Virus record (IMG/VR): IMGVR_UViG_3300013103_000027
Coordinates: 1 to 38,051 of that record
Origin: a virus
Length of the DNA stretch: 38,051 bases
Reading direction: 5' to 3' (one strand)
The notes below the pieces were generated by a model. That model saw only the letters and a list, made by a program, of their open reading frames with translations. It searched no databases and was not told where the DNA came from. Below are positions 1 to 38,051 of this stretch, piece after piece (the first letter of the stretch is position 1; the number at the start of each line of letters is the position of its first letter). The position numbers were made by a program, and so were the translations under genes.

Positions 1-13
1 GGTAAAAAGGCAC
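1..13. repeat. Terminal direct repeat, left copy (candidate cos overhang)
   Basis: GGTAAAAAGGCAC opens the window and is repeated exactly at 38039-38051. Filling in both 5' overhangs of a cohesive-ended virion genome gives such a short terminal duplication; the lambda overhang is 12 nt. The right part lies in a near-perfect palindrome, AAAAAGG-CA-CCTTTTT at 4-19, in keeping with the symmetry of cosN sites. A short overlap left by circular assembly is the alternative. Confidence 0.6.
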
Positions 14-26
14 CTTTTTTTTTCTG

Positions 27-48
27 AGCGTGTCAGTTTTTTGACGCT
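27..48. other. Inverted repeat next to the left end
   Basis: AGCGT-G-TCA (27-35) pairs with TGACGCT (42-48) around a GTTTTT loop, with one bulged G. It lies just inside the left terminus, where lambdoid phages carry terminase-binding (cosB) elements. No T-run follows, so it is not an obvious terminator. A packaging role is inferred from position only. Confidence 0.35.
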
Positions 49-145
49 ACCACCGTGCAACCCGCTGTTGATAGGCATCTCAAAACCAATAATTAATTAT
101 TACATTTAACCTGTTTGTTTATGAGTGGGGGGGTTAATATATAAT

Positions 146-174
146 TTGCACAGAATAGTATATAAGGGTATAAT
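146..174 (+). promoter_or_regulatory. Sigma-70-type promoter for the late structural operon
   Basis: TTGCAC (146-151), a 17-nt spacer and a perfect TATAAT (169-174) lie 50 bp upstream of the small terminase start. A G7 run sits just before it (127-133). From about 180 onward the genes read rightward with mostly short gaps for nearly 30 kb, so this is the likely main late promoter. Nothing else in 50-224 looks coding. Confidence 0.6.
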
Positions 175-224
175 ATACATAGTAGTGCAGAGTTGTATGT
201 AATAGTGCTAAGCGGGGTAAATGT

Positions 225-998
225 ATGGGTAAAGTTTTATGGAATCAGGCACAGCTAAGTAGGTATTTGGGTATTGAGCGGTCTTCAATACGGCATTATT
301 TAAATAAGGGTTGCCCTAAACCTGTTGATAGGAAGTTTGATGTAAAGTTATTTTGTGAATTTTTAGTGCAAAGTCCTGTTAGAAGGAATCAAAATAAATC
401 ATCAGCGAGAGAAAATGCACAAAAATTTTTAACCGATACAGCTCAAGGCAAGACACCCCATCCAGATGACCCACCTATTCCTAAACCAACATTAGATAGT
501 ATCGCAATTATCCCAAAGCCTAAGAAGAAGAAAGAGAAGAAGCCACCGAAGCAGAAGCCAACGAAGCAGAAGCCTATTATTAAATCACCTTCTATAGGCA
601 CTAGGTCAAAAGCAAGTTGCGGTAAGGTATTGGGTATGGTTGCAGCGTTGGAGAGGGCAAGGCAGGCAGAAGTTGATGCCCATACAATTTATCAAAAAGC
701 TTTGGATGAAACTCATATGATAAGTGCCATGGCTCTTGAGAATTGGCAAAAAACATTAGAAATTCTCAGAAAATGTGAAACAGATTTTTTAAAAGTAATG
801 GAAAGAAGTAGAATGCTGGTCGAGAAAACAGAAGTTCAAAGTTATATCGAGACTATGATTGAGACTGTAAAGCAAACGATGTTGAATATGCCTAGCAAGA
901 TGGCACCTTCACTTGATGGCTTAGAATGGCAAGAGATACAAGAAAGATTAGAGATAGAGATTAGGGATATATTAGAAGGTTTGGCTAATTATCAGTAA
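225..998 (+). CDS. Terminase small subunit (Nu1-like)
   Basis: 257 aa. Residues about 5-32 form a winged helix-turn-helix (NQAQLSRYLGIERSSIRHYL), the DNA-recognition domain of gpNu1-type small terminases, which bind the packaging site. The middle (about 90-125) is a Lys/Pro-rich linker. The C-terminal half is helical and carries the family-typical stretch MPSKMAPSLDGLE followed by an acidic helix, the part that contacts the large subunit. It is longer than lambda Nu1 (181 aa) because of the linker. It is first in the operon, 12 bp before the large subunit. The start is the first ATG after a weak GGGG ribosome site. Confidence 0.85.
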   Translation: MGKVLWNQAQLSRYLGIERSSIRHYLNKGCPKPVDRKFDVKLFCEFLVQSPVRRNQNKSSARENAQKFLTDTAQGKTPHPDDPPIPKPTLDSIAIIPKPKKKKEKKPPKQKPTKQKPIIKSPSIGTRSKASCGKVLGMVAALERARQAEVDAHTIYQKALDETHMISAMALENWQKTLEILRKCETDFLKVMERSRMLVEKTEVQSYIETMIETVKQTMLNMPSKMAPSLDGLEWQEIQERLEIEIRDILEGLANYQ

Positions 999-1010
999 AT
1001 TGGAGGATAT

Positions 1011-2864
1011 ATGGCAGATTTGAATTGGTTAAAAAAATCATGGCATTCGTCTTGGGAAATACCCGCAAAGTTGAATGTTTGGAAATGGGCAGAAGCAAAC
1101 TTACATTTTTCAAATTTAGTATCACCACTTCCAGGAAGATACTCAACAAATTCGACACCATATGTTAGAGCAGTATTAGAAGCTGCATCTAATCCACGCA
1201 CTAGGCATATAACAATGTGTTGGAGTGCTCAATCTTCAAAAACTACCACTGCTTTGATAATGATGTATTATAGTATTGCTAATGACCCAGGTAATATTTT
1301 GCTTGTGCGTCCTTCTTTACAAGCTGCCAAGAGTTTATCAGAAAATAAGATACAAATTGTAATTAATGAGAATAAGGCATTATCGAAGCATAAAACAAAT
1401 GATAAGGATGATTTTACCAAAACAGCTATGAAGCTAAAGAATATGGTTATATTCATTCGTGGTGCAAGTGCTAACCAGTTATCAGCTGAGAGTTGCAAGT
1501 TGGTTATCCTTGATGAAACAGATAAATACGAAGAATATCGAGAAGATAAAGCAGAGGCAGATTTAGTTTCACTTGCTTATGAAAGAACTAAGTTTTATAA
1601 AAATCATTTAAAAGTAGATGTTTCTACACCTACTATTCCAGATGGCAGGATATGGCAATTATATAATGAAGGTGATATGTGCTTATACCAAGTTCCATGT
1701 CCACACTGTGGTATTTATTTTAATTTTGAGATGAAGCATTTTAAGTTTGATAAAGATAAGCCAAAAACAACAGCACATTTTGAGTGCCCATATTGTGGTG
1801 AAAAGATTACTGAAAAGTATAAACATAAAATGATGCAAAAAGGATTTTGGCAAAGCAAAGAAGAAAATCCAGATATTGAGCATCGAAGTTTTCAGTTACC
1901 AGAATTTTATTCCCCGATAACAAAATGGGGAGAGCTTGCAGTTAAATTTTTGAAGGCTCAAGCAAGAGCAAAGATAGGTGACTTTGGTCAACTTCATAAC
2001 TTTATCAATTCATCATTAGCTGAGCCATGGAATGTATTAGAGAATGCGTCACGAGATGTTGAGCAATTATTGGCATTACAGGATAATAGAGTGGCTGGCA
2101 CAGTTCCAGATGAAGCTGTTGGTATTACCATTGGTATTGATACACAGGATAATTACTTTGAGTGCACTATTAGAGCTTGGGGAGCTGAGAATATGGAGAG
2201 CTGGCTTGTTTTGCATAAAGTCTTGCCTGATTTTGAAGCTATAAAAAATATTATGCAATCAGAATTTCCAAGTGTTGATGGTGATAAGATTTTTAAGATT
2301 ACAGGTGGTTTAATAGATAGTGGTGGTCATCGCACAGCCGAAGTGTATGAATTTTGCAGAAGAAATAGAAGTTTACGTTTACGTCCATCTAAGGGTATGC
2401 GTACAATGACTCGAAGCTTTGAGCTTAGTAAGTTAGATAAATATCCTAATGGCAATCCTATGCCAGGTGGTTTAAAACTTGTAAAGGTTAATACAACTTT
2501 TCATAAAGATATGTTAGCTGGAAAATTATCATTAGATATAGATGAAGCAGGTGCATTTCGATTACATTCAAATGTAGATGCAGATTATTTAAAGCATATG
2601 TGTGCCGAAGTACGTGATAAGAAAGGTGTATGGCAGTGCCCTAAGCATAAGAAGAATGAATCATGGGATTGTGAAGTCTTGTGTTTTGTAGTAGCTGATA
2701 TGTTGTCTTTCCGTTTCCTTCCAATTGGAAGAGGCATAGCAAAAGTGCAGGAAGAAACCACTGTAGATGCATCAGATGCACCAATTAAAACAAAGCCAGT
2801 AAAGAAGCGTAGATTACCTATTTATAGAGATAATCCGTATACTTCTGGCATAAAAGAGCATTAA
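1011..2864 (+). CDS. Terminase large subunit (GpA family)
   Basis: 617 aa, close to lambda gpA (641 aa). This is the ATP-driven DNA-translocating motor and nuclease that cuts concatemers at cos. A Walker-A-like segment SAQSSKTTT lies at residues 72-80 and lacks the classical GKT spelling, as in other GpA proteins. Walker B is LVILDETD with D168/E169. A CPHC/CPYC four-cysteine cluster lies in the middle. The nuclease domain begins at GIDTQDN (acidic D377). It starts at ATG after GGAGG. Together with the Nu1-like neighbour it implies cos-type packaging, in agreement with the short terminal repeat. Confidence 0.93.
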   Translation: MADLNWLKKSWHSSWEIPAKLNVWKWAEANLHFSNLVSPLPGRYSTNSTPYVRAVLEAASNPRTRHITMCWSAQSSKTTTALIMMYYSIANDPGNILLVRPSLQAAKSLSENKIQIVINENKALSKHKTNDKDDFTKTAMKLKNMVIFIRGASANQLSAESCKLVILDETDKYEEYREDKAEADLVSLAYERTKFYKNHLKVDVSTPTIPDGRIWQLYNEGDMCLYQVPCPHCGIYFNFEMKHFKFDKDKPKTTAHFECPYCGEKITEKYKHKMMQKGFWQSKEENPDIEHRSFQLPEFYSPITKWGELAVKFLKAQARAKIGDFGQLHNFINSSLAEPWNVLENASRDVEQLLALQDNRVAGTVPDEAVGITIGIDTQDNYFECTIRAWGAENMESWLVLHKVLPDFEAIKNIMQSEFPSVDGDKIFKITGGLIDSGGHRTAEVYEFCRRNRSLRLRPSKGMRTMTRSFELSKLDKYPNGNPMPGGLKLVKVNTTFHKDMLAGKLSLDIDEAGAFRLHSNVDADYLKHMCAEVRDKKGVWQCPKHKKNESWDCEVLCFVVADMLSFRFLPIGRGIAKVQEETTVDASDAPIKTKPVKKRRLPIYRDNPYTSGIKEH

Positions 2865-2877
2865 GGAGAGATATAGA

Positions 2878-3261
2878 ATGATTTGGAAACTTGAATTAAT
2901 AAAAGATTTTATTAGGAATCAAAATAGAGTTGTAAAATATGAAGAAGGTGACACAATATGTCCTGTGTGTGAATTTACAGGTATATTGCCATCTAAGGTG
3001 TTAGTGAGTAGCACGATGGGTGAGATAAGGTATTGTTCGTGTGAGCAATGTGGGCATACATTCAGAGCTCGTGGTGAAGATAAAACCATGGTTAAGGTGT
3101 CAGCTGTAAATTCAACAGCAAAAGCAGACAAAAAGAAAAAAATGAAGCATACTGAGAATGAAGCAACTAAAAAGGTAAAAGCAAAGCCAGAAAAGAAAAC
3201 ACGCAGAAAAGCAAAAAAGAAGGCTGTTAAAGCTAAAAAGGAAGTAAAGAATGGCAAGTAA
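2878..3261 (+). CDS. Zinc-ribbon protein with lysine-rich tail
   Basis: 127 aa. The N-terminal half has two CxxC pairs (CPVC about residues 24-27, CEQC about 57-60), making a likely zinc ribbon. From residue about 75 onward the protein is mostly Lys/Ala/Glu and probably disordered and strongly basic. A DNA- or RNA-binding role fits both parts. It sits between the large terminase and the gpW-like gene, a position with no lambda equivalent, so it may assist packaging. It starts at ATG 13 bp after the terminase, behind AAGGAG. Its 3' end overlaps the next start by 11 bp. Function unknown. Confidence 0.75.
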   Translation: MIWKLELIKDFIRNQNRVVKYEEGDTICPVCEFTGILPSKVLVSSTMGEIRYCSCEQCGHTFRARGEDKTMVKVSAVNSTAKADKKKKMKHTENEATKKVKAKPEKKTRRKAKKKAVKAKKEVKNGK

Positions 3262-3463
3262 AGCGGAAATACAAGCAGATTTAACAAGCTTTAGGGCTGC
3301 TAGAGATGCTATTTTGGCAGGAGCACAATCTTATTCAATTAATGGTAGAGCTTTGGCTCGTGCAGATTTAAAAACAATTTTGAGTGAGATAAGTAGATTG
3401 GAAGCATCACTTGCTCGTTATGGCAAAGGTGGCTTGATTAAAGCACCTATTTTTGGAGCATAA
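3251..3463 (+). CDS. gpW-like head-tail joining protein
   Basis: 70 aa, the size of lambda gpW (68 aa). The pattern is an N-terminal helix (EIQADLTSFRAARDAILAGA), a short beta turn with the family-like SYSINGRALARADL, and a second amphipathic helix ending SRLEASLARYGKG. gpW binds beneath the portal to close the filled head and dock the tail. It lies directly before the portal gene, exactly as in lambda, and overlaps the preceding gene by 11 bp, suggesting translational coupling. DUF6148-type proteins share this pattern and are the alternative name. Confidence 0.75.
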   Translation: MASKAEIQADLTSFRAARDAILAGAQSYSINGRALARADLKTILSEISRLEASLARYGKGGLIKAPIFGA

Positions 3464-3464
3464 T

Positions 3465-5090
3465 ATGAAAAAGCAAGATAATTATATTAAAACGGAATCT
3501 ACAATAAATAAACCATACGTAAAAACTGCATACGACCATGTTACACAATTTATTGCTAAAACAATGGCTATTGTAGCCCCTTCATACGCAAATAGATATT
3601 ATAATCAACACTTAGCATTACGTAAGTATACAGCTGCTGACAGAGGTAATTCATATCGTAATTATAAGCCACAACAAACATCAGGTGCTCAAGAGATAAG
3701 CCAAGGTTGGAGGCAAACAACAAACGCAACAAGAGAATTAGCACGTAATAATCCACATGTTGCAGGAATGAAGCAAAGATTTATTACATCACTTATTGGT
3801 GAAGGCAGTTTTCCACGACCTAAGATATTAAAAGATGGTGCTGATAATCCATATGATTTCGATATTGAGCGGAATCAAGATATTTTAAACAGATGGGAAA
3901 AATGGGCACCTACGGCTGGTGCAAACGGAGATAGTATTTATCAACTACAGCGTTTAGGCGCAGGTCACTTTTTCATTGATGGTGGATTGTTATTTAGAAG
4001 GGTTTACATTCCAATAGAAGGCACTAAAACTAAGCAATTGGCAATAGAGCCTATTGAACTTGACCATCTAGATATCGCAAAAGATACCGATACTGAAGAA
4101 TTACGCATTGTAGGTGGAAAAGAATTAAATATATACAATAAGGTTATTGCATACTGGCTGAAACCGAGACACCCATCCGAAAAGGATACAGAGTCGGTTA
4201 GAATCCCAGCCTCTGATATTATTGATTTATTTGATAGGCAAAGAGCTTCTGATGTAGGTGGTATATCACGTTTGGCATCATCTGTGATGAATTTCTACAA
4301 CATCGGTATGTATAGAGCCGATACTATGAAGTTAGCACGCACAGCATTAGGTTATGGTGTGTTTATCGAGACAGATGACCCAGGTGGCTTTTTCGATGAA
4401 GATGCAGAAGCTGACCAAGGTGGGAATCAGTATCAATATATAACACCAGGTGGGGTTCATTATCTTAGAAAAGGTGAAAAGATAAATACTGTTAAACCTG
4501 AGAATCCTGGCACACAATATGAGCCGTTTTTACGCTCTGAATTAAGAGCTGCTTCAGTAGGTGCTGGTGTAAGTTATGAGTCTGTCAGCAATGATGGTTC
4601 ACAATCAAACTTTAGCTCTACTCGTCAGATGTTATTGTTTGAAAAAGCAATGATAAGATATATTTTTGGAATATTCGAGGAGCAATTCTATTCAAAATTA
4701 TATCGTTGGTTTATCGAATTTGAGATGGATTTTGGGCAACCATCACGTCTCGTTCTACCAAATTATGAAGCTAATCCATTTAAATATTTAAAAGTATCAT
4801 TTTCAAGAGCTAAGGTTGATTGGGTTGACCCACTTAAAGATGCCCGAGCAGGTGCTCAGGAAGTTGATATGGGCACATCTACTCTTACTGATATATGTGA
4901 AGCGTCAGGCAAAGATATTGAAGAAATTGTTGCTACACGTAAATATGAAATTGGTTTAATGAAAGAAGCTGGTATTTTTGAATATATGAATACTGGTACA
5001 AATGAAGTCGAATTAGATAAGGAGGAAAGTGATAATGACGATAGTGAAACGCCAAGCCCCAGCGGGTATCCCACAGGGAATAACAGTTAG
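3465..5090 (+). CDS. Portal protein (lambda gpB family)
   Basis: 541 aa; lambda gpB is 533 aa. It forms the dodecameric ring at the head vertex through which DNA enters and leaves. Family features include the ATRELARNNPHVAGM helix about residues 88-101, the central GVSYESVSNDGSQSNFSSTR segment (about 370-390), and an acidic, Ser-rich C-terminal tail (DKEESDNDDSE). The start is ATG 3465, preceded by GGAG at 6 nt; an in-frame TTG at 3453 has no such site. The last 56 bp overlap the protease-capsid gene in another frame. Confidence 0.92.
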   Translation: MKKQDNYIKTESTINKPYVKTAYDHVTQFIAKTMAIVAPSYANRYYNQHLALRKYTAADRGNSYRNYKPQQTSGAQEISQGWRQTTNATRELARNNPHVAGMKQRFITSLIGEGSFPRPKILKDGADNPYDFDIERNQDILNRWEKWAPTAGANGDSIYQLQRLGAGHFFIDGGLLFRRVYIPIEGTKTKQLAIEPIELDHLDIAKDTDTEELRIVGGKELNIYNKVIAYWLKPRHPSEKDTESVRIPASDIIDLFDRQRASDVGGISRLASSVMNFYNIGMYRADTMKLARTALGYGVFIETDDPGGFFDEDAEADQGGNQYQYITPGGVHYLRKGEKINTVKPENPGTQYEPFLRSELRAASVGAGVSYESVSNDGSQSNFSSTRQMLLFEKAMIRYIFGIFEEQFYSKLYRWFIEFEMDFGQPSRLVLPNYEANPFKYLKVSFSRAKVDWVDPLKDARAGAQEVDMGTSTLTDICEASGKDIEEIVATRKYEIGLMKEAGIFEYMNTGTNEVELDKEESDNDDSETPSPSGYPTGNNS

Positions 5091-7068
5091 AGCTGATGTT
5101 AGTTATAAACCATCAACATTACGTGAAAGCGATAGAAGTGTTGAATTTGTTTTAACTACTGAAGCTCCTGCTCAAGTATGGAGTTGGGAGCGATGGGATA
5201 TTATTGATGAAGTGCTAGTAGCAAAAGGTGTTGTTATTCCAAAAAACAACCAAGTGCCACTTCAAGATTCACATAACAGAGGTAGTGTAAAAAACACTCT
5301 AGGCTCAGTTAGGGAAATTAAGGTTGAAGAAGGACAAGTTGTTGGTAGATTGTATTTTGCTAAAGATGCTTTGTCACAGGAAACCTTTGAGAAGGTTAAA
5401 GATGGACATTTGGATTCTGGTAGTGTTGGTTATACGGCTACTGGAACTTGGATTGAAAAGGGTAAAGAATTTGAATATGAAGGCAAAACTTACAAAGGTC
5501 CAATGCAATTAACCACACAATGGGACTTGCAAGAGTATAGTGTGTTAGCTATTGGTGCTGATGCGGACGCAAAAGTAAGAGAAGCCACTACTGACACTGT
5601 AAACTCAACAGCAAAAGCCACAGAAGAAGATATTGATGGTAGTATAGAAAGTGAAGTAACTGAAAAGGGAAATATCAGCCAAACGGCTGTTGATAATAAC
5701 AACAATATTAAGGAGAATGTTATGCTTACAATTAAAAAAGATTCACAGCCAGAATTAGTAATTGATACTAAAGCTGTAGAAAAAGCAGCTATTCAAGCTG
5801 AGAAAACTCGTGCGAGTGCAATTACTGCATTATGCACAAAACACAATTTGAGTGATATGGTTGCTGATTTCATTGAGAAAGATGCTACTATCGAAGAAGC
5901 ACAAACAGCAGTTTTGGATAAAATCGCTGAGAAGCAAGCTAAGCCAGTTGCTGGTGCAAACGTAAATGTAGAAATGGGTAACACTGATACTGATAAGTTC
6001 AGAAGTGCTGCTACTGAAGGCTTGCTATATAGAGCAGGTATCTCAACTGAAGCTCCTACCAATGGTATGGCTAACGCATCTTTTAAAAGCATCGCTAGAG
6101 AATGTGTAAGAAGAAGTGGTGTTGCTAATGTTTATGGTATGTCTGATACTGAAGTATTCACAATTGCTTTACGTGGTGGAATGATGGGAACATCTGATTT
6201 CTCACACATCCTTGACAGTTCAGCTAATATGGCTATATCTAAAGGCTTTGCATCTGCACAGCAATCTTGGAAATTATGGGCAAACAAAGGTAGTTTAAAC
6301 AACCTAGAATCTGCTAAACGTGTTAATCTTGATGATGCTCCTTTACTTCTTGAAGTAGATGAAGGTGAAGAAATCAAGCAAGGTGTTATCGGGGACAGAG
6401 GTGAAGCAATTCAACTTTCTACTCTTGCACGTAAACTTGTTATCACACGAAGAGCTTTGCTTGCTGATGATTTGAATCTTTTCAATCGCTTGTTTGCAAA
6501 ATTCGGAGCTAGAGCTGGTAACATGATTGATGCTGTTGCTTATGGTATCCTTACTGCTAATGGCAATATGAGTGATGGTGGAGCTTTATTCCAAACATCT
6601 GCAACTAATCGTGGTGGAAACCTAGCTAGTGTTGCTGCTGTTGTAACTGGTTCATCTGTAGATAAAGGTTATCAAGCAATGATGGCTCAAACTGTTGGAA
6701 CTGATGGAATGAAACTTGGTATTATACCTCGTTACTTGCTTGTTGGTCCTAAAAACAGAGTTGGAGCTCATATCCTTACAACTTCTATGCAAGATACTAC
6801 TCTTACATCAAATGCTAACGGTGCATCTAACGCATTTAGTGACCTAGTTGCTATTGCTACACCACATTTGGGTCAAGATTGGTATATGGCTGCATCTCCA
6901 ATGGCTAATGATACTGTTGAAGTAGCTTTCCTAGATGGTAAAGAAACTCCTACAATTTATCAAACTGCTAACGAAGGTGATATTCTTGGGCAATCATTTG
7001 TTGCATATTTTGATATCGGTGCTAGTGCAATAGGCTTCCAAGGCTTATTCAAAAACGCTGGTGTATAA
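5035..7068 (+). CDS. Prohead protease-scaffold-major capsid fusion
   Basis: 677 aa. Residues 1-195 match the HK97-type prohead protease fold, with a candidate catalytic His in LQDSHNRGS and Ser in LDSGSVGYT. Residues about 195-325 are acidic, Ala/Lys-rich and helical, like a scaffold. About 330-677 is an HK97-fold major capsid protein. In most phages protease and capsid are separate genes. The N-terminus is taken at ATG 5035, 9 nt after GGAGG; an in-frame GTG at 5029 is only 3 nt from it. An internal start at 5722 probably makes scaffold-capsid alone. The gene overlaps the portal gene by 56 bp. Confidence 0.9.
   Translation: MTIVKRQAPAGIPQGITVRADVSYKPSTLRESDRSVEFVLTTEAPAQVWSWERWDIIDEVLVAKGVVIPKNNQVPLQDSHNRGSVKNTLGSVREIKVEEGQVVGRLYFAKDALSQETFEKVKDGHLDSGSVGYTATGTWIEKGKEFEYEGKTYKGPMQLTTQWDLQEYSVLAIGADADAKVREATTDTVNSTAKATEEDIDGSIESEVTEKGNISQTAVDNNNNIKENVMLTIKKDSQPELVIDTKAVEKAAIQAEKTRASAITALCTKHNLSDMVADFIEKDATIEEAQTAVLDKIAEKQAKPVAGANVNVEMGNTDTDKFRSAATEGLLYRAGISTEAPTNGMANASFKSIARECVRRSGVANVYGMSDTEVFTIALRGGMMGTSDFSHILDSSANMAISKGFASAQQSWKLWANKGSLNNLESAKRVNLDDAPLLLEVDEGEEIKQGVIGDRGEAIQLSTLARKLVITRRALLADDLNLFNRLFAKFGARAGNMIDAVAYGILTANGNMSDGGALFQTSATNRGGNLASVAAVVTGSSVDKGYQAMMAQTVGTDGMKLGIIPRYLLVGPKNRVGAHILTTSMQDTTLTSNANGASNAFSDLVAIATPHLGQDWYMAASPMANDTVEVAFLDGKETPTIYQTANEGDILGQSFVAYFDIGASAIGFQGLFKNAGV
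5722..7068 (+). CDS. Internal in-frame start: scaffold-major capsid product
   Basis: 448 aa, nested in the 5035 gene. ATG 5722 follows AAGGAG (5710-5715) at 6 nt, a better site than the one for the full-length start. The upstream sequence (about residues 205-228 of the long form, Asn/Ser/Glu-rich) looks like an interdomain linker. This resembles lambda, where Nu3 starts inside C, except that here the nested product also carries the capsid. It would supply many capsid subunits for few proteases. The mature capsid is presumably cut again after the scaffold. Confidence 0.75.
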   Translation: MLTIKKDSQPELVIDTKAVEKAAIQAEKTRASAITALCTKHNLSDMVADFIEKDATIEEAQTAVLDKIAEKQAKPVAGANVNVEMGNTDTDKFRSAATEGLLYRAGISTEAPTNGMANASFKSIARECVRRSGVANVYGMSDTEVFTIALRGGMMGTSDFSHILDSSANMAISKGFASAQQSWKLWANKGSLNNLESAKRVNLDDAPLLLEVDEGEEIKQGVIGDRGEAIQLSTLARKLVITRRALLADDLNLFNRLFAKFGARAGNMIDAVAYGILTANGNMSDGGALFQTSATNRGGNLASVAAVVTGSSVDKGYQAMMAQTVGTDGMKLGIIPRYLLVGPKNRVGAHILTTSMQDTTLTSNANGASNAFSDLVAIATPHLGQDWYMAASPMANDTVEVAFLDGKETPTIYQTANEGDILGQSFVAYFDIGASAIGFQGLFKNAGV

Positions 7069-7085
7069 TTAATAACAATTACTAA

Positions 7086-7101
7086 GGGGAAGCAATTCCC
7101 C
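7086..7101 (+). other. GNRA-capped hairpin after the capsid gene
   Basis: GGGGAA pairs with TTCCCC around a GCAA tetraloop, 17 nt after the capsid stop. There is no U-run, so it is more likely an mRNA stabiliser or 3'-end barrier than a full terminator. A similar GAAA-capped G/C hairpin follows the tail-tube gene. Confidence 0.6.
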
Positions 7102-7131
7102 ATTACAAAATTCTAAATAGGAGAATTAAAA

Positions 7132-7467
7132 ATGATTAATCAAATAGATTCTGGTGCTACTATTGAGTACACAAATGGAACAGGAAGCACAATCTCTGGT
7201 GGTGCACTTGTAGTTATTGGTAAAATGGTTGGTGTTGCTGTAGTTGATATCATTGATGGTGCAACTGGCATACTCGTTATTAAAGGTAAATTCAACCTTA
7301 CTAAAAAAACTGCTGGTGATGATATCACTCAGGGTGCAGTGCTTGTATATGATTCTGGTGTTGAAATGGCTTCTGCTGGAAGCACACTTGACGCTATAAT
7401 AGTAGGAAGAGCTGCTAAGGCTGCTGGAACTGCTGCTACTACTGTTGATGTAACACTAGGGCTTTAA
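7132..7467 (+). CDS. Capsid decoration protein (DUF2190-like)
   Basis: 111 aa, about the size of lambda gpD (110 aa). It is Gly/Ala/Val/Thr-rich all-beta sequence with the DUF2190-like pattern of an N-terminal TIEYTNGTGSTISGGALVV strand pair and a closing AATTVDVTLGL strand. Such proteins trim the capsid three-fold axes and stabilise it after expansion. The gene directly follows the capsid gene and has its own strong AGGAGAA site at 7121-7127. The hairpin upstream may separate its translation from that of the capsid. Confidence 0.8.
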   Translation: MINQIDSGATIEYTNGTGSTISGGALVVIGKMVGVAVVDIIDGATGILVIKGKFNLTKKTAGDDITQGAVLVYDSGVEMASAGSTLDAIIVGRAAKAAGTAATTVDVTLGL

Positions 7468-7472
7468 TTTCA

Positions 7473-7697
7473 ATGAGTAACAATGATTTTTTGCTTGATA
7501 AGAAAGCTAACGCTTCTTTTGATAGCAGATTATCATTGTTACACAAGTATGATGATAACTTTAGTTTAACATACTTAGCATTGCCACCTTATGATACTGC
7601 AAATGAAGTAGCTGAATGTATTGATATAGCAATAGAGAAAGCTTTTAAGATTCAAGCAAAGAATAAATTACAGGGGGATACAGATGGTAACATTTAA
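7473..7697 (+). CDS. Small head-completion candidate, unknown family
   Basis: 74 aa. I do not recognise the family. It is mostly polar and helical, with an Asp-rich first half and a basic C-terminal helix (IEKAFKIQAKNKLQ). It occupies the place of lambda FI, between the decoration and connector genes, which suggests a packaging or head-completion role. The ribosome site is weak. Its end overlaps the next gene by 14 bp, so the two are probably translated together. Confidence 0.6.
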   Translation: MSNNDFLLDKKANASFDSRLSLLHKYDDNFSLTYLALPPYDTANEVAECIDIAIEKAFKIQAKNKLQGDTDGNI

Positions 7698-8028
7698 ACA
7701 GCAAATGGCACTTGATACAAATGTATTTGTAAACAATGATGAATTTTCTGTGCTAATGGTTTACACATCTCCTGCTGGTGTTGTTACTAACGATGTAAGA
7801 GTTGTTCCAGCTCAACAAACGTTTATTCAAGAGTATGATGATTATTCAGGTTTAGGTTCTACTTTATCTATAGCTCGAAGTGATATCAATAATATTGAAA
7901 TTCACGGTAAGCTTGTAGATACTGCTGGCACTATTTATGTTATTCAGCAATTGTTTGGTATAGATGATGATTTTGTTAATGTATCTGCTGTATCTGATAT
8001 GAGAATATCACCGCAAGGAATGAGGTAA
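7684..8028 (+). CDS. Head-tail connector (lambda FII-like position)
   Basis: 114 aa; lambda gpFII is 117 aa. It is predicted mainly beta, with an N-terminal MALDTNVFVNNDEFSVLMVY segment and a Gly/Asp turn pattern, compatible with the small beta-barrel connectors that join the completed head to the tail. The call rests mainly on size, fold type and position after the decoration gene and before the tail completion genes. The ATG follows a GGGGG ribosome site 7 nt upstream. Confidence 0.6.
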   Translation: MVTFKQQMALDTNVFVNNDEFSVLMVYTSPAGVVTNDVRVVPAQQTFIQEYDDYSGLGSTLSIARSDINNIEIHGKLVDTAGTIYVIQQLFGIDDDFVNVSAVSDMRISPQGMR

Positions 8029-8035
8029 AGCGATA

Positions 8036-8734
8036 ATGATTACTCTTGATGTTGAACATGAATTAGAACAAGCAACAACTATTGAGAAATTAATAGCTCA
8101 AGCTGTTTCTACTAATCCAAGTGATACTGTTAAGTTTGGCTTAGCAACTACTTCATATATTCAAAAGATGAGAAAAGCAGCCTTACGTGTTACAGCAGCT
8201 CGAACTAGAAAAGAAATCATATCAATATATGAAGATAATAAATATGGTTGGGCTAAACATCGTGATTATCCTAATTGGTTTGGAAAATTTGGTGCTGTGT
8301 CAATGGCAGGTTTAATTGCTGCCAATCGACCTAAGAAAGCTTTTACAAAAAAAGGTAATAAGCGAAAGAAAGGTTATTCACGCACAGGCATGATTAAACC
8401 ACCTAAGATTTATCCTGTTGGTGGAAGGCTTGTAAAGAGCACTCGCTACAACATCAAAGCTGATAGTATGGTAGTTGGTGTAATGGAAACTCAACAAGAT
8501 AAAGTTAAAAAGAAGATGAGGCAGTTCCAAACTGGTGGAAGTTTTAACTTGCTTGACCCAGAGAGAAGTAGAAGGTATTTAGCTGCTTTGGGTATGTATG
8601 TTAAACGTTCAACTGTTTTAAATTCTAAGCCACGTCCACTGTATGATAAGCTAGCTATAGAAGGTGATATTGGTAAGAACTTCCAAAAAACCTTTATAGA
8701 GATGTTGAATGATAGATTAAGAGTGGGAGAATAA
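8036..8734 (+). CDS. Tail completion protein (gpZ-like position)
   Basis: 232 aa, basic, with an N-terminal helical part, a Lys/Arg-rich central part (about residues 99-125) and a C-terminal helix. It lies where lambda has gpZ (192 aa), between the connector and the tail terminator, and its composition fits a tail-completion or minor tail protein acting at the head-tail joint. Motif evidence is weak. A virion-morphogenesis protein of the HK97 gp10 type is the nearest alternative. It ends 2 bp before the next ATG, indicating tight coupling. Confidence 0.55.
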   Translation: MITLDVEHELEQATTIEKLIAQAVSTNPSDTVKFGLATTSYIQKMRKAALRVTAARTRKEIISIYEDNKYGWAKHRDYPNWFGKFGAVSMAGLIAANRPKKAFTKKGNKRKKGYSRTGMIKPPKIYPVGGRLVKSTRYNIKADSMVVGVMETQQDKVKKKMRQFQTGGSFNLLDPERSRRYLAALGMYVKRSTVLNSKPRPLYDKLAIEGDIGKNFQKTFIEMLNDRLRVGE

Positions 8735-8736
8735 AA

Positions 8737-9201
8737 ATGAAGCTTTCAGTAGTGTTAAATGATATTGCAACTGCATTAGCAAATGATGTAGCGATAGAAG
8801 CATTTTGCCAAGCTAAGTATGGTAAATCTATTTCTATTTATGTTCATATTGATGCAAAAAACCCACCAAAGGTAAGCAAAGCACCATGGGTAGGCTTAAC
8901 TATTCAAGGTTATCGAAGACCAGTAGAGAATAACGTAGTGTTAGTTCAGTTTGATGTGGAATCAGCTTTATATTGCACAGAAGATAAAGAAACAACAGTA
9001 GGTAAAATTACAACGTTGAATGGCTTTGAAACAACAGAAGATTTATCAGATTTAGTTTTTAATAATATAGAAACTTCTATTACTACAAGTGCTACTCAAT
9101 TAAATTTGACTTATGTAAATGAGCAACAAACTTCAATAACAATTTCGGATTTTCCAGGTTGGATTGCTTCCAAAGTTTTTACAGCCGCAAAACACGTTTA
9201 A
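8737..9201 (+). CDS. Tail terminator (gpU-like position)
   Basis: 154 aa; lambda gpU is 131 aa. It reads as a mixed alpha/beta protein, with an N-terminal helix (LNDIATALANDVAIEAFCQA) and later strands such as NVVLVQFDVESALY and QTSITISDF. In lambda order this place belongs to the hexameric terminator that caps the tail tube and fixes its length. The start is an ATG after GGAGAAT, 2 bp after the previous gene. The call rests on position, size and predicted fold, not a diagnostic motif. Confidence 0.55.
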   Translation: MKLSVVLNDIATALANDVAIEAFCQAKYGKSISIYVHIDAKNPPKVSKAPWVGLTIQGYRRPVENNVVLVQFDVESALYCTEDKETTVGKITTLNGFETTEDLSDLVFNNIETSITTSATQLNLTYVNEQQTSITISDFPGWIASKVFTAAKHV

Positions 9202-9229
9202 AATAAAATAATAGGAGAAAATAACAATT

Positions 9230-10258
9230 ATGTTAGTACCAAGTGTAGCCCAGACGGGTAAAAATGCTAAGGTGAGCCTTAGTTTTAATGATGGAACAGC
9301 AATCACAACTGCTTTAACAGTTCAAGCTTCTTACAGCTATGCAGGAGAGACATTAGTAAACAGAATGTATTTGCTTGGAAGTGATAGAATGATAAATTCT
9401 AGACCAGCAGCAAATCCTTTTGCTTATGTTAATGGTATTCTTGATGGAGCAGATGTAAGCTCAACAGTAGCAGATACAGCAATTATATCAGCAGGTAACA
9501 TGTTAGTTGCTAACGTTACAGCAGGTATTACAGCTAATGCATCTTTGGCAATAACTCGACCAGCTGCAACTCAGGCTGTTTGGAACGCTATTGTAGTTAA
9601 TACTGGAACTGGTGTTGTATCAGAAGTTAGTGGAACAGATACTACTGCTGGAACAGGTAAATCTGCATTGCTATCTACTTTCGGAACAGCAGCTGGTGAG
9701 AAGCCTTTAATCGCTGTAGATGAATTGCTTATAGTTTATGTTGGAATTGATAGCACAGCTGGCATAATTGCTTCTGATGAGATGGATTTTGGCGAAAGAG
9801 AATGGGCTTCTATATCTTATCAAATGTTACCTTCTATTGGTGGTATTGTTGTATCTGAAGCTTTACCAAAAATTCACACAGGTGATGTTGCTAAAGATGT
9901 ATACTTTTCTGGTAAATATTGGGACTCTGGTGCATTGGCAACAGTAGGTGATGCTCAACAATGGAGTGTTACACCTAATACTTCTAGTGTTAGTGCTGTT
10001 ACCTTTACTGGTGGACCTTCTGAATCAAGCATTGATAACTGGTCATTTACATTCAACCAACTATTCACTGATGCAAAAGCACTTGACGCTATGTATAACC
10101 GCCAAGGTTATTCAGCTGTTAAGCTTGAGCTTCCTTCTGGACACTACTTCTTATTCGTAGGTAGTTTTGCTGGTGGTGTCAGCGTTGAGCCTGGCTCATT
10201 CGTTGTGCAACAGCTTTCTGGTAGTATTCAAGATAGACCATTTTGGTCAGGACAATAA
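9230..10258 (+). CDS. Major tail tube protein
   Basis: 342 aa, larger than lambda gpV (246 aa). It is Ser/Thr/Gly/Ala-rich and beta-dominated throughout. The C-terminal region (about 235-342) carries a tube-like pattern: a DNWSFTFNQLFTDAKALDAM helix and strands such as GHYFLFVGSFAGGVSVEPGS. It lies between the terminator and the chaperone genes. A strong G/C hairpin 14 nt after its stop supports high, separately set expression. The size suggests an added surface domain at about residues 60-170. Confidence 0.75.
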   Translation: MLVPSVAQTGKNAKVSLSFNDGTAITTALTVQASYSYAGETLVNRMYLLGSDRMINSRPAANPFAYVNGILDGADVSSTVADTAIISAGNMLVANVTAGITANASLAITRPAATQAVWNAIVVNTGTGVVSEVSGTDTTAGTGKSALLSTFGTAAGEKPLIAVDELLIVYVGIDSTAGIIASDEMDFGEREWASISYQMLPSIGGIVVSEALPKIHTGDVAKDVYFSGKYWDSGALATVGDAQQWSVTPNTSSVSAVTFTGGPSESSIDNWSFTFNQLFTDAKALDAMYNRQGYSAVKLELPSGHYFLFVGSFAGGVSVEPGSFVVQQLSGSIQDRPFWSGQ

Positions 10259-10271
10259 TTAATTCTGGTAA

Positions 10272-10287
10272 AGGGGGGAAACCCCCT
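10272..10287 (+). other. GAAA-capped hairpin after the tail-tube gene
   Basis: AGGGGG pairs with CCCCCT around a GAAA tetraloop. It is followed at 10296-10324 by an A/T tetranucleotide tandem (TAAA units), not a U-run. It is likely a barrier or partial terminator that favours tube over chaperone expression. Confidence 0.6.
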
Positions 10288-10326
10288 AAGCCTTCTAAAT
10301 AAATAAATAAAGAAATAAATAAATAT

Positions 10327-10376
10327 ACAGGAGATAGAAGTGTAAGCTTCGTTTCTGTAAACAGGAGATACAAAAA
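10327..10376 (+). promoter_or_regulatory. Duplicated ribosome site with a start-stop decoy
   Basis: ACAGGAGATA occurs at 10327-10336 and again at 10361-10370. The first copy sits 6 nt before GTG-TAA (10340-10345), a start codon followed at once by a stop. The second serves the tail chaperone ATG at 10377. The first could hold idling ribosomes and tune expression; this is inferred. Confidence 0.4.
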
Positions 10377-10790
10377 ATGGTTACAAAGATTAAAGCAAAA
10401 AAAGCAACTAGGGTAGAAAAACAGGCTAAAGCATCAAAAGCAAAAATTGAAGATGCAGTAATTGTAGAAAAGAAGGTATTTTTAACAGGTAAAGAAGTTG
10501 TTAAAAAATGTAAAGCAAAAATAGTTGAAATTTACATTGAGCCTTGGAAACAATATATTCGTGGTCAAGTTCCAACACCTAAAATTATTAAAAAGTTACG
10601 AGAGAAGTACAAAGATGCTGATGCATTCAATGATGCTTTGTTTCGTGCAAGTTTGATTGATTTTACAGAAGAAGATTTTGTAGAATTAGAAAAATCAAAC
10701 GGAATAAGATACCTTGAATTAATGACAGCTGTAATTTCTAATACTGATTTGTTCAGTAACGCATTAAAGAGTAAGAATATAAAAAAGTAA
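10377..10790 (+). CDS. Tail assembly chaperone, short form (gpG-like)
   Basis: 137 aa; lambda gpG is 140 aa. The basic, Ala/Lys-rich N-terminus (about 1-45) is followed by a helical domain ending in LFSNALKSKNIKK. These chaperones coat the tape measure before tube assembly. The last two codons before the stop form the slippery heptamer A-AAA-AAG (10781-10787) with TAA immediately after, in the right phase for -1 frameshifting into the downstream frame. The start has AGGAG 9 nt upstream. Confidence 0.8.
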   Translation: MVTKIKAKKATRVEKQAKASKAKIEDAVIVEKKVFLTGKEVVKKCKAKIVEIYIEPWKQYIRGQVPTPKIIKKLREKYKDADAFNDALFRASLIDFTEEDFVELEKSNGIRYLELMTAVISNTDLFSNALKSKNIKK

Positions 10791-11011
10791 TATCGCAACT
10801 TGATAACGACCCAGTGCTTTATGCTATTGCAATAATAGCCAAAGATGATGGAATTGCTATTAATGATGTTATAGATAGAGGGCACGATGATTTAGCAATA
10901 AGAGTTGCGTTAAAGATGAAGGAAGCGGAAACACCTGAACAGAAGCATCAGGCAGAGCAAGAGGCAAGGCAACAACAGCAACAGCCTATTACTTTTGCTA
11001 GTGAGAATTAA
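10377..11011 (+). CDS. Tail assembly chaperone, -1 frameshift product (GT-like)
   Basis: Slippage at A-AAA-AAG continues translation from GTA (10787) to the stop at 11009-11011, giving about 211 aa. The added 74 residues begin VISQLDNDPVLYAIAIIAKD and end in a Gln-rich tail. The only ATG in the added part (10814) has no ribosome site, so the frame is hard to express otherwise. A GCTATT/AATAGC hairpin (10823-10839) lies 36 nt beyond the slip site, rather far for a classical stimulator. In lambda the T extension recruits the tube protein. Confidence 0.82.
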
Positions 11012-11020
11012 GTAAACACG

Positions 11021-11047
11021 AAGGGGAGACCACACATCCCCTTTTTT
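11021..11047 (+). terminator. Intrinsic terminator/attenuator before the tape measure gene
   Basis: AAGGGGA pairs with TCCCCTT around a 9-nt loop, and the 3' arm runs into six Ts. As the tape measure gene follows at once without a visible promoter, it probably acts as a partial terminator lowering tape measure expression. Confidence 0.6.
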
Positions 11048-11062
11048 ATAAGGAGAGTTATA

Positions 11063-13837
11063 ATGGCTGCAGCTATTAATATTGTATTGAATGCAGTAGA
11101 TAAGTATTCACAAACACTTACAGGTTTAAATCAAGGTTTGGAACTTGTAAGTAAATCCATTGCAGCAGTTGGAGTTGCTACGGACTTGGCTACTGGCGGC
11201 TTTGGTTTATTGTTTAGAGCTGCTTCTACTTTAACTAGCTTGGCTTTTTCTCCTATCACTTTAGCTTTTGAAGCAATGTATAATTCTGTTATTGCTGTTA
11301 GAGATGCTGTAACCTTTTTGTTTGATACTCTTTGGAGTGGTATTCAATATGCTGCAGATTTTTCATGGGATACTATCAAATCAATATCTGGCTACTTGTA
11401 TGATAGTTTCAAGTTCTCGTTAGATTATATATGGGGTCGTGTTAAAGATTTAGGTAATTTTGCGTGGAGTGTTACCCGAGATTTTGCTGTTAATTTTACT
11501 CAATCATTATACAAAGTGGGAACAGATTTTGAATTATTAGATGTTAAAATGGGTGCTATTTTTGGTGCTGGTGGTGCTTCGCAAGCTGCTCTGGACTGGG
11601 CTGTTAGTTTTGGTGCTAAAACACCTTTAACACTTAAAGAAGTTACTGATGGCATGATTAGGCTTAAAACTTACGGCTTTGACCCTATGGCTGGCATGTT
11701 TGAAAAGCTTGGAAATGCATCCTTTGCTTTAGGTGCTGATTTTGATGGTATCGTAAGAGCACTCGGACAAATGAAATTAAAAGGCAAAGTTACAGCAGAA
11801 GAGCTTCAACAATTAGCTGAGCGCAACATTAATGCTTATGAAATATTAGGTAAGAAGTTTAACCTAACTGGTAAGCAACTTGGTAGCATTGGTAATGTTG
11901 GCTTGGATGTTAATGAAGCTATTGAGGCTATCGTTGATACGCTAGGTACCAAGTATGAAGGTGCTATGAAGAAGGCAGCTAACACTACTGTAGGTGCTGT
12001 AACTACTATTGGTGATATATGGACTGTGTTTCAAAAGCAAGTTAATGATACTGGTTTATGGGATACTGTTACAAAACAAGTTGTAGGCTTTAGAGACTTT
12101 TTATCAACAACATTAGGTGGAAGCTTCGGTAAAACACTTGCTTCAACTATTGGCAATACATTCTCCCAAGCTTTATCATCATTAGGTAGTGGTGGTTATG
12201 CTCAGAAGTTTGTAATAAACATGATGAAAACTACTATAGATGCTTTACGTGCAATCCGTGCTGTTATACCTGATATGTTAGCTTCTATTGATATTCTATT
12301 CGTTGAAGCTATGAAAGCTTATAGAGGCTATATTAAAGGGCTTGGTAAAGGTTTAAAACTTGTAGTTCCTATTATTAAAAATGTATTAAAGTTTTTGCCT
12401 GATATTAACAAAGCATTTTTTGCTAGCACCAAAGCAATATTTGGTTTTATATCTGCTTCTGTGCCTTCTGCTATTGCAATTATTTCAGGAGTATTTACAC
12501 AAAGTAAACAACTCGTGGATGATGCTACACTACAAATTAAACAATGGTCACGAAGCATTGATACAATCGAGATAAAGCAAAAAGCAATGAATAGCTTTAA
12601 AGCTGTTTACGATACTGTAGTATTAATTGGTAAGGCTATGTATAAGGTTGCTACTAATATTGATTGGAATAAACTATGGGATTACACTTTAATTGCTGTA
12701 AATAAGGTGCTACAAGGTGTAGATTACATAGATAAATACTTAACAAAAGTGTTTAAAAACATGGGTGGCATCAATGGTATCACAAAGAAGATTTATACTA
12801 ATATAAATAAAGCGATTAGCTTCATCGAAACAAGCTTATCTAAGCTTCAAGTATTTATTATTGATTTGTTTGATTTTGTTGCTAAAGGTTTTAAACTTAC
12901 TTTTAATTTTGCTAAAGGCTTATTTAATTACCTTGTAAAAGGTGCTACTAGTTTAATGCCTGTTATAGGTAACATTGCAAAAGAGATAAGCAAAACAATT
13001 AAATCCTTCAGTATTAATACATACATTACCAAAACAAAGTTTGCTTTTGTTGGCTTGTTTTCTTTTGTTCAAACTGGATTTTTAAAAATGGTAGAGGGCT
13101 TGAATGATACTTTATTGGGTTGGGCAAATAAGTTAGCCAAAATATTAAAGCCACTAAGCTATGTTAGCGAAACTGCCGAGAATGGGCTTGAAGCCATAGA
13201 GATGTATAAAGCATTAGATGTAGCAGGCAAACTCAAAAAGTCACTTGCTGAAACAAAATTACTTGCAAGGGGTGCAGCCGAAGCAATTTTAAGTGAGTTT
13301 AATGCTGATAAATTCTCTTTTGGTTTTAAATCTCCTGATTTTGCACCTATTAAGGCTTCATTCGAAAAACTAACAGGTGGCTTAGAAGGCATGTTTGCTA
13401 AATCAAAAAAACAGTTTGATGATATTTTTGCTACGGATAAAAAAGTTAAGATTACAGTTGATGATGAATCAGTAGAAGAATGGGCAAAACGAGTAGGCGC
13501 TATGAAGGCACCTGGCTTTGGTGGTTTTCCTGGTGATAAAAGCCTTGAAATAGGCATAAGCCAAGAAGCATTAAATACTATTCAGAATGGTTTCGGCATA
13601 AAAGGCTTAGAAGATATAGAGCTAGGCAGATTCAATAAAGATATTGATGTAAATGTTAATGTCAATGATAAAGAAATAGAGAAGCTTAAAGGTGAGATAA
13701 TAGTGTCGTTGCAAAAAGATGAAAGCTTAGCATCAAGAATATCTGAGAATGAGATGTTAGTTGCTTTATCAAAATTATTACGAGATAGCTTAGTGCAATT
13801 AGCACAGGGTGAGCCAACACCTTTGGTTTATTCATAA
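11063..13837 (+). CDS. Tail tape measure protein
   Basis: 924 aa, the expected place and type for the protein that sets tail length and is ejected ahead of the DNA. At about 1.5 angstrom per residue the tail would be near 140 nm. Residues about 155-320 match the tape-measure N-terminal domain (FGAKTPLTLKEVTDGMIRLK, MKLKGKVTAEELQQLAERN). Long helical and hydrophobic stretches follow, including possible membrane-inserting segments at about 35-75 and 430-480. The C-terminus is acidic. It starts at ATG behind AAGGAGAG, 15 nt after the terminator-like hairpin. Confidence 0.93.
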   Translation: MAAAINIVLNAVDKYSQTLTGLNQGLELVSKSIAAVGVATDLATGGFGLLFRAASTLTSLAFSPITLAFEAMYNSVIAVRDAVTFLFDTLWSGIQYAADFSWDTIKSISGYLYDSFKFSLDYIWGRVKDLGNFAWSVTRDFAVNFTQSLYKVGTDFELLDVKMGAIFGAGGASQAALDWAVSFGAKTPLTLKEVTDGMIRLKTYGFDPMAGMFEKLGNASFALGADFDGIVRALGQMKLKGKVTAEELQQLAERNINAYEILGKKFNLTGKQLGSIGNVGLDVNEAIEAIVDTLGTKYEGAMKKAANTTVGAVTTIGDIWTVFQKQVNDTGLWDTVTKQVVGFRDFLSTTLGGSFGKTLASTIGNTFSQALSSLGSGGYAQKFVINMMKTTIDALRAIRAVIPDMLASIDILFVEAMKAYRGYIKGLGKGLKLVVPIIKNVLKFLPDINKAFFASTKAIFGFISASVPSAIAIISGVFTQSKQLVDDATLQIKQWSRSIDTIEIKQKAMNSFKAVYDTVVLIGKAMYKVATNIDWNKLWDYTLIAVNKVLQGVDYIDKYLTKVFKNMGGINGITKKIYTNINKAISFIETSLSKLQVFIIDLFDFVAKGFKLTFNFAKGLFNYLVKGATSLMPVIGNIAKEISKTIKSFSINTYITKTKFAFVGLFSFVQTGFLKMVEGLNDTLLGWANKLAKILKPLSYVSETAENGLEAIEMYKALDVAGKLKKSLAETKLLARGAAEAILSEFNADKFSFGFKSPDFAPIKASFEKLTGGLEGMFAKSKKQFDDIFATDKKVKITVDDESVEEWAKRVGAMKAPGFGGFPGDKSLEIGISQEALNTIQNGFGIKGLEDIELGRFNKDIDVNVNVNDKEIEKLKGEIIVSLQKDESLASRISENEMLVALSKLLRDSLVQLAQGEPTPLVYS

Positions 13838-13850
13838 AAGGAGATATATA

Positions 13851-14228
13851 ATGATTAAAATTACACCAACAACTGAATCAGGTTTATCTCATAGTGATTA
13901 CACTGTTACTTTGCCTGCTAATTTAGATATACATATTGCTCGTGCAAAAAAGGTTGCCAACACACTTTCTGGTATACCTGTTGTAACTCTGTGGAGAAAA
14001 TCAAGAGTAGGAGCAAACAAAAATATTACAGTAACAATATCTTCCGCTCAATATAAAATATTAAAAAAGATAGTTTACCATGCAACCGTGTTTGAATGGC
14101 TTACAATATCAGATGATGATAGATTTAATTGTAGTGTGGATTTAACACTTGCTAAGCAGGTAGTTAGAAATGGTAGTAGTGATTGGCATGAAGTAAACAT
14201 AGGTTTTGTAATTGTAGAAGTATTATAA
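13851..14228 (+). CDS. Minor tail protein after the tape measure
   Basis: 125 aa; lambda gpM in this position is 109 aa. The sequence alternates beta strands with one helix (IHIARAKKVANTLS) and lacks a diagnostic motif. Position suggests a tail-tip protein closing the tube around the tape measure. The start is ATG 13851 with AAGGAG 9 nt upstream; an in-frame ATG at 13809 lies within the tape measure gene and has no such site. The family is not certain. Confidence 0.65.
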   Translation: MIKITPTTESGLSHSDYTVTLPANLDIHIARAKKVANTLSGIPVVTLWRKSRVGANKNITVTISSAQYKILKKIVYHATVFEWLTISDDDRFNCSVDLTLAKQVVRNGSSDWHEVNIGFVIVEVL

Positions 14229-14240
14229 GGAGCATCCAAC

Positions 14241-15380
14241 GTGATATTTGGTGGAAATAGTGCAGGTGGAAAACTTAGTTCTCAACGTTTGAATTATTCA
14301 CACGTTTATTTACCCATGCAAACTTTTACATTTTCTAAATCTGTAATATCTGAAATAACTACTTCAAGCAAAGCAAGAAGATATAACGCTTATGTAACAA
14401 TAGAAACTGATAGCGGCACTGTTGATTTAGTTACTTGCTCTTACTTCCAAGTGCAACGTAAAAGCATCGGTAGCAACGATAGTGCTTCTCTTACAATTCA
14501 AAAAGCTCAAGCTTGGTCAATCTGGGGAACTGAAAATCCTGGCATATTATCACCAAGTCAAAAAGTGCTTACAATTTATTGTGGAATACCTGGTGAAGAA
14601 ATTCCAATATATTTTGGTAGAATTACTTCAAGCATAGAAAGCCAAGGTGCAAACGGTGGAGCTATTAATATCAATTGCTCTGATTTCCGTGTAACTATGA
14701 AACGTGAAGATGCCATTGTTAAAACAACAGAGCATACAAAGTATTTTGAGATGCATCGTCAAGCAAATCAAGCATTTTCAAATAGTGGACAAGTGTTATG
14801 TTATAATGACCAAGATGGTGTTGGAATATTCAATTCTATTGGTAATAAATATGATGCAAGCAATAAAGCAATCTCAGGAGAGCATACATGGCAAGCTAGT
14901 CCTGCTGGTTGTATCACTTCGGGTGCTAATAACAACAATTTAGTTTTAGGTGATGATATTCCTTTGCTTGATGATAGAGTTATTTATACTGCAACTAGAA
15001 GCATAAGTGATAGCTCAAGTTTTAATACAGTATCATGTGTTGGATTAGATGTAATAGGTGGAACATTAATATCATCTTCTGTTAATGATGCTGCTGATGT
15101 AGCTAAACGGGGCAGGATTACATATTCTACAACTATTGGCACTGATAAAGATTTACTTACTGATGTAGAAAGTATTGCAGCCACAATGATAGCTTCTGTA
15201 TTAGAAGGTGGCTTAGCAGCTTCCGTAGTATACAATCCATATCTATGTTCTGGAATGATTATGAATTTCCAAAGTGATAGATTTAATATATCCCCAACCA
15301 TAGCATCGTTAGGTGGTGTGAGGCATCAGTATTCATATGGTGACGCACAAACCTTTCTCGATGGTGTAGATGTGTGGTAA
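14241..15380 (+). CDS. Tail tip / baseplate hub-like protein
   Basis: 379 aa, GTG start 14241 after AAGGAG. Residues about 70-160 read like the first barrel of a hub protein: SLTIQKAQAWS, then LTIYCGIPGEEIPIYFGRIT, a pattern seen in tail hub and late-control-D-like proteins. The second half is Ser/Asn-rich and beta. It lies between a small tip protein and a larger tail protein, fitting the lambda L/K/I zone. Its end lies 10 bp before the next start. Confidence 0.55.
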   Translation: MIFGGNSAGGKLSSQRLNYSHVYLPMQTFTFSKSVISEITTSSKARRYNAYVTIETDSGTVDLVTCSYFQVQRKSIGSNDSASLTIQKAQAWSIWGTENPGILSPSQKVLTIYCGIPGEEIPIYFGRITSSIESQGANGGAININCSDFRVTMKREDAIVKTTEHTKYFEMHRQANQAFSNSGQVLCYNDQDGVGIFNSIGNKYDASNKAISGEHTWQASPAGCITSGANNNNLVLGDDIPLLDDRVIYTATRSISDSSSFNTVSCVGLDVIGGTLISSSVNDAADVAKRGRITYSTTIGTDKDLLTDVESIAATMIASVLEGGLAASVVYNPYLCSGMIMNFQSDRFNISPTIASLGGVRHQYSYGDAQTFLDGVDVW

Positions 15381-15390
15381 GGAGTGTATA

Positions 15391-16881
15391 ATGGCAAACA
15401 TATCTGCAATCATAACTCAAACCGATACACCATCTACTGGCTGGTATAAAGCTAAGATATCAACTAATGCTTCTATTGAAGTAAGTGCAGTATCCTTATT
15501 TGCTACAAAAATGAATGTTGGTCAAGTTGTTGGTGTTATTCAATATCGTAATTGGAGTCAAGCACCTGAATTTGGCTTTGTTGAATTAAACGCAAAGCAA
15601 AGCATTGTTTATGTTGCACCACAAAATACTGGAGCTGTTACAAATCAAAATCCAAATAATACCGCTTTAGCTATGATTGCCAATCTTGTTGGTAATATTA
15701 AAATGTTATATCACCCTGCTACTGTAACAAAAGTTAATACTTCAACTTTAAATGTAAGCGATAGGGTAACAGGGCAATCATTAACCTTAAACGTATCAAA
15801 TGTTAAGGCTCAAGATTTTGAAGCTGGCAATGGCTGTTTAATTGAATTAAGTAGTAATAGAGTAATTGGCTTTTGGTTATGTGTGCCTGATTATGTTTTA
15901 CCTGACCCTGGAACTGGTAAATCTGCACAAGTTGGTTATAGCATAGAAAGAAACTTTGTTATTTTACCAGCACCTTTCCAAGTCAAGTTTGGCTCTTACA
16001 TAAGCTATAAAGAATTAAGTGGATATTACGTTTGGAAAGCTATCAACGAAACTATTTATAATGTGCCGAGTGACCCAGCTGGAACTGGTGATTATCCATC
16101 TATTACTATGATGAGTCCTATATCAAAATATATTTATCCAAATATGATGAATGGTGCACAAAGTTATACTTATCGCAGAAGATATAATAGACATACTAGA
16201 CTTTTTGAAGATAACGGTGGCTTGTTTGTAATAGCAAGGGGTGGCTCGTTTGTTTATTCTGATTGCCAATATTGTTTAATGGTAGGTGCTAGTGCAACGT
16301 GGGAATTATGTGATTGGGATGGCACTTATCTATCTGATGTAGATACTTATATGTTGGCTTTTATTGCTCGCTATCAAGCTGATGGTGGCACACAAGATAC
16401 TAATTATACAAGATTATTTGTAATGAATAACCAACCACTTTTTATTAGCAGAATTAAATATGGTTCTACTAGTGATTATCGTTTAAGTGCTGTAAATTTA
16501 TTGAATGGTAATATATACTTATCAAGCAAATATAATGTTGGCTCTACAGGAATATGGAGTAATGAAGGACATGATGATACTGCTGATGATAGATATTACT
16601 TTTTTGTTGGAAATAAAAAAATTAGAATAAATCCTACATCATTAGGCACGTCAGGCACATGGAGTTACACGGATGCTATTCCACCACTCTATCGTTGGGA
16701 TAGACCAATGAGTGCCAGCACAGGCTTAACACAGCCAGAAGGTGATGAATACGAGCCTTGGTATGATGGTCAAGTATTACGTAATGGAACGTGGCTAAGG
16801 TGCTTTCCAGGCTCATTCGGCACATTCGGCACATTTTATCAAACTGCACCAAAAGAAAATCATGTTTACAGTGCTTATTAA
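15391..16881 (+). CDS. Tail protein, unknown family
   Basis: 496 aa. I do not recognise a family. It opens with two strand-rich domains (about 1-170, including TVTKVNTSTLNVSDRV, an OB-like segment) and then a Tyr/Trp/Gly-rich beta region up to the C-terminus, where WYDGQVLRNGTWLR resembles a fibre-attachment motif. It is probably the tip or central-fibre protein, in the place of lambda J but less than half its size. The start is ATG 15391 behind AAGGAG; an in-frame ATG at 15370 overlaps the previous gene without a site. Confidence 0.6.
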   Translation: MANISAIITQTDTPSTGWYKAKISTNASIEVSAVSLFATKMNVGQVVGVIQYRNWSQAPEFGFVELNAKQSIVYVAPQNTGAVTNQNPNNTALAMIANLVGNIKMLYHPATVTKVNTSTLNVSDRVTGQSLTLNVSNVKAQDFEAGNGCLIELSSNRVIGFWLCVPDYVLPDPGTGKSAQVGYSIERNFVILPAPFQVKFGSYISYKELSGYYVWKAINETIYNVPSDPAGTGDYPSITMMSPISKYIYPNMMNGAQSYTYRRRYNRHTRLFEDNGGLFVIARGGSFVYSDCQYCLMVGASATWELCDWDGTYLSDVDTYMLAFIARYQADGGTQDTNYTRLFVMNNQPLFISRIKYGSTSDYRLSAVNLLNGNIYLSSKYNVGSTGIWSNEGHDDTADDRYYFFVGNKKIRINPTSLGTSGTWSYTDAIPPLYRWDRPMSASTGLTQPEGDEYEPWYDGQVLRNGTWLRCFPGSFGTFGTFYQTAPKENHVYSAY

Positions 16882-16892
16882 AGGAGATACAA

Positions 16893-18923
16893 GTGACGCA
16901 AATACAAAAACCATATGATGTAACATTCTCACCAAATCTGTCAGGACTAACGATAGCTGGTAGGAATGCTTCAGCAACAAGAATAACTGTTACAAATAAT
17001 GATAGTAGAGATATTCCAGAAGTAAGGATTAATGTGCTTAGAGCTGATTTAATGCCAAGCAATACAATGTTTGAGGCAGCAATAGTAAAAGATGGTGCTG
17101 GTGAGAAAGTAGTCACTGAGAAGTGGGTGCAAGCAAAAATGAGCACTGATGTAGCATATACACCTATTGATGATTGGAGCTCACCAATTGCATTTACATT
17201 AGCTTCATCCGAGACAAAAGCATTTGATATTAAATTAGTAATACCAGATACTATTACAGTGCAAGGCAAGATAAGCTTTTCCTTGCTTGTAAGTTTTCTG
17301 GCAAATACAGAGCCTAAAATAACTTCGATAAGTATAGATGGAACACCATTGCCTAATATCGTAGCTACAAATAACACAACATTAACTGCTACTATTGTAG
17401 CTGATGCGGGTGCAAATACAGCTATAACATGGACTAGTAGTAATAAGGATGTTTTTACTGTAAATAGTAGTGGAGTTGTAACAGCCGTAGATGTAGGCAA
17501 AGCAATAGTTACTGCAATATCATCTAATCCTACAATTTTTAATGGTGTATTTTTAACAGTATTACCAATGCCACCAATACCTAGTGAGTTTATTGCGTGG
17601 TATGATGCAAGCGATACATCTTCCATCATAGCAACAGGCAACAATGTTACACAATGGAATGATAAAAGTACTAATAATTATCATGCTGTTAATCATTTAA
17701 CTAATCCAACTACTAATGTGCAAACACTAAATGGATTAAATGTAATGCAATTTAACGGTGATTGGCTTGATATGCCACTTGCAACAATCCCAGCTGGGGT
17801 AGCTCAATACACAATAGCTGCCGTTTGGAAAGTATCATCAGGTGCTAGACGCACTATTGTATCGTTTGGAGTGGAGACTCCAGGTGGTGGCGGAACTTAC
17901 TACAAACAAATTTGGGCGCACACACAAGAGCCTGCTGGTGCTAATGTTGGGCACAGATGGATTGGTGATGATTTAAACAGTCCCGATGGCTCTATTGATT
18001 ATGCTACAGCAAATACAAGTATTCTTTCGTGGGATGGAACTACACGTAAAAGTATATTAAATGGATTGACATATTTTGATACACCAACTAATACTAAGAA
18101 TACAGCTTCCGATGCTGCAAGAATAGGTGCCACAACAAGTAGTAATGGTAATTATAATATAAATGGTGGTTATATCGCAGAATTAATTATTTATCATAAA
18201 GTATTAACAGCTTCCGAATTAGCAGATTTACAAACATATTTAAATACTAAGTGGGGTTTAACACCTTCTGCAAACACACCTGTTACTACTGGCATGGTTG
18301 CTTGGTATGATGCTAATGATGCTTCTACTATACATGATGGTGGTGGCACTGGAGTTTTATATCAATGGGATGATAAATCTGGTAATGCTTATAATGCAAC
18401 TCAACATACACTTTTGCCTACAACAGGTTTTGTTACTTTGAATAGTAAAAATGTAATAAGATTTAATGGTGATTATATGCTATTGCCTGTCCCTGTAATT
18501 CCTGATGGAACAAAGAGTTATACAATATGTGCAGTTTGGAAACCAGCTGGAACGAATGAAGCTTTAGTCCATTTTGGCTCAACTGGAATAACTAATCAAT
18601 CGGTAGGTATCCATTCTATTGGTACAGGTGTAAGGCAATATTGGTGGAATCATGATTTAGATGTTGTTACAAGCTATGATGCAAATTCTATTACTTGTAG
18701 TTGGGACGGGACTACAAGGACAACAATAATAGATGGTGTTAGTTATACTGATACACCGACTGGTAAATCTACTGCTACAGCGTTATCAGCACTAGGTGGT
18801 ATTCCTAATAATGGTTATATGTTAACTGGCTATATTGCTGAGTTTATCATTTATCATAGAGCTTTAACACCTACAGAGATTTTAGAAAATGAAACATATT
18901 TTAACAATAAATGGGGAGTATAA
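16893..18923 (+). CDS. Fibre protein: Ig-like (BIG2) plus two lectin/LamG-like domains
   Basis: 676 aa from GTG 16893, 7 nt behind AAGGAG. Residues about 1-140 form an attachment region, 145-225 a BIG2-like Ig domain (SSNKDVFTVNSSGVVTAVDV). Two paralogous concanavalin-A/LamG-like domains follow at about 230-455 and 465-676. Each opens with AWYDA(S/N)D, has QWxDKS, a SWDGTTR strand and ends NTKWG or NNKWG. Such domains bind glycans, so this is a strong receptor-binding candidate. The tandem copy points to an internal duplication. An upstream in-frame ATG (16791) lies in the previous gene. Confidence 0.75.
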   Translation: MTQIQKPYDVTFSPNLSGLTIAGRNASATRITVTNNDSRDIPEVRINVLRADLMPSNTMFEAAIVKDGAGEKVVTEKWVQAKMSTDVAYTPIDDWSSPIAFTLASSETKAFDIKLVIPDTITVQGKISFSLLVSFLANTEPKITSISIDGTPLPNIVATNNTTLTATIVADAGANTAITWTSSNKDVFTVNSSGVVTAVDVGKAIVTAISSNPTIFNGVFLTVLPMPPIPSEFIAWYDASDTSSIIATGNNVTQWNDKSTNNYHAVNHLTNPTTNVQTLNGLNVMQFNGDWLDMPLATIPAGVAQYTIAAVWKVSSGARRTIVSFGVETPGGGGTYYKQIWAHTQEPAGANVGHRWIGDDLNSPDGSIDYATANTSILSWDGTTRKSILNGLTYFDTPTNTKNTASDAARIGATTSSNGNYNINGGYIAELIIYHKVLTASELADLQTYLNTKWGLTPSANTPVTTGMVAWYDANDASTIHDGGGTGVLYQWDDKSGNAYNATQHTLLPTTGFVTLNSKNVIRFNGDYMLLPVPVIPDGTKSYTICAVWKPAGTNEALVHFGSTGITNQSVGIHSIGTGVRQYWWNHDLDVVTSYDANSITCSWDGTTRTTIIDGVSYTDTPTGKSTATALSALGGIPNNGYMLTGYIAEFIIYHRALTPTEILENETYFNNKWGV

Positions 18924-18926
18924 CAA

Positions 18927-19277
18927 ATGGCAATATCAACACCTTACCTTGATGCATTAATAACACAAGGTGTATCAGGACTACCAACAGTAGAAGTATT
19001 CGAAGAGATTAGAGCTGGCTTAAACATGGCTTACGGTGATGAAGCTGGCAGTGTAACATTGGCTGGAACATCAGCTGGTGTAGCAGTTACTATTGATGAT
19101 TTGCTTACAGTAAACTATGATGTATTTTACTGGGTTGAAAGAGACGCTTCAATGACTCTTGGTCAACAAGGTGAGATTGAAATAGTAAGAGATTCAAGCA
19201 CACAATTCACAGTAATCAATTCTGGTTCTGATAATGCTTCTAAATTATATTATCGAGTATATAAAAGGAGTGCTTAA
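18927..19277 (+). CDS. Small tail-fibre-associated protein, unknown
   Basis: 116 aa. No family recognised. The sequence has an N-terminal helix (TPYLDALITQGVSG) and then beta strands and turns, ending in KLYYRVYKRSA. It lies 3 bp after the lectin-domain fibre gene and its stop abuts the next start, so the three are co-translated. It could be a fibre chaperone or a small structural subunit. The AGTATAAC upstream is a poor ribosome site, which favours coupling to the gene before it. Confidence 0.55.
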   Translation: MAISTPYLDALITQGVSGLPTVEVFEEIRAGLNMAYGDEAGSVTLAGTSAGVAVTIDDLLTVNYDVFYWVERDASMTLGQQGEIEIVRDSSTQFTVINSGSDNASKLYYRVYKRSA

Positions 19278-20282
19278 ATGCGTGATGAATTTATAACAAT
19301 TAAATTAAAAACTATTGTAATGATAGCTATTCTTATTTGCTTGATATCTTCTATTAGTTATTGTGCAACACCTGTTAAAACAGTATTTTTAAATCATTTT
19401 GATACTACTAGTGTTACTGATATTACATTTACCAGAGATTGGCAGTTTTTGTATAATGCAACTTATAATACACCTGTGATTGATAATACTATTAAAAAGT
19501 TTGGTGAAGGTAGTTTATACTGCTCTGCTAATGCTACTGTTATTGATGATTATACTTTCCCATATTACATCAAAGGTGGTGTTCCATTAGGTGATACTAC
19601 ACCATTTGGTGATGGTGACTGGACATTAGAATTTTTTGTATATATTAAACAACGCACACCAGTGGCAGGTAACCCAAGTGTATTTGTACCTATTTATAGG
19701 GATAGAAACTCATATCAATCATCGGCTCCTGCTACTGCATATACAAGAGGCTTCCAAATTTATACAAATATTAACGATACTGGAGCAGGCAATCCTGTGT
19801 TGGTAATACGTGGCTTACATATTACTAACCCACCCTACGTTGCAACTCCAATTCAAAAATACATATCTGTAACAATATCTCAACCATACAATACATGGCA
19901 TCATGTAGCTGTAACAAAACAAATAACAGCACCTGGTTTTGCCACTTACCGATTTTTTTGGAATGGTGGCTTATATGGTTATATCTATTCAAAAACTGAT
20001 AATTACCCGATGGATTGGCTTAATGACCCAACAAACTGGCAAATACTTGGTGGGCAACTTGGTGGTGTGTATGATGCTGCATCTACTTATGATTATAATC
20101 AATGCCCAATGTATTTTGATGAAATGAGAATATCTCATGGTTGTAGATATTACACACACTTTACACCATCTACAGCAGAATTTGAATATCCATTATATAA
20201 TAACTTAACATTTAAACCAACTGGTGAAATAAAGTTTAAAGAAGATGGCGAAATTAAAATGAAATTTGGAGGAGGATTTTAA
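19278..20282 (+). CDS. LamG/concanavalin-A-like protein with signal peptide
   Basis: 334 aa. Residues 1-30 look like a Sec signal peptide: charged start, hydrophobic core IVMIAILICLISSI, then SYC-A as a plausible cleavage point. Residues about 40-300 form one LamG-like jelly roll (NHFD, GEGSLYCSA, WTLEFFVYIK, WHHVAVTK, YFDEMRIS), the glycan-binding fold of the LamG 3 type. The C-terminus repeats FKPTGEIKFKEDGEIKMKF, a short strand tail. AAAGGAG lies 7 nt before ATG 19278, which follows directly on the previous stop. A tail-gene neighbour with an export signal is unusual. Confidence 0.75.
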   Translation: MRDEFITIKLKTIVMIAILICLISSISYCATPVKTVFLNHFDTTSVTDITFTRDWQFLYNATYNTPVIDNTIKKFGEGSLYCSANATVIDDYTFPYYIKGGVPLGDTTPFGDGDWTLEFFVYIKQRTPVAGNPSVFVPIYRDRNSYQSSAPATAYTRGFQIYTNINDTGAGNPVLVIRGLHITNPPYVATPIQKYISVTISQPYNTWHHVAVTKQITAPGFATYRFFWNGGLYGYIYSKTDNYPMDWLNDPTNWQILGGQLGGVYDAASTYDYNQCPMYFDEMRISHGCRYYTHFTPSTAEFEYPLYNNLTFKPTGEIKFKEDGEIKMKFGGGF

Positions 20283-21493
20283 TGAAAAATTTAAAACTAA
20301 TATTACTTGTAATGGCATTATCTTTTGTTGTTATGTATATCCCTTTGCTTGATGCTCAAACGTTCCCAATGCCCGATAGGTTGTCACCTTACGATATTGC
20401 AGAGTGGACTCTTAGATGTGGCTTTATAGCAAGTGGAACAGTAGAGCCAACAGCAGTAGCTAATGAAGGGCAATTGTATTGGAATAATGCTACACCAACA
20501 GCACCTGTGTTATGGATAATGCACGATAATTTGTGGAGAAAAGGCACAAGCTCATATGCAAGTGGAACTATTCCACATGATAGTTTAGTTGGGCTTGATT
20601 ATGATGCAAGTGGACATACTGGTTTTGCTAGAGATACTGATATTCCTAATAACGCTAGCTTTACAATAGCAGGCTTAGGCAGTAAAGAATGGAGTAGCTT
20701 AGATGGAGCACCTACAAATGCTTCTTATACTTTGTTATTACTATCGGAACATAGTTTTAATTCATTAACAGATAAGCCAACAAGTGCAGATTATACTTTG
20801 CTTGGATTAGGTGAGAAAAATTGGAGTAGCTTAGATGGTGCACCAACAAATGCATCTTATACACTAGCTGGATTATCAGAACAAGATTTTAATAACTTAA
20901 CCAATAAACCTACTAGTGCAAGTTATACTTTGCTTGGATTATCAGAACATAGTTTTAATAGCTTAACTGATAAACCTACTAGTGCTGATTACACATTAAA
21001 TGGTTTAGGTGAGAAAAACTTCTCATCATTAGCAAATAAGCCAACTACATTAAGTGGCTATGGTATCACTGATGGTGCTTTAGATAGTGATTTAGAAGCT
21101 CATATGGATAACACTGTAAACCCACATGGTGCATCAATGACGCTTGGTGTAGGTGATGGTATAGGTGGTGTTGGATACTTTGCATCTGATACTGTTTTTA
21201 TAAAATACTTTGCGTATCTACCTTATCAAGCAATAGCAACAACAGTTGGTGTTGGAATTTACGGTGTAACATTCTGGGCTGATGATACTGCTAAAGTTGT
21301 TAAGATGTATTTAAATGCTGCTTGGCACACCATCGTAACAATGGATAGCAATGGCAAAACAATTGTAGATGTGCTTAACTTAACACCAGGCTCAGCACCA
21401 AGCACACCAGTAGAAGGTGATATCTACGCAAACAGCACTGACCATCATTTATACTTTTATAATGGCTCTGCTTGGGTGCAACTAGACAACTAA
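20282..21493 (+). CDS. Repeat-containing tail fibre with signal peptide
   Basis: 403 aa. An N-terminal signal-like segment (KNLKLILLVMALSFVVMYI, then LLDA-Q as cleavage point) precedes a beta head domain. Six 22-residue repeats follow at about 132-263 of the form LGEKNWSSLDGAPTNASYTL, a repeat class common in phage fibres as triple-helical shaft. The C-terminal part is beta and ends GDIYANSTDHHLYFYNGSAW, another fibre-typical segment. The ATG overlaps the preceding stop (TAATG), with GGAGGA upstream, so translation is coupled. Confidence 0.8.
   Translation: MKNLKLILLVMALSFVVMYIPLLDAQTFPMPDRLSPYDIAEWTLRCGFIASGTVEPTAVANEGQLYWNNATPTAPVLWIMHDNLWRKGTSSYASGTIPHDSLVGLDYDASGHTGFARDTDIPNNASFTIAGLGSKEWSSLDGAPTNASYTLLLLSEHSFNSLTDKPTSADYTLLGLGEKNWSSLDGAPTNASYTLAGLSEQDFNNLTNKPTSASYTLLGLSEHSFNSLTDKPTSADYTLNGLGEKNFSSLANKPTTLSGYGITDGALDSDLEAHMDNTVNPHGASMTLGVGDGIGGVGYFASDTVFIKYFAYLPYQAIATTVGVGIYGVTFWADDTAKVVKMYLNAAWHTIVTMDSNGKTIVDVLNLTPGSAPSTPVEGDIYANSTDHHLYFYNGSAWVQLDN
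20675..21070 (+). repeat. Six tandem 66-bp units in the fibre gene
   Basis: Unit starts at 20675, 20741, 20807, 20873, 20939 and 21005, each coding 22 residues. Units alternate between SEHSFNSLTDKPTSADYTL-like and GEKNWSSLDGAPTNASYTL-like versions, suggesting expansion of a 132-bp pair. Confidence 0.8.
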
Positions 21494-21505
21494 CTAGCTG
21501 TTGAG

Positions 21506-21550
21506 TTTACAGCTGTAAATGGTTTTAACAAAGCTCACTTGTAGTATACT
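21506..21550 (+). promoter_or_regulatory. Palindrome and possible promoter before the second fibre operon
   Basis: TTTACAGCTGTAAA (21506-21519) is a perfect 14-bp palindrome. TTAACA (21525-21530) and TATACT (21545-21550) follow, but only 14 nt apart, short for sigma-70. The 96-bp gap is long for this operon, so a regulated internal promoter is plausible. A TCAAGCAAG motif (21558-21566) lies in the presumed leader. Confidence 0.35.
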
Positions 21551-21589
21551 AAGAGTGTCAAGCAAGTAAAATATTCAAGGAGAATTACG

Positions 21590-22168
21590 ATGAAAAGATT
21601 ACTTATTCTTTTACTTTTAACAACAACTGTGTGTTTTGGGCAGGTAGCTGACCCTTCTCACCCAATGATACAATTCCCTGATGGCACTTTAATGTCACCT
21701 ACTAATCCAATGCCTACAACAGCAACGATTGGCTCTATAACAGTAGAAGCTTTTCCAGTTTATAAAGATGCTGCTGGTGACCCTGCTACTGCTCAACTAG
21801 ATACTGATGATAATGTAAAAGTTAATATTGCTTCTGAGAATATTGGCTTAGTAGAAGCAATACAAGGTGCACCATTATCACCACCTACTATTAATGTTGC
21901 CAAAGTAACGTTAGCTGCTGGTGTATCAACACTTGTTGAAGATTTATATGCTGGGAATCCTGATTACAACCAAAAATACGTTGAGATTAAATCAGCTGGT
22001 GATGAAGATGTATTTTGGATAAGCTTTGGTAGTGCTGCTGTAATAGAAGGCAATGCTAGACCATGTAAAGGTAGAGTTTATGTTGAGCTTCGCACACAAG
22101 ATTTATATGTAATATCTGCTTCTGAATTAGCTGTTTACATTACTCGTGGTGCTACGGCAATAGAATAA
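21590..22168 (+). CDS. Small virion-associated protein with signal peptide
   Basis: 192 aa. The N-terminus is a clear signal-like sequence (MKRLLILLLLTTTVCFGQ), with likely cleavage before or after Gln18. The rest is Pro/Ala/Thr-rich and beta (MIQFPDGTLMSPTNPMPTTA, then IASENIGLVEAIQG) and ends in a compact domain with DVFWISFGSAAVIEGNARPC. I do not recognise a family. It sits between two fibre genes and so may be a fibre connector. AAGGAG lies 8 nt before the ATG. Confidence 0.65.
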   Translation: MKRLLILLLLTTTVCFGQVADPSHPMIQFPDGTLMSPTNPMPTTATIGSITVEAFPVYKDAAGDPATAQLDTDDNVKVNIASENIGLVEAIQGAPLSPPTINVAKVTLAAGVSTLVEDLYAGNPDYNQKYVEIKSAGDEDVFWISFGSAAVIEGNARPCKGRVYVELRTQDLYVISASELAVYITRGATAIE

Positions 22169-22179
22169 GGAGAATAATA

Positions 22180-25100
22180 ATGAAATTTAAATTAAATATT
22201 TTACTAATATTTTTATTGCTTGTGTGTAGCTTTGCTAACGCTGAAGCTATAAAAGATGGTACTGCTGGTGGTGGCGGTGGCACATCAGTGCACAATAACT
22301 TAAGTGGTTTAAATGATGGTGATTATCAACATCTAACAGTAGCTGAGAAAGCTGCTTTAGTAGATGCTGCTGATATAAGTGATGCAGTTGCAGCTCATGC
22401 TATACTGAATGATACACATGGTTGTGATGTAATAGCTTCTCAAACTTACGTTGATGATGCTGTTGCTGGTGTAACAATACCAGACCATAATGATTTATCT
22501 GGACTTAATGTAGGTGATTATCAACATTTAACTGTAGCTGAGAAAGCTATTGCTATGGTTGTTAATTATGATGCTTTGTATAACACCTTTGTTGGTGATA
22601 ATGTTTTAAGTGTTATTACAACAGCTACCCAAAATGTTTTAATGGGTTACAATGCTTTAAGCTCTCTTACATCAGGTAGTTATAATACCGCTATTGGTGC
22701 AGCTGCGATAGCTTCGCTAACAACATCTGACTACAATACAGCTTTAGGATGGTTTGCAGGTTTTGGTAACAATCTAGGGCATTCAAATTCTATAACAGAT
22801 ACTAACATGACATTTGTCGGTGCTAATACTTCAAGAGATAATGTTACTGCAAACACTACACCTTTTACTAATTCAACAGCTCTTGGCTATGATGCAAAAA
22901 TAAGCAAATCTAATCAAATGGTATTCGGTGATGGTAACATTACTGAGAATAAATTCACTGGAAGTATCTTGCTTGATAGCGTAGCAATGCCTACTGTTAT
23001 TGATATTGATGATGCTGTTGCAATACATGCTGAAAGAAATGATACACATGGTTGTGATGTAATAGCTTCTCAAACATATGTTGATGATGCAATAGCTGCT
23101 ATACCTGTTGTAGATTTATTTGATGATGCTGGCAATACCTTTGTAGGTAAAGATACAATGGAAGCTGTAACAACTGCTTACGATAATACAATAATGGGTT
23201 ACAAAGCATTAGAAGCTTTATCAACTGGTAATAAAAATATTGCGATAGGTAGAGAAGCACTTAAAGCTACAACATATGGCTATCAAAATATAGCAATAGG
23301 GCAAACTACCTTACTCCAAAGTTTAGGTAGTAATGGTTGTATAGCGATAGGTCACGAAGCTGCTAAGCTAGGGACAGGAGGAACTAGTAATATTGCAATC
23401 GGCAAAAACGCTGGTAAAAATAGTGGTAGTAAAAATATTGCAATTGGAACTTCTTGTTTGGATGATGTAACTTCAGGTGGCGACAATATAGCAATGGGTA
23501 ATAGTAGCTTAGGTAAGTTAACCACTGGTATAAATAATACTGGTTTGGCTCCATACAGCTTAAATCAAGTAACAAGTGGTAGCCACAATTGTGGAATAGG
23601 TTACTTTAGCCTTGGAAAGCTAACAACAACAGATTATAATACTGCGATAGGTGATTTTGCAGGTTATGGTGATACAGTAGGTTATTCCACTAGTAAAACT
23701 GATACTTACATGACATTCCTTGGTGCTATGGCTTCTCGTGACTCTTCAATAGCTAATACTACTGTATTCACAAATTCAACTGCTCTTGGCTATGATGCAA
23801 GAGTAAGCAAATCTAACCAGATGGTATTCGGTGATGGTAACATTACTGAGAATAAATTCACTGGAACTATACTACTTAATGGCTCAGCAATTGGTACTGG
23901 TGGTGGTGTTGATACAGCAACAATAACAACAGCTATTGAAGCCAACGCTACTGATATCATAACAAACGCTGATGCTTTAACAGCTCATGCAGAAAGAAAT
24001 GATACTCATGGTTGTGATATTATAGCTTCTCAAACTTACGTTGATGATGCTGTTGCTGGTATAACAATACCAGACCATAATGATTTATCTGGACTTAATG
24101 TAGGTGATTATCAGCATCTAACTGTTGCCGAGAAAGCTGCTTTAGTAGATGCTGCTGATATTGCTGATGCTGTTGCAATACATGCTGAAAGAAATGATAC
24201 ACATGGTTGTGATGTTATAGCTTCTCAAACTTACGTAGATAATGCAATATCAGGTATAACAATACCAGACCATAATGATTTATCTGGACTTAATGTAGGT
24301 GATTATCAACATCTAACAGTAGCTGAGAAAGCTGCTTTAGTAGATGCAAGTGATATTGCTGATGCTGTAGCAATACATGCAGAAAGAAATGATACTCATG
24401 GTTGTGATATTATAGCTTCTCAAACTTACGTTGATGATGCTGTTGCTGGTGTAACAATACCAGACCATAATGATTTATCTGGACTTAATGTAGGTGATTA
24501 TCAGCATCTAACTGTTGCCGAGAAAGCTGCTTTAGTAGATGCTGCTGATATTGCTGATGCTGTAGCAATACATGCAGAAAGAAATGATACTCATGGTTGT
24601 GATGTTATAGCTTCACAAACTTATGTTGATGATGCTGATGCACTTGATTTAAAAATTGCTACATTTGAATATTATGTTGGTGCTACTACTGATGTTACAT
24701 TTACTGATGTTAGTGCAACCGAAATTACTATTAATACTTTTGATGTAAATTTAAGGGATAATGCAGATGGCTCAGGTTATCCTGTTAGCTATACTATCCC
24801 TTCTACTAGTTTAACTGTAGTAGTAAACGCTATTAACTTTATTACAGCTGATTATAACAGTGGCTCACCTATCGTTAAAGCAAGCACAAATAATGCTGAT
24901 GTTAATGAGAGTGATGTTACACCTGTTATCTTCTTATTTGTTGCTAGCGATGGCACAAAACATAGTGCTGTATTAGGTGAATTTGGTAATGGTTTAACTA
25001 ATAAAATACATGAAAGAATGTTACGCACAAACAAATATCAAAGAGAATCTGGCTTAGCTGTAACAATGGCTAATGCAGGTATTAATTTAACTTTTGATAT

Positions 25101-26034
25101 AAGCTCTGGCTACGTTTGGTTTGGTGCTACTAGACACGCATTAGAAGCGGTAGATTCTACTGTTGATTCTGTAAATTGCACAGCACCTGACGGCACACTT
25201 ACAGCTTGCACAGAGATGAATAATACACAATATTATAATGGAAGCACTTTAACTAATCTAAGCAATAATAGATACGCAGTAAACTGGATTTATCGTGGTA
25301 TAGAAGATGATAAAGAAGCTTATATCATGTTAGGTGAAGGTGATTATGATTTGAGTAGTGCAGAGCTTTCTAGCCCACCTGCTACACCCGCTATCATTAC
25401 AAGCCATTGTATGCTTGTTGCTAAAGTTATTGTGCAAAGGAATAGCAATACTGTTACTTCAAACCAAAGTGCTTTTAAACAAATATTCGGAATGAGCACA
25501 GCACAAACACATAATGATTTAAGTGGTTTAAATGATGGTGACTATCAACATTTAACAATAGCTGAAAAGGCTGCTTTAGTTGATGCTACTGATATAAGTG
25601 ATGCAATAGCAATACATGCTGAAAGAAATGATACTCATGGTTGTGATGTTATTGCTTCTCAAACTTATGTTGATGATGCTGTTGCTGCTATAAATATTAA
25701 TGATATAGCTGATATCGTAATAACTACACCTGATGATAAGCAAGTTTTGACTTATGATTCTGCGAGTGGTGATTGGATAAACGCTGTTAGTAATTTTGAT
25801 ACTGCAACTATTACAGCCGCTATTGAAATTAATACAGCTTCTATTACACAGAATATTGCTGATATTAGTGATAACACAAATGATATTGCACTTAATACAG
25901 CTTCTATTTCTGTAAACATAAGTGATATTAGTGATGTTACAGACGATACTGCTTTGAATACTGCATCTATCACAGCAATAATAAGTGATATTGGTGACAT
26001 ATCTACCGCTCTTGATGGAATTTTAAACCCATAA
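22180..26034 (+). CDS. Giant tail fibre with YadA-like head repeats and signal peptide
   Basis: 1284 aa, the largest gene here. Residues 1-22 are a textbook signal peptide ending in ANA-E. A 65-residue unit (NDLSGLNVGDYQHLTVAEKA) occurs near 37-102, three times in tandem at about 632-826 and again near 1109. Two stretches (about 130-270 and 315-560) carry YadA-head-like 14-residue repeats such as NIAIGREAL and NTAIG. The end is a Thr/Ile/Ser/Asp coiled coil (NTASITQNIADISDNT). A trimeric fibre is implied. There is no autotransporter membrane anchor and no S74 chaperone domain. Confidence 0.82.
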   Translation: MKFKLNILLIFLLLVCSFANAEAIKDGTAGGGGGTSVHNNLSGLNDGDYQHLTVAEKAALVDAADISDAVAAHAILNDTHGCDVIASQTYVDDAVAGVTIPDHNDLSGLNVGDYQHLTVAEKAIAMVVNYDALYNTFVGDNVLSVITTATQNVLMGYNALSSLTSGSYNTAIGAAAIASLTTSDYNTALGWFAGFGNNLGHSNSITDTNMTFVGANTSRDNVTANTTPFTNSTALGYDAKISKSNQMVFGDGNITENKFTGSILLDSVAMPTVIDIDDAVAIHAERNDTHGCDVIASQTYVDDAIAAIPVVDLFDDAGNTFVGKDTMEAVTTAYDNTIMGYKALEALSTGNKNIAIGREALKATTYGYQNIAIGQTTLLQSLGSNGCIAIGHEAAKLGTGGTSNIAIGKNAGKNSGSKNIAIGTSCLDDVTSGGDNIAMGNSSLGKLTTGINNTGLAPYSLNQVTSGSHNCGIGYFSLGKLTTTDYNTAIGDFAGYGDTVGYSTSKTDTYMTFLGAMASRDSSIANTTVFTNSTALGYDARVSKSNQMVFGDGNITENKFTGTILLNGSAIGTGGGVDTATITTAIEANATDIITNADALTAHAERNDTHGCDIIASQTYVDDAVAGITIPDHNDLSGLNVGDYQHLTVAEKAALVDAADIADAVAIHAERNDTHGCDVIASQTYVDNAISGITIPDHNDLSGLNVGDYQHLTVAEKAALVDASDIADAVAIHAERNDTHGCDIIASQTYVDDAVAGVTIPDHNDLSGLNVGDYQHLTVAEKAALVDAADIADAVAIHAERNDTHGCDVIASQTYVDDADALDLKIATFEYYVGATTDVTFTDVSATEITINTFDVNLRDNADGSGYPVSYTIPSTSLTVVVNAINFITADYNSGSPIVKASTNNADVNESDVTPVIFLFVASDGTKHSAVLGEFGNGLTNKIHERMLRTNKYQRESGLAVTMANAGINLTFDISSGYVWFGATRHALEAVDSTVDSVNCTAPDGTLTACTEMNNTQYYNGSTLTNLSNNRYAVNWIYRGIEDDKEAYIMLGEGDYDLSSAELSSPPATPAIITSHCMLVAKVIVQRNSNTVTSNQSAFKQIFGMSTAQTHNDLSGLNDGDYQHLTIAEKAALVDATDISDAIAIHAERNDTHGCDVIASQTYVDDAVAAININDIADIVITTPDDKQVLTYDSASGDWINAVSNFDTATITAAIEINTASITQNIADISDNTNDIALNTASISVNISDISDVTDDTALNTASITAIISDIGDISTALDGILNP
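24073..24657 (+). repeat. Three tandem 195-bp units in the giant fibre gene
   Basis: Units start at 24073, 24268 and 24463, each coding 65 residues from DHNDLSGLNVGDYQHL to a (V/I)TIP-type end. The third diverges near its end. Diverged copies lie near 22288-22490 and 25505-25690. Near-identity at DNA level suggests recent duplication or conversion. Confidence 0.85.
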
Positions 26035-26042
26035 TAATTAGT

Positions 26043-26082
26043 TCAAGCAAGGTATATCATTGATTTGGTATATCTTGCCTTG
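26043..26082 (+). other. Hairpin between the fibre and propeller genes
   Basis: CAAG-CAAGG-TATA on the left pairs imperfectly with TATA-TCTTG-CCTTG on the right, around a loop of about 15 nt. It begins with the recurrent TCAAGCAAG motif and has no U-run. It may be an RNA-processing or stability element. Confidence 0.4.
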
Positions 26083-26101
26083 TTGAATAAGGAGATAACA
26101 A

Positions 26102-27616
26102 ATGAAAAAATATATATTACTTGCAATACTTATTTGCTTGAGCTCTTCTGCTTTTGCTTTAACAATAGCGGAACAATTAACAGCTGTAAATCTTTGTAGA
26201 ACTGATATTAGAGATAGTATCATCAGTAAAGGTGTTGCTGTTCCATCTGATACTGCTTTTGGTGATTACGATGATAAGATTGATAGTATAGCTGGTGGTT
26301 TAACTATTAATAACATGAAGGAATTAGCTGGTGCTTCTTGCACAGAGACTATTGCTGCTGATGATATGGTAATAGTAAAACAAACATGGGCAACGATAGC
26401 TAATGATGCTTCGTCACGGGTTTATATGTCTGGTAGAGATATTGCAATGAGTAATGATGGTGATTACGTTGCTATTGTAAAAAACTCAAATATATCACCA
26501 GCTTATTTACAATCATGGAAATGGAATGGAACTACTTTACGCTACGAATCAACAAGTAATCCTGATATAGTGCCTTCAACTGGTAGTGCTTATTGTGCTG
26601 CTATGAGTGATGATGGACAATATCTAGCAATGTCTCATAGTGCATCCCCTTATATCTCAACATATAAATGGAATTCTGGAAATGATAGATATGAGAAAAC
26701 AGCTGATGTTGATACGTTGCCACCAGGTGCTTCTTTTGGTGTTTCTATGAGTAATGATGGAACAAGAATAGTTGTATGTTATCAAACGTCACCATACTTC
26801 TCTACCTACACTTGGAATAGTGGTAACAATAGATACGAAATAGAAACAACAGCAGATACAATACCAACTTCTTATCCTAAAAATATTGTTATATCTGGAA
26901 CTAATGGTGATTATCTAGCTCTCACAGGTGGCTCACCACACTACCTAACATCATATAAATGGAACACAGGTAATAGTAGATATGAAATTACAAACTATCC
27001 AGATGTGGGTGTTCCATTATCTTCAACTTTTGGTAATGGATTAGCTATGAGTGATGATGGCTCTCGATTAATATTCGCTGGCTCACAAGGAACTGTAACA
27101 ACTTATCAATGGGATGCTACAGGCACTCAATACGATAAAGATACTAATCAACCTGATTTAGATACAGTTACAAATAGAATAGGGCACATAAGAGTAGCAA
27201 ATGATGGTTTAACATTATTTGTTTCTTATGAATTTGATTCAAGCAATGATGAACCAATTAATCCAGTTATTTTAAAATGGAATTCTAGTGATAGCAAATA
27301 TGTTGTAGCACCATACCCAGATACATTACCTTCGGTAACAGAAGATATGTGGAGTATAGCTGTAAATGGAGCTGTTGATAGGTTTGTAATTGCTGGTGAA
27401 AACTACATCTACACATACAACCTTCCTGACACATACACAACAAAAGTGTCGAAGATAAATAATTCTACTAATTATACAGTGCCATTATATAACGATAGAT
27501 ACGATTGGATGTTAATGGGTACAGCTCAGGATGCTGGCAATAGTGGTGATAGTATTGGTGTAAATTCATTCATATACTTCACAGAAGATGCTGCTAGTTA
27601 CATAACAACACCATAA
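26102..27616 (+). CDS. Secreted-type beta-propeller protein, possible adhesin
   Basis: 504 aa. A standard signal peptide (MKKYILLAILICLSSSAFA-L) is followed by a short helix and then about six blade-like repeats of 45-50 residues between about 95 and 440. Each carries a version of AMSDDGQYLAMS followed by YISTYKWNSGNDRYE, a WD40/YncE-type propeller pattern. The C-terminus (about 450-504) is a separate small domain. Propellers bind partners or surface polymers, so this may be an adhesin or receptor-binding accessory, although none of this is proven. GGAG 8 nt before the ATG. Confidence 0.72.
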   Translation: MKKYILLAILICLSSSAFALTIAEQLTAVNLCRTDIRDSIISKGVAVPSDTAFGDYDDKIDSIAGGLTINNMKELAGASCTETIAADDMVIVKQTWATIANDASSRVYMSGRDIAMSNDGDYVAIVKNSNISPAYLQSWKWNGTTLRYESTSNPDIVPSTGSAYCAAMSDDGQYLAMSHSASPYISTYKWNSGNDRYEKTADVDTLPPGASFGVSMSNDGTRIVVCYQTSPYFSTYTWNSGNNRYEIETTADTIPTSYPKNIVISGTNGDYLALTGGSPHYLTSYKWNTGNSRYEITNYPDVGVPLSSTFGNGLAMSDDGSRLIFAGSQGTVTTYQWDATGTQYDKDTNQPDLDTVTNRIGHIRVANDGLTLFVSYEFDSSNDEPINPVILKWNSSDSKYVVAPYPDTLPSVTEDMWSIAVNGAVDRFVIAGENYIYTYNLPDTYTTKVSKINNSTNYTVPLYNDRYDWMLMGTAQDAGNSGDSIGVNSFIYFTEDAASYITTP

Positions 27617-27627
27617 AGGAGATACTA

Positions 27628-28092
27628 ATGAAAAACTTATTACTATTACTTTTACTTATTCCTAATGCTTTACAGGCTACTGGTGAAGTTGCTACTGTTG
27701 CAACCACTACTGCACCCATGAGTATGCAAGAAATGATACACAGTGCTATCTTTGCTCTTGTATCTGCAGTGTTAATCTTTATAACGAATTATGCCAAGGA
27801 TTATCTACAACAGAAGACAAATGAAGCTAAGCATCAACGTGGAATATCGGTTATCAAAGATAGCTTCTATTCTGCCATTGCTGATACTGCTTGTGATATT
27901 GATGTAACACTCAAAAATGCTAAAGCAAAAGAAACTTTTATATTGTGTTGGTTTAAAATTTCTACTGTTAGATTAAATCAATTAAGTGGGTTTAACAAAA
28001 TGAATATGCAGAATTGGGTAAATGTCCAGCAAACTATCTTTTTAGGAAAATATCTAGAAGATAAGAAAAATCGAATGGGTGAGCAATTTTAA
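27628..28092 (+). CDS. Membrane protein in lysis region, holin candidate
   Basis: 154 aa. A Leu-rich N-terminal signal or anchor (MKNLLLLLLLIPNALQA) and a second membrane segment at about 37-57 (MIHSAIFALVSAVLIFITNY) precede a cytoplasmic-looking charged helical domain. Size and membrane pattern suit LLH-type or class II holins, and it opens the group ending in the amidase. Whether the first segment is cleaved is unclear. If it is, the protein has one membrane span. AAAGGAG 6 nt upstream of the ATG. Confidence 0.5.
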   Translation: MKNLLLLLLLIPNALQATGEVATVATTTAPMSMQEMIHSAIFALVSAVLIFITNYAKDYLQQKTNEAKHQRGISVIKDSFYSAIADTACDIDVTLKNAKAKETFILCWFKISTVRLNQLSGFNKMNMQNWVNVQQTIFLGKYLEDKKNRMGEQF

Positions 28093-28104
28093 AGGAGAAT
28101 TATT

Positions 28105-28494
28105 ATGGGTTATATAACACTATTCTTTACTGCATTGTTGATAATTGAAAGATTAGCATCAATAGTAACTCGCTACACAAAAACAAAAAAAGATGATGAA
28201 ATGCTGGCTCAATACCGAAAAGCAAAAAGCTTTATATTCTCTCATGCCAATGGTGTGTTTGATATTGTAAAGCTACTTTATGATACGAATATTCTTAAAG
28301 GTGATGGTGCTTCTAAAATGGCAGAATACAAGAAGCAACTTAATGATGCCTACTTTAAAATTGAAGGTAAAACATTGCCTGATAACGTATTAGTAGAAGC
28401 TGAATTAGCAGCAGAAGGTATATATGCTGGAAAAAAGCTAGCATCCTTGGCACCACTAACGGCTTCAAGTCCAGCGGTAGAAGCATCGGAGTAG
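28105..28494 (+). CDS. Bitopic lysis-region protein, short form
   Basis: 129 aa. One N-terminal membrane segment (MGYITLFFTALLIIERLASIV) is followed by a soluble helical domain (about 35-105) and a low-complexity Ala/Ser/Pro tail. Position between a holin candidate and a coiled-coil membrane protein suggests a lysis role such as a spanin or holin accessory. Codons 109-111 read GGA-AAA-AAG, containing an in-phase A-AAA-AAG slippery heptamer at 28431-28437, so a longer product is likely. Confidence 0.6.
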   Translation: MGYITLFFTALLIIERLASIVTRYTKTKKDDEMLAQYRKAKSFIFSHANGVFDIVKLLYDTNILKGDGASKMAEYKKQLNDAYFKIEGKTLPDNVLVEAELAAEGIYAGKKLASLAPLTASSPAVEASE

Positions 28495-28613
28495 GTATAA
28501 ATCTAGATGGGGCTTCGTTTAGTTACAGAGCTAGAAATATTTTTGCAACAATAAATAGGAATTGGAAAAATAATAATACAGAAGCTGAGATAGGATATCG
28601 TGTAGATTTTTAA
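28105..28613 (+). CDS. Bitopic lysis-region protein, candidate -1 frameshift product
   Basis: Slippage at 28431-28437 would replace the Ala/Ser/Pro tail by 58 residues ending at TAA 28611-28613, giving about 169 aa. The new frame opens at 28404 and has no ATG, GTG or TTG before the overlap ends, so it cannot start by itself. Its sequence looks like beta hairpins (SIGVGINLDGASFSYRARN, IFATINRNW) and ends IGYRVDF, with alternating hydrophobics and a C-terminal Phe as in outer-membrane beta-signals. A spanin-like link between membranes is a hypothesis. A homopolymer sequencing error joining the frames is the main alternative. Confidence 0.5.
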
Positions 28614-28656
28614 AGCATAACAAATTAAAACAATATAAAGCATGGAGGATAAGGTA

Positions 28657-28959
28657 ATGAGCAAGTTAGAGGATATGAATGAGAAGCGGATAGACAAACT
28701 TGAAACGGAGATTAATGAAATGAATAAAACCATTCGTGTAGATATAAAAGAGCTTCGAGAAGACATGAAGGAAACGATAAAAAGCGGCTTCTCACAATGC
28801 AGAGAAATCATGCCTTTGAAATGCGAGGCAAACTTCAAAAAGAGTAAAGGCTTCTCAACTGCTTCCATTATAGGTGCTGGCACTGCTATATGTAGTGTGT
28901 TAACTGGTGTTGTAGTATTCCTAGTTAAATCTGGGATTTTAGATGGAATGCTCAAATAA
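28657..28959 (+). CDS. XhlA-like coiled-coil membrane protein
   Basis: 100 aa. Residues about 1-50 form a charged coiled coil (MNEKRIDKLETEINEMNKTI, KELREDMKETI). A membrane segment at about 72-94 (IIGAGTAICSVLTGVVVFLV) lies near the C-terminus. This arrangement is that of hemolysin XhlA-type proteins, which partner holins and endolysins. The start is ATG 28657 with GGAGG 8 nt upstream; an in-frame ATG at 28642 overlaps that site. It lies 11 bp before the amidase gene. Confidence 0.65.
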   Translation: MSKLEDMNEKRIDKLETEINEMNKTIRVDIKELREDMKETIKSGFSQCREIMPLKCEANFKKSKGFSTASIIGAGTAICSVLTGVVVFLVKSGILDGMLK

Positions 28960-28970
28960 AGGAGATAAAT

Positions 28971-29537
28971 ATGTTTACAAATTCTGATATAAATATAAAA
29001 CCAGCTATAAAGGTTGCTCTTGTAATCGGTCATTCGGCAAAAAAGCAAGGTGCTTGCAATGGTAAAGTTACAGAATTTAAATTTAACAAGAAATTGGTGC
29101 AAGATATTAAAAAGGAATTAAGTAATCAATATGAGATTGAAGCTGATATTGTTTATCGTAAAACGTATGAGAGCTTGCCTGACGACATTAATAAGCTTAA
29201 CCCAGATTACATAGTATCATTCCATTGTAATGCGTTTAATGGTGAAGTATCAGGCTCGGAAACATTATTCTGTATGCACAGTAAGAAGGGTAAAGAAATG
29301 GCAATGATAATGCAAGCTGCAATTGTTTCTTGCTTGAATCTTCCTAACCGTGGATGTAAGCCAAAAAGAGTATTTAATAGAGGTGGCCACCTTCTTGTGA
29401 ATACTAAGGCACCTTGTGTAATTGTTGAACCGTTTTTTTTGGATAATGATAGTGATTTAAAAATTGCTACCAAAAAAAGAGACCAACTCGTGGAAGCTAT
29501 AGCAGATGCCATTTCTGCGTTTGTAGTGATAGAGTAA
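28971..29537 (+). CDS. N-acetylmuramoyl-L-alanine amidase endolysin (Amidase_3)
   Basis: 188 aa, a bare catalytic domain. Zinc ligands and the active site of the Amidase_3 family are visible: H21 in VIGHSAK, E35, H85 in SFHCNAF, and E153 in VEPFFLDN. It cuts the bond between MurNAc and L-alanine in peptidoglycan. There is no signal peptide or cell-wall-binding domain, so it depends on a holin, which fits the membrane proteins upstream. It is the last well-defined gene before the terminators. GGAG 8 nt before the ATG. Confidence 0.9.
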   Translation: MFTNSDINIKPAIKVALVIGHSAKKQGACNGKVTEFKFNKKLVQDIKKELSNQYEIEADIVYRKTYESLPDDINKLNPDYIVSFHCNAFNGEVSGSETLFCMHSKKGKEMAMIMQAAIVSCLNLPNRGCKPKRVFNRGGHLLVNTKAPCVIVEPFFLDNDSDLKIATKKRDQLVEAIADAISAFVVIE

Positions 29538-29672
29538 ATGAAGAAGAAAAAGATTCAAGCAATAATAGAAGTAAAAGTAAAATGTAAACCTTGGTGCCAT
29601 GGTAATGAATGTCCACGTTTCAAGATGCTACAAAAATCATGTTGCAAAGAAGCTTGTTATTTCCAACAATAA
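29538..29672 (+). CDS. Cysteine-rich microprotein
   Basis: 44 aa, starting on the base after the amidase stop. A basic N-terminus (MKKKKIQAIIEVKVK) is followed by six cysteines in 27 residues (C-KPW-C, C-PRF, a CC pair, then C-YF), suggesting metal binding or disulfides. It lies between the amidase and two terminators and so shares the late transcript. The ribosome site is weak, making coupling likely. Cysteine pattern and lack of stops support it; function unknown. Confidence 0.5.
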   Translation: MKKKKIQAIIEVKVKCKPWCHGNECPRFKMLQKSCCKEACYFQQ

Positions 29673-29710
29673 AAATTAAATAAAATTTATCTATTTGTAT
29701 CTCATTTTAG

Positions 29711-29741
29711 CAGTTAGCATTTACATGTTAACTGTTTTTTT
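29711..29741 (+). terminator. Strong intrinsic terminator of the late transcript
   Basis: CAGTTAGCAT (29711-29720) pairs with ATGTTAACTG (29725-29734), ten base pairs with one G-T wobble, around TTAC. Seven Ts follow. Confidence 0.9.
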
Positions 29742-29762
29742 ATTACAAGCTTTCTAAGAATT

Positions 29763-29802
29763 TGCGAATGGACGCACATACGTTCCATCATTCGCATTTT
29801 TT
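29763..29802 (+). terminator. Second, tandem intrinsic terminator
   Basis: TGCGAAT (29763-29769) pairs with ATTCGCA (29790-29796); GGA-CG and CG-TTCC extend the inner stem with bulges. Six Ts follow at once. It backs up the terminator 22 bp upstream. Confidence 0.8.
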
Positions 29803-30418
29803 ATTTGGGGGTATAAAGTTCCGATATATTCTTAATGTTAAGCAAAAGTAAGAATTATTACTACGCGGCAAAAATCGTTTGTTTTTTTTGGTCCTAATAT
29901 TTTAGATATATTTTTTCTATAAATTTTTCTAAAGTACGTTTAGTAATATTTAGGTAGAGATATATATATCAAGCAAGTGAAAAATATCATTACTATATTA
30001 TATTTAGAGCTTTAAACATAATAACATATTACAAGTTCCGTTATTGAAATCATGCTTCCGTTATATTACGATGTTTTAAAAGCTAGGTAGATATATTTTT
30101 TCCTTGCTTGATAAAGGCATATTAATATAAAGAATATTAAGAAATTAAGACCTTCAAAACTGGTACAAAAGTTTCCTTTAGGACTTGGAATTTGATGCAG
30201 TGGTAGAGCGGGTTTGAAGCCATGTTGTAGTTGTGTTAAGTGTAAGATATTTGGCTGTTTTTGGCAACAAGGAACTTAGTATTAATGCTGGTTTGTAGTA
30301 TATTTAAGGGTAGGAATGGCTCAACTGTTAACGTCTCCACCGATTCCATTGATTTGATATTTTTGGCACCTAACTTGCTTAATTTTAAATTAACTATATC
30401 AAAAAGGGGAATTTTTAA
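29803..30418. other. Non-coding regulatory stretch before the HNH gene
   Basis: No gene seen; AT-rich with many stops. It holds a TCAAGCAAG copy (29969-29977) and an inverted copy CTTGCTTGA (30103-30111), each near a GTAGA(GA)TATAT stretch. TTCCGTTAT occurs at 30036 and 30056, exactly 20 bp apart, with TTCCGATAT at 29819. A weak promoter-like TTGCTT/TATAAA pair lies at 30105-30132. TTAATTTTAAATTAA (30379-30393) is nearly palindromic. This looks like a control region for the accessory genes. Confidence 0.5.
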
Positions 30419-31024
30419 ATGAAGAAGAATCTAAGCACTATAGAAGAATGGGTTGTTAGTTTTGAAGATACTGAAGTATGGGAAGATGTTGTTGGCTTTG
30501 AAGGTAAGTATCAAGTTAGCAACTTAGGCAATGTGCGGTCTATAAGAAGAGAAGTAGTTTACAAAAATGGAAAGATTGGTCATTTTTGTGGCAGAGTGTT
30601 AAAGCCTATCAATCGCCATGGTTATCATTGTGTGCATTTATACTCACAGGGGATGTGTGTCACTGCACTTATTCATCGTTTAGTATGCCAAGCCTTCTCT
30701 GACGATTTTAAAGTAGCTCAGCAAGCTAATGATAAGATTAAACACAAAAATGGAATAAAAACTGATAATCGAATAGTTAATTTAGATTATGTTGAAGCTT
30801 CTAATATTAAAAATCGTAAAAATGCTATTCTCACAAAACAGCAAGTTATCTTTATCCGAAGGCATTATGATAAAAATAACAAATATTACAATAAAAAAGC
30901 ATTGTCGTTAATGTTTGCTGTTCATGTTAATACTATCATTGCTGTTATTAATAACAAAACATGGAAGAATATTGAAGTTGTTTTAACTGAGAATGATTAT
31001 GTTATGAATAAATATGGATATTGA
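30419..31024 (+). CDS. HNH homing-type endonuclease (NUMOD4 plus HNH)
   Basis: 201 aa. Residues about 18-70 are NUMOD4-like (EVWEDVVGFEGKYQVSNLGN), followed by an HNH-type core (about 80-130: ALIHRLVCQAF, then IKHKNGIKTDNRIVNLDYVE) and a C-terminal helix-turn-helix-like segment at about 140-190. Such enzymes nick DNA at a site usually in related phages and move as selfish genes. It stands alone between non-coding stretches, typical of insertion. I see no intron around it. ATG 30419 follows AAGGGGA at 8 nt. Confidence 0.85.
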   Translation: MKKNLSTIEEWVVSFEDTEVWEDVVGFEGKYQVSNLGNVRSIRREVVYKNGKIGHFCGRVLKPINRHGYHCVHLYSQGMCVTALIHRLVCQAFSDDFKVAQQANDKIKHKNGIKTDNRIVNLDYVEASNIKNRKNAILTKQQVIFIRRHYDKNNKYYNKKALSLMFAVHVNTIIAVINNKTWKNIEVVLTENDYVMNKYGY

Positions 31025-31401
31025 ACTAACAATATTAACATTAAGCATGCGATAGCCAACTAAATCAACAAAAAAATAGCCACCGAAGTGATGGCTATAA
31101 ACATGAATCTATTTAAGGAAAGGTGTAGGTATGAATTGGAGTTACATCACTACATTCTTAATATAACAAATAAATTTCAGCATTGCAACTACTATTATTT
31201 TATTTATGATTACCGCATTTCCTTATTGTATCACAAATACCACACTCGGTATTAATTCCTTACCCATTTTTACCGCACTTAACATTTGCTTTACCATGAT
31301 TTTTTATTAATTCGCTTATATAGGTAGCTTCGTTACTTTCGGTAATTGTGGCACGAAGATTGCTTAGTTATTAGTATCAAAATAAAAGGTGGTGAATAAT
31401 A
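31025..31401. other. Non-coding stretch after the HNH gene
   Basis: Contains a minus-oriented hairpin terminator (31070-31098), a possible 11-codon leader ORF at 31131-31166 after an AAGGAAAGG-like site, and TACCGCA at 31211 and 31271. No longer open frame is convincing. The position suggests leader sequence for the HTH gene at 31402. Confidence 0.4.
31070..31098 (-). terminator. Possible minus-strand terminator with UUCG loop
   Basis: Read on the minus strand, ATAGC and CAC pair with GTG and GCTAT around TTCG, with a three-base bulge, and seven Ts follow. The plus reading has no U-run. It would stop antisense transcription entering the HNH gene. Confidence 0.45.
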
Positions 31402-31578
31402 ATGAAAAGTGAAACAGTATCAATTAAAGAAGCATGTGAATATCTCAATGTAACACCAAAAACTCTTAGAAAATGGTTAAAGATGGGCTTAATAAAATCA
31501 GAGAAAGCAATCAACAACCGTGTAACTATTGATAAAGCATCAATGGAACATTTACTAAAGAATTTTAAACAAAAGTAG
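31402..31578 (+). CDS. Excisionase-like HTH protein
   Basis: 58 aa, a single MerR-like winged helix of the HTH_17/excisionase type: SIKEACEYLNVTPKTLRKWL, a turn, then INNRVTIDKASMEHLL. Such proteins bind DNA as excisionases or small transcription factors. The absence of an integrase here favours a regulator. AGGTGGTGA lies 7 nt before the ATG. The stop is 10 bp before the next gene, whose GGGAG site overlaps this end, so the two form an operon. Confidence 0.8.
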   Translation: MKSETVSIKEACEYLNVTPKTLRKWLKMGLIKSEKAINNRVTIDKASMEHLLKNFKQK

Positions 31579-31588
31579 GGAGAATATT

Positions 31589-32269
31589 ATGAATAAAACA
31601 ATACTTATCACCTTTAATAACCAAACGTATTTAGTAGCAAAAAATGAATTGGTAGCTACTATACGGAATATTAGAGAAACAGAAGACATGAGTAACATAT
31701 TATGTGAGCAGAATTACATCACTCAAGCAATCAACCTTCTGAACGAAATGGTTGGTATGGACGAGAATAAGGGCTTCGCTATGAATCTTGCTTCAAAAAA
31801 TATGGTTAATACAATACCAGCTTCTGAATTACAAGAGATATTTGAAGCTGAGCCTATATCAATAAAGAATATAAATATGCTACATGCTATTGATTTTGAT
31901 TGTTGTTATAAATTATTTAACAAGGACATGATGATTTGTGGGATAGTTGGTGAGAGCATCATCACACAAACCAATGAATATATTCCTGTAGTAGTAAGTG
32001 ACGATGGATTTAAGATAGCTTTTAATGATATTCCTGATGGGTTTATTCATGTATCAGAATTAGCTCATGCCGCTGTTATGAAGTTTGAGATGGATAAAGT
32101 TAAAGCTGATGCTAATGAAGCTGCGGAAATGGACAAATTAATGGAAGAAGCAGAAGAAAAGCCTATACCACGGAAAGCATGTAGGGCTGTTGATGCAGTG
32201 GCCAGTAAAGAGAATAAATCACTTGCCAATGATGATGATTGGGATACTATAAAAGGAATGATTTCGTAG
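31589..32269 (+). CDS. Hypothetical protein, acidic
   Basis: 226 aa. I do not recognise it. It has a beta start (TILITFNNQTYLVAKNELV), a helical middle and an acidic, Ala/Glu-rich C-terminal third (about 165-226) that looks flexible. There are no cysteine pairs or catalytic motifs and no membrane segment. It follows the HTH gene by 10 bp behind GGGAG, so it belongs to the same early-type operon. It could be a regulator partner or an anti-host protein, but nothing seen supports a choice. Confidence 0.65.
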   Translation: MNKTILITFNNQTYLVAKNELVATIRNIRETEDMSNILCEQNYITQAINLLNEMVGMDENKGFAMNLASKNMVNTIPASELQEIFEAEPISIKNINMLHAIDFDCCYKLFNKDMMICGIVGESIITQTNEYIPVVVSDDGFKIAFNDIPDGFIHVSELAHAAVMKFEMDKVKADANEAAEMDKLMEEAEEKPIPRKACRAVDAVASKENKSLANDDDWDTIKGMIS

Positions 32270-32290
32270 TTTAAAAGGGGGTATATCGTA

Positions 32291-32560
32291 ATGAGTATTA
32301 TTATCAGTGTAATGTTTTTGTGTGTAGCATTATTCATTGCTTGTGTTTTGCTTATAGTTTACTTATTATTCGGTGATATATTCCCTGATAGCTGGCTTAT
32401 TAAGCCTACTGAAGCTATTAGTAATGTTGATAACAGTATTCACATTAACATTAACAATAACACCAAGCTCAAGCAAGGTAAGAAGTTTAACTTTGAGATA
32501 TGTGAATATTGTGGCAAGCGTAAAATGATTAATGCAAAATGTAATGGATGCGGTGCCTAA
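32291..32560 (+). CDS. Membrane-anchored zinc-ribbon protein
   Basis: 89 aa. One membrane segment at about 2-27 (IIISVMFLCVALFIACVLLIVYLL), then an Asn-rich linker, then a C-terminal ribbon with CEYC and CNGC (about 72-88). The fused architecture suggests a membrane-bound sensor or adaptor. It starts after AAAAGGGGG at 32273-32281, and its stop directly abuts the next ATG. Several other genes here carry similar CxxC pairs. Confidence 0.7.
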   Translation: MSIIISVMFLCVALFIACVLLIVYLLFGDIFPDSWLIKPTEAISNVDNSIHININNNTKLKQGKKFNFEICEYCGKRKMINAKCNGCGA

Positions 32561-32752
32561 ATGCTACGATTAACATTAAAAAATTATGTTGCTGTAATGT
32601 CGTATCAAAATCCACAACATTTATTCGATGGTTTAATAATTGAAGTTGCAAATCATAAACAAAAAACAATAGATAAGATTCAAGCAAATATTAAATTATT
32701 GGCAGATAACCTAAATATTGTAACATGTTTAAATTGTAATAAGATTCTATGA
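32561..32752 (+). CDS. Small hypothetical protein with C-terminal CxxC
   Basis: 63 aa. Its ATG follows the previous stop with no gap, so translation is coupled. The body is helical (LFDGLIIEVANHKQKTIDKI) and the C-terminus ends CLNCNKIL, one cysteine pair, half of a usual ribbon. It may dimerise around zinc or be a shortened relative of neighbouring ribbon genes. No family recognised. Confidence 0.5.
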   Translation: MLRLTLKNYVAVMSYQNPQHLFDGLIIEVANHKQKTIDKIQANIKLLADNLNIVTCLNCNKIL

Positions 32753-32968
32753 TATATTCACCTTCATATACGTTATATCACTATGTTTCATACCATATCA
32801 TACTCATCTATCTCATATCATGTTATTCAGGTATTATATCATGGGAGGGGTAAATGAAGAGGGGTAATTCCTTCTGCGTTAGTTGTAGCCCTTCTGAGAA
32901 GTGGTTTTTTGGGAGTCCGTTTTAGAACAGGAATTATTACTATGTAGTATATGATATTTCAACATTAA

Positions 32969-32996
32969 TTGACATATCATTACTTGGGTATATTAG
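32969..32996 (+). promoter_or_regulatory. Candidate promoter for 33230 operon
   Basis: A consensus -35 TTGACA, 16 nt, and a weak -10 TATTAG; a TATATT overlaps it 14 nt from the -35. It lies some 235 bp before the first gene, with a 14-bp palindrome between, which could be its operator. Confidence 0.4.
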
Positions 32997-33125
32997 AATG
33001 TAAATCACTAAAGAAATATAAGAAGGAGGGAGGAAGAGGAATACTAAGAGGACAGTTGTTGCCAAGCACTTTCTGGAATCGCTCTCCCATGCTGGGGTTG
33101 ATTGGGTGTCGTGACTTCGTATTTT

Positions 33126-33139
33126 TGGTAAATTTACCA
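33126..33139. promoter_or_regulatory. 14-bp palindrome, operator candidate
   Basis: TGGTAAATTTACCA is perfectly self-complementary and lies 90 bp before the ATG at 33230. The dyad size suits a dimeric repressor, possibly phage-encoded. Confidence 0.4.
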
Positions 33140-33229
33140 CACCCATTTCTAACATATTTCAATCACAATTTCGCTTCATTTTTTGCTTGAATCAAAAATC
33201 AGAATTAAAATATTAAGGAGAATTTTATC

Positions 33230-33673
33230 ATGAAATTATTAGAGAAATCATCACTAAACGAATTTGAACATACGTTGCTACAAAATATGTTGGTTTATCA
33301 TTTATTGAAAAATCCAATATCATGTTGTGTTAGTGAAACCCCATCACCCATCCATTATGAAATTGATACATATGTGAGCTCTCGAATGGGAATTACTATT
33401 GTAGCTACTAGTGAGATTACAAAAACAAAGGTGTTCATTGTTAAAAATGCCATGAAGCATAAATCAAAAACAAAAGATACTGTAGCTATGGGTATGTGTT
33501 ACTTGGATATAGTAGCACCGTCAGAGCCATCAGATGATATTATTAATAGAATTGCATTAATCCATAAACAACAGCAGGTACAGATAATAGCTAGCTACGA
33601 TAGTGGTAAGATTATTGCTATTGTAAATGATGTAGTAAACACTTATAATCTTAATATGAAGGGGTTAAAATAG
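33230..33673 (+). CDS. Hypothetical protein
   Basis: 147 aa, no family recognised. It is a mixed alpha/beta protein opening with a helix (SSLNEFEHTLLQNMLVYHLL) followed by strands such as MGITIVATSEITKTKVFIV. AAGGAG lies 10 nt before the ATG. The stop TAG is followed in the -1 frame by 38 further open codons without a start, up to TAA 33784. These read like protein (LTGCSIPTNAVVEPAMVEAT), so a frameshift or indel at TTA-AAA is possible. Confidence 0.6.
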   Translation: MKLLEKSSLNEFEHTLLQNMLVYHLLKNPISCCVSETPSPIHYEIDTYVSSRMGITIVATSEITKTKVFIVKNAMKHKSKTKDTVAMGMCYLDIVAPSEPSDDIINRIALIHKQQQVQIIASYDSGKIIAIVNDVVNTYNLNMKGLK

Positions 33674-33804
33674 AGTTAAAGAGTTTAACAGGCTGTTCAA
33701 TTCCAACAAACGCAGTGGTAGAACCTGCAATGGTTGAGGCAACATTGCCTGAACCAAATTCTGATAAAGGTGAACATGGCAAATAAAATTTAAGGAGATA
33801 CAAA

Positions 33805-34035
33805 ATGAATACAATGAATACAGTAGCTATACGAGTAAAGACTCACGGCACAAAAAAGGTGAATAAGGCTTTGTTGGATGAATTAATCAGCATAGATTTA
33901 GCAGATTTCCTTTGCATATTTACAGGTAAGCAACAGAATAGATTGTTATGTGAATACTTAGAGCATAATTTCTTAGATTTTTCTGTGCTAGTGGCTAGAT
34001 ATTCAGATGAAGCTTTCTTAAAAAATACACAATAA
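33805..34035 (+). CDS. Small hypothetical protein
   Basis: 76 aa. An Ala/Thr/Lys-rich start (TVAIRVKTHGTKKVNKALLD) precedes two helices (LISIDLADFLCIFTG and RLLCEYLEHNFLDFSVLVARY). No family recognised. AAGGAG lies 7 nt upstream of ATG 33805; a second ATG is three codons on. It is 10 bp before the methyltransferase fusion and probably in the same operon. Confidence 0.6.
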   Translation: MNTMNTVAIRVKTHGTKKVNKALLDELISIDLADFLCIFTGKQQNRLLCEYLEHNFLDFSVLVARYSDEAFLKNTQ

Positions 34036-34045
34036 GGATATATAA

Positions 34046-35275
34046 ATGGAAATTAGAATTAATGAAGAATTACAGGCACTTATCCCACCACTCACTACCG
34101 AAGAGTATGCATTGTTAGAAGCAAGTATTATTGAAGAAGGATGTAGAGAAGCGATTATAACGTGGAATGGTACGATTGTAGATGGGCATAATCGTTATGA
34201 GATATGTTTAAAGCATAATTTGCATGTTCCATCTAATGAGATACAGTTTGATAGCATTGAAGATGTTAAAATTTGGATGCTTAAAAACCAGCTAGGCAAA
34301 AGGAATCTTAATGATTATGATAAAGGTGTTATAGTTTTAGGATTGAAGCATTTGTTTGAAACAAAAGCTAAAGAAAATCAAATAACTAGGAAAGGAAGCC
34401 AAGATGGGTCAACTTGTCCAAATCTGGACAAGTTGGAAGCTGTTGATACAAAAAAGGAATTGGCTAAGATAGCAGGAATATCTCACGGTAATATTAACAA
34501 GATTGAGCATATCGAAGATACAGGCACAAAAGAGCTTAAAGATAGCATTAGAGTTGGTAAAGTTTCTATCAACGCTGGTGAGATGATAGCAACTCTGCCA
34601 CATGAAGAGCAAAAAGAAGTAATTGTTCTATCTGATAAAGAGATTGTTGCTAAGGCAAAAGAGATTACATCAAAACAAAAAGAAGCAAAGATGATTGCTA
34701 GACGTGAAGCAATAAAAGACAAGGTAAACAATATTGCATCGGTTAAAGTAAAGCAGGCAGAAGGCACCTATGATGTTGTAGTAATAGACCCACCGTGGGC
34801 AATGGAAAAGATAGAAAGAGACGTGAGACCTAATCAAACAGGTTTTGATTATCCTACAATGGCTGAAGAAGAATTAAATGAATTAAATATTCCTTCTGCT
34901 GATGATTGTCATGTTTGGTTATGGACAACACATAAATTCTTACCTATGGCTTTTCGTTTATTAGAAAAATGGGGTTTGAAATATGTTTGCACATTCACTT
35001 GGCATAAACCAGGTGGCTTTCAACCTTTTGGCTTGCCCCAATATAATTGTGAGTTTGCTTTATATGCTAGAAAAGGCACACCAGCTTTTATAGATACAAA
35101 AGCATTGCCAACTTGTTTTAACGCACCAAGGGGGGCTCACAGTGAAAAACCAGAAGAGTTTTACGACACAATCAAACGTGTAACAACTGGTCGAAAGATT
35201 GATATGTTTAGTAGACGTGACATAGAAGGTTTTGATAATTGGGGTAACGAAGCATCAAGTAATAAGGGGGAATAA
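34046..35275 (+). CDS. ParB-MT-A70 fusion: DNA N6-adenine methyltransferase
   Basis: 409 aa. Residues about 1-100 form a ParB/Srx-like domain (IVDGHNRYEICLKHNL), 110-190 a ParB-like helical/HTH part (DTKKELAKIAGISHGNINKI). From about 240 comes an MT-A70 methyltransferase with the catalytic DPPW at 248-251, then HVWLWTTHKFLPMAFRLL. It should transfer methyl from SAM to adenine N6. ParB-MT-A70 fusions are known in phages and mobile elements, where they may guard against restriction or regulate genes. No partner restriction enzyme is seen. A perfect inverted repeat lies inside the gene at 34410-34435. Confidence 0.88.
   Translation: MEIRINEELQALIPPLTTEEYALLEASIIEEGCREAIITWNGTIVDGHNRYEICLKHNLHVPSNEIQFDSIEDVKIWMLKNQLGKRNLNDYDKGVIVLGLKHLFETKAKENQITRKGSQDGSTCPNLDKLEAVDTKKELAKIAGISHGNINKIEHIEDTGTKELKDSIRVGKVSINAGEMIATLPHEEQKEVIVLSDKEIVAKAKEITSKQKEAKMIARREAIKDKVNNIASVKVKQAEGTYDVVVIDPPWAMEKIERDVRPNQTGFDYPTMAEEELNELNIPSADDCHVWLWTTHKFLPMAFRLLEKWGLKYVCTFTWHKPGGFQPFGLPQYNCEFALYARKGTPAFIDTKALPTCFNAPRGAHSEKPEEFYDTIKRVTTGRKIDMFSRRDIEGFDNWGNEASSNKGE
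34410..34435 (+). repeat. Perfect inverted repeat inside the ParB-methyltransferase gene
   Basis: CAACTTGTCC pairs perfectly with GGACAAGTTG around AAATCT. It encodes TCPNLDKLE at the joint between the ParB-like and helical parts. A ten-base stem in coding DNA is unusual and could be an RNA or protein binding site. Confidence 0.7.
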
Positions 35276-35276
35276 T

Positions 35277-35765
35277 ATGTGGAAGGATGATAAACGATGG
35301 TCAGATAGATTCCTAAATGAAATAAAAAGTTTAATTGGTTTACATATAATATCAGAGCCACCTATCGAAGAAGATGCTGAAAGAAATACTGATTTAATGG
35401 TATTGGATATGCAATCAGTTAGAATTGCTTGTAGAGTTAGACGCTTTTGTTACTATCAAAACCAACAGTATCGAAACGAAATAACTATTAGAATAGGTAG
35501 ACCAAGCGGTGTAAAAACTGAGCTCAGGAAAATTATTGAAGGCTGGGGTGATTATATGTTTTACGGCTTCTCTAACGAGAGTGAAACAGCACTTTTACAA
35601 TGGGTAATAATAGACCTGAAAGCATTAAGAGGGTGGATATTCGACCAAATAATAAACAATGGTAATCCACCTTGGGTTGTACAAAATAACAAAGATAATT
35701 CTAGTTGCTTCTTGGTAATAAATTTAATAAATATGCCACAAGATGTAATTTTTGCAAAAAGCTAA
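35277..35765 (+). CDS. Conserved-type phage protein, unknown function
   Basis: 162 aa from ATG 35277, 8 nt after AAGGGGG and 1 bp after the methyltransferase stop; an in-frame upstream start at 35232 lacks a site. The central part reads EEDAERNTDLMVL, then VRIACRVRRF, and RPSGVKTELRKIIEGWGDYMFYGF. This resembles a phage protein family I cannot name; the Asp/Glu-Arg arrangement could be nuclease-like (PD-(D/E)XK type), an unproven guess. Its place after a DNA methyltransferase suits a DNA-metabolism role. Confidence 0.6.
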   Translation: MWKDDKRWSDRFLNEIKSLIGLHIISEPPIEEDAERNTDLMVLDMQSVRIACRVRRFCYYQNQQYRNEITIRIGRPSGVKTELRKIIEGWGDYMFYGFSNESETALLQWVIIDLKALRGWIFDQIINNGNPPWVVQNNKDNSSCFLVINLINMPQDVIFAKS

Positions 35766-35832
35766 TAGCAGCTTGCAAAAGCATATTCAAAAGCTTCAAC
35801 GCAAGATATATGATATCAAAAAAGGAGAAACA

Positions 35833-36027
35833 ATGAGTATAGATAATGCATTTGAAATAAATACTATACAAGAATTAGATAGTAAATATTCAAATATACC
35901 AAAAAACAAAAACGTTGTTATTACTATTAATGGTTGCCCTGATTGTGGTAGTAAAACAATGTCGTTTAACGTTACCACAGGGCTTGCTACATGCCTTAGC
36001 TGTAAAAAGAAATGTCCAGTTCTATGA
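35833..36027 (+). CDS. Small zinc-ribbon protein
   Basis: 64 aa from ATG 35833, with AAAAGGAG 6 nt upstream; a longer in-frame start at 35752 overlaps the previous gene. CPDC (about 36-39) and CLSC (about 55-58) form one ribbon. After the stop, the +1 frame remains open to the next gene and contains CEYCNNEYHNE without a usable start, so a single-base difference near AAAAAG (36003-36009) may have split a longer protein. Confidence 0.6.
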   Translation: MSIDNAFEINTIQELDSKYSNIPKNKNVVITINGCPDCGSKTMSFNVTTGLATCLSCKKKCPVL

Positions 36028-36133
36028 TAGAATAACAACATGTGAATATTGTAATAATGAATATCATAATGAAAATGTAGATTTCTCAGCTATTATCAGA
36101 TTTATAAAGAAGATATTTAAAAGGATGAATAAT

Positions 36134-36346
36134 ATGAAGAAGAATATAAACGATAGAGCTATGCCAGCCAAGCTTACCAACCAAAGATTACCATACCCAC
36201 CAATCAACAAGGGTGATAGAGTTCATGCCATAGAAGATATAATCACATGCAGGAAATGTGGGGGCAATGCTGTAAGAGTTATTACAACAAAAGGCACAAC
36301 AATTATATGTGCCGATTGCAAAGATAAAATATATTTCCCAGCTTGA
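36134..36346 (+). CDS. Small basic zinc-ribbon protein
   Basis: 70 aa from ATG 36134, AAGGA 8 nt upstream. The first half is basic and Pro-rich (PAKLTNQRLPYPPINKGD), the second a ribbon with CRKC and CADC. It is likely nucleic-acid or protein binding. The frame is open upstream to about 35915, but that part mostly shadows the previous gene. The stop codon lies inside the TTGACA of the next promoter, so the operon ends here. Confidence 0.65.
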   Translation: MKKNINDRAMPAKLTNQRLPYPPINKGDRVHAIEDIITCRKCGGNAVRVITTKGTTIICADCKDKIYFPA

Positions 36347-36371
36347 CATTGTAATTGCTGGATGGTATTAT
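36343..36371 (+). promoter_or_regulatory. Near-consensus sigma-70 promoter
   Basis: TTGACA (36343-36348), exactly 17 nt, then TATTAT (36366-36371): the best plus-strand promoter in the window. Transcription would start near 36378, yet the first credible ORF begins at 36527, beyond a terminator. Confidence 0.75.
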
Positions 36372-36377
36372 CTACCT

Positions 36378-36500
36378 AACAAATCCCCCACACCAATCCC
36401 AACCATTGGTAGGTGAAGTGCATTTGGGGGGATATCTTTGTTTGTCATGGTATATTTCTTGGGGTAAGAGAGCTGGCATTAATTTGCTGGCTCTTTTTTT
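36378..36500 (+). ncRNA. Candidate small RNA or attenuated leader
   Basis: About 120 nt between a strong promoter and an intrinsic terminator, with no convincing ORF. Visible folding: ACCAAT pairs with ATTGGT around CCCAACC (36392-36410), enclosed by ATCCCCC and GGGGGGAT (ending at 36433), then the terminator hairpin. It could be a trans-acting small RNA, or a leader that conditionally lets transcription into the HAD gene. Confidence 0.5.
36466..36500 (+). terminator. Intrinsic terminator before the HAD gene
   Basis: AAGAGAGCTGGC (36466-36477) pairs with GCTGGCTCTTTT (36486-36497), with wobbles, around ATTAATTT, and the arm runs into seven Ts (36494-36500). Confidence 0.75.
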
Positions 36501-36526
36501 ATTATCAAAATACTGAGGTATCATTT

Positions 36527-36835
36527 ATGCAACAATTATTTCCAATGCCAAAAGCTTTTTATGTAGATGTAGATGGCACCCTACTTATCAACCACCAACT
36601 CAATACCAAGCTCGTATCTTTTATCAGGTTAAGAAAAGAAGAAGGGTATTTCACGGCTCTATGGTCAGCTCGTGGCTTAGAATATGCTCAAAAGATTGCA
36701 ACAAAGTATAATATCATAGATTTATTTGATGTTATTCTGCCAAAGCCTGGCTTACTCGTAGATGATAAAGGTTGGAGATGGACACAAGATTGTAAACGTG
36801 TGAGATTAGCTTATATTGATGCCAATATTACATAG
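36527..36835 (+). CDS. HAD-superfamily phosphatase, small
   Basis: 102 aa from ATG 36527 with GAGGT 7 nt upstream; an in-frame upstream start (36413) would run through the terminator. Motif I is DVDGTL (nucleophile D14, acid D16), motif II lies in LWSARG, and LVDDKGW supplies the C-terminal acidic residues. There is no large cap domain. Small HAD proteins dephosphorylate nucleotides, sugars or DNA 3'/5' ends; here the substrate is unknown. TAGAATATTCTA, a 12-bp palindrome, spans its stop codon. Confidence 0.8.
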   Translation: MQQLFPMPKAFYVDVDGTLLINHQLNTKLVSFIRLRKEEGYFTALWSARGLEYAQKIATKYNIIDLFDVILPKPGLLVDDKGWRWTQDCKRVRLAYIDANIT

Positions 36836-36846
36836 AATATTCTAAC

Positions 36847-36855
36847 TCAAGCAAA
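36847..36855 (+). repeat. TCAAGCAA motif copy in the convergent gap
   Basis: TCAAGCAAA lies between the HAD gene and the convergent minus-strand gene. It is one of several copies of a motif found in most larger gaps; see the finding on TCAAGCAAG. Confidence 0.35.
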
Positions 36856-36913
36856 AAATAACACCCGCATCAATAGCCATTCTCCCTAACGATTTTACAC
36901 GGTCGATTGGGAT

Positions 36914-37195
36914 TTAATTCCATCCAAATAAAGAGTAGAAATATTTAACGATTTTATCATAAATACTTTTACTAATTACCTTCCTACCAACTATCCATTC
37001 CTCACACACCCTCTCTGCAATCAATTCTTTGTTATTATCAAATACTTTTATCACTGCAAGATTGCCCATGCTCTTAGTAGCCATTCGCTTCGCAGATTCA
37101 ATACTCCTTGCTGATATCTCTTTCATATCTTTTATAATGTTAGGAGATAACCTATTTTTGCAATATAATACATAAAATATTTGCTTAATATTCAT
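36914..37195 (-). CDS. Lone minus-strand gene, hypothetical basic protein
   Basis: 93 aa from ATG 37193-37195, with AAGGAG exactly 6 nt upstream on the minus strand. An upstream in-frame TTG at 37309 has no site and would span the promoter. The protein is basic and mostly helical (RLSPNIIKDMKEISARSIES, ERVCEEWIVGRKVI). The opposite orientation, own promoter and terminal position resemble a repressor-like or moron gene, but no helix-turn-helix or known family is evident. The function remains unknown. Confidence 0.65.
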   Translation of the reverse strand: MNIKQIFYVLYCKNRLSPNIIKDMKEISARSIESAKRMATKSMGNLAVIKVFDNNKELIAERVCEEWIVGRKVISKSIYDKIVKYFYSLFGWN

Positions 37196-37217
37196 TAATA
37201 ACTCCTTCGTTGGTTTT

Positions 37218-37245
37218 ATTATATCAATAACAACAAGTTTGGCAA
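37218..37245 (-). promoter_or_regulatory. Extended -10 promoter for the minus-strand gene
   Basis: On the minus strand: TTGCCA, 16 nt, TGA-TATAAT. The -10 is perfect and preceded by the TGn extension. It lies 23 bp before the gene's ATG and gives a very short leader. Confidence 0.75.
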
Positions 37246-37578
37246 CAAAAAAAGACTCATCCAAAATAATAACATTATTTCCAGCCATAATAAAATGAGT
37301 TTCATTCAAACCAAAACATTATTATTTGCTTGAAGAAAAAACAATAACAATTATCATCATAAAGAAATAGCAGGGGGCTCTACCACAGCCATGATAGTTA
37401 ACATCATATATATAATATCATATCAACTATAAGCATAAGCATCAAGCAAGGAATATATAGGTATATCTCTACATTAATCTTATAACAATCTCAAAAACAA
37501 TTCATATGATAATCTTCTAGTAATTATCAGAAGATTTATATGCTTCCTAATATATCATCTTCCAACTTTTTAATTCTA

Positions 37579-37796
37579 GGGGGGCATATTCTTATTATAA
37601 TCATTTTATTATAAAATGTTTGTATTTGTTTGTAATTATTTTATAATAAATATCTTTCATATTTTAATTTTGGGGGGGGTATGTTTTACCAAAATTATTT
37701 AGAATAAACATTTATTTCTAAATCAGATTTTGGGGGGGGCATGTTTTATTCTCTATATTTTAAACCAAAATTGGAGAGGATATGTTTTGCCCCCCC
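37579..37796. repeat. G-tract repeats near the right end
   Basis: G6-CATATT (37579), G8-TATGTTTTA (37672), G8-CATGTTTTA (37732) and a degenerate GGAGAGGATATGTTTT (37772), followed by an inverted C7 (37790-37796). Spacings of the following ATRTT are about 95, 60 and 41 bp. Confidence 0.7.
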
Positions 37797-37952
37797 ATAT
37801 TTACCACAATATTATAAATAATCCCCCCATCATCCATCCACCCACCTAACAGCCCCACCACATCCATCAGATATATTGGATGATAATAATTATGAAGGGG
37901 AATATGGGGCAGGCTATCGAGTTGTCAGGTTGTCGCAATTGCAATCAGCTGT

Positions 37953-38005
37953 AACCCGCATCAGCACTGCATCACAGCCATCCATACCCCGCAAACCCGC
38001 ATCAG
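37953..38005. repeat. 12-bp direct repeat AACCCGCATCAG
   Basis: Identical copies lie at 37953-37964 and 37994-38005. Partial relatives are CAACCCGC at 58-65 and ACCCGCATCAA near 36863. Copies on both sides of the joined ends suggest terminase or host factor binding. Confidence 0.55.
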
Positions 38006-38038
38006 AAGCTAGGTTCTTCCATATCGTGCTAAAGTGAG

Positions 38039-38051
38039 GGTAAAAAGGCAC
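38039..38051. repeat. Terminal direct repeat, right copy
   Basis: GGTAAAAAGGCAC, identical to bases 1-13. Joined, the unit genome would be 38,038 bp. Confidence 0.6.

Follow-up and report, generated by a model that had tools for sequence, protein, structure and literature searches.

A membrane protein encoded in the lysis cassette of this phage is very probably made as two isoforms through programmed -1 ribosomal frameshifting, as judged from sequence. The window (the whole stretch of 38,051 nt analyzed) is an IMG/VR record whose terminase, portal and head genes are of the lambda type. The majority of ribosomes would terminate at 28494 and release a 129-aa form comprising a single transmembrane segment and a helical domain, and a minority would slip on A_AAA_AAG and continue into a 169-aa form with a C-terminal four-stranded beta tail. 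Slippage is the presumed route, and the slip rate and the use of both isoforms are likewise presumptive. The short form would most likely act at the inner membrane in a holin- or releasin-like manner. The long form might regulate the inner-membrane step in a ratio fixed by the frameshift, or it might reach the outer membrane as spanins do, either role being plausible at somewhat below even chance. The features of the cassette were as follows:

27628..28092, + strand: upstream cassette gene, 154 aa, with a signal-like N-terminus and one hydrophobic segment, possible holin (sequence; weak PHROG holin match, E 0.063)
28105..28494, + strand: frame-0 ORF, 129 aa (ORF list; profile of the homologues without the window, E 3.8e-13)
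28413..28418, + strand: AGAAGG, Shine-Dalgarno-like, 12 nt upstream of the slip site, possible stimulator by comparison with known -1 signals (PMC4066793)
28431..28437, + strand: slippery heptamer A_AAA_AAG, in phase with the frame-0 ORF (sequence)
28437..28613, + strand: extension in the -1 frame (58 codons and a TAA stop), predicted to form four beta strands, last residues EIGYRVDF (translation; coding score; match to a homologue-tail profile built without the window, E 6e-4; AlphaFold)
28657..28959, + strand: next gene of the cassette, its product coiled-coil-like and with a membrane segment at the C-terminus (sequence; GGAGG before ATG 28657)
28971..29537, + strand: endolysin, N-acetylmuramoyl-L-alanine amidase (Amidase_3, E 7.3e-28; PHROG endolysin, E 2.6e-45)

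The frame-0 protein consisted of an N-terminal transmembrane segment, a T-K-T-x-x-D-D motif and a helical domain, the helices of which were seen in a low-confidence AlphaFold model that was too poor for use. Codons 110 and 111 of its ORF are AAA (28432-28434) and AAG (28435-28437), which sets the phase as A_AAA_AAG. The initial annotation had described this site as having the heptamer and phase of the tail-chaperone slip site, and the sequence agreed: in the tail-chaperone pair (10377-10790, second frame ending at 11011), A_AAA_AAG lies at 10781-10787, immediately 5' of the frame-0 stop. AAAAAAG was found 21 times in the window against 19.2 expected, with no enrichment in this A-rich genome, so that the presence of A_AAA_AAG by itself says little. 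Between a stop at 28401 and TAA 28611-28613, the -1 frame was open and contained no ATG, GTG or TTG. The 58 open codons and the lack of an own start codon that had been reported were borne out by translation to 28613, and the predicted fusion product comprises 169 aa, of which 58 are encoded past the slip.

The -1 frame had a coding score of +24.9 bits over its 58 codons, compared with a 99th percentile of +8.4 for the wrong frames of the genes of this phage. The 39 codons past the frame-0 stop scored 0.61 bits per codon vs. a mean of 0.75 for the genes of this phage, and the coding score was weak in both frames in the 19-20 codon overlap. The extension occupied a gap of about 150 nt, otherwise unusual among the tightly packed genes. 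Chance does not account for the coding signal in the -1 frame.

Relatives of the gene were sought in 40 genomes of the phylum Riflebacteria and in two scans of viral contigs. The 40 genomes yielded four frame-0 relatives, confirmed by profile, and the contig scans added more, for a total of seven distinct homologues besides the window, belonging to three other phage lineages. Five were copies in Mu-like Riflebacteria phages or prophages with a common cassette (L054, the protein of which is identical in L062, L056, L046, L057 and L058), with Mu gp27 and Mu portal families among the neighbors of L054. L055 was a divergent Riflebacteria locus directly 3' of an endolysin-like gene, and L065/L066 were two identical high-GC loci, counted as one IMG/VR contig. 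Identity of the homologous frame-0 proteins to that of the window was 25-33%. No relatives came from viral contigs scanned for exact 8-mers of the frame-0 protein, tail or amidase, nor from blastn and tblastn against a phage collection, in which the tail alone produced only a chance match. Vibrio and Shewanella phages with related amidases were considered as a source of homologues and discarded, their lysis neighbors being unrelated. The portal relative G2 did not carry the gene.

Past the frame-0 stop, all seven homologues kept an intact, short, beta-rich sequence in the -1 frame, ending in F in every case except L055; the tail was neither decayed nor fused into frame 0. A profile built from six homologue tails, with the window excluded, was compared blind with 981 ORFs of the window, and its only significant match was the -1 ORF (E 6e-4). 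Downstream of the frame-0 stop, four Mu-like copies had a pN/pS of 0.19 in the -1 frame vs. 1.8-1.9 in the other two frames, in a comparison of pairs that share branches and that is no formal test. The tail of the Mu-like group is, on these ratios, under purifying selection. The earlier remark that the -1 frame reads like real protein was thus supported by its coding score, by the blind profile match and by selection in the Mu-like group. Homology of the tails, their protein-coding nature and their retention in the -1 frame across four phage lineages are strongly supported by these comparisons.

The homologues differed from the window in the slip site. Five of them had an in-phase A_AAC_CCT, and L046 and L065 had the tetramer C_CCT alone; the -1 peptide right after the slip was PSIEPG, PSVEPG, PSASPG or PSARPG, depending on the lineage. 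In E. coli, A_AAA_AAG belongs to the group of most efficient -1 motifs, and ribosomes also slip on the tetramer C_CC.U (PMC4066793). Five of the seven homologues (four Mu-like copies and L065) had a stem-loop whose main helix started 5-7 nt past the slip, with z of -2.0 to -3.8 over 45 nt in the Mu-like copies and about -3 in L065; covariation in the stem amounted to a single pair and was not significant. No downstream RNA structure was found at the slip site of the window, which sits about ten codons 5' of the aligned site of the homologues. This shifted position and the different motifs suggest that slip site and stimulator changed and product architecture was kept. Regarding conservation of the slip site, the position of the tail in the -1 frame was therefore maintained, but the heptamer A_AAA_AAG was specific to the window phage.

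This conserved -1 arrangement disfavors a sequencing error, decay or a separately started tail. The initial annotation had named a missing or extra A as the chief alternative, and an error in the base count of the A-run, or a frameshift that arose recently by mutation, could have split one ordinary gene, since homopolymer runs are prone to error; this was rejected as very improbable, because the same -1 relation recurred in independently assembled homologues with no homopolymer at the junction, and purifying selection on the Mu-like tails also argues against it. That the tail is a separate small ORF, re-initiated at a start codon overlapping the frame-0 stop, is improbable as well. Such an origin would agree with the GTG that overlaps the frame-0 TGA in L054, L046 and L058 and with the TTG that overlaps it in L056, and a GTG, TTG or TTG/ATG in the tail frame was usable in principle in four of the eight genes. 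However, the tail frame had no start codon in the window, L055 or L057, the last having GTA at the corresponding position, and in L065 its sole start was an ATG inside the beta domain. The -1 peptide upstream of the putative GTG was, moreover, itself conserved (PSxxPG). Frameshifting thus remains the preferred route to the tail.

The gene lies in a lysis cassette with an amidase endolysin nearby, in agreement with its earlier labeling as a lysis protein, and it adjoined the endolysin in three of the four lineages; no endolysin was found for the L065 phage. None of the eight frame-0 members matched a Pfam or PHROG holin, and no match to a releasin or spanin family was found for these proteins. 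The product of 28657..28959 had no confident family match. Its true start is probably ATG 28657 rather than 28642, because GGAGG falls within the first codons of the longer call. The portal relatives of the phage were one uncultured rumen genome and one MAG named Candidatus Riflebacteria, which point to a host in the phylum Riflebacteria, an assignment that rests on MAG contigs.

The transmembrane segment and the TKTxxDD motif (28105-28240 in the window, and homologues) gave weak matches to PHROG 402, 2738 and 9685, small phage families of unknown function that may share the same membrane module. Elsewhere in the window, comparison with a 97% identical relative (G1, IMGVR 3300021512_000010), the sequence of which stops before the lysis genes, showed both frames of the tail-chaperone pair (10377-11011) to be 100% identical, as expected of a lambda G/GT-type frameshift. 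Identity to G1 fell to about 74-75% at 17686-21491, which was partly unalignable, with flanks at 97-99%; this looks like recombination within tail genes. The 1284-aa tail-spike-like protein at 22180-26034 contained several internal repeats, visible as many staggered self-like matches to G1.

The AlphaFold model of the tail had four antiparallel strands, with pLDDT of about 80 in the strands. The strands were amphipathic, and four strands cannot close a barrel alone. Searches of Pfam, PDB sequences and Foldseek with the tail gave no convincing match. A C-terminal beta-signal, taken as polar-x-G-x-x-hydrophobic-x-hydrophobic (consensus from PMC10945584), was present in six of the eight genes and in two of the four lineages, being absent in L055 and L065, and occurred in none of 167 long ORFs. 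The amphipathic beta tail with an outer-membrane-like C-terminus was in this way supported by the predicted strands and by the pattern match. No cleavable signal was apparent in the proteins. No protein had a net positive charge before the transmembrane segment (0/8) and all had basic residues after it (8/8), a distribution which in a simple charge-based computation predicts N-out/C-in topology with a cytoplasmic C-terminus for all eight. The proposal that the protein joins both membranes was not sustained, given the cytoplasmic tail predicted from charges in all eight and the beta-signal missing in two of the four lineages. A simple pattern scan for a lipobox gave no candidate in the window, the protein itself included, and nothing in the Mu-like record G049 but one implausible TTG ORF. 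In the Mu-like copies, the gene was flanked on one side by the endolysin and on the other by a small membrane protein, itself located upstream of Mu gp27, and the corresponding position of Mu holds the spanins gp23/gp23.1 (PMC9239132).

Two readings of the long isoform were weighed. It may be an unorthodox spanin, with its N-terminus in the inner membrane and its C-terminal strands, perhaps from several subunits, inserting in or binding and disrupting the outer membrane; this is a real possibility, though short of an even chance. The beta-signal confined to tails, the four amphipathic strands, the gp23/gp23.1 slot and the dearth of lipobox proteins in the window and G049 are consistent with it, whereas the charge-predicted topology, the two genes without a beta-signal and the lack of a fold match for the tail speak against it, and the lipobox result comes from simple pattern matching. 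With a comparable chance, the tail may be cytoplasmic and the long isoform a minor regulator of lysis timing or a holder of the endolysin, present in a frameshift-fixed ratio to the short form. The predicted N-out/C-in topology, like that of the Mu releasin gp25 (PMC9239132), the fixed minority of long form that frameshifting naturally yields (PMC5009743) and the analogy to the balance of G and GT in lambda tails agree with a regulator, but the beta-signal-like C-termini of two lineages would be left without a reason and no binding partner is known. A broader scheme, in which the frame-0 product opens the inner membrane, the beta strands of the frameshifted minority disrupt the outer membrane and the proportion of holin-like and spanin-like protein is set by the rate of slippage, is doubtful.

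As in lambda G/GT, slippage into the -1 frame shortly before frame 0 ends would give a minority of products an extra C-terminal domain, and the tail-chaperone pair of the window phage itself uses an identical A_AAA_AAG; unlike in G/GT, the gene is in a lysis cassette, encodes a membrane protein of unrelated sequence, gains another kind of domain and has homologues that slip at A_AAC_CCT or C_CCT. The two-component spanins lambda Rz/Rz1 and Mu gp23/gp23.1 share with it the cassette position (in the Mu-like phages) and a membrane-anchored protein with partner sequence in another, overlapping frame. It differs from them in having no lipobox and no separate o-spanin gene, in a second frame that is an extension rather than an embedded gene, and in the opposite predicted topology. 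T1 gp11, a unimolecular spanin, is similarly one chain for which contact with both membranes has been proposed, and it has beta structure, but gp11 is a lipoprotein of the outer membrane and has its transmembrane segment at the C-terminus, whereas the protein described here carries no lipoprotein signal and has an N-terminal transmembrane segment and a C-terminal beta part. The Mu releasin gp25 (DUF2730) resembles the frame-0 protein in its short N-terminus, single transmembrane segment, predicted N-out/C-in topology and lysis-cassette location. No sequence similarity to gp25 was found, however, in the Mu-like homologues the place of gp25 is taken by another small membrane protein, and PMC9239132 describes no frameshift isoform of gp25.

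Two observations concern L006, the record of G2, the relative without the gene. A possible two-component spanin is encoded at 32168-32591 by a pair of ORFs that overlap in different frames, both having a hydrophobic segment at the N-terminus and coiled-coil-like sequence. At 27188-30342, a reverse transcriptase ORF beside two near-copies of a WWLRAVASS-type sequence is likely a diversity-generating retroelement of this Riflebacteria phage.

Tail chaperones supply most of the known cases of programmed frameshifting in tailed phages, and no report of it in a tailed-phage holin or spanin was found in open-access text. Gene callers miss the tail, so further cases may be hidden. If true, a frameshifted lysis gene kept in several phage lineages associated with an uncultured diderm phylum would represent a novel means of tuning lysis and perhaps a novel outer-membrane lysis protein in phages with no recognized spanin.

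Follow-up and report, generated by a model that had tools for sequence, protein, structure and literature searches.

The virus genome IMGVR_UViG_3300013103_000027 carries what is, by its motifs, a real and well-formed promoter–terminator pair in the gap between the last early-type gene and a gene for a HAD-family hydrolase. The pair lies at the boundary between early and late genes. This position is the most informative fact about the unit, and the genome context went unremarked in the original prediction. The favoured reading, to which a probability of about 0.4 is tentatively assigned, is that of an early/late junction where a late-side promoter is followed by a default stop and the HAD gene is reached by read-through. 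The pair probably yields a short leader RNA and may act as a gate on the late genes; the arrangement is already known from other viruses and was confirmed here by neither a relative nor an experiment. The window is the whole analysed stretch of DNA, which at 38,051 bp is the entire record and a virus record in itself.

Genome organisation and termini

The first 13 bases of the window, GGTAAAAAGGCAC (1–13), recurred as its last 13 (38039–38051), forming a cos-like direct terminal repeat. A second contig, L012, showed 98.9% identity to the first 12.9 kb and had its left end at the identical base. The repeat and the start of this contig probably mark true cos ends, and the genome would hence be complete. 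A GpA terminase and a portal of the lambda family are encoded as well, and taken together these features point to a cos phage with real ends.

The plus strand carried nearly all genes. From the left, the order was terminase small subunit (225), terminase, portal, capsid and tail genes, then an amidase (28971–29537). Tandem terminators after this lysis amidase (29712–29806, plus strand, at 29733 and 29796) were interpreted as closing the late run. Early-type genes followed up to 36346 and comprised an HNH endonuclease, a small HTH protein, a methyltransferase and several zinc-ribbon proteins. The last gene before the unit (36134–36346, plus strand) was an ORF with weak zinc-ribbon matches, encoding 70 aa from ATG 36134 or 73 aa from 36125. 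The right end held the promoter–terminator unit, the HAD gene (36527–36835), a convergent minus-strand gene (36914–37195) and a long non-coding end. In the motif scan, the convergent gene had a promoter of its own, TTGCCA-16-TATAAT with an extended −10 (37218–37245, minus strand), and a promoter-like site was present at 145–174, ahead of the terminase. A tRNA search gave no result.

Several other features of the genome were recorded. In the region 35833–36346, a 64-aa zinc-ribbon ORF ended at a stop (CTA TGA, 36022–36027), where a +1 shift enters the open frame DRITTCEYCNNEYH...; this frame had no start codon before 36125/36134. A programmed +1 frameshift, a broken gene and a sequence error are candidate readings. 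A second promoter–terminator pair was located on the minus strand, with TTGATA-16-TATTAT (31423–31396) and a terminator (31098–31076) about 300 nt apart. Repeats surrounding G or C runs six to eight bases long (37571–37830 and 127–133) clustered in the non-coding right end by cos, for example TTTTGGGGGGGGYATGTTTTA at about 37670 and about 37730. The tail-fibre-like gene 22180–26034 contained 195-nt repeated modules at 22183–25713, which were up to 95% alike; the sister contig matched several copies of them.

Promoter and terminator

A sigma-70-type promoter, TTGACA-17-TATTAT with an extended −10, was identified at 36343–36371 on the plus strand by sequence and motif scan. It comprised TTGACA at 36343–36348, a spacer of 17 nt and TATTAT at 36366–36371, with TG ahead of the −10. 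The −35 overlapped the TGA that ends the upstream gene, and transcription would be expected to start near 36378. As originally predicted, it was the best plus-strand promoter, being the only plus-strand site of at least 11/12 in the window. The one other site at this threshold was that of the convergent gene, 37245–37218 on the minus strand. Shuffled windows held 2.2 sites of 11/12 per window, a figure that fell to 0.075 when an extended −10 was required; the window itself had two of the latter kind.

An inverted repeat, CCAGC-14-GCTGG (36338–36361, plus strand), bracketed the −35 and ran into the spacer. The pattern CCAGC-N10..20-GCTGG had a single occurrence in the window. The repeat was noticed after the fact and then tested: within 50 nt, a G+C-rich 5-bp inverted repeat arose in 9 of 1000 shuffles, and 17 of the 1521 such stretches of the window contained one. 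It is unusual and is treated as a lead only, a putative protein-binding site.

The intrinsic terminator (36466–36500, plus strand) consisted of a 13-bp stem (36466–36497), a loop of 6 and a run of seven T. At −17.6 kcal/mol and a z of −5.8, equalled by 0 of 200 shuffles, it was the strongest plus-strand terminator of the window, and the strong terminator claimed soon downstream of the expected start was thus confirmed. Its mean pair probability was 0.96, and 29 bases separated the end of the stem from the HAD ATG. A promoter of at least 11/12 followed within 350 nt by a terminator of −14 or better occurred in none of 40 shuffled windows; promoter-like and terminator sequences are beyond chance. 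The gap between the upstream gene and HAD measured 180 bases and was conspicuous among the tightly packed genes. The interval had been described as free of a credible ORF, and this held: no ORF in the gap between promoter and terminator had support, and its translation was rejected. The HAD frame stays open upstream as far as GTG 36413.

Predicted leader RNA

Promoter and terminator predict a short terminated leader RNA of about 120 nt without a credible ORF (36378–36500, plus strand), as deduced from the sequence, the folds and the expected start; provided that it is transcribed, it would by definition count as a small RNA. Nested stems, with ACCAAT/ATTGGT inside a C-run/G-run pairing, had been described for this interval. 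They were no better than chance and were rejected as a sign of a functional RNA. The 87 nt before the terminator (36378–36464) folded with a z of +1.15, and 174 of 200 shuffles were as good; for the hairpin 36384–36434 the z was −0.83, with 34 of 200 shuffles as good. The inner ACCAAT/ATTGGT stem had a pair probability of about 0.06. The C-run/G-run pairing reached about 0.6 to 0.7, and dinucleotide-keeping shuffles did equally well. The modest z obtained for the complete RNA (−1.93; 7 of 200 shuffles as good) arose because the terminator was included. The only competitor of the terminator was a small hairpin at about 36455–36473, which would compete with the terminator 5′ arm in the nascent RNA and was far weaker than the terminator. 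An Rfam search of the unit returned no match. Membership was also rejected for the best sub-threshold match, MicC (18.8 bits versus 90), which rested largely on the terminator.

In a scan of phage start regions, the linker 36438–36464 was predicted to form a long duplex of −23.9 kcal/mol that covers both SD and AUG of late gene 15391, and two other leader query stretches gave no target pairing. The predicted complementarity to a phage mRNA was not clearly beyond chance, with 11 of 200 dinucleotide shuffles of the linker pairing equally well with some phage start region. The predicted pairing with the start of 15391 is regarded as a lead.

The HAD gene and its relatives

The HAD-family hydrolase gene (36527–36835, plus strand) encoded 102 aa behind the SD GAGGT. 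It was assigned by an NCBIfam HAD-SF-IIB match (E 9.8e-6, below the curated cut-off), by alignments and by terminase neighbours; alignment with relatives placed the start at ATG 36527. Relatives of the protein were found in 66 loci, 40 viral and 26 genome loci. A GpA terminase lay within 4 kb of the HAD relative in 17 of 19 loci examined; the remaining two had a portal, alone or together with capsid. These 19 loci, with 20 ORFs, were picked out of the 66 for a large ORF nearby and included near-duplicates (L038 and L039 with the same terminase scores; L029, L035 and L044 alike), so the 17 are not independent cases. The count suggests a packaging-cluster family. Across the joined ends, the phage matched the neighbourhood of the relatives, with HAD followed by the terminase small subunit; that HAD precedes the terminase across cos follows from the 13-nt terminal repeat and the second contig with the same start base. 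A literature search on HAD and terminase found no packaging role for the short HAD family. Among the loci examined, the short HAD hydrolase family (L022–L066) recurred next to GpA terminase in phages as well as in prophage-like contigs. One relative (46%, L061) came from a contig in the assembly of a methanotrophic gill symbiont of Bathymodiolus brooksi, a possible habitat hint.

No comparable unit was present upstream of other HAD genes in 38 of the 66 loci, which were the ones scanned; three of the 38 offered less than 250 bases upstream, and eight viral loci (L053–L060) and 20 weaker genome loci (L067–L086) were left out of the scan. L028 alone among the 38 had a 10/12 promoter-like site, located inside an oppositely oriented ORF, together with weak terminator-like sites (−9.8 and −9.1). 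The idea that HAD genes share a conserved leader was thus rejected, which counts against HAD-specific control by a riboswitch or attenuator. No phage DNA matched the region at blastn sensitivity, and a 25-base core of the unit had no exact match in IMG/VR. The sister contig L012/L021, about 95–99% identical in the main aligned parts, covered the left part only and did not include the unit. Searches through the neighbouring genes yielded no relatives for the zinc-ribbon gene or the minus-strand gene, and the methyltransferase relatives examined (L005–L010) had other genes downstream. No relative sharing the unit emerged from blastn, the IMG/VR core search or the 38 HAD loci.

Comparison with known systems

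In the cos phage lambda, pR′–tR′ stands where early and late genes meet, with the Q antiterminator and with lysis genes downstream. The unit resembled it in its strong sigma-70 promoter, an intrinsic terminator within about 200 nt and no ORF between them. It likewise lay between early and late/packaging genes and faced the latter, and a short untranslated leader with a short terminated RNA by default is predicted here. The two differed in that HAD was located downstream instead of lysis genes, that a separate promoter-like site preceded the terminase and that no Q homologue was found among the phage proteins scanned. According to PMC4604602, pR′ with tR′, a promoter–terminator parallel, carries a −10-like pause element early in the transcribed region; the unit had only AACCAT at 36401, which matched 3/6 and was too far downstream.

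A second likeness was to alpB and PA0807 of Pseudomonas aeruginosa, where AlpA acts by antitermination and a promoter is followed by a terminator directly before the first ORF. PMC7969949 describes alpB as AlpA-controlled, with an intrinsic terminator that immediately precedes the first ORF, and places the AlpA ABE motif GGGACG-N5-GGTA between −35 and −10. In that form, the motif was absent from the spacer of the unit, where only GGTA was present. The regulator site of alpB/PA0807 lies within the promoter, and its counterpart here would be the putative site at the inverted repeat. The small HTH protein (31402–31578) matched HTH_17/MerR and no known antiterminator. Promoter–leader–terminator attenuators and riboswitches share the order of parts, but the unit was without a conserved aptamer, a strong antiterminator or an Rfam match.

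A proposed gate at the early/late junction

The proposed gate draws on motifs beyond chance, on the gene order and on the link between HAD and terminase. Its placement at the early/late junction follows from the cos-like ends and from that link. A strong host-type promoter would be followed about 90 nt on by the intrinsic terminator, directly before HAD as the first gene of a late/packaging run that leads from HAD over the cos-like ends to the terminase and virion genes. Most transcripts, whether from the unit's own promoter or incoming from the early genes, would halt at 36497–36500 by default. The promoter's own product would be the leader RNA, and HAD, perhaps with the genes past cos on one late transcript, would be expressed by the read-through fraction. 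Read-through could occur via leakage or via a phage antiterminator loaded at the promoter. Among the good plus-strand terminators at cluster ends, two close the late run and the third is 36466–36497, which makes it a recognised barrier between the early genes and HAD–cos–terminase. The gate is further favoured by the promoter standing before the terminator and not after it, as in lambda pR′–tR′, in the pR′–tR′ that gives rise to StxS, and in alpB. The inverted repeat at the promoter also counts in its favour.

Against the gate stand a weak terminator-like hairpin over the joined ends (−4.3 kcal/mol for a short segment), the minus-strand gene with its strong promoter between HAD and cos, the missing lambda-type pause element and the lack of a similar unit at the other HAD loci scanned. 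The site at 145–174 may drive the terminase independently, and the gate would then be limited to HAD. Among the early and right-end proteins scanned, where unrecognised families are possible, neither Q nor an antitermination family was recognised, and PDB searches with two small proteins gave nothing telling. It is highly improbable that the gate is run by a phage antiterminator outside the Q family that loads at the promoter inverted repeat, with the leader also acting in trans on the 15391 start. The small HTH protein or the zinc-ribbon protein at 36134–36346 would be the candidate antiterminators in that case.

An arrangement without regulation is somewhat unlikely. An ordinary terminator would end the early operon, the promoter would be leaky for HAD alone or a chance match, and the RNA would be a functionless by-product. 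It is indeed ordinary for a gene cluster to close with a terminator, the leader shows no more structure than its shuffles, the unit is not kept upstream of the other HAD genes scanned and 11/12 promoter-like sites arise about twice per shuffled window. However, sites with an extended −10 are far rarer by chance, a promoter serving only HAD would hardly be expected ahead of the terminator, and the size of the gap remains conspicuous.

It is unlikely that the unit encodes a phage small RNA of about 120 nt that acts in trans, transcribed from a promoter of its own within the 3′ region of the early operon and pairing with phage or host mRNAs. The promoter, the T7 terminator and the lack of an ORF agree with it, as does the duplex at 15391, which recalls StxS of Shiga-toxin phages; according to PMC12101431, StxS derives from the terminated pR′–tR′ RNA and acts at stx1B. 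It is weakened by the shuffled linkers that paired as well, by the two silent query stretches, by the leader fold and by the lack of an Rfam match, a homologue or conservation. Still less likely is a cis attenuator or riboswitch of HAD, in which the leader would sense a ligand, a protein or the ribosome and set terminator formation. Promoter, leader, terminator and ORF stand in the usual order for this and the hairpin at about 36455–36473 would compete with the terminator 5′ arm, but this hairpin is far weaker than the terminator, and the leader is neither structured beyond chance, nor matched by an Rfam riboswitch or leader, nor present at the other HAD loci scanned. Both RNA readings are possible but unsupported by structure or conservation. 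The original proposal of a small RNA or of HAD attenuation therefore survives in part: a short RNA is predicted, and read-through control of HAD fits a terminator so close to its ATG. The structured trans-acting RNA has no support, and a convincing antiterminator is lacking.

As it stands, the unit is a well-made yet ordinary promoter–terminator pair, and the structural case for a small RNA is gone. If the gate is real, an uncultured cos phage that lacks a recognisable Q protein would offer an early/late switch open to testing, and two small proteins would stand out as possible antiterminators.
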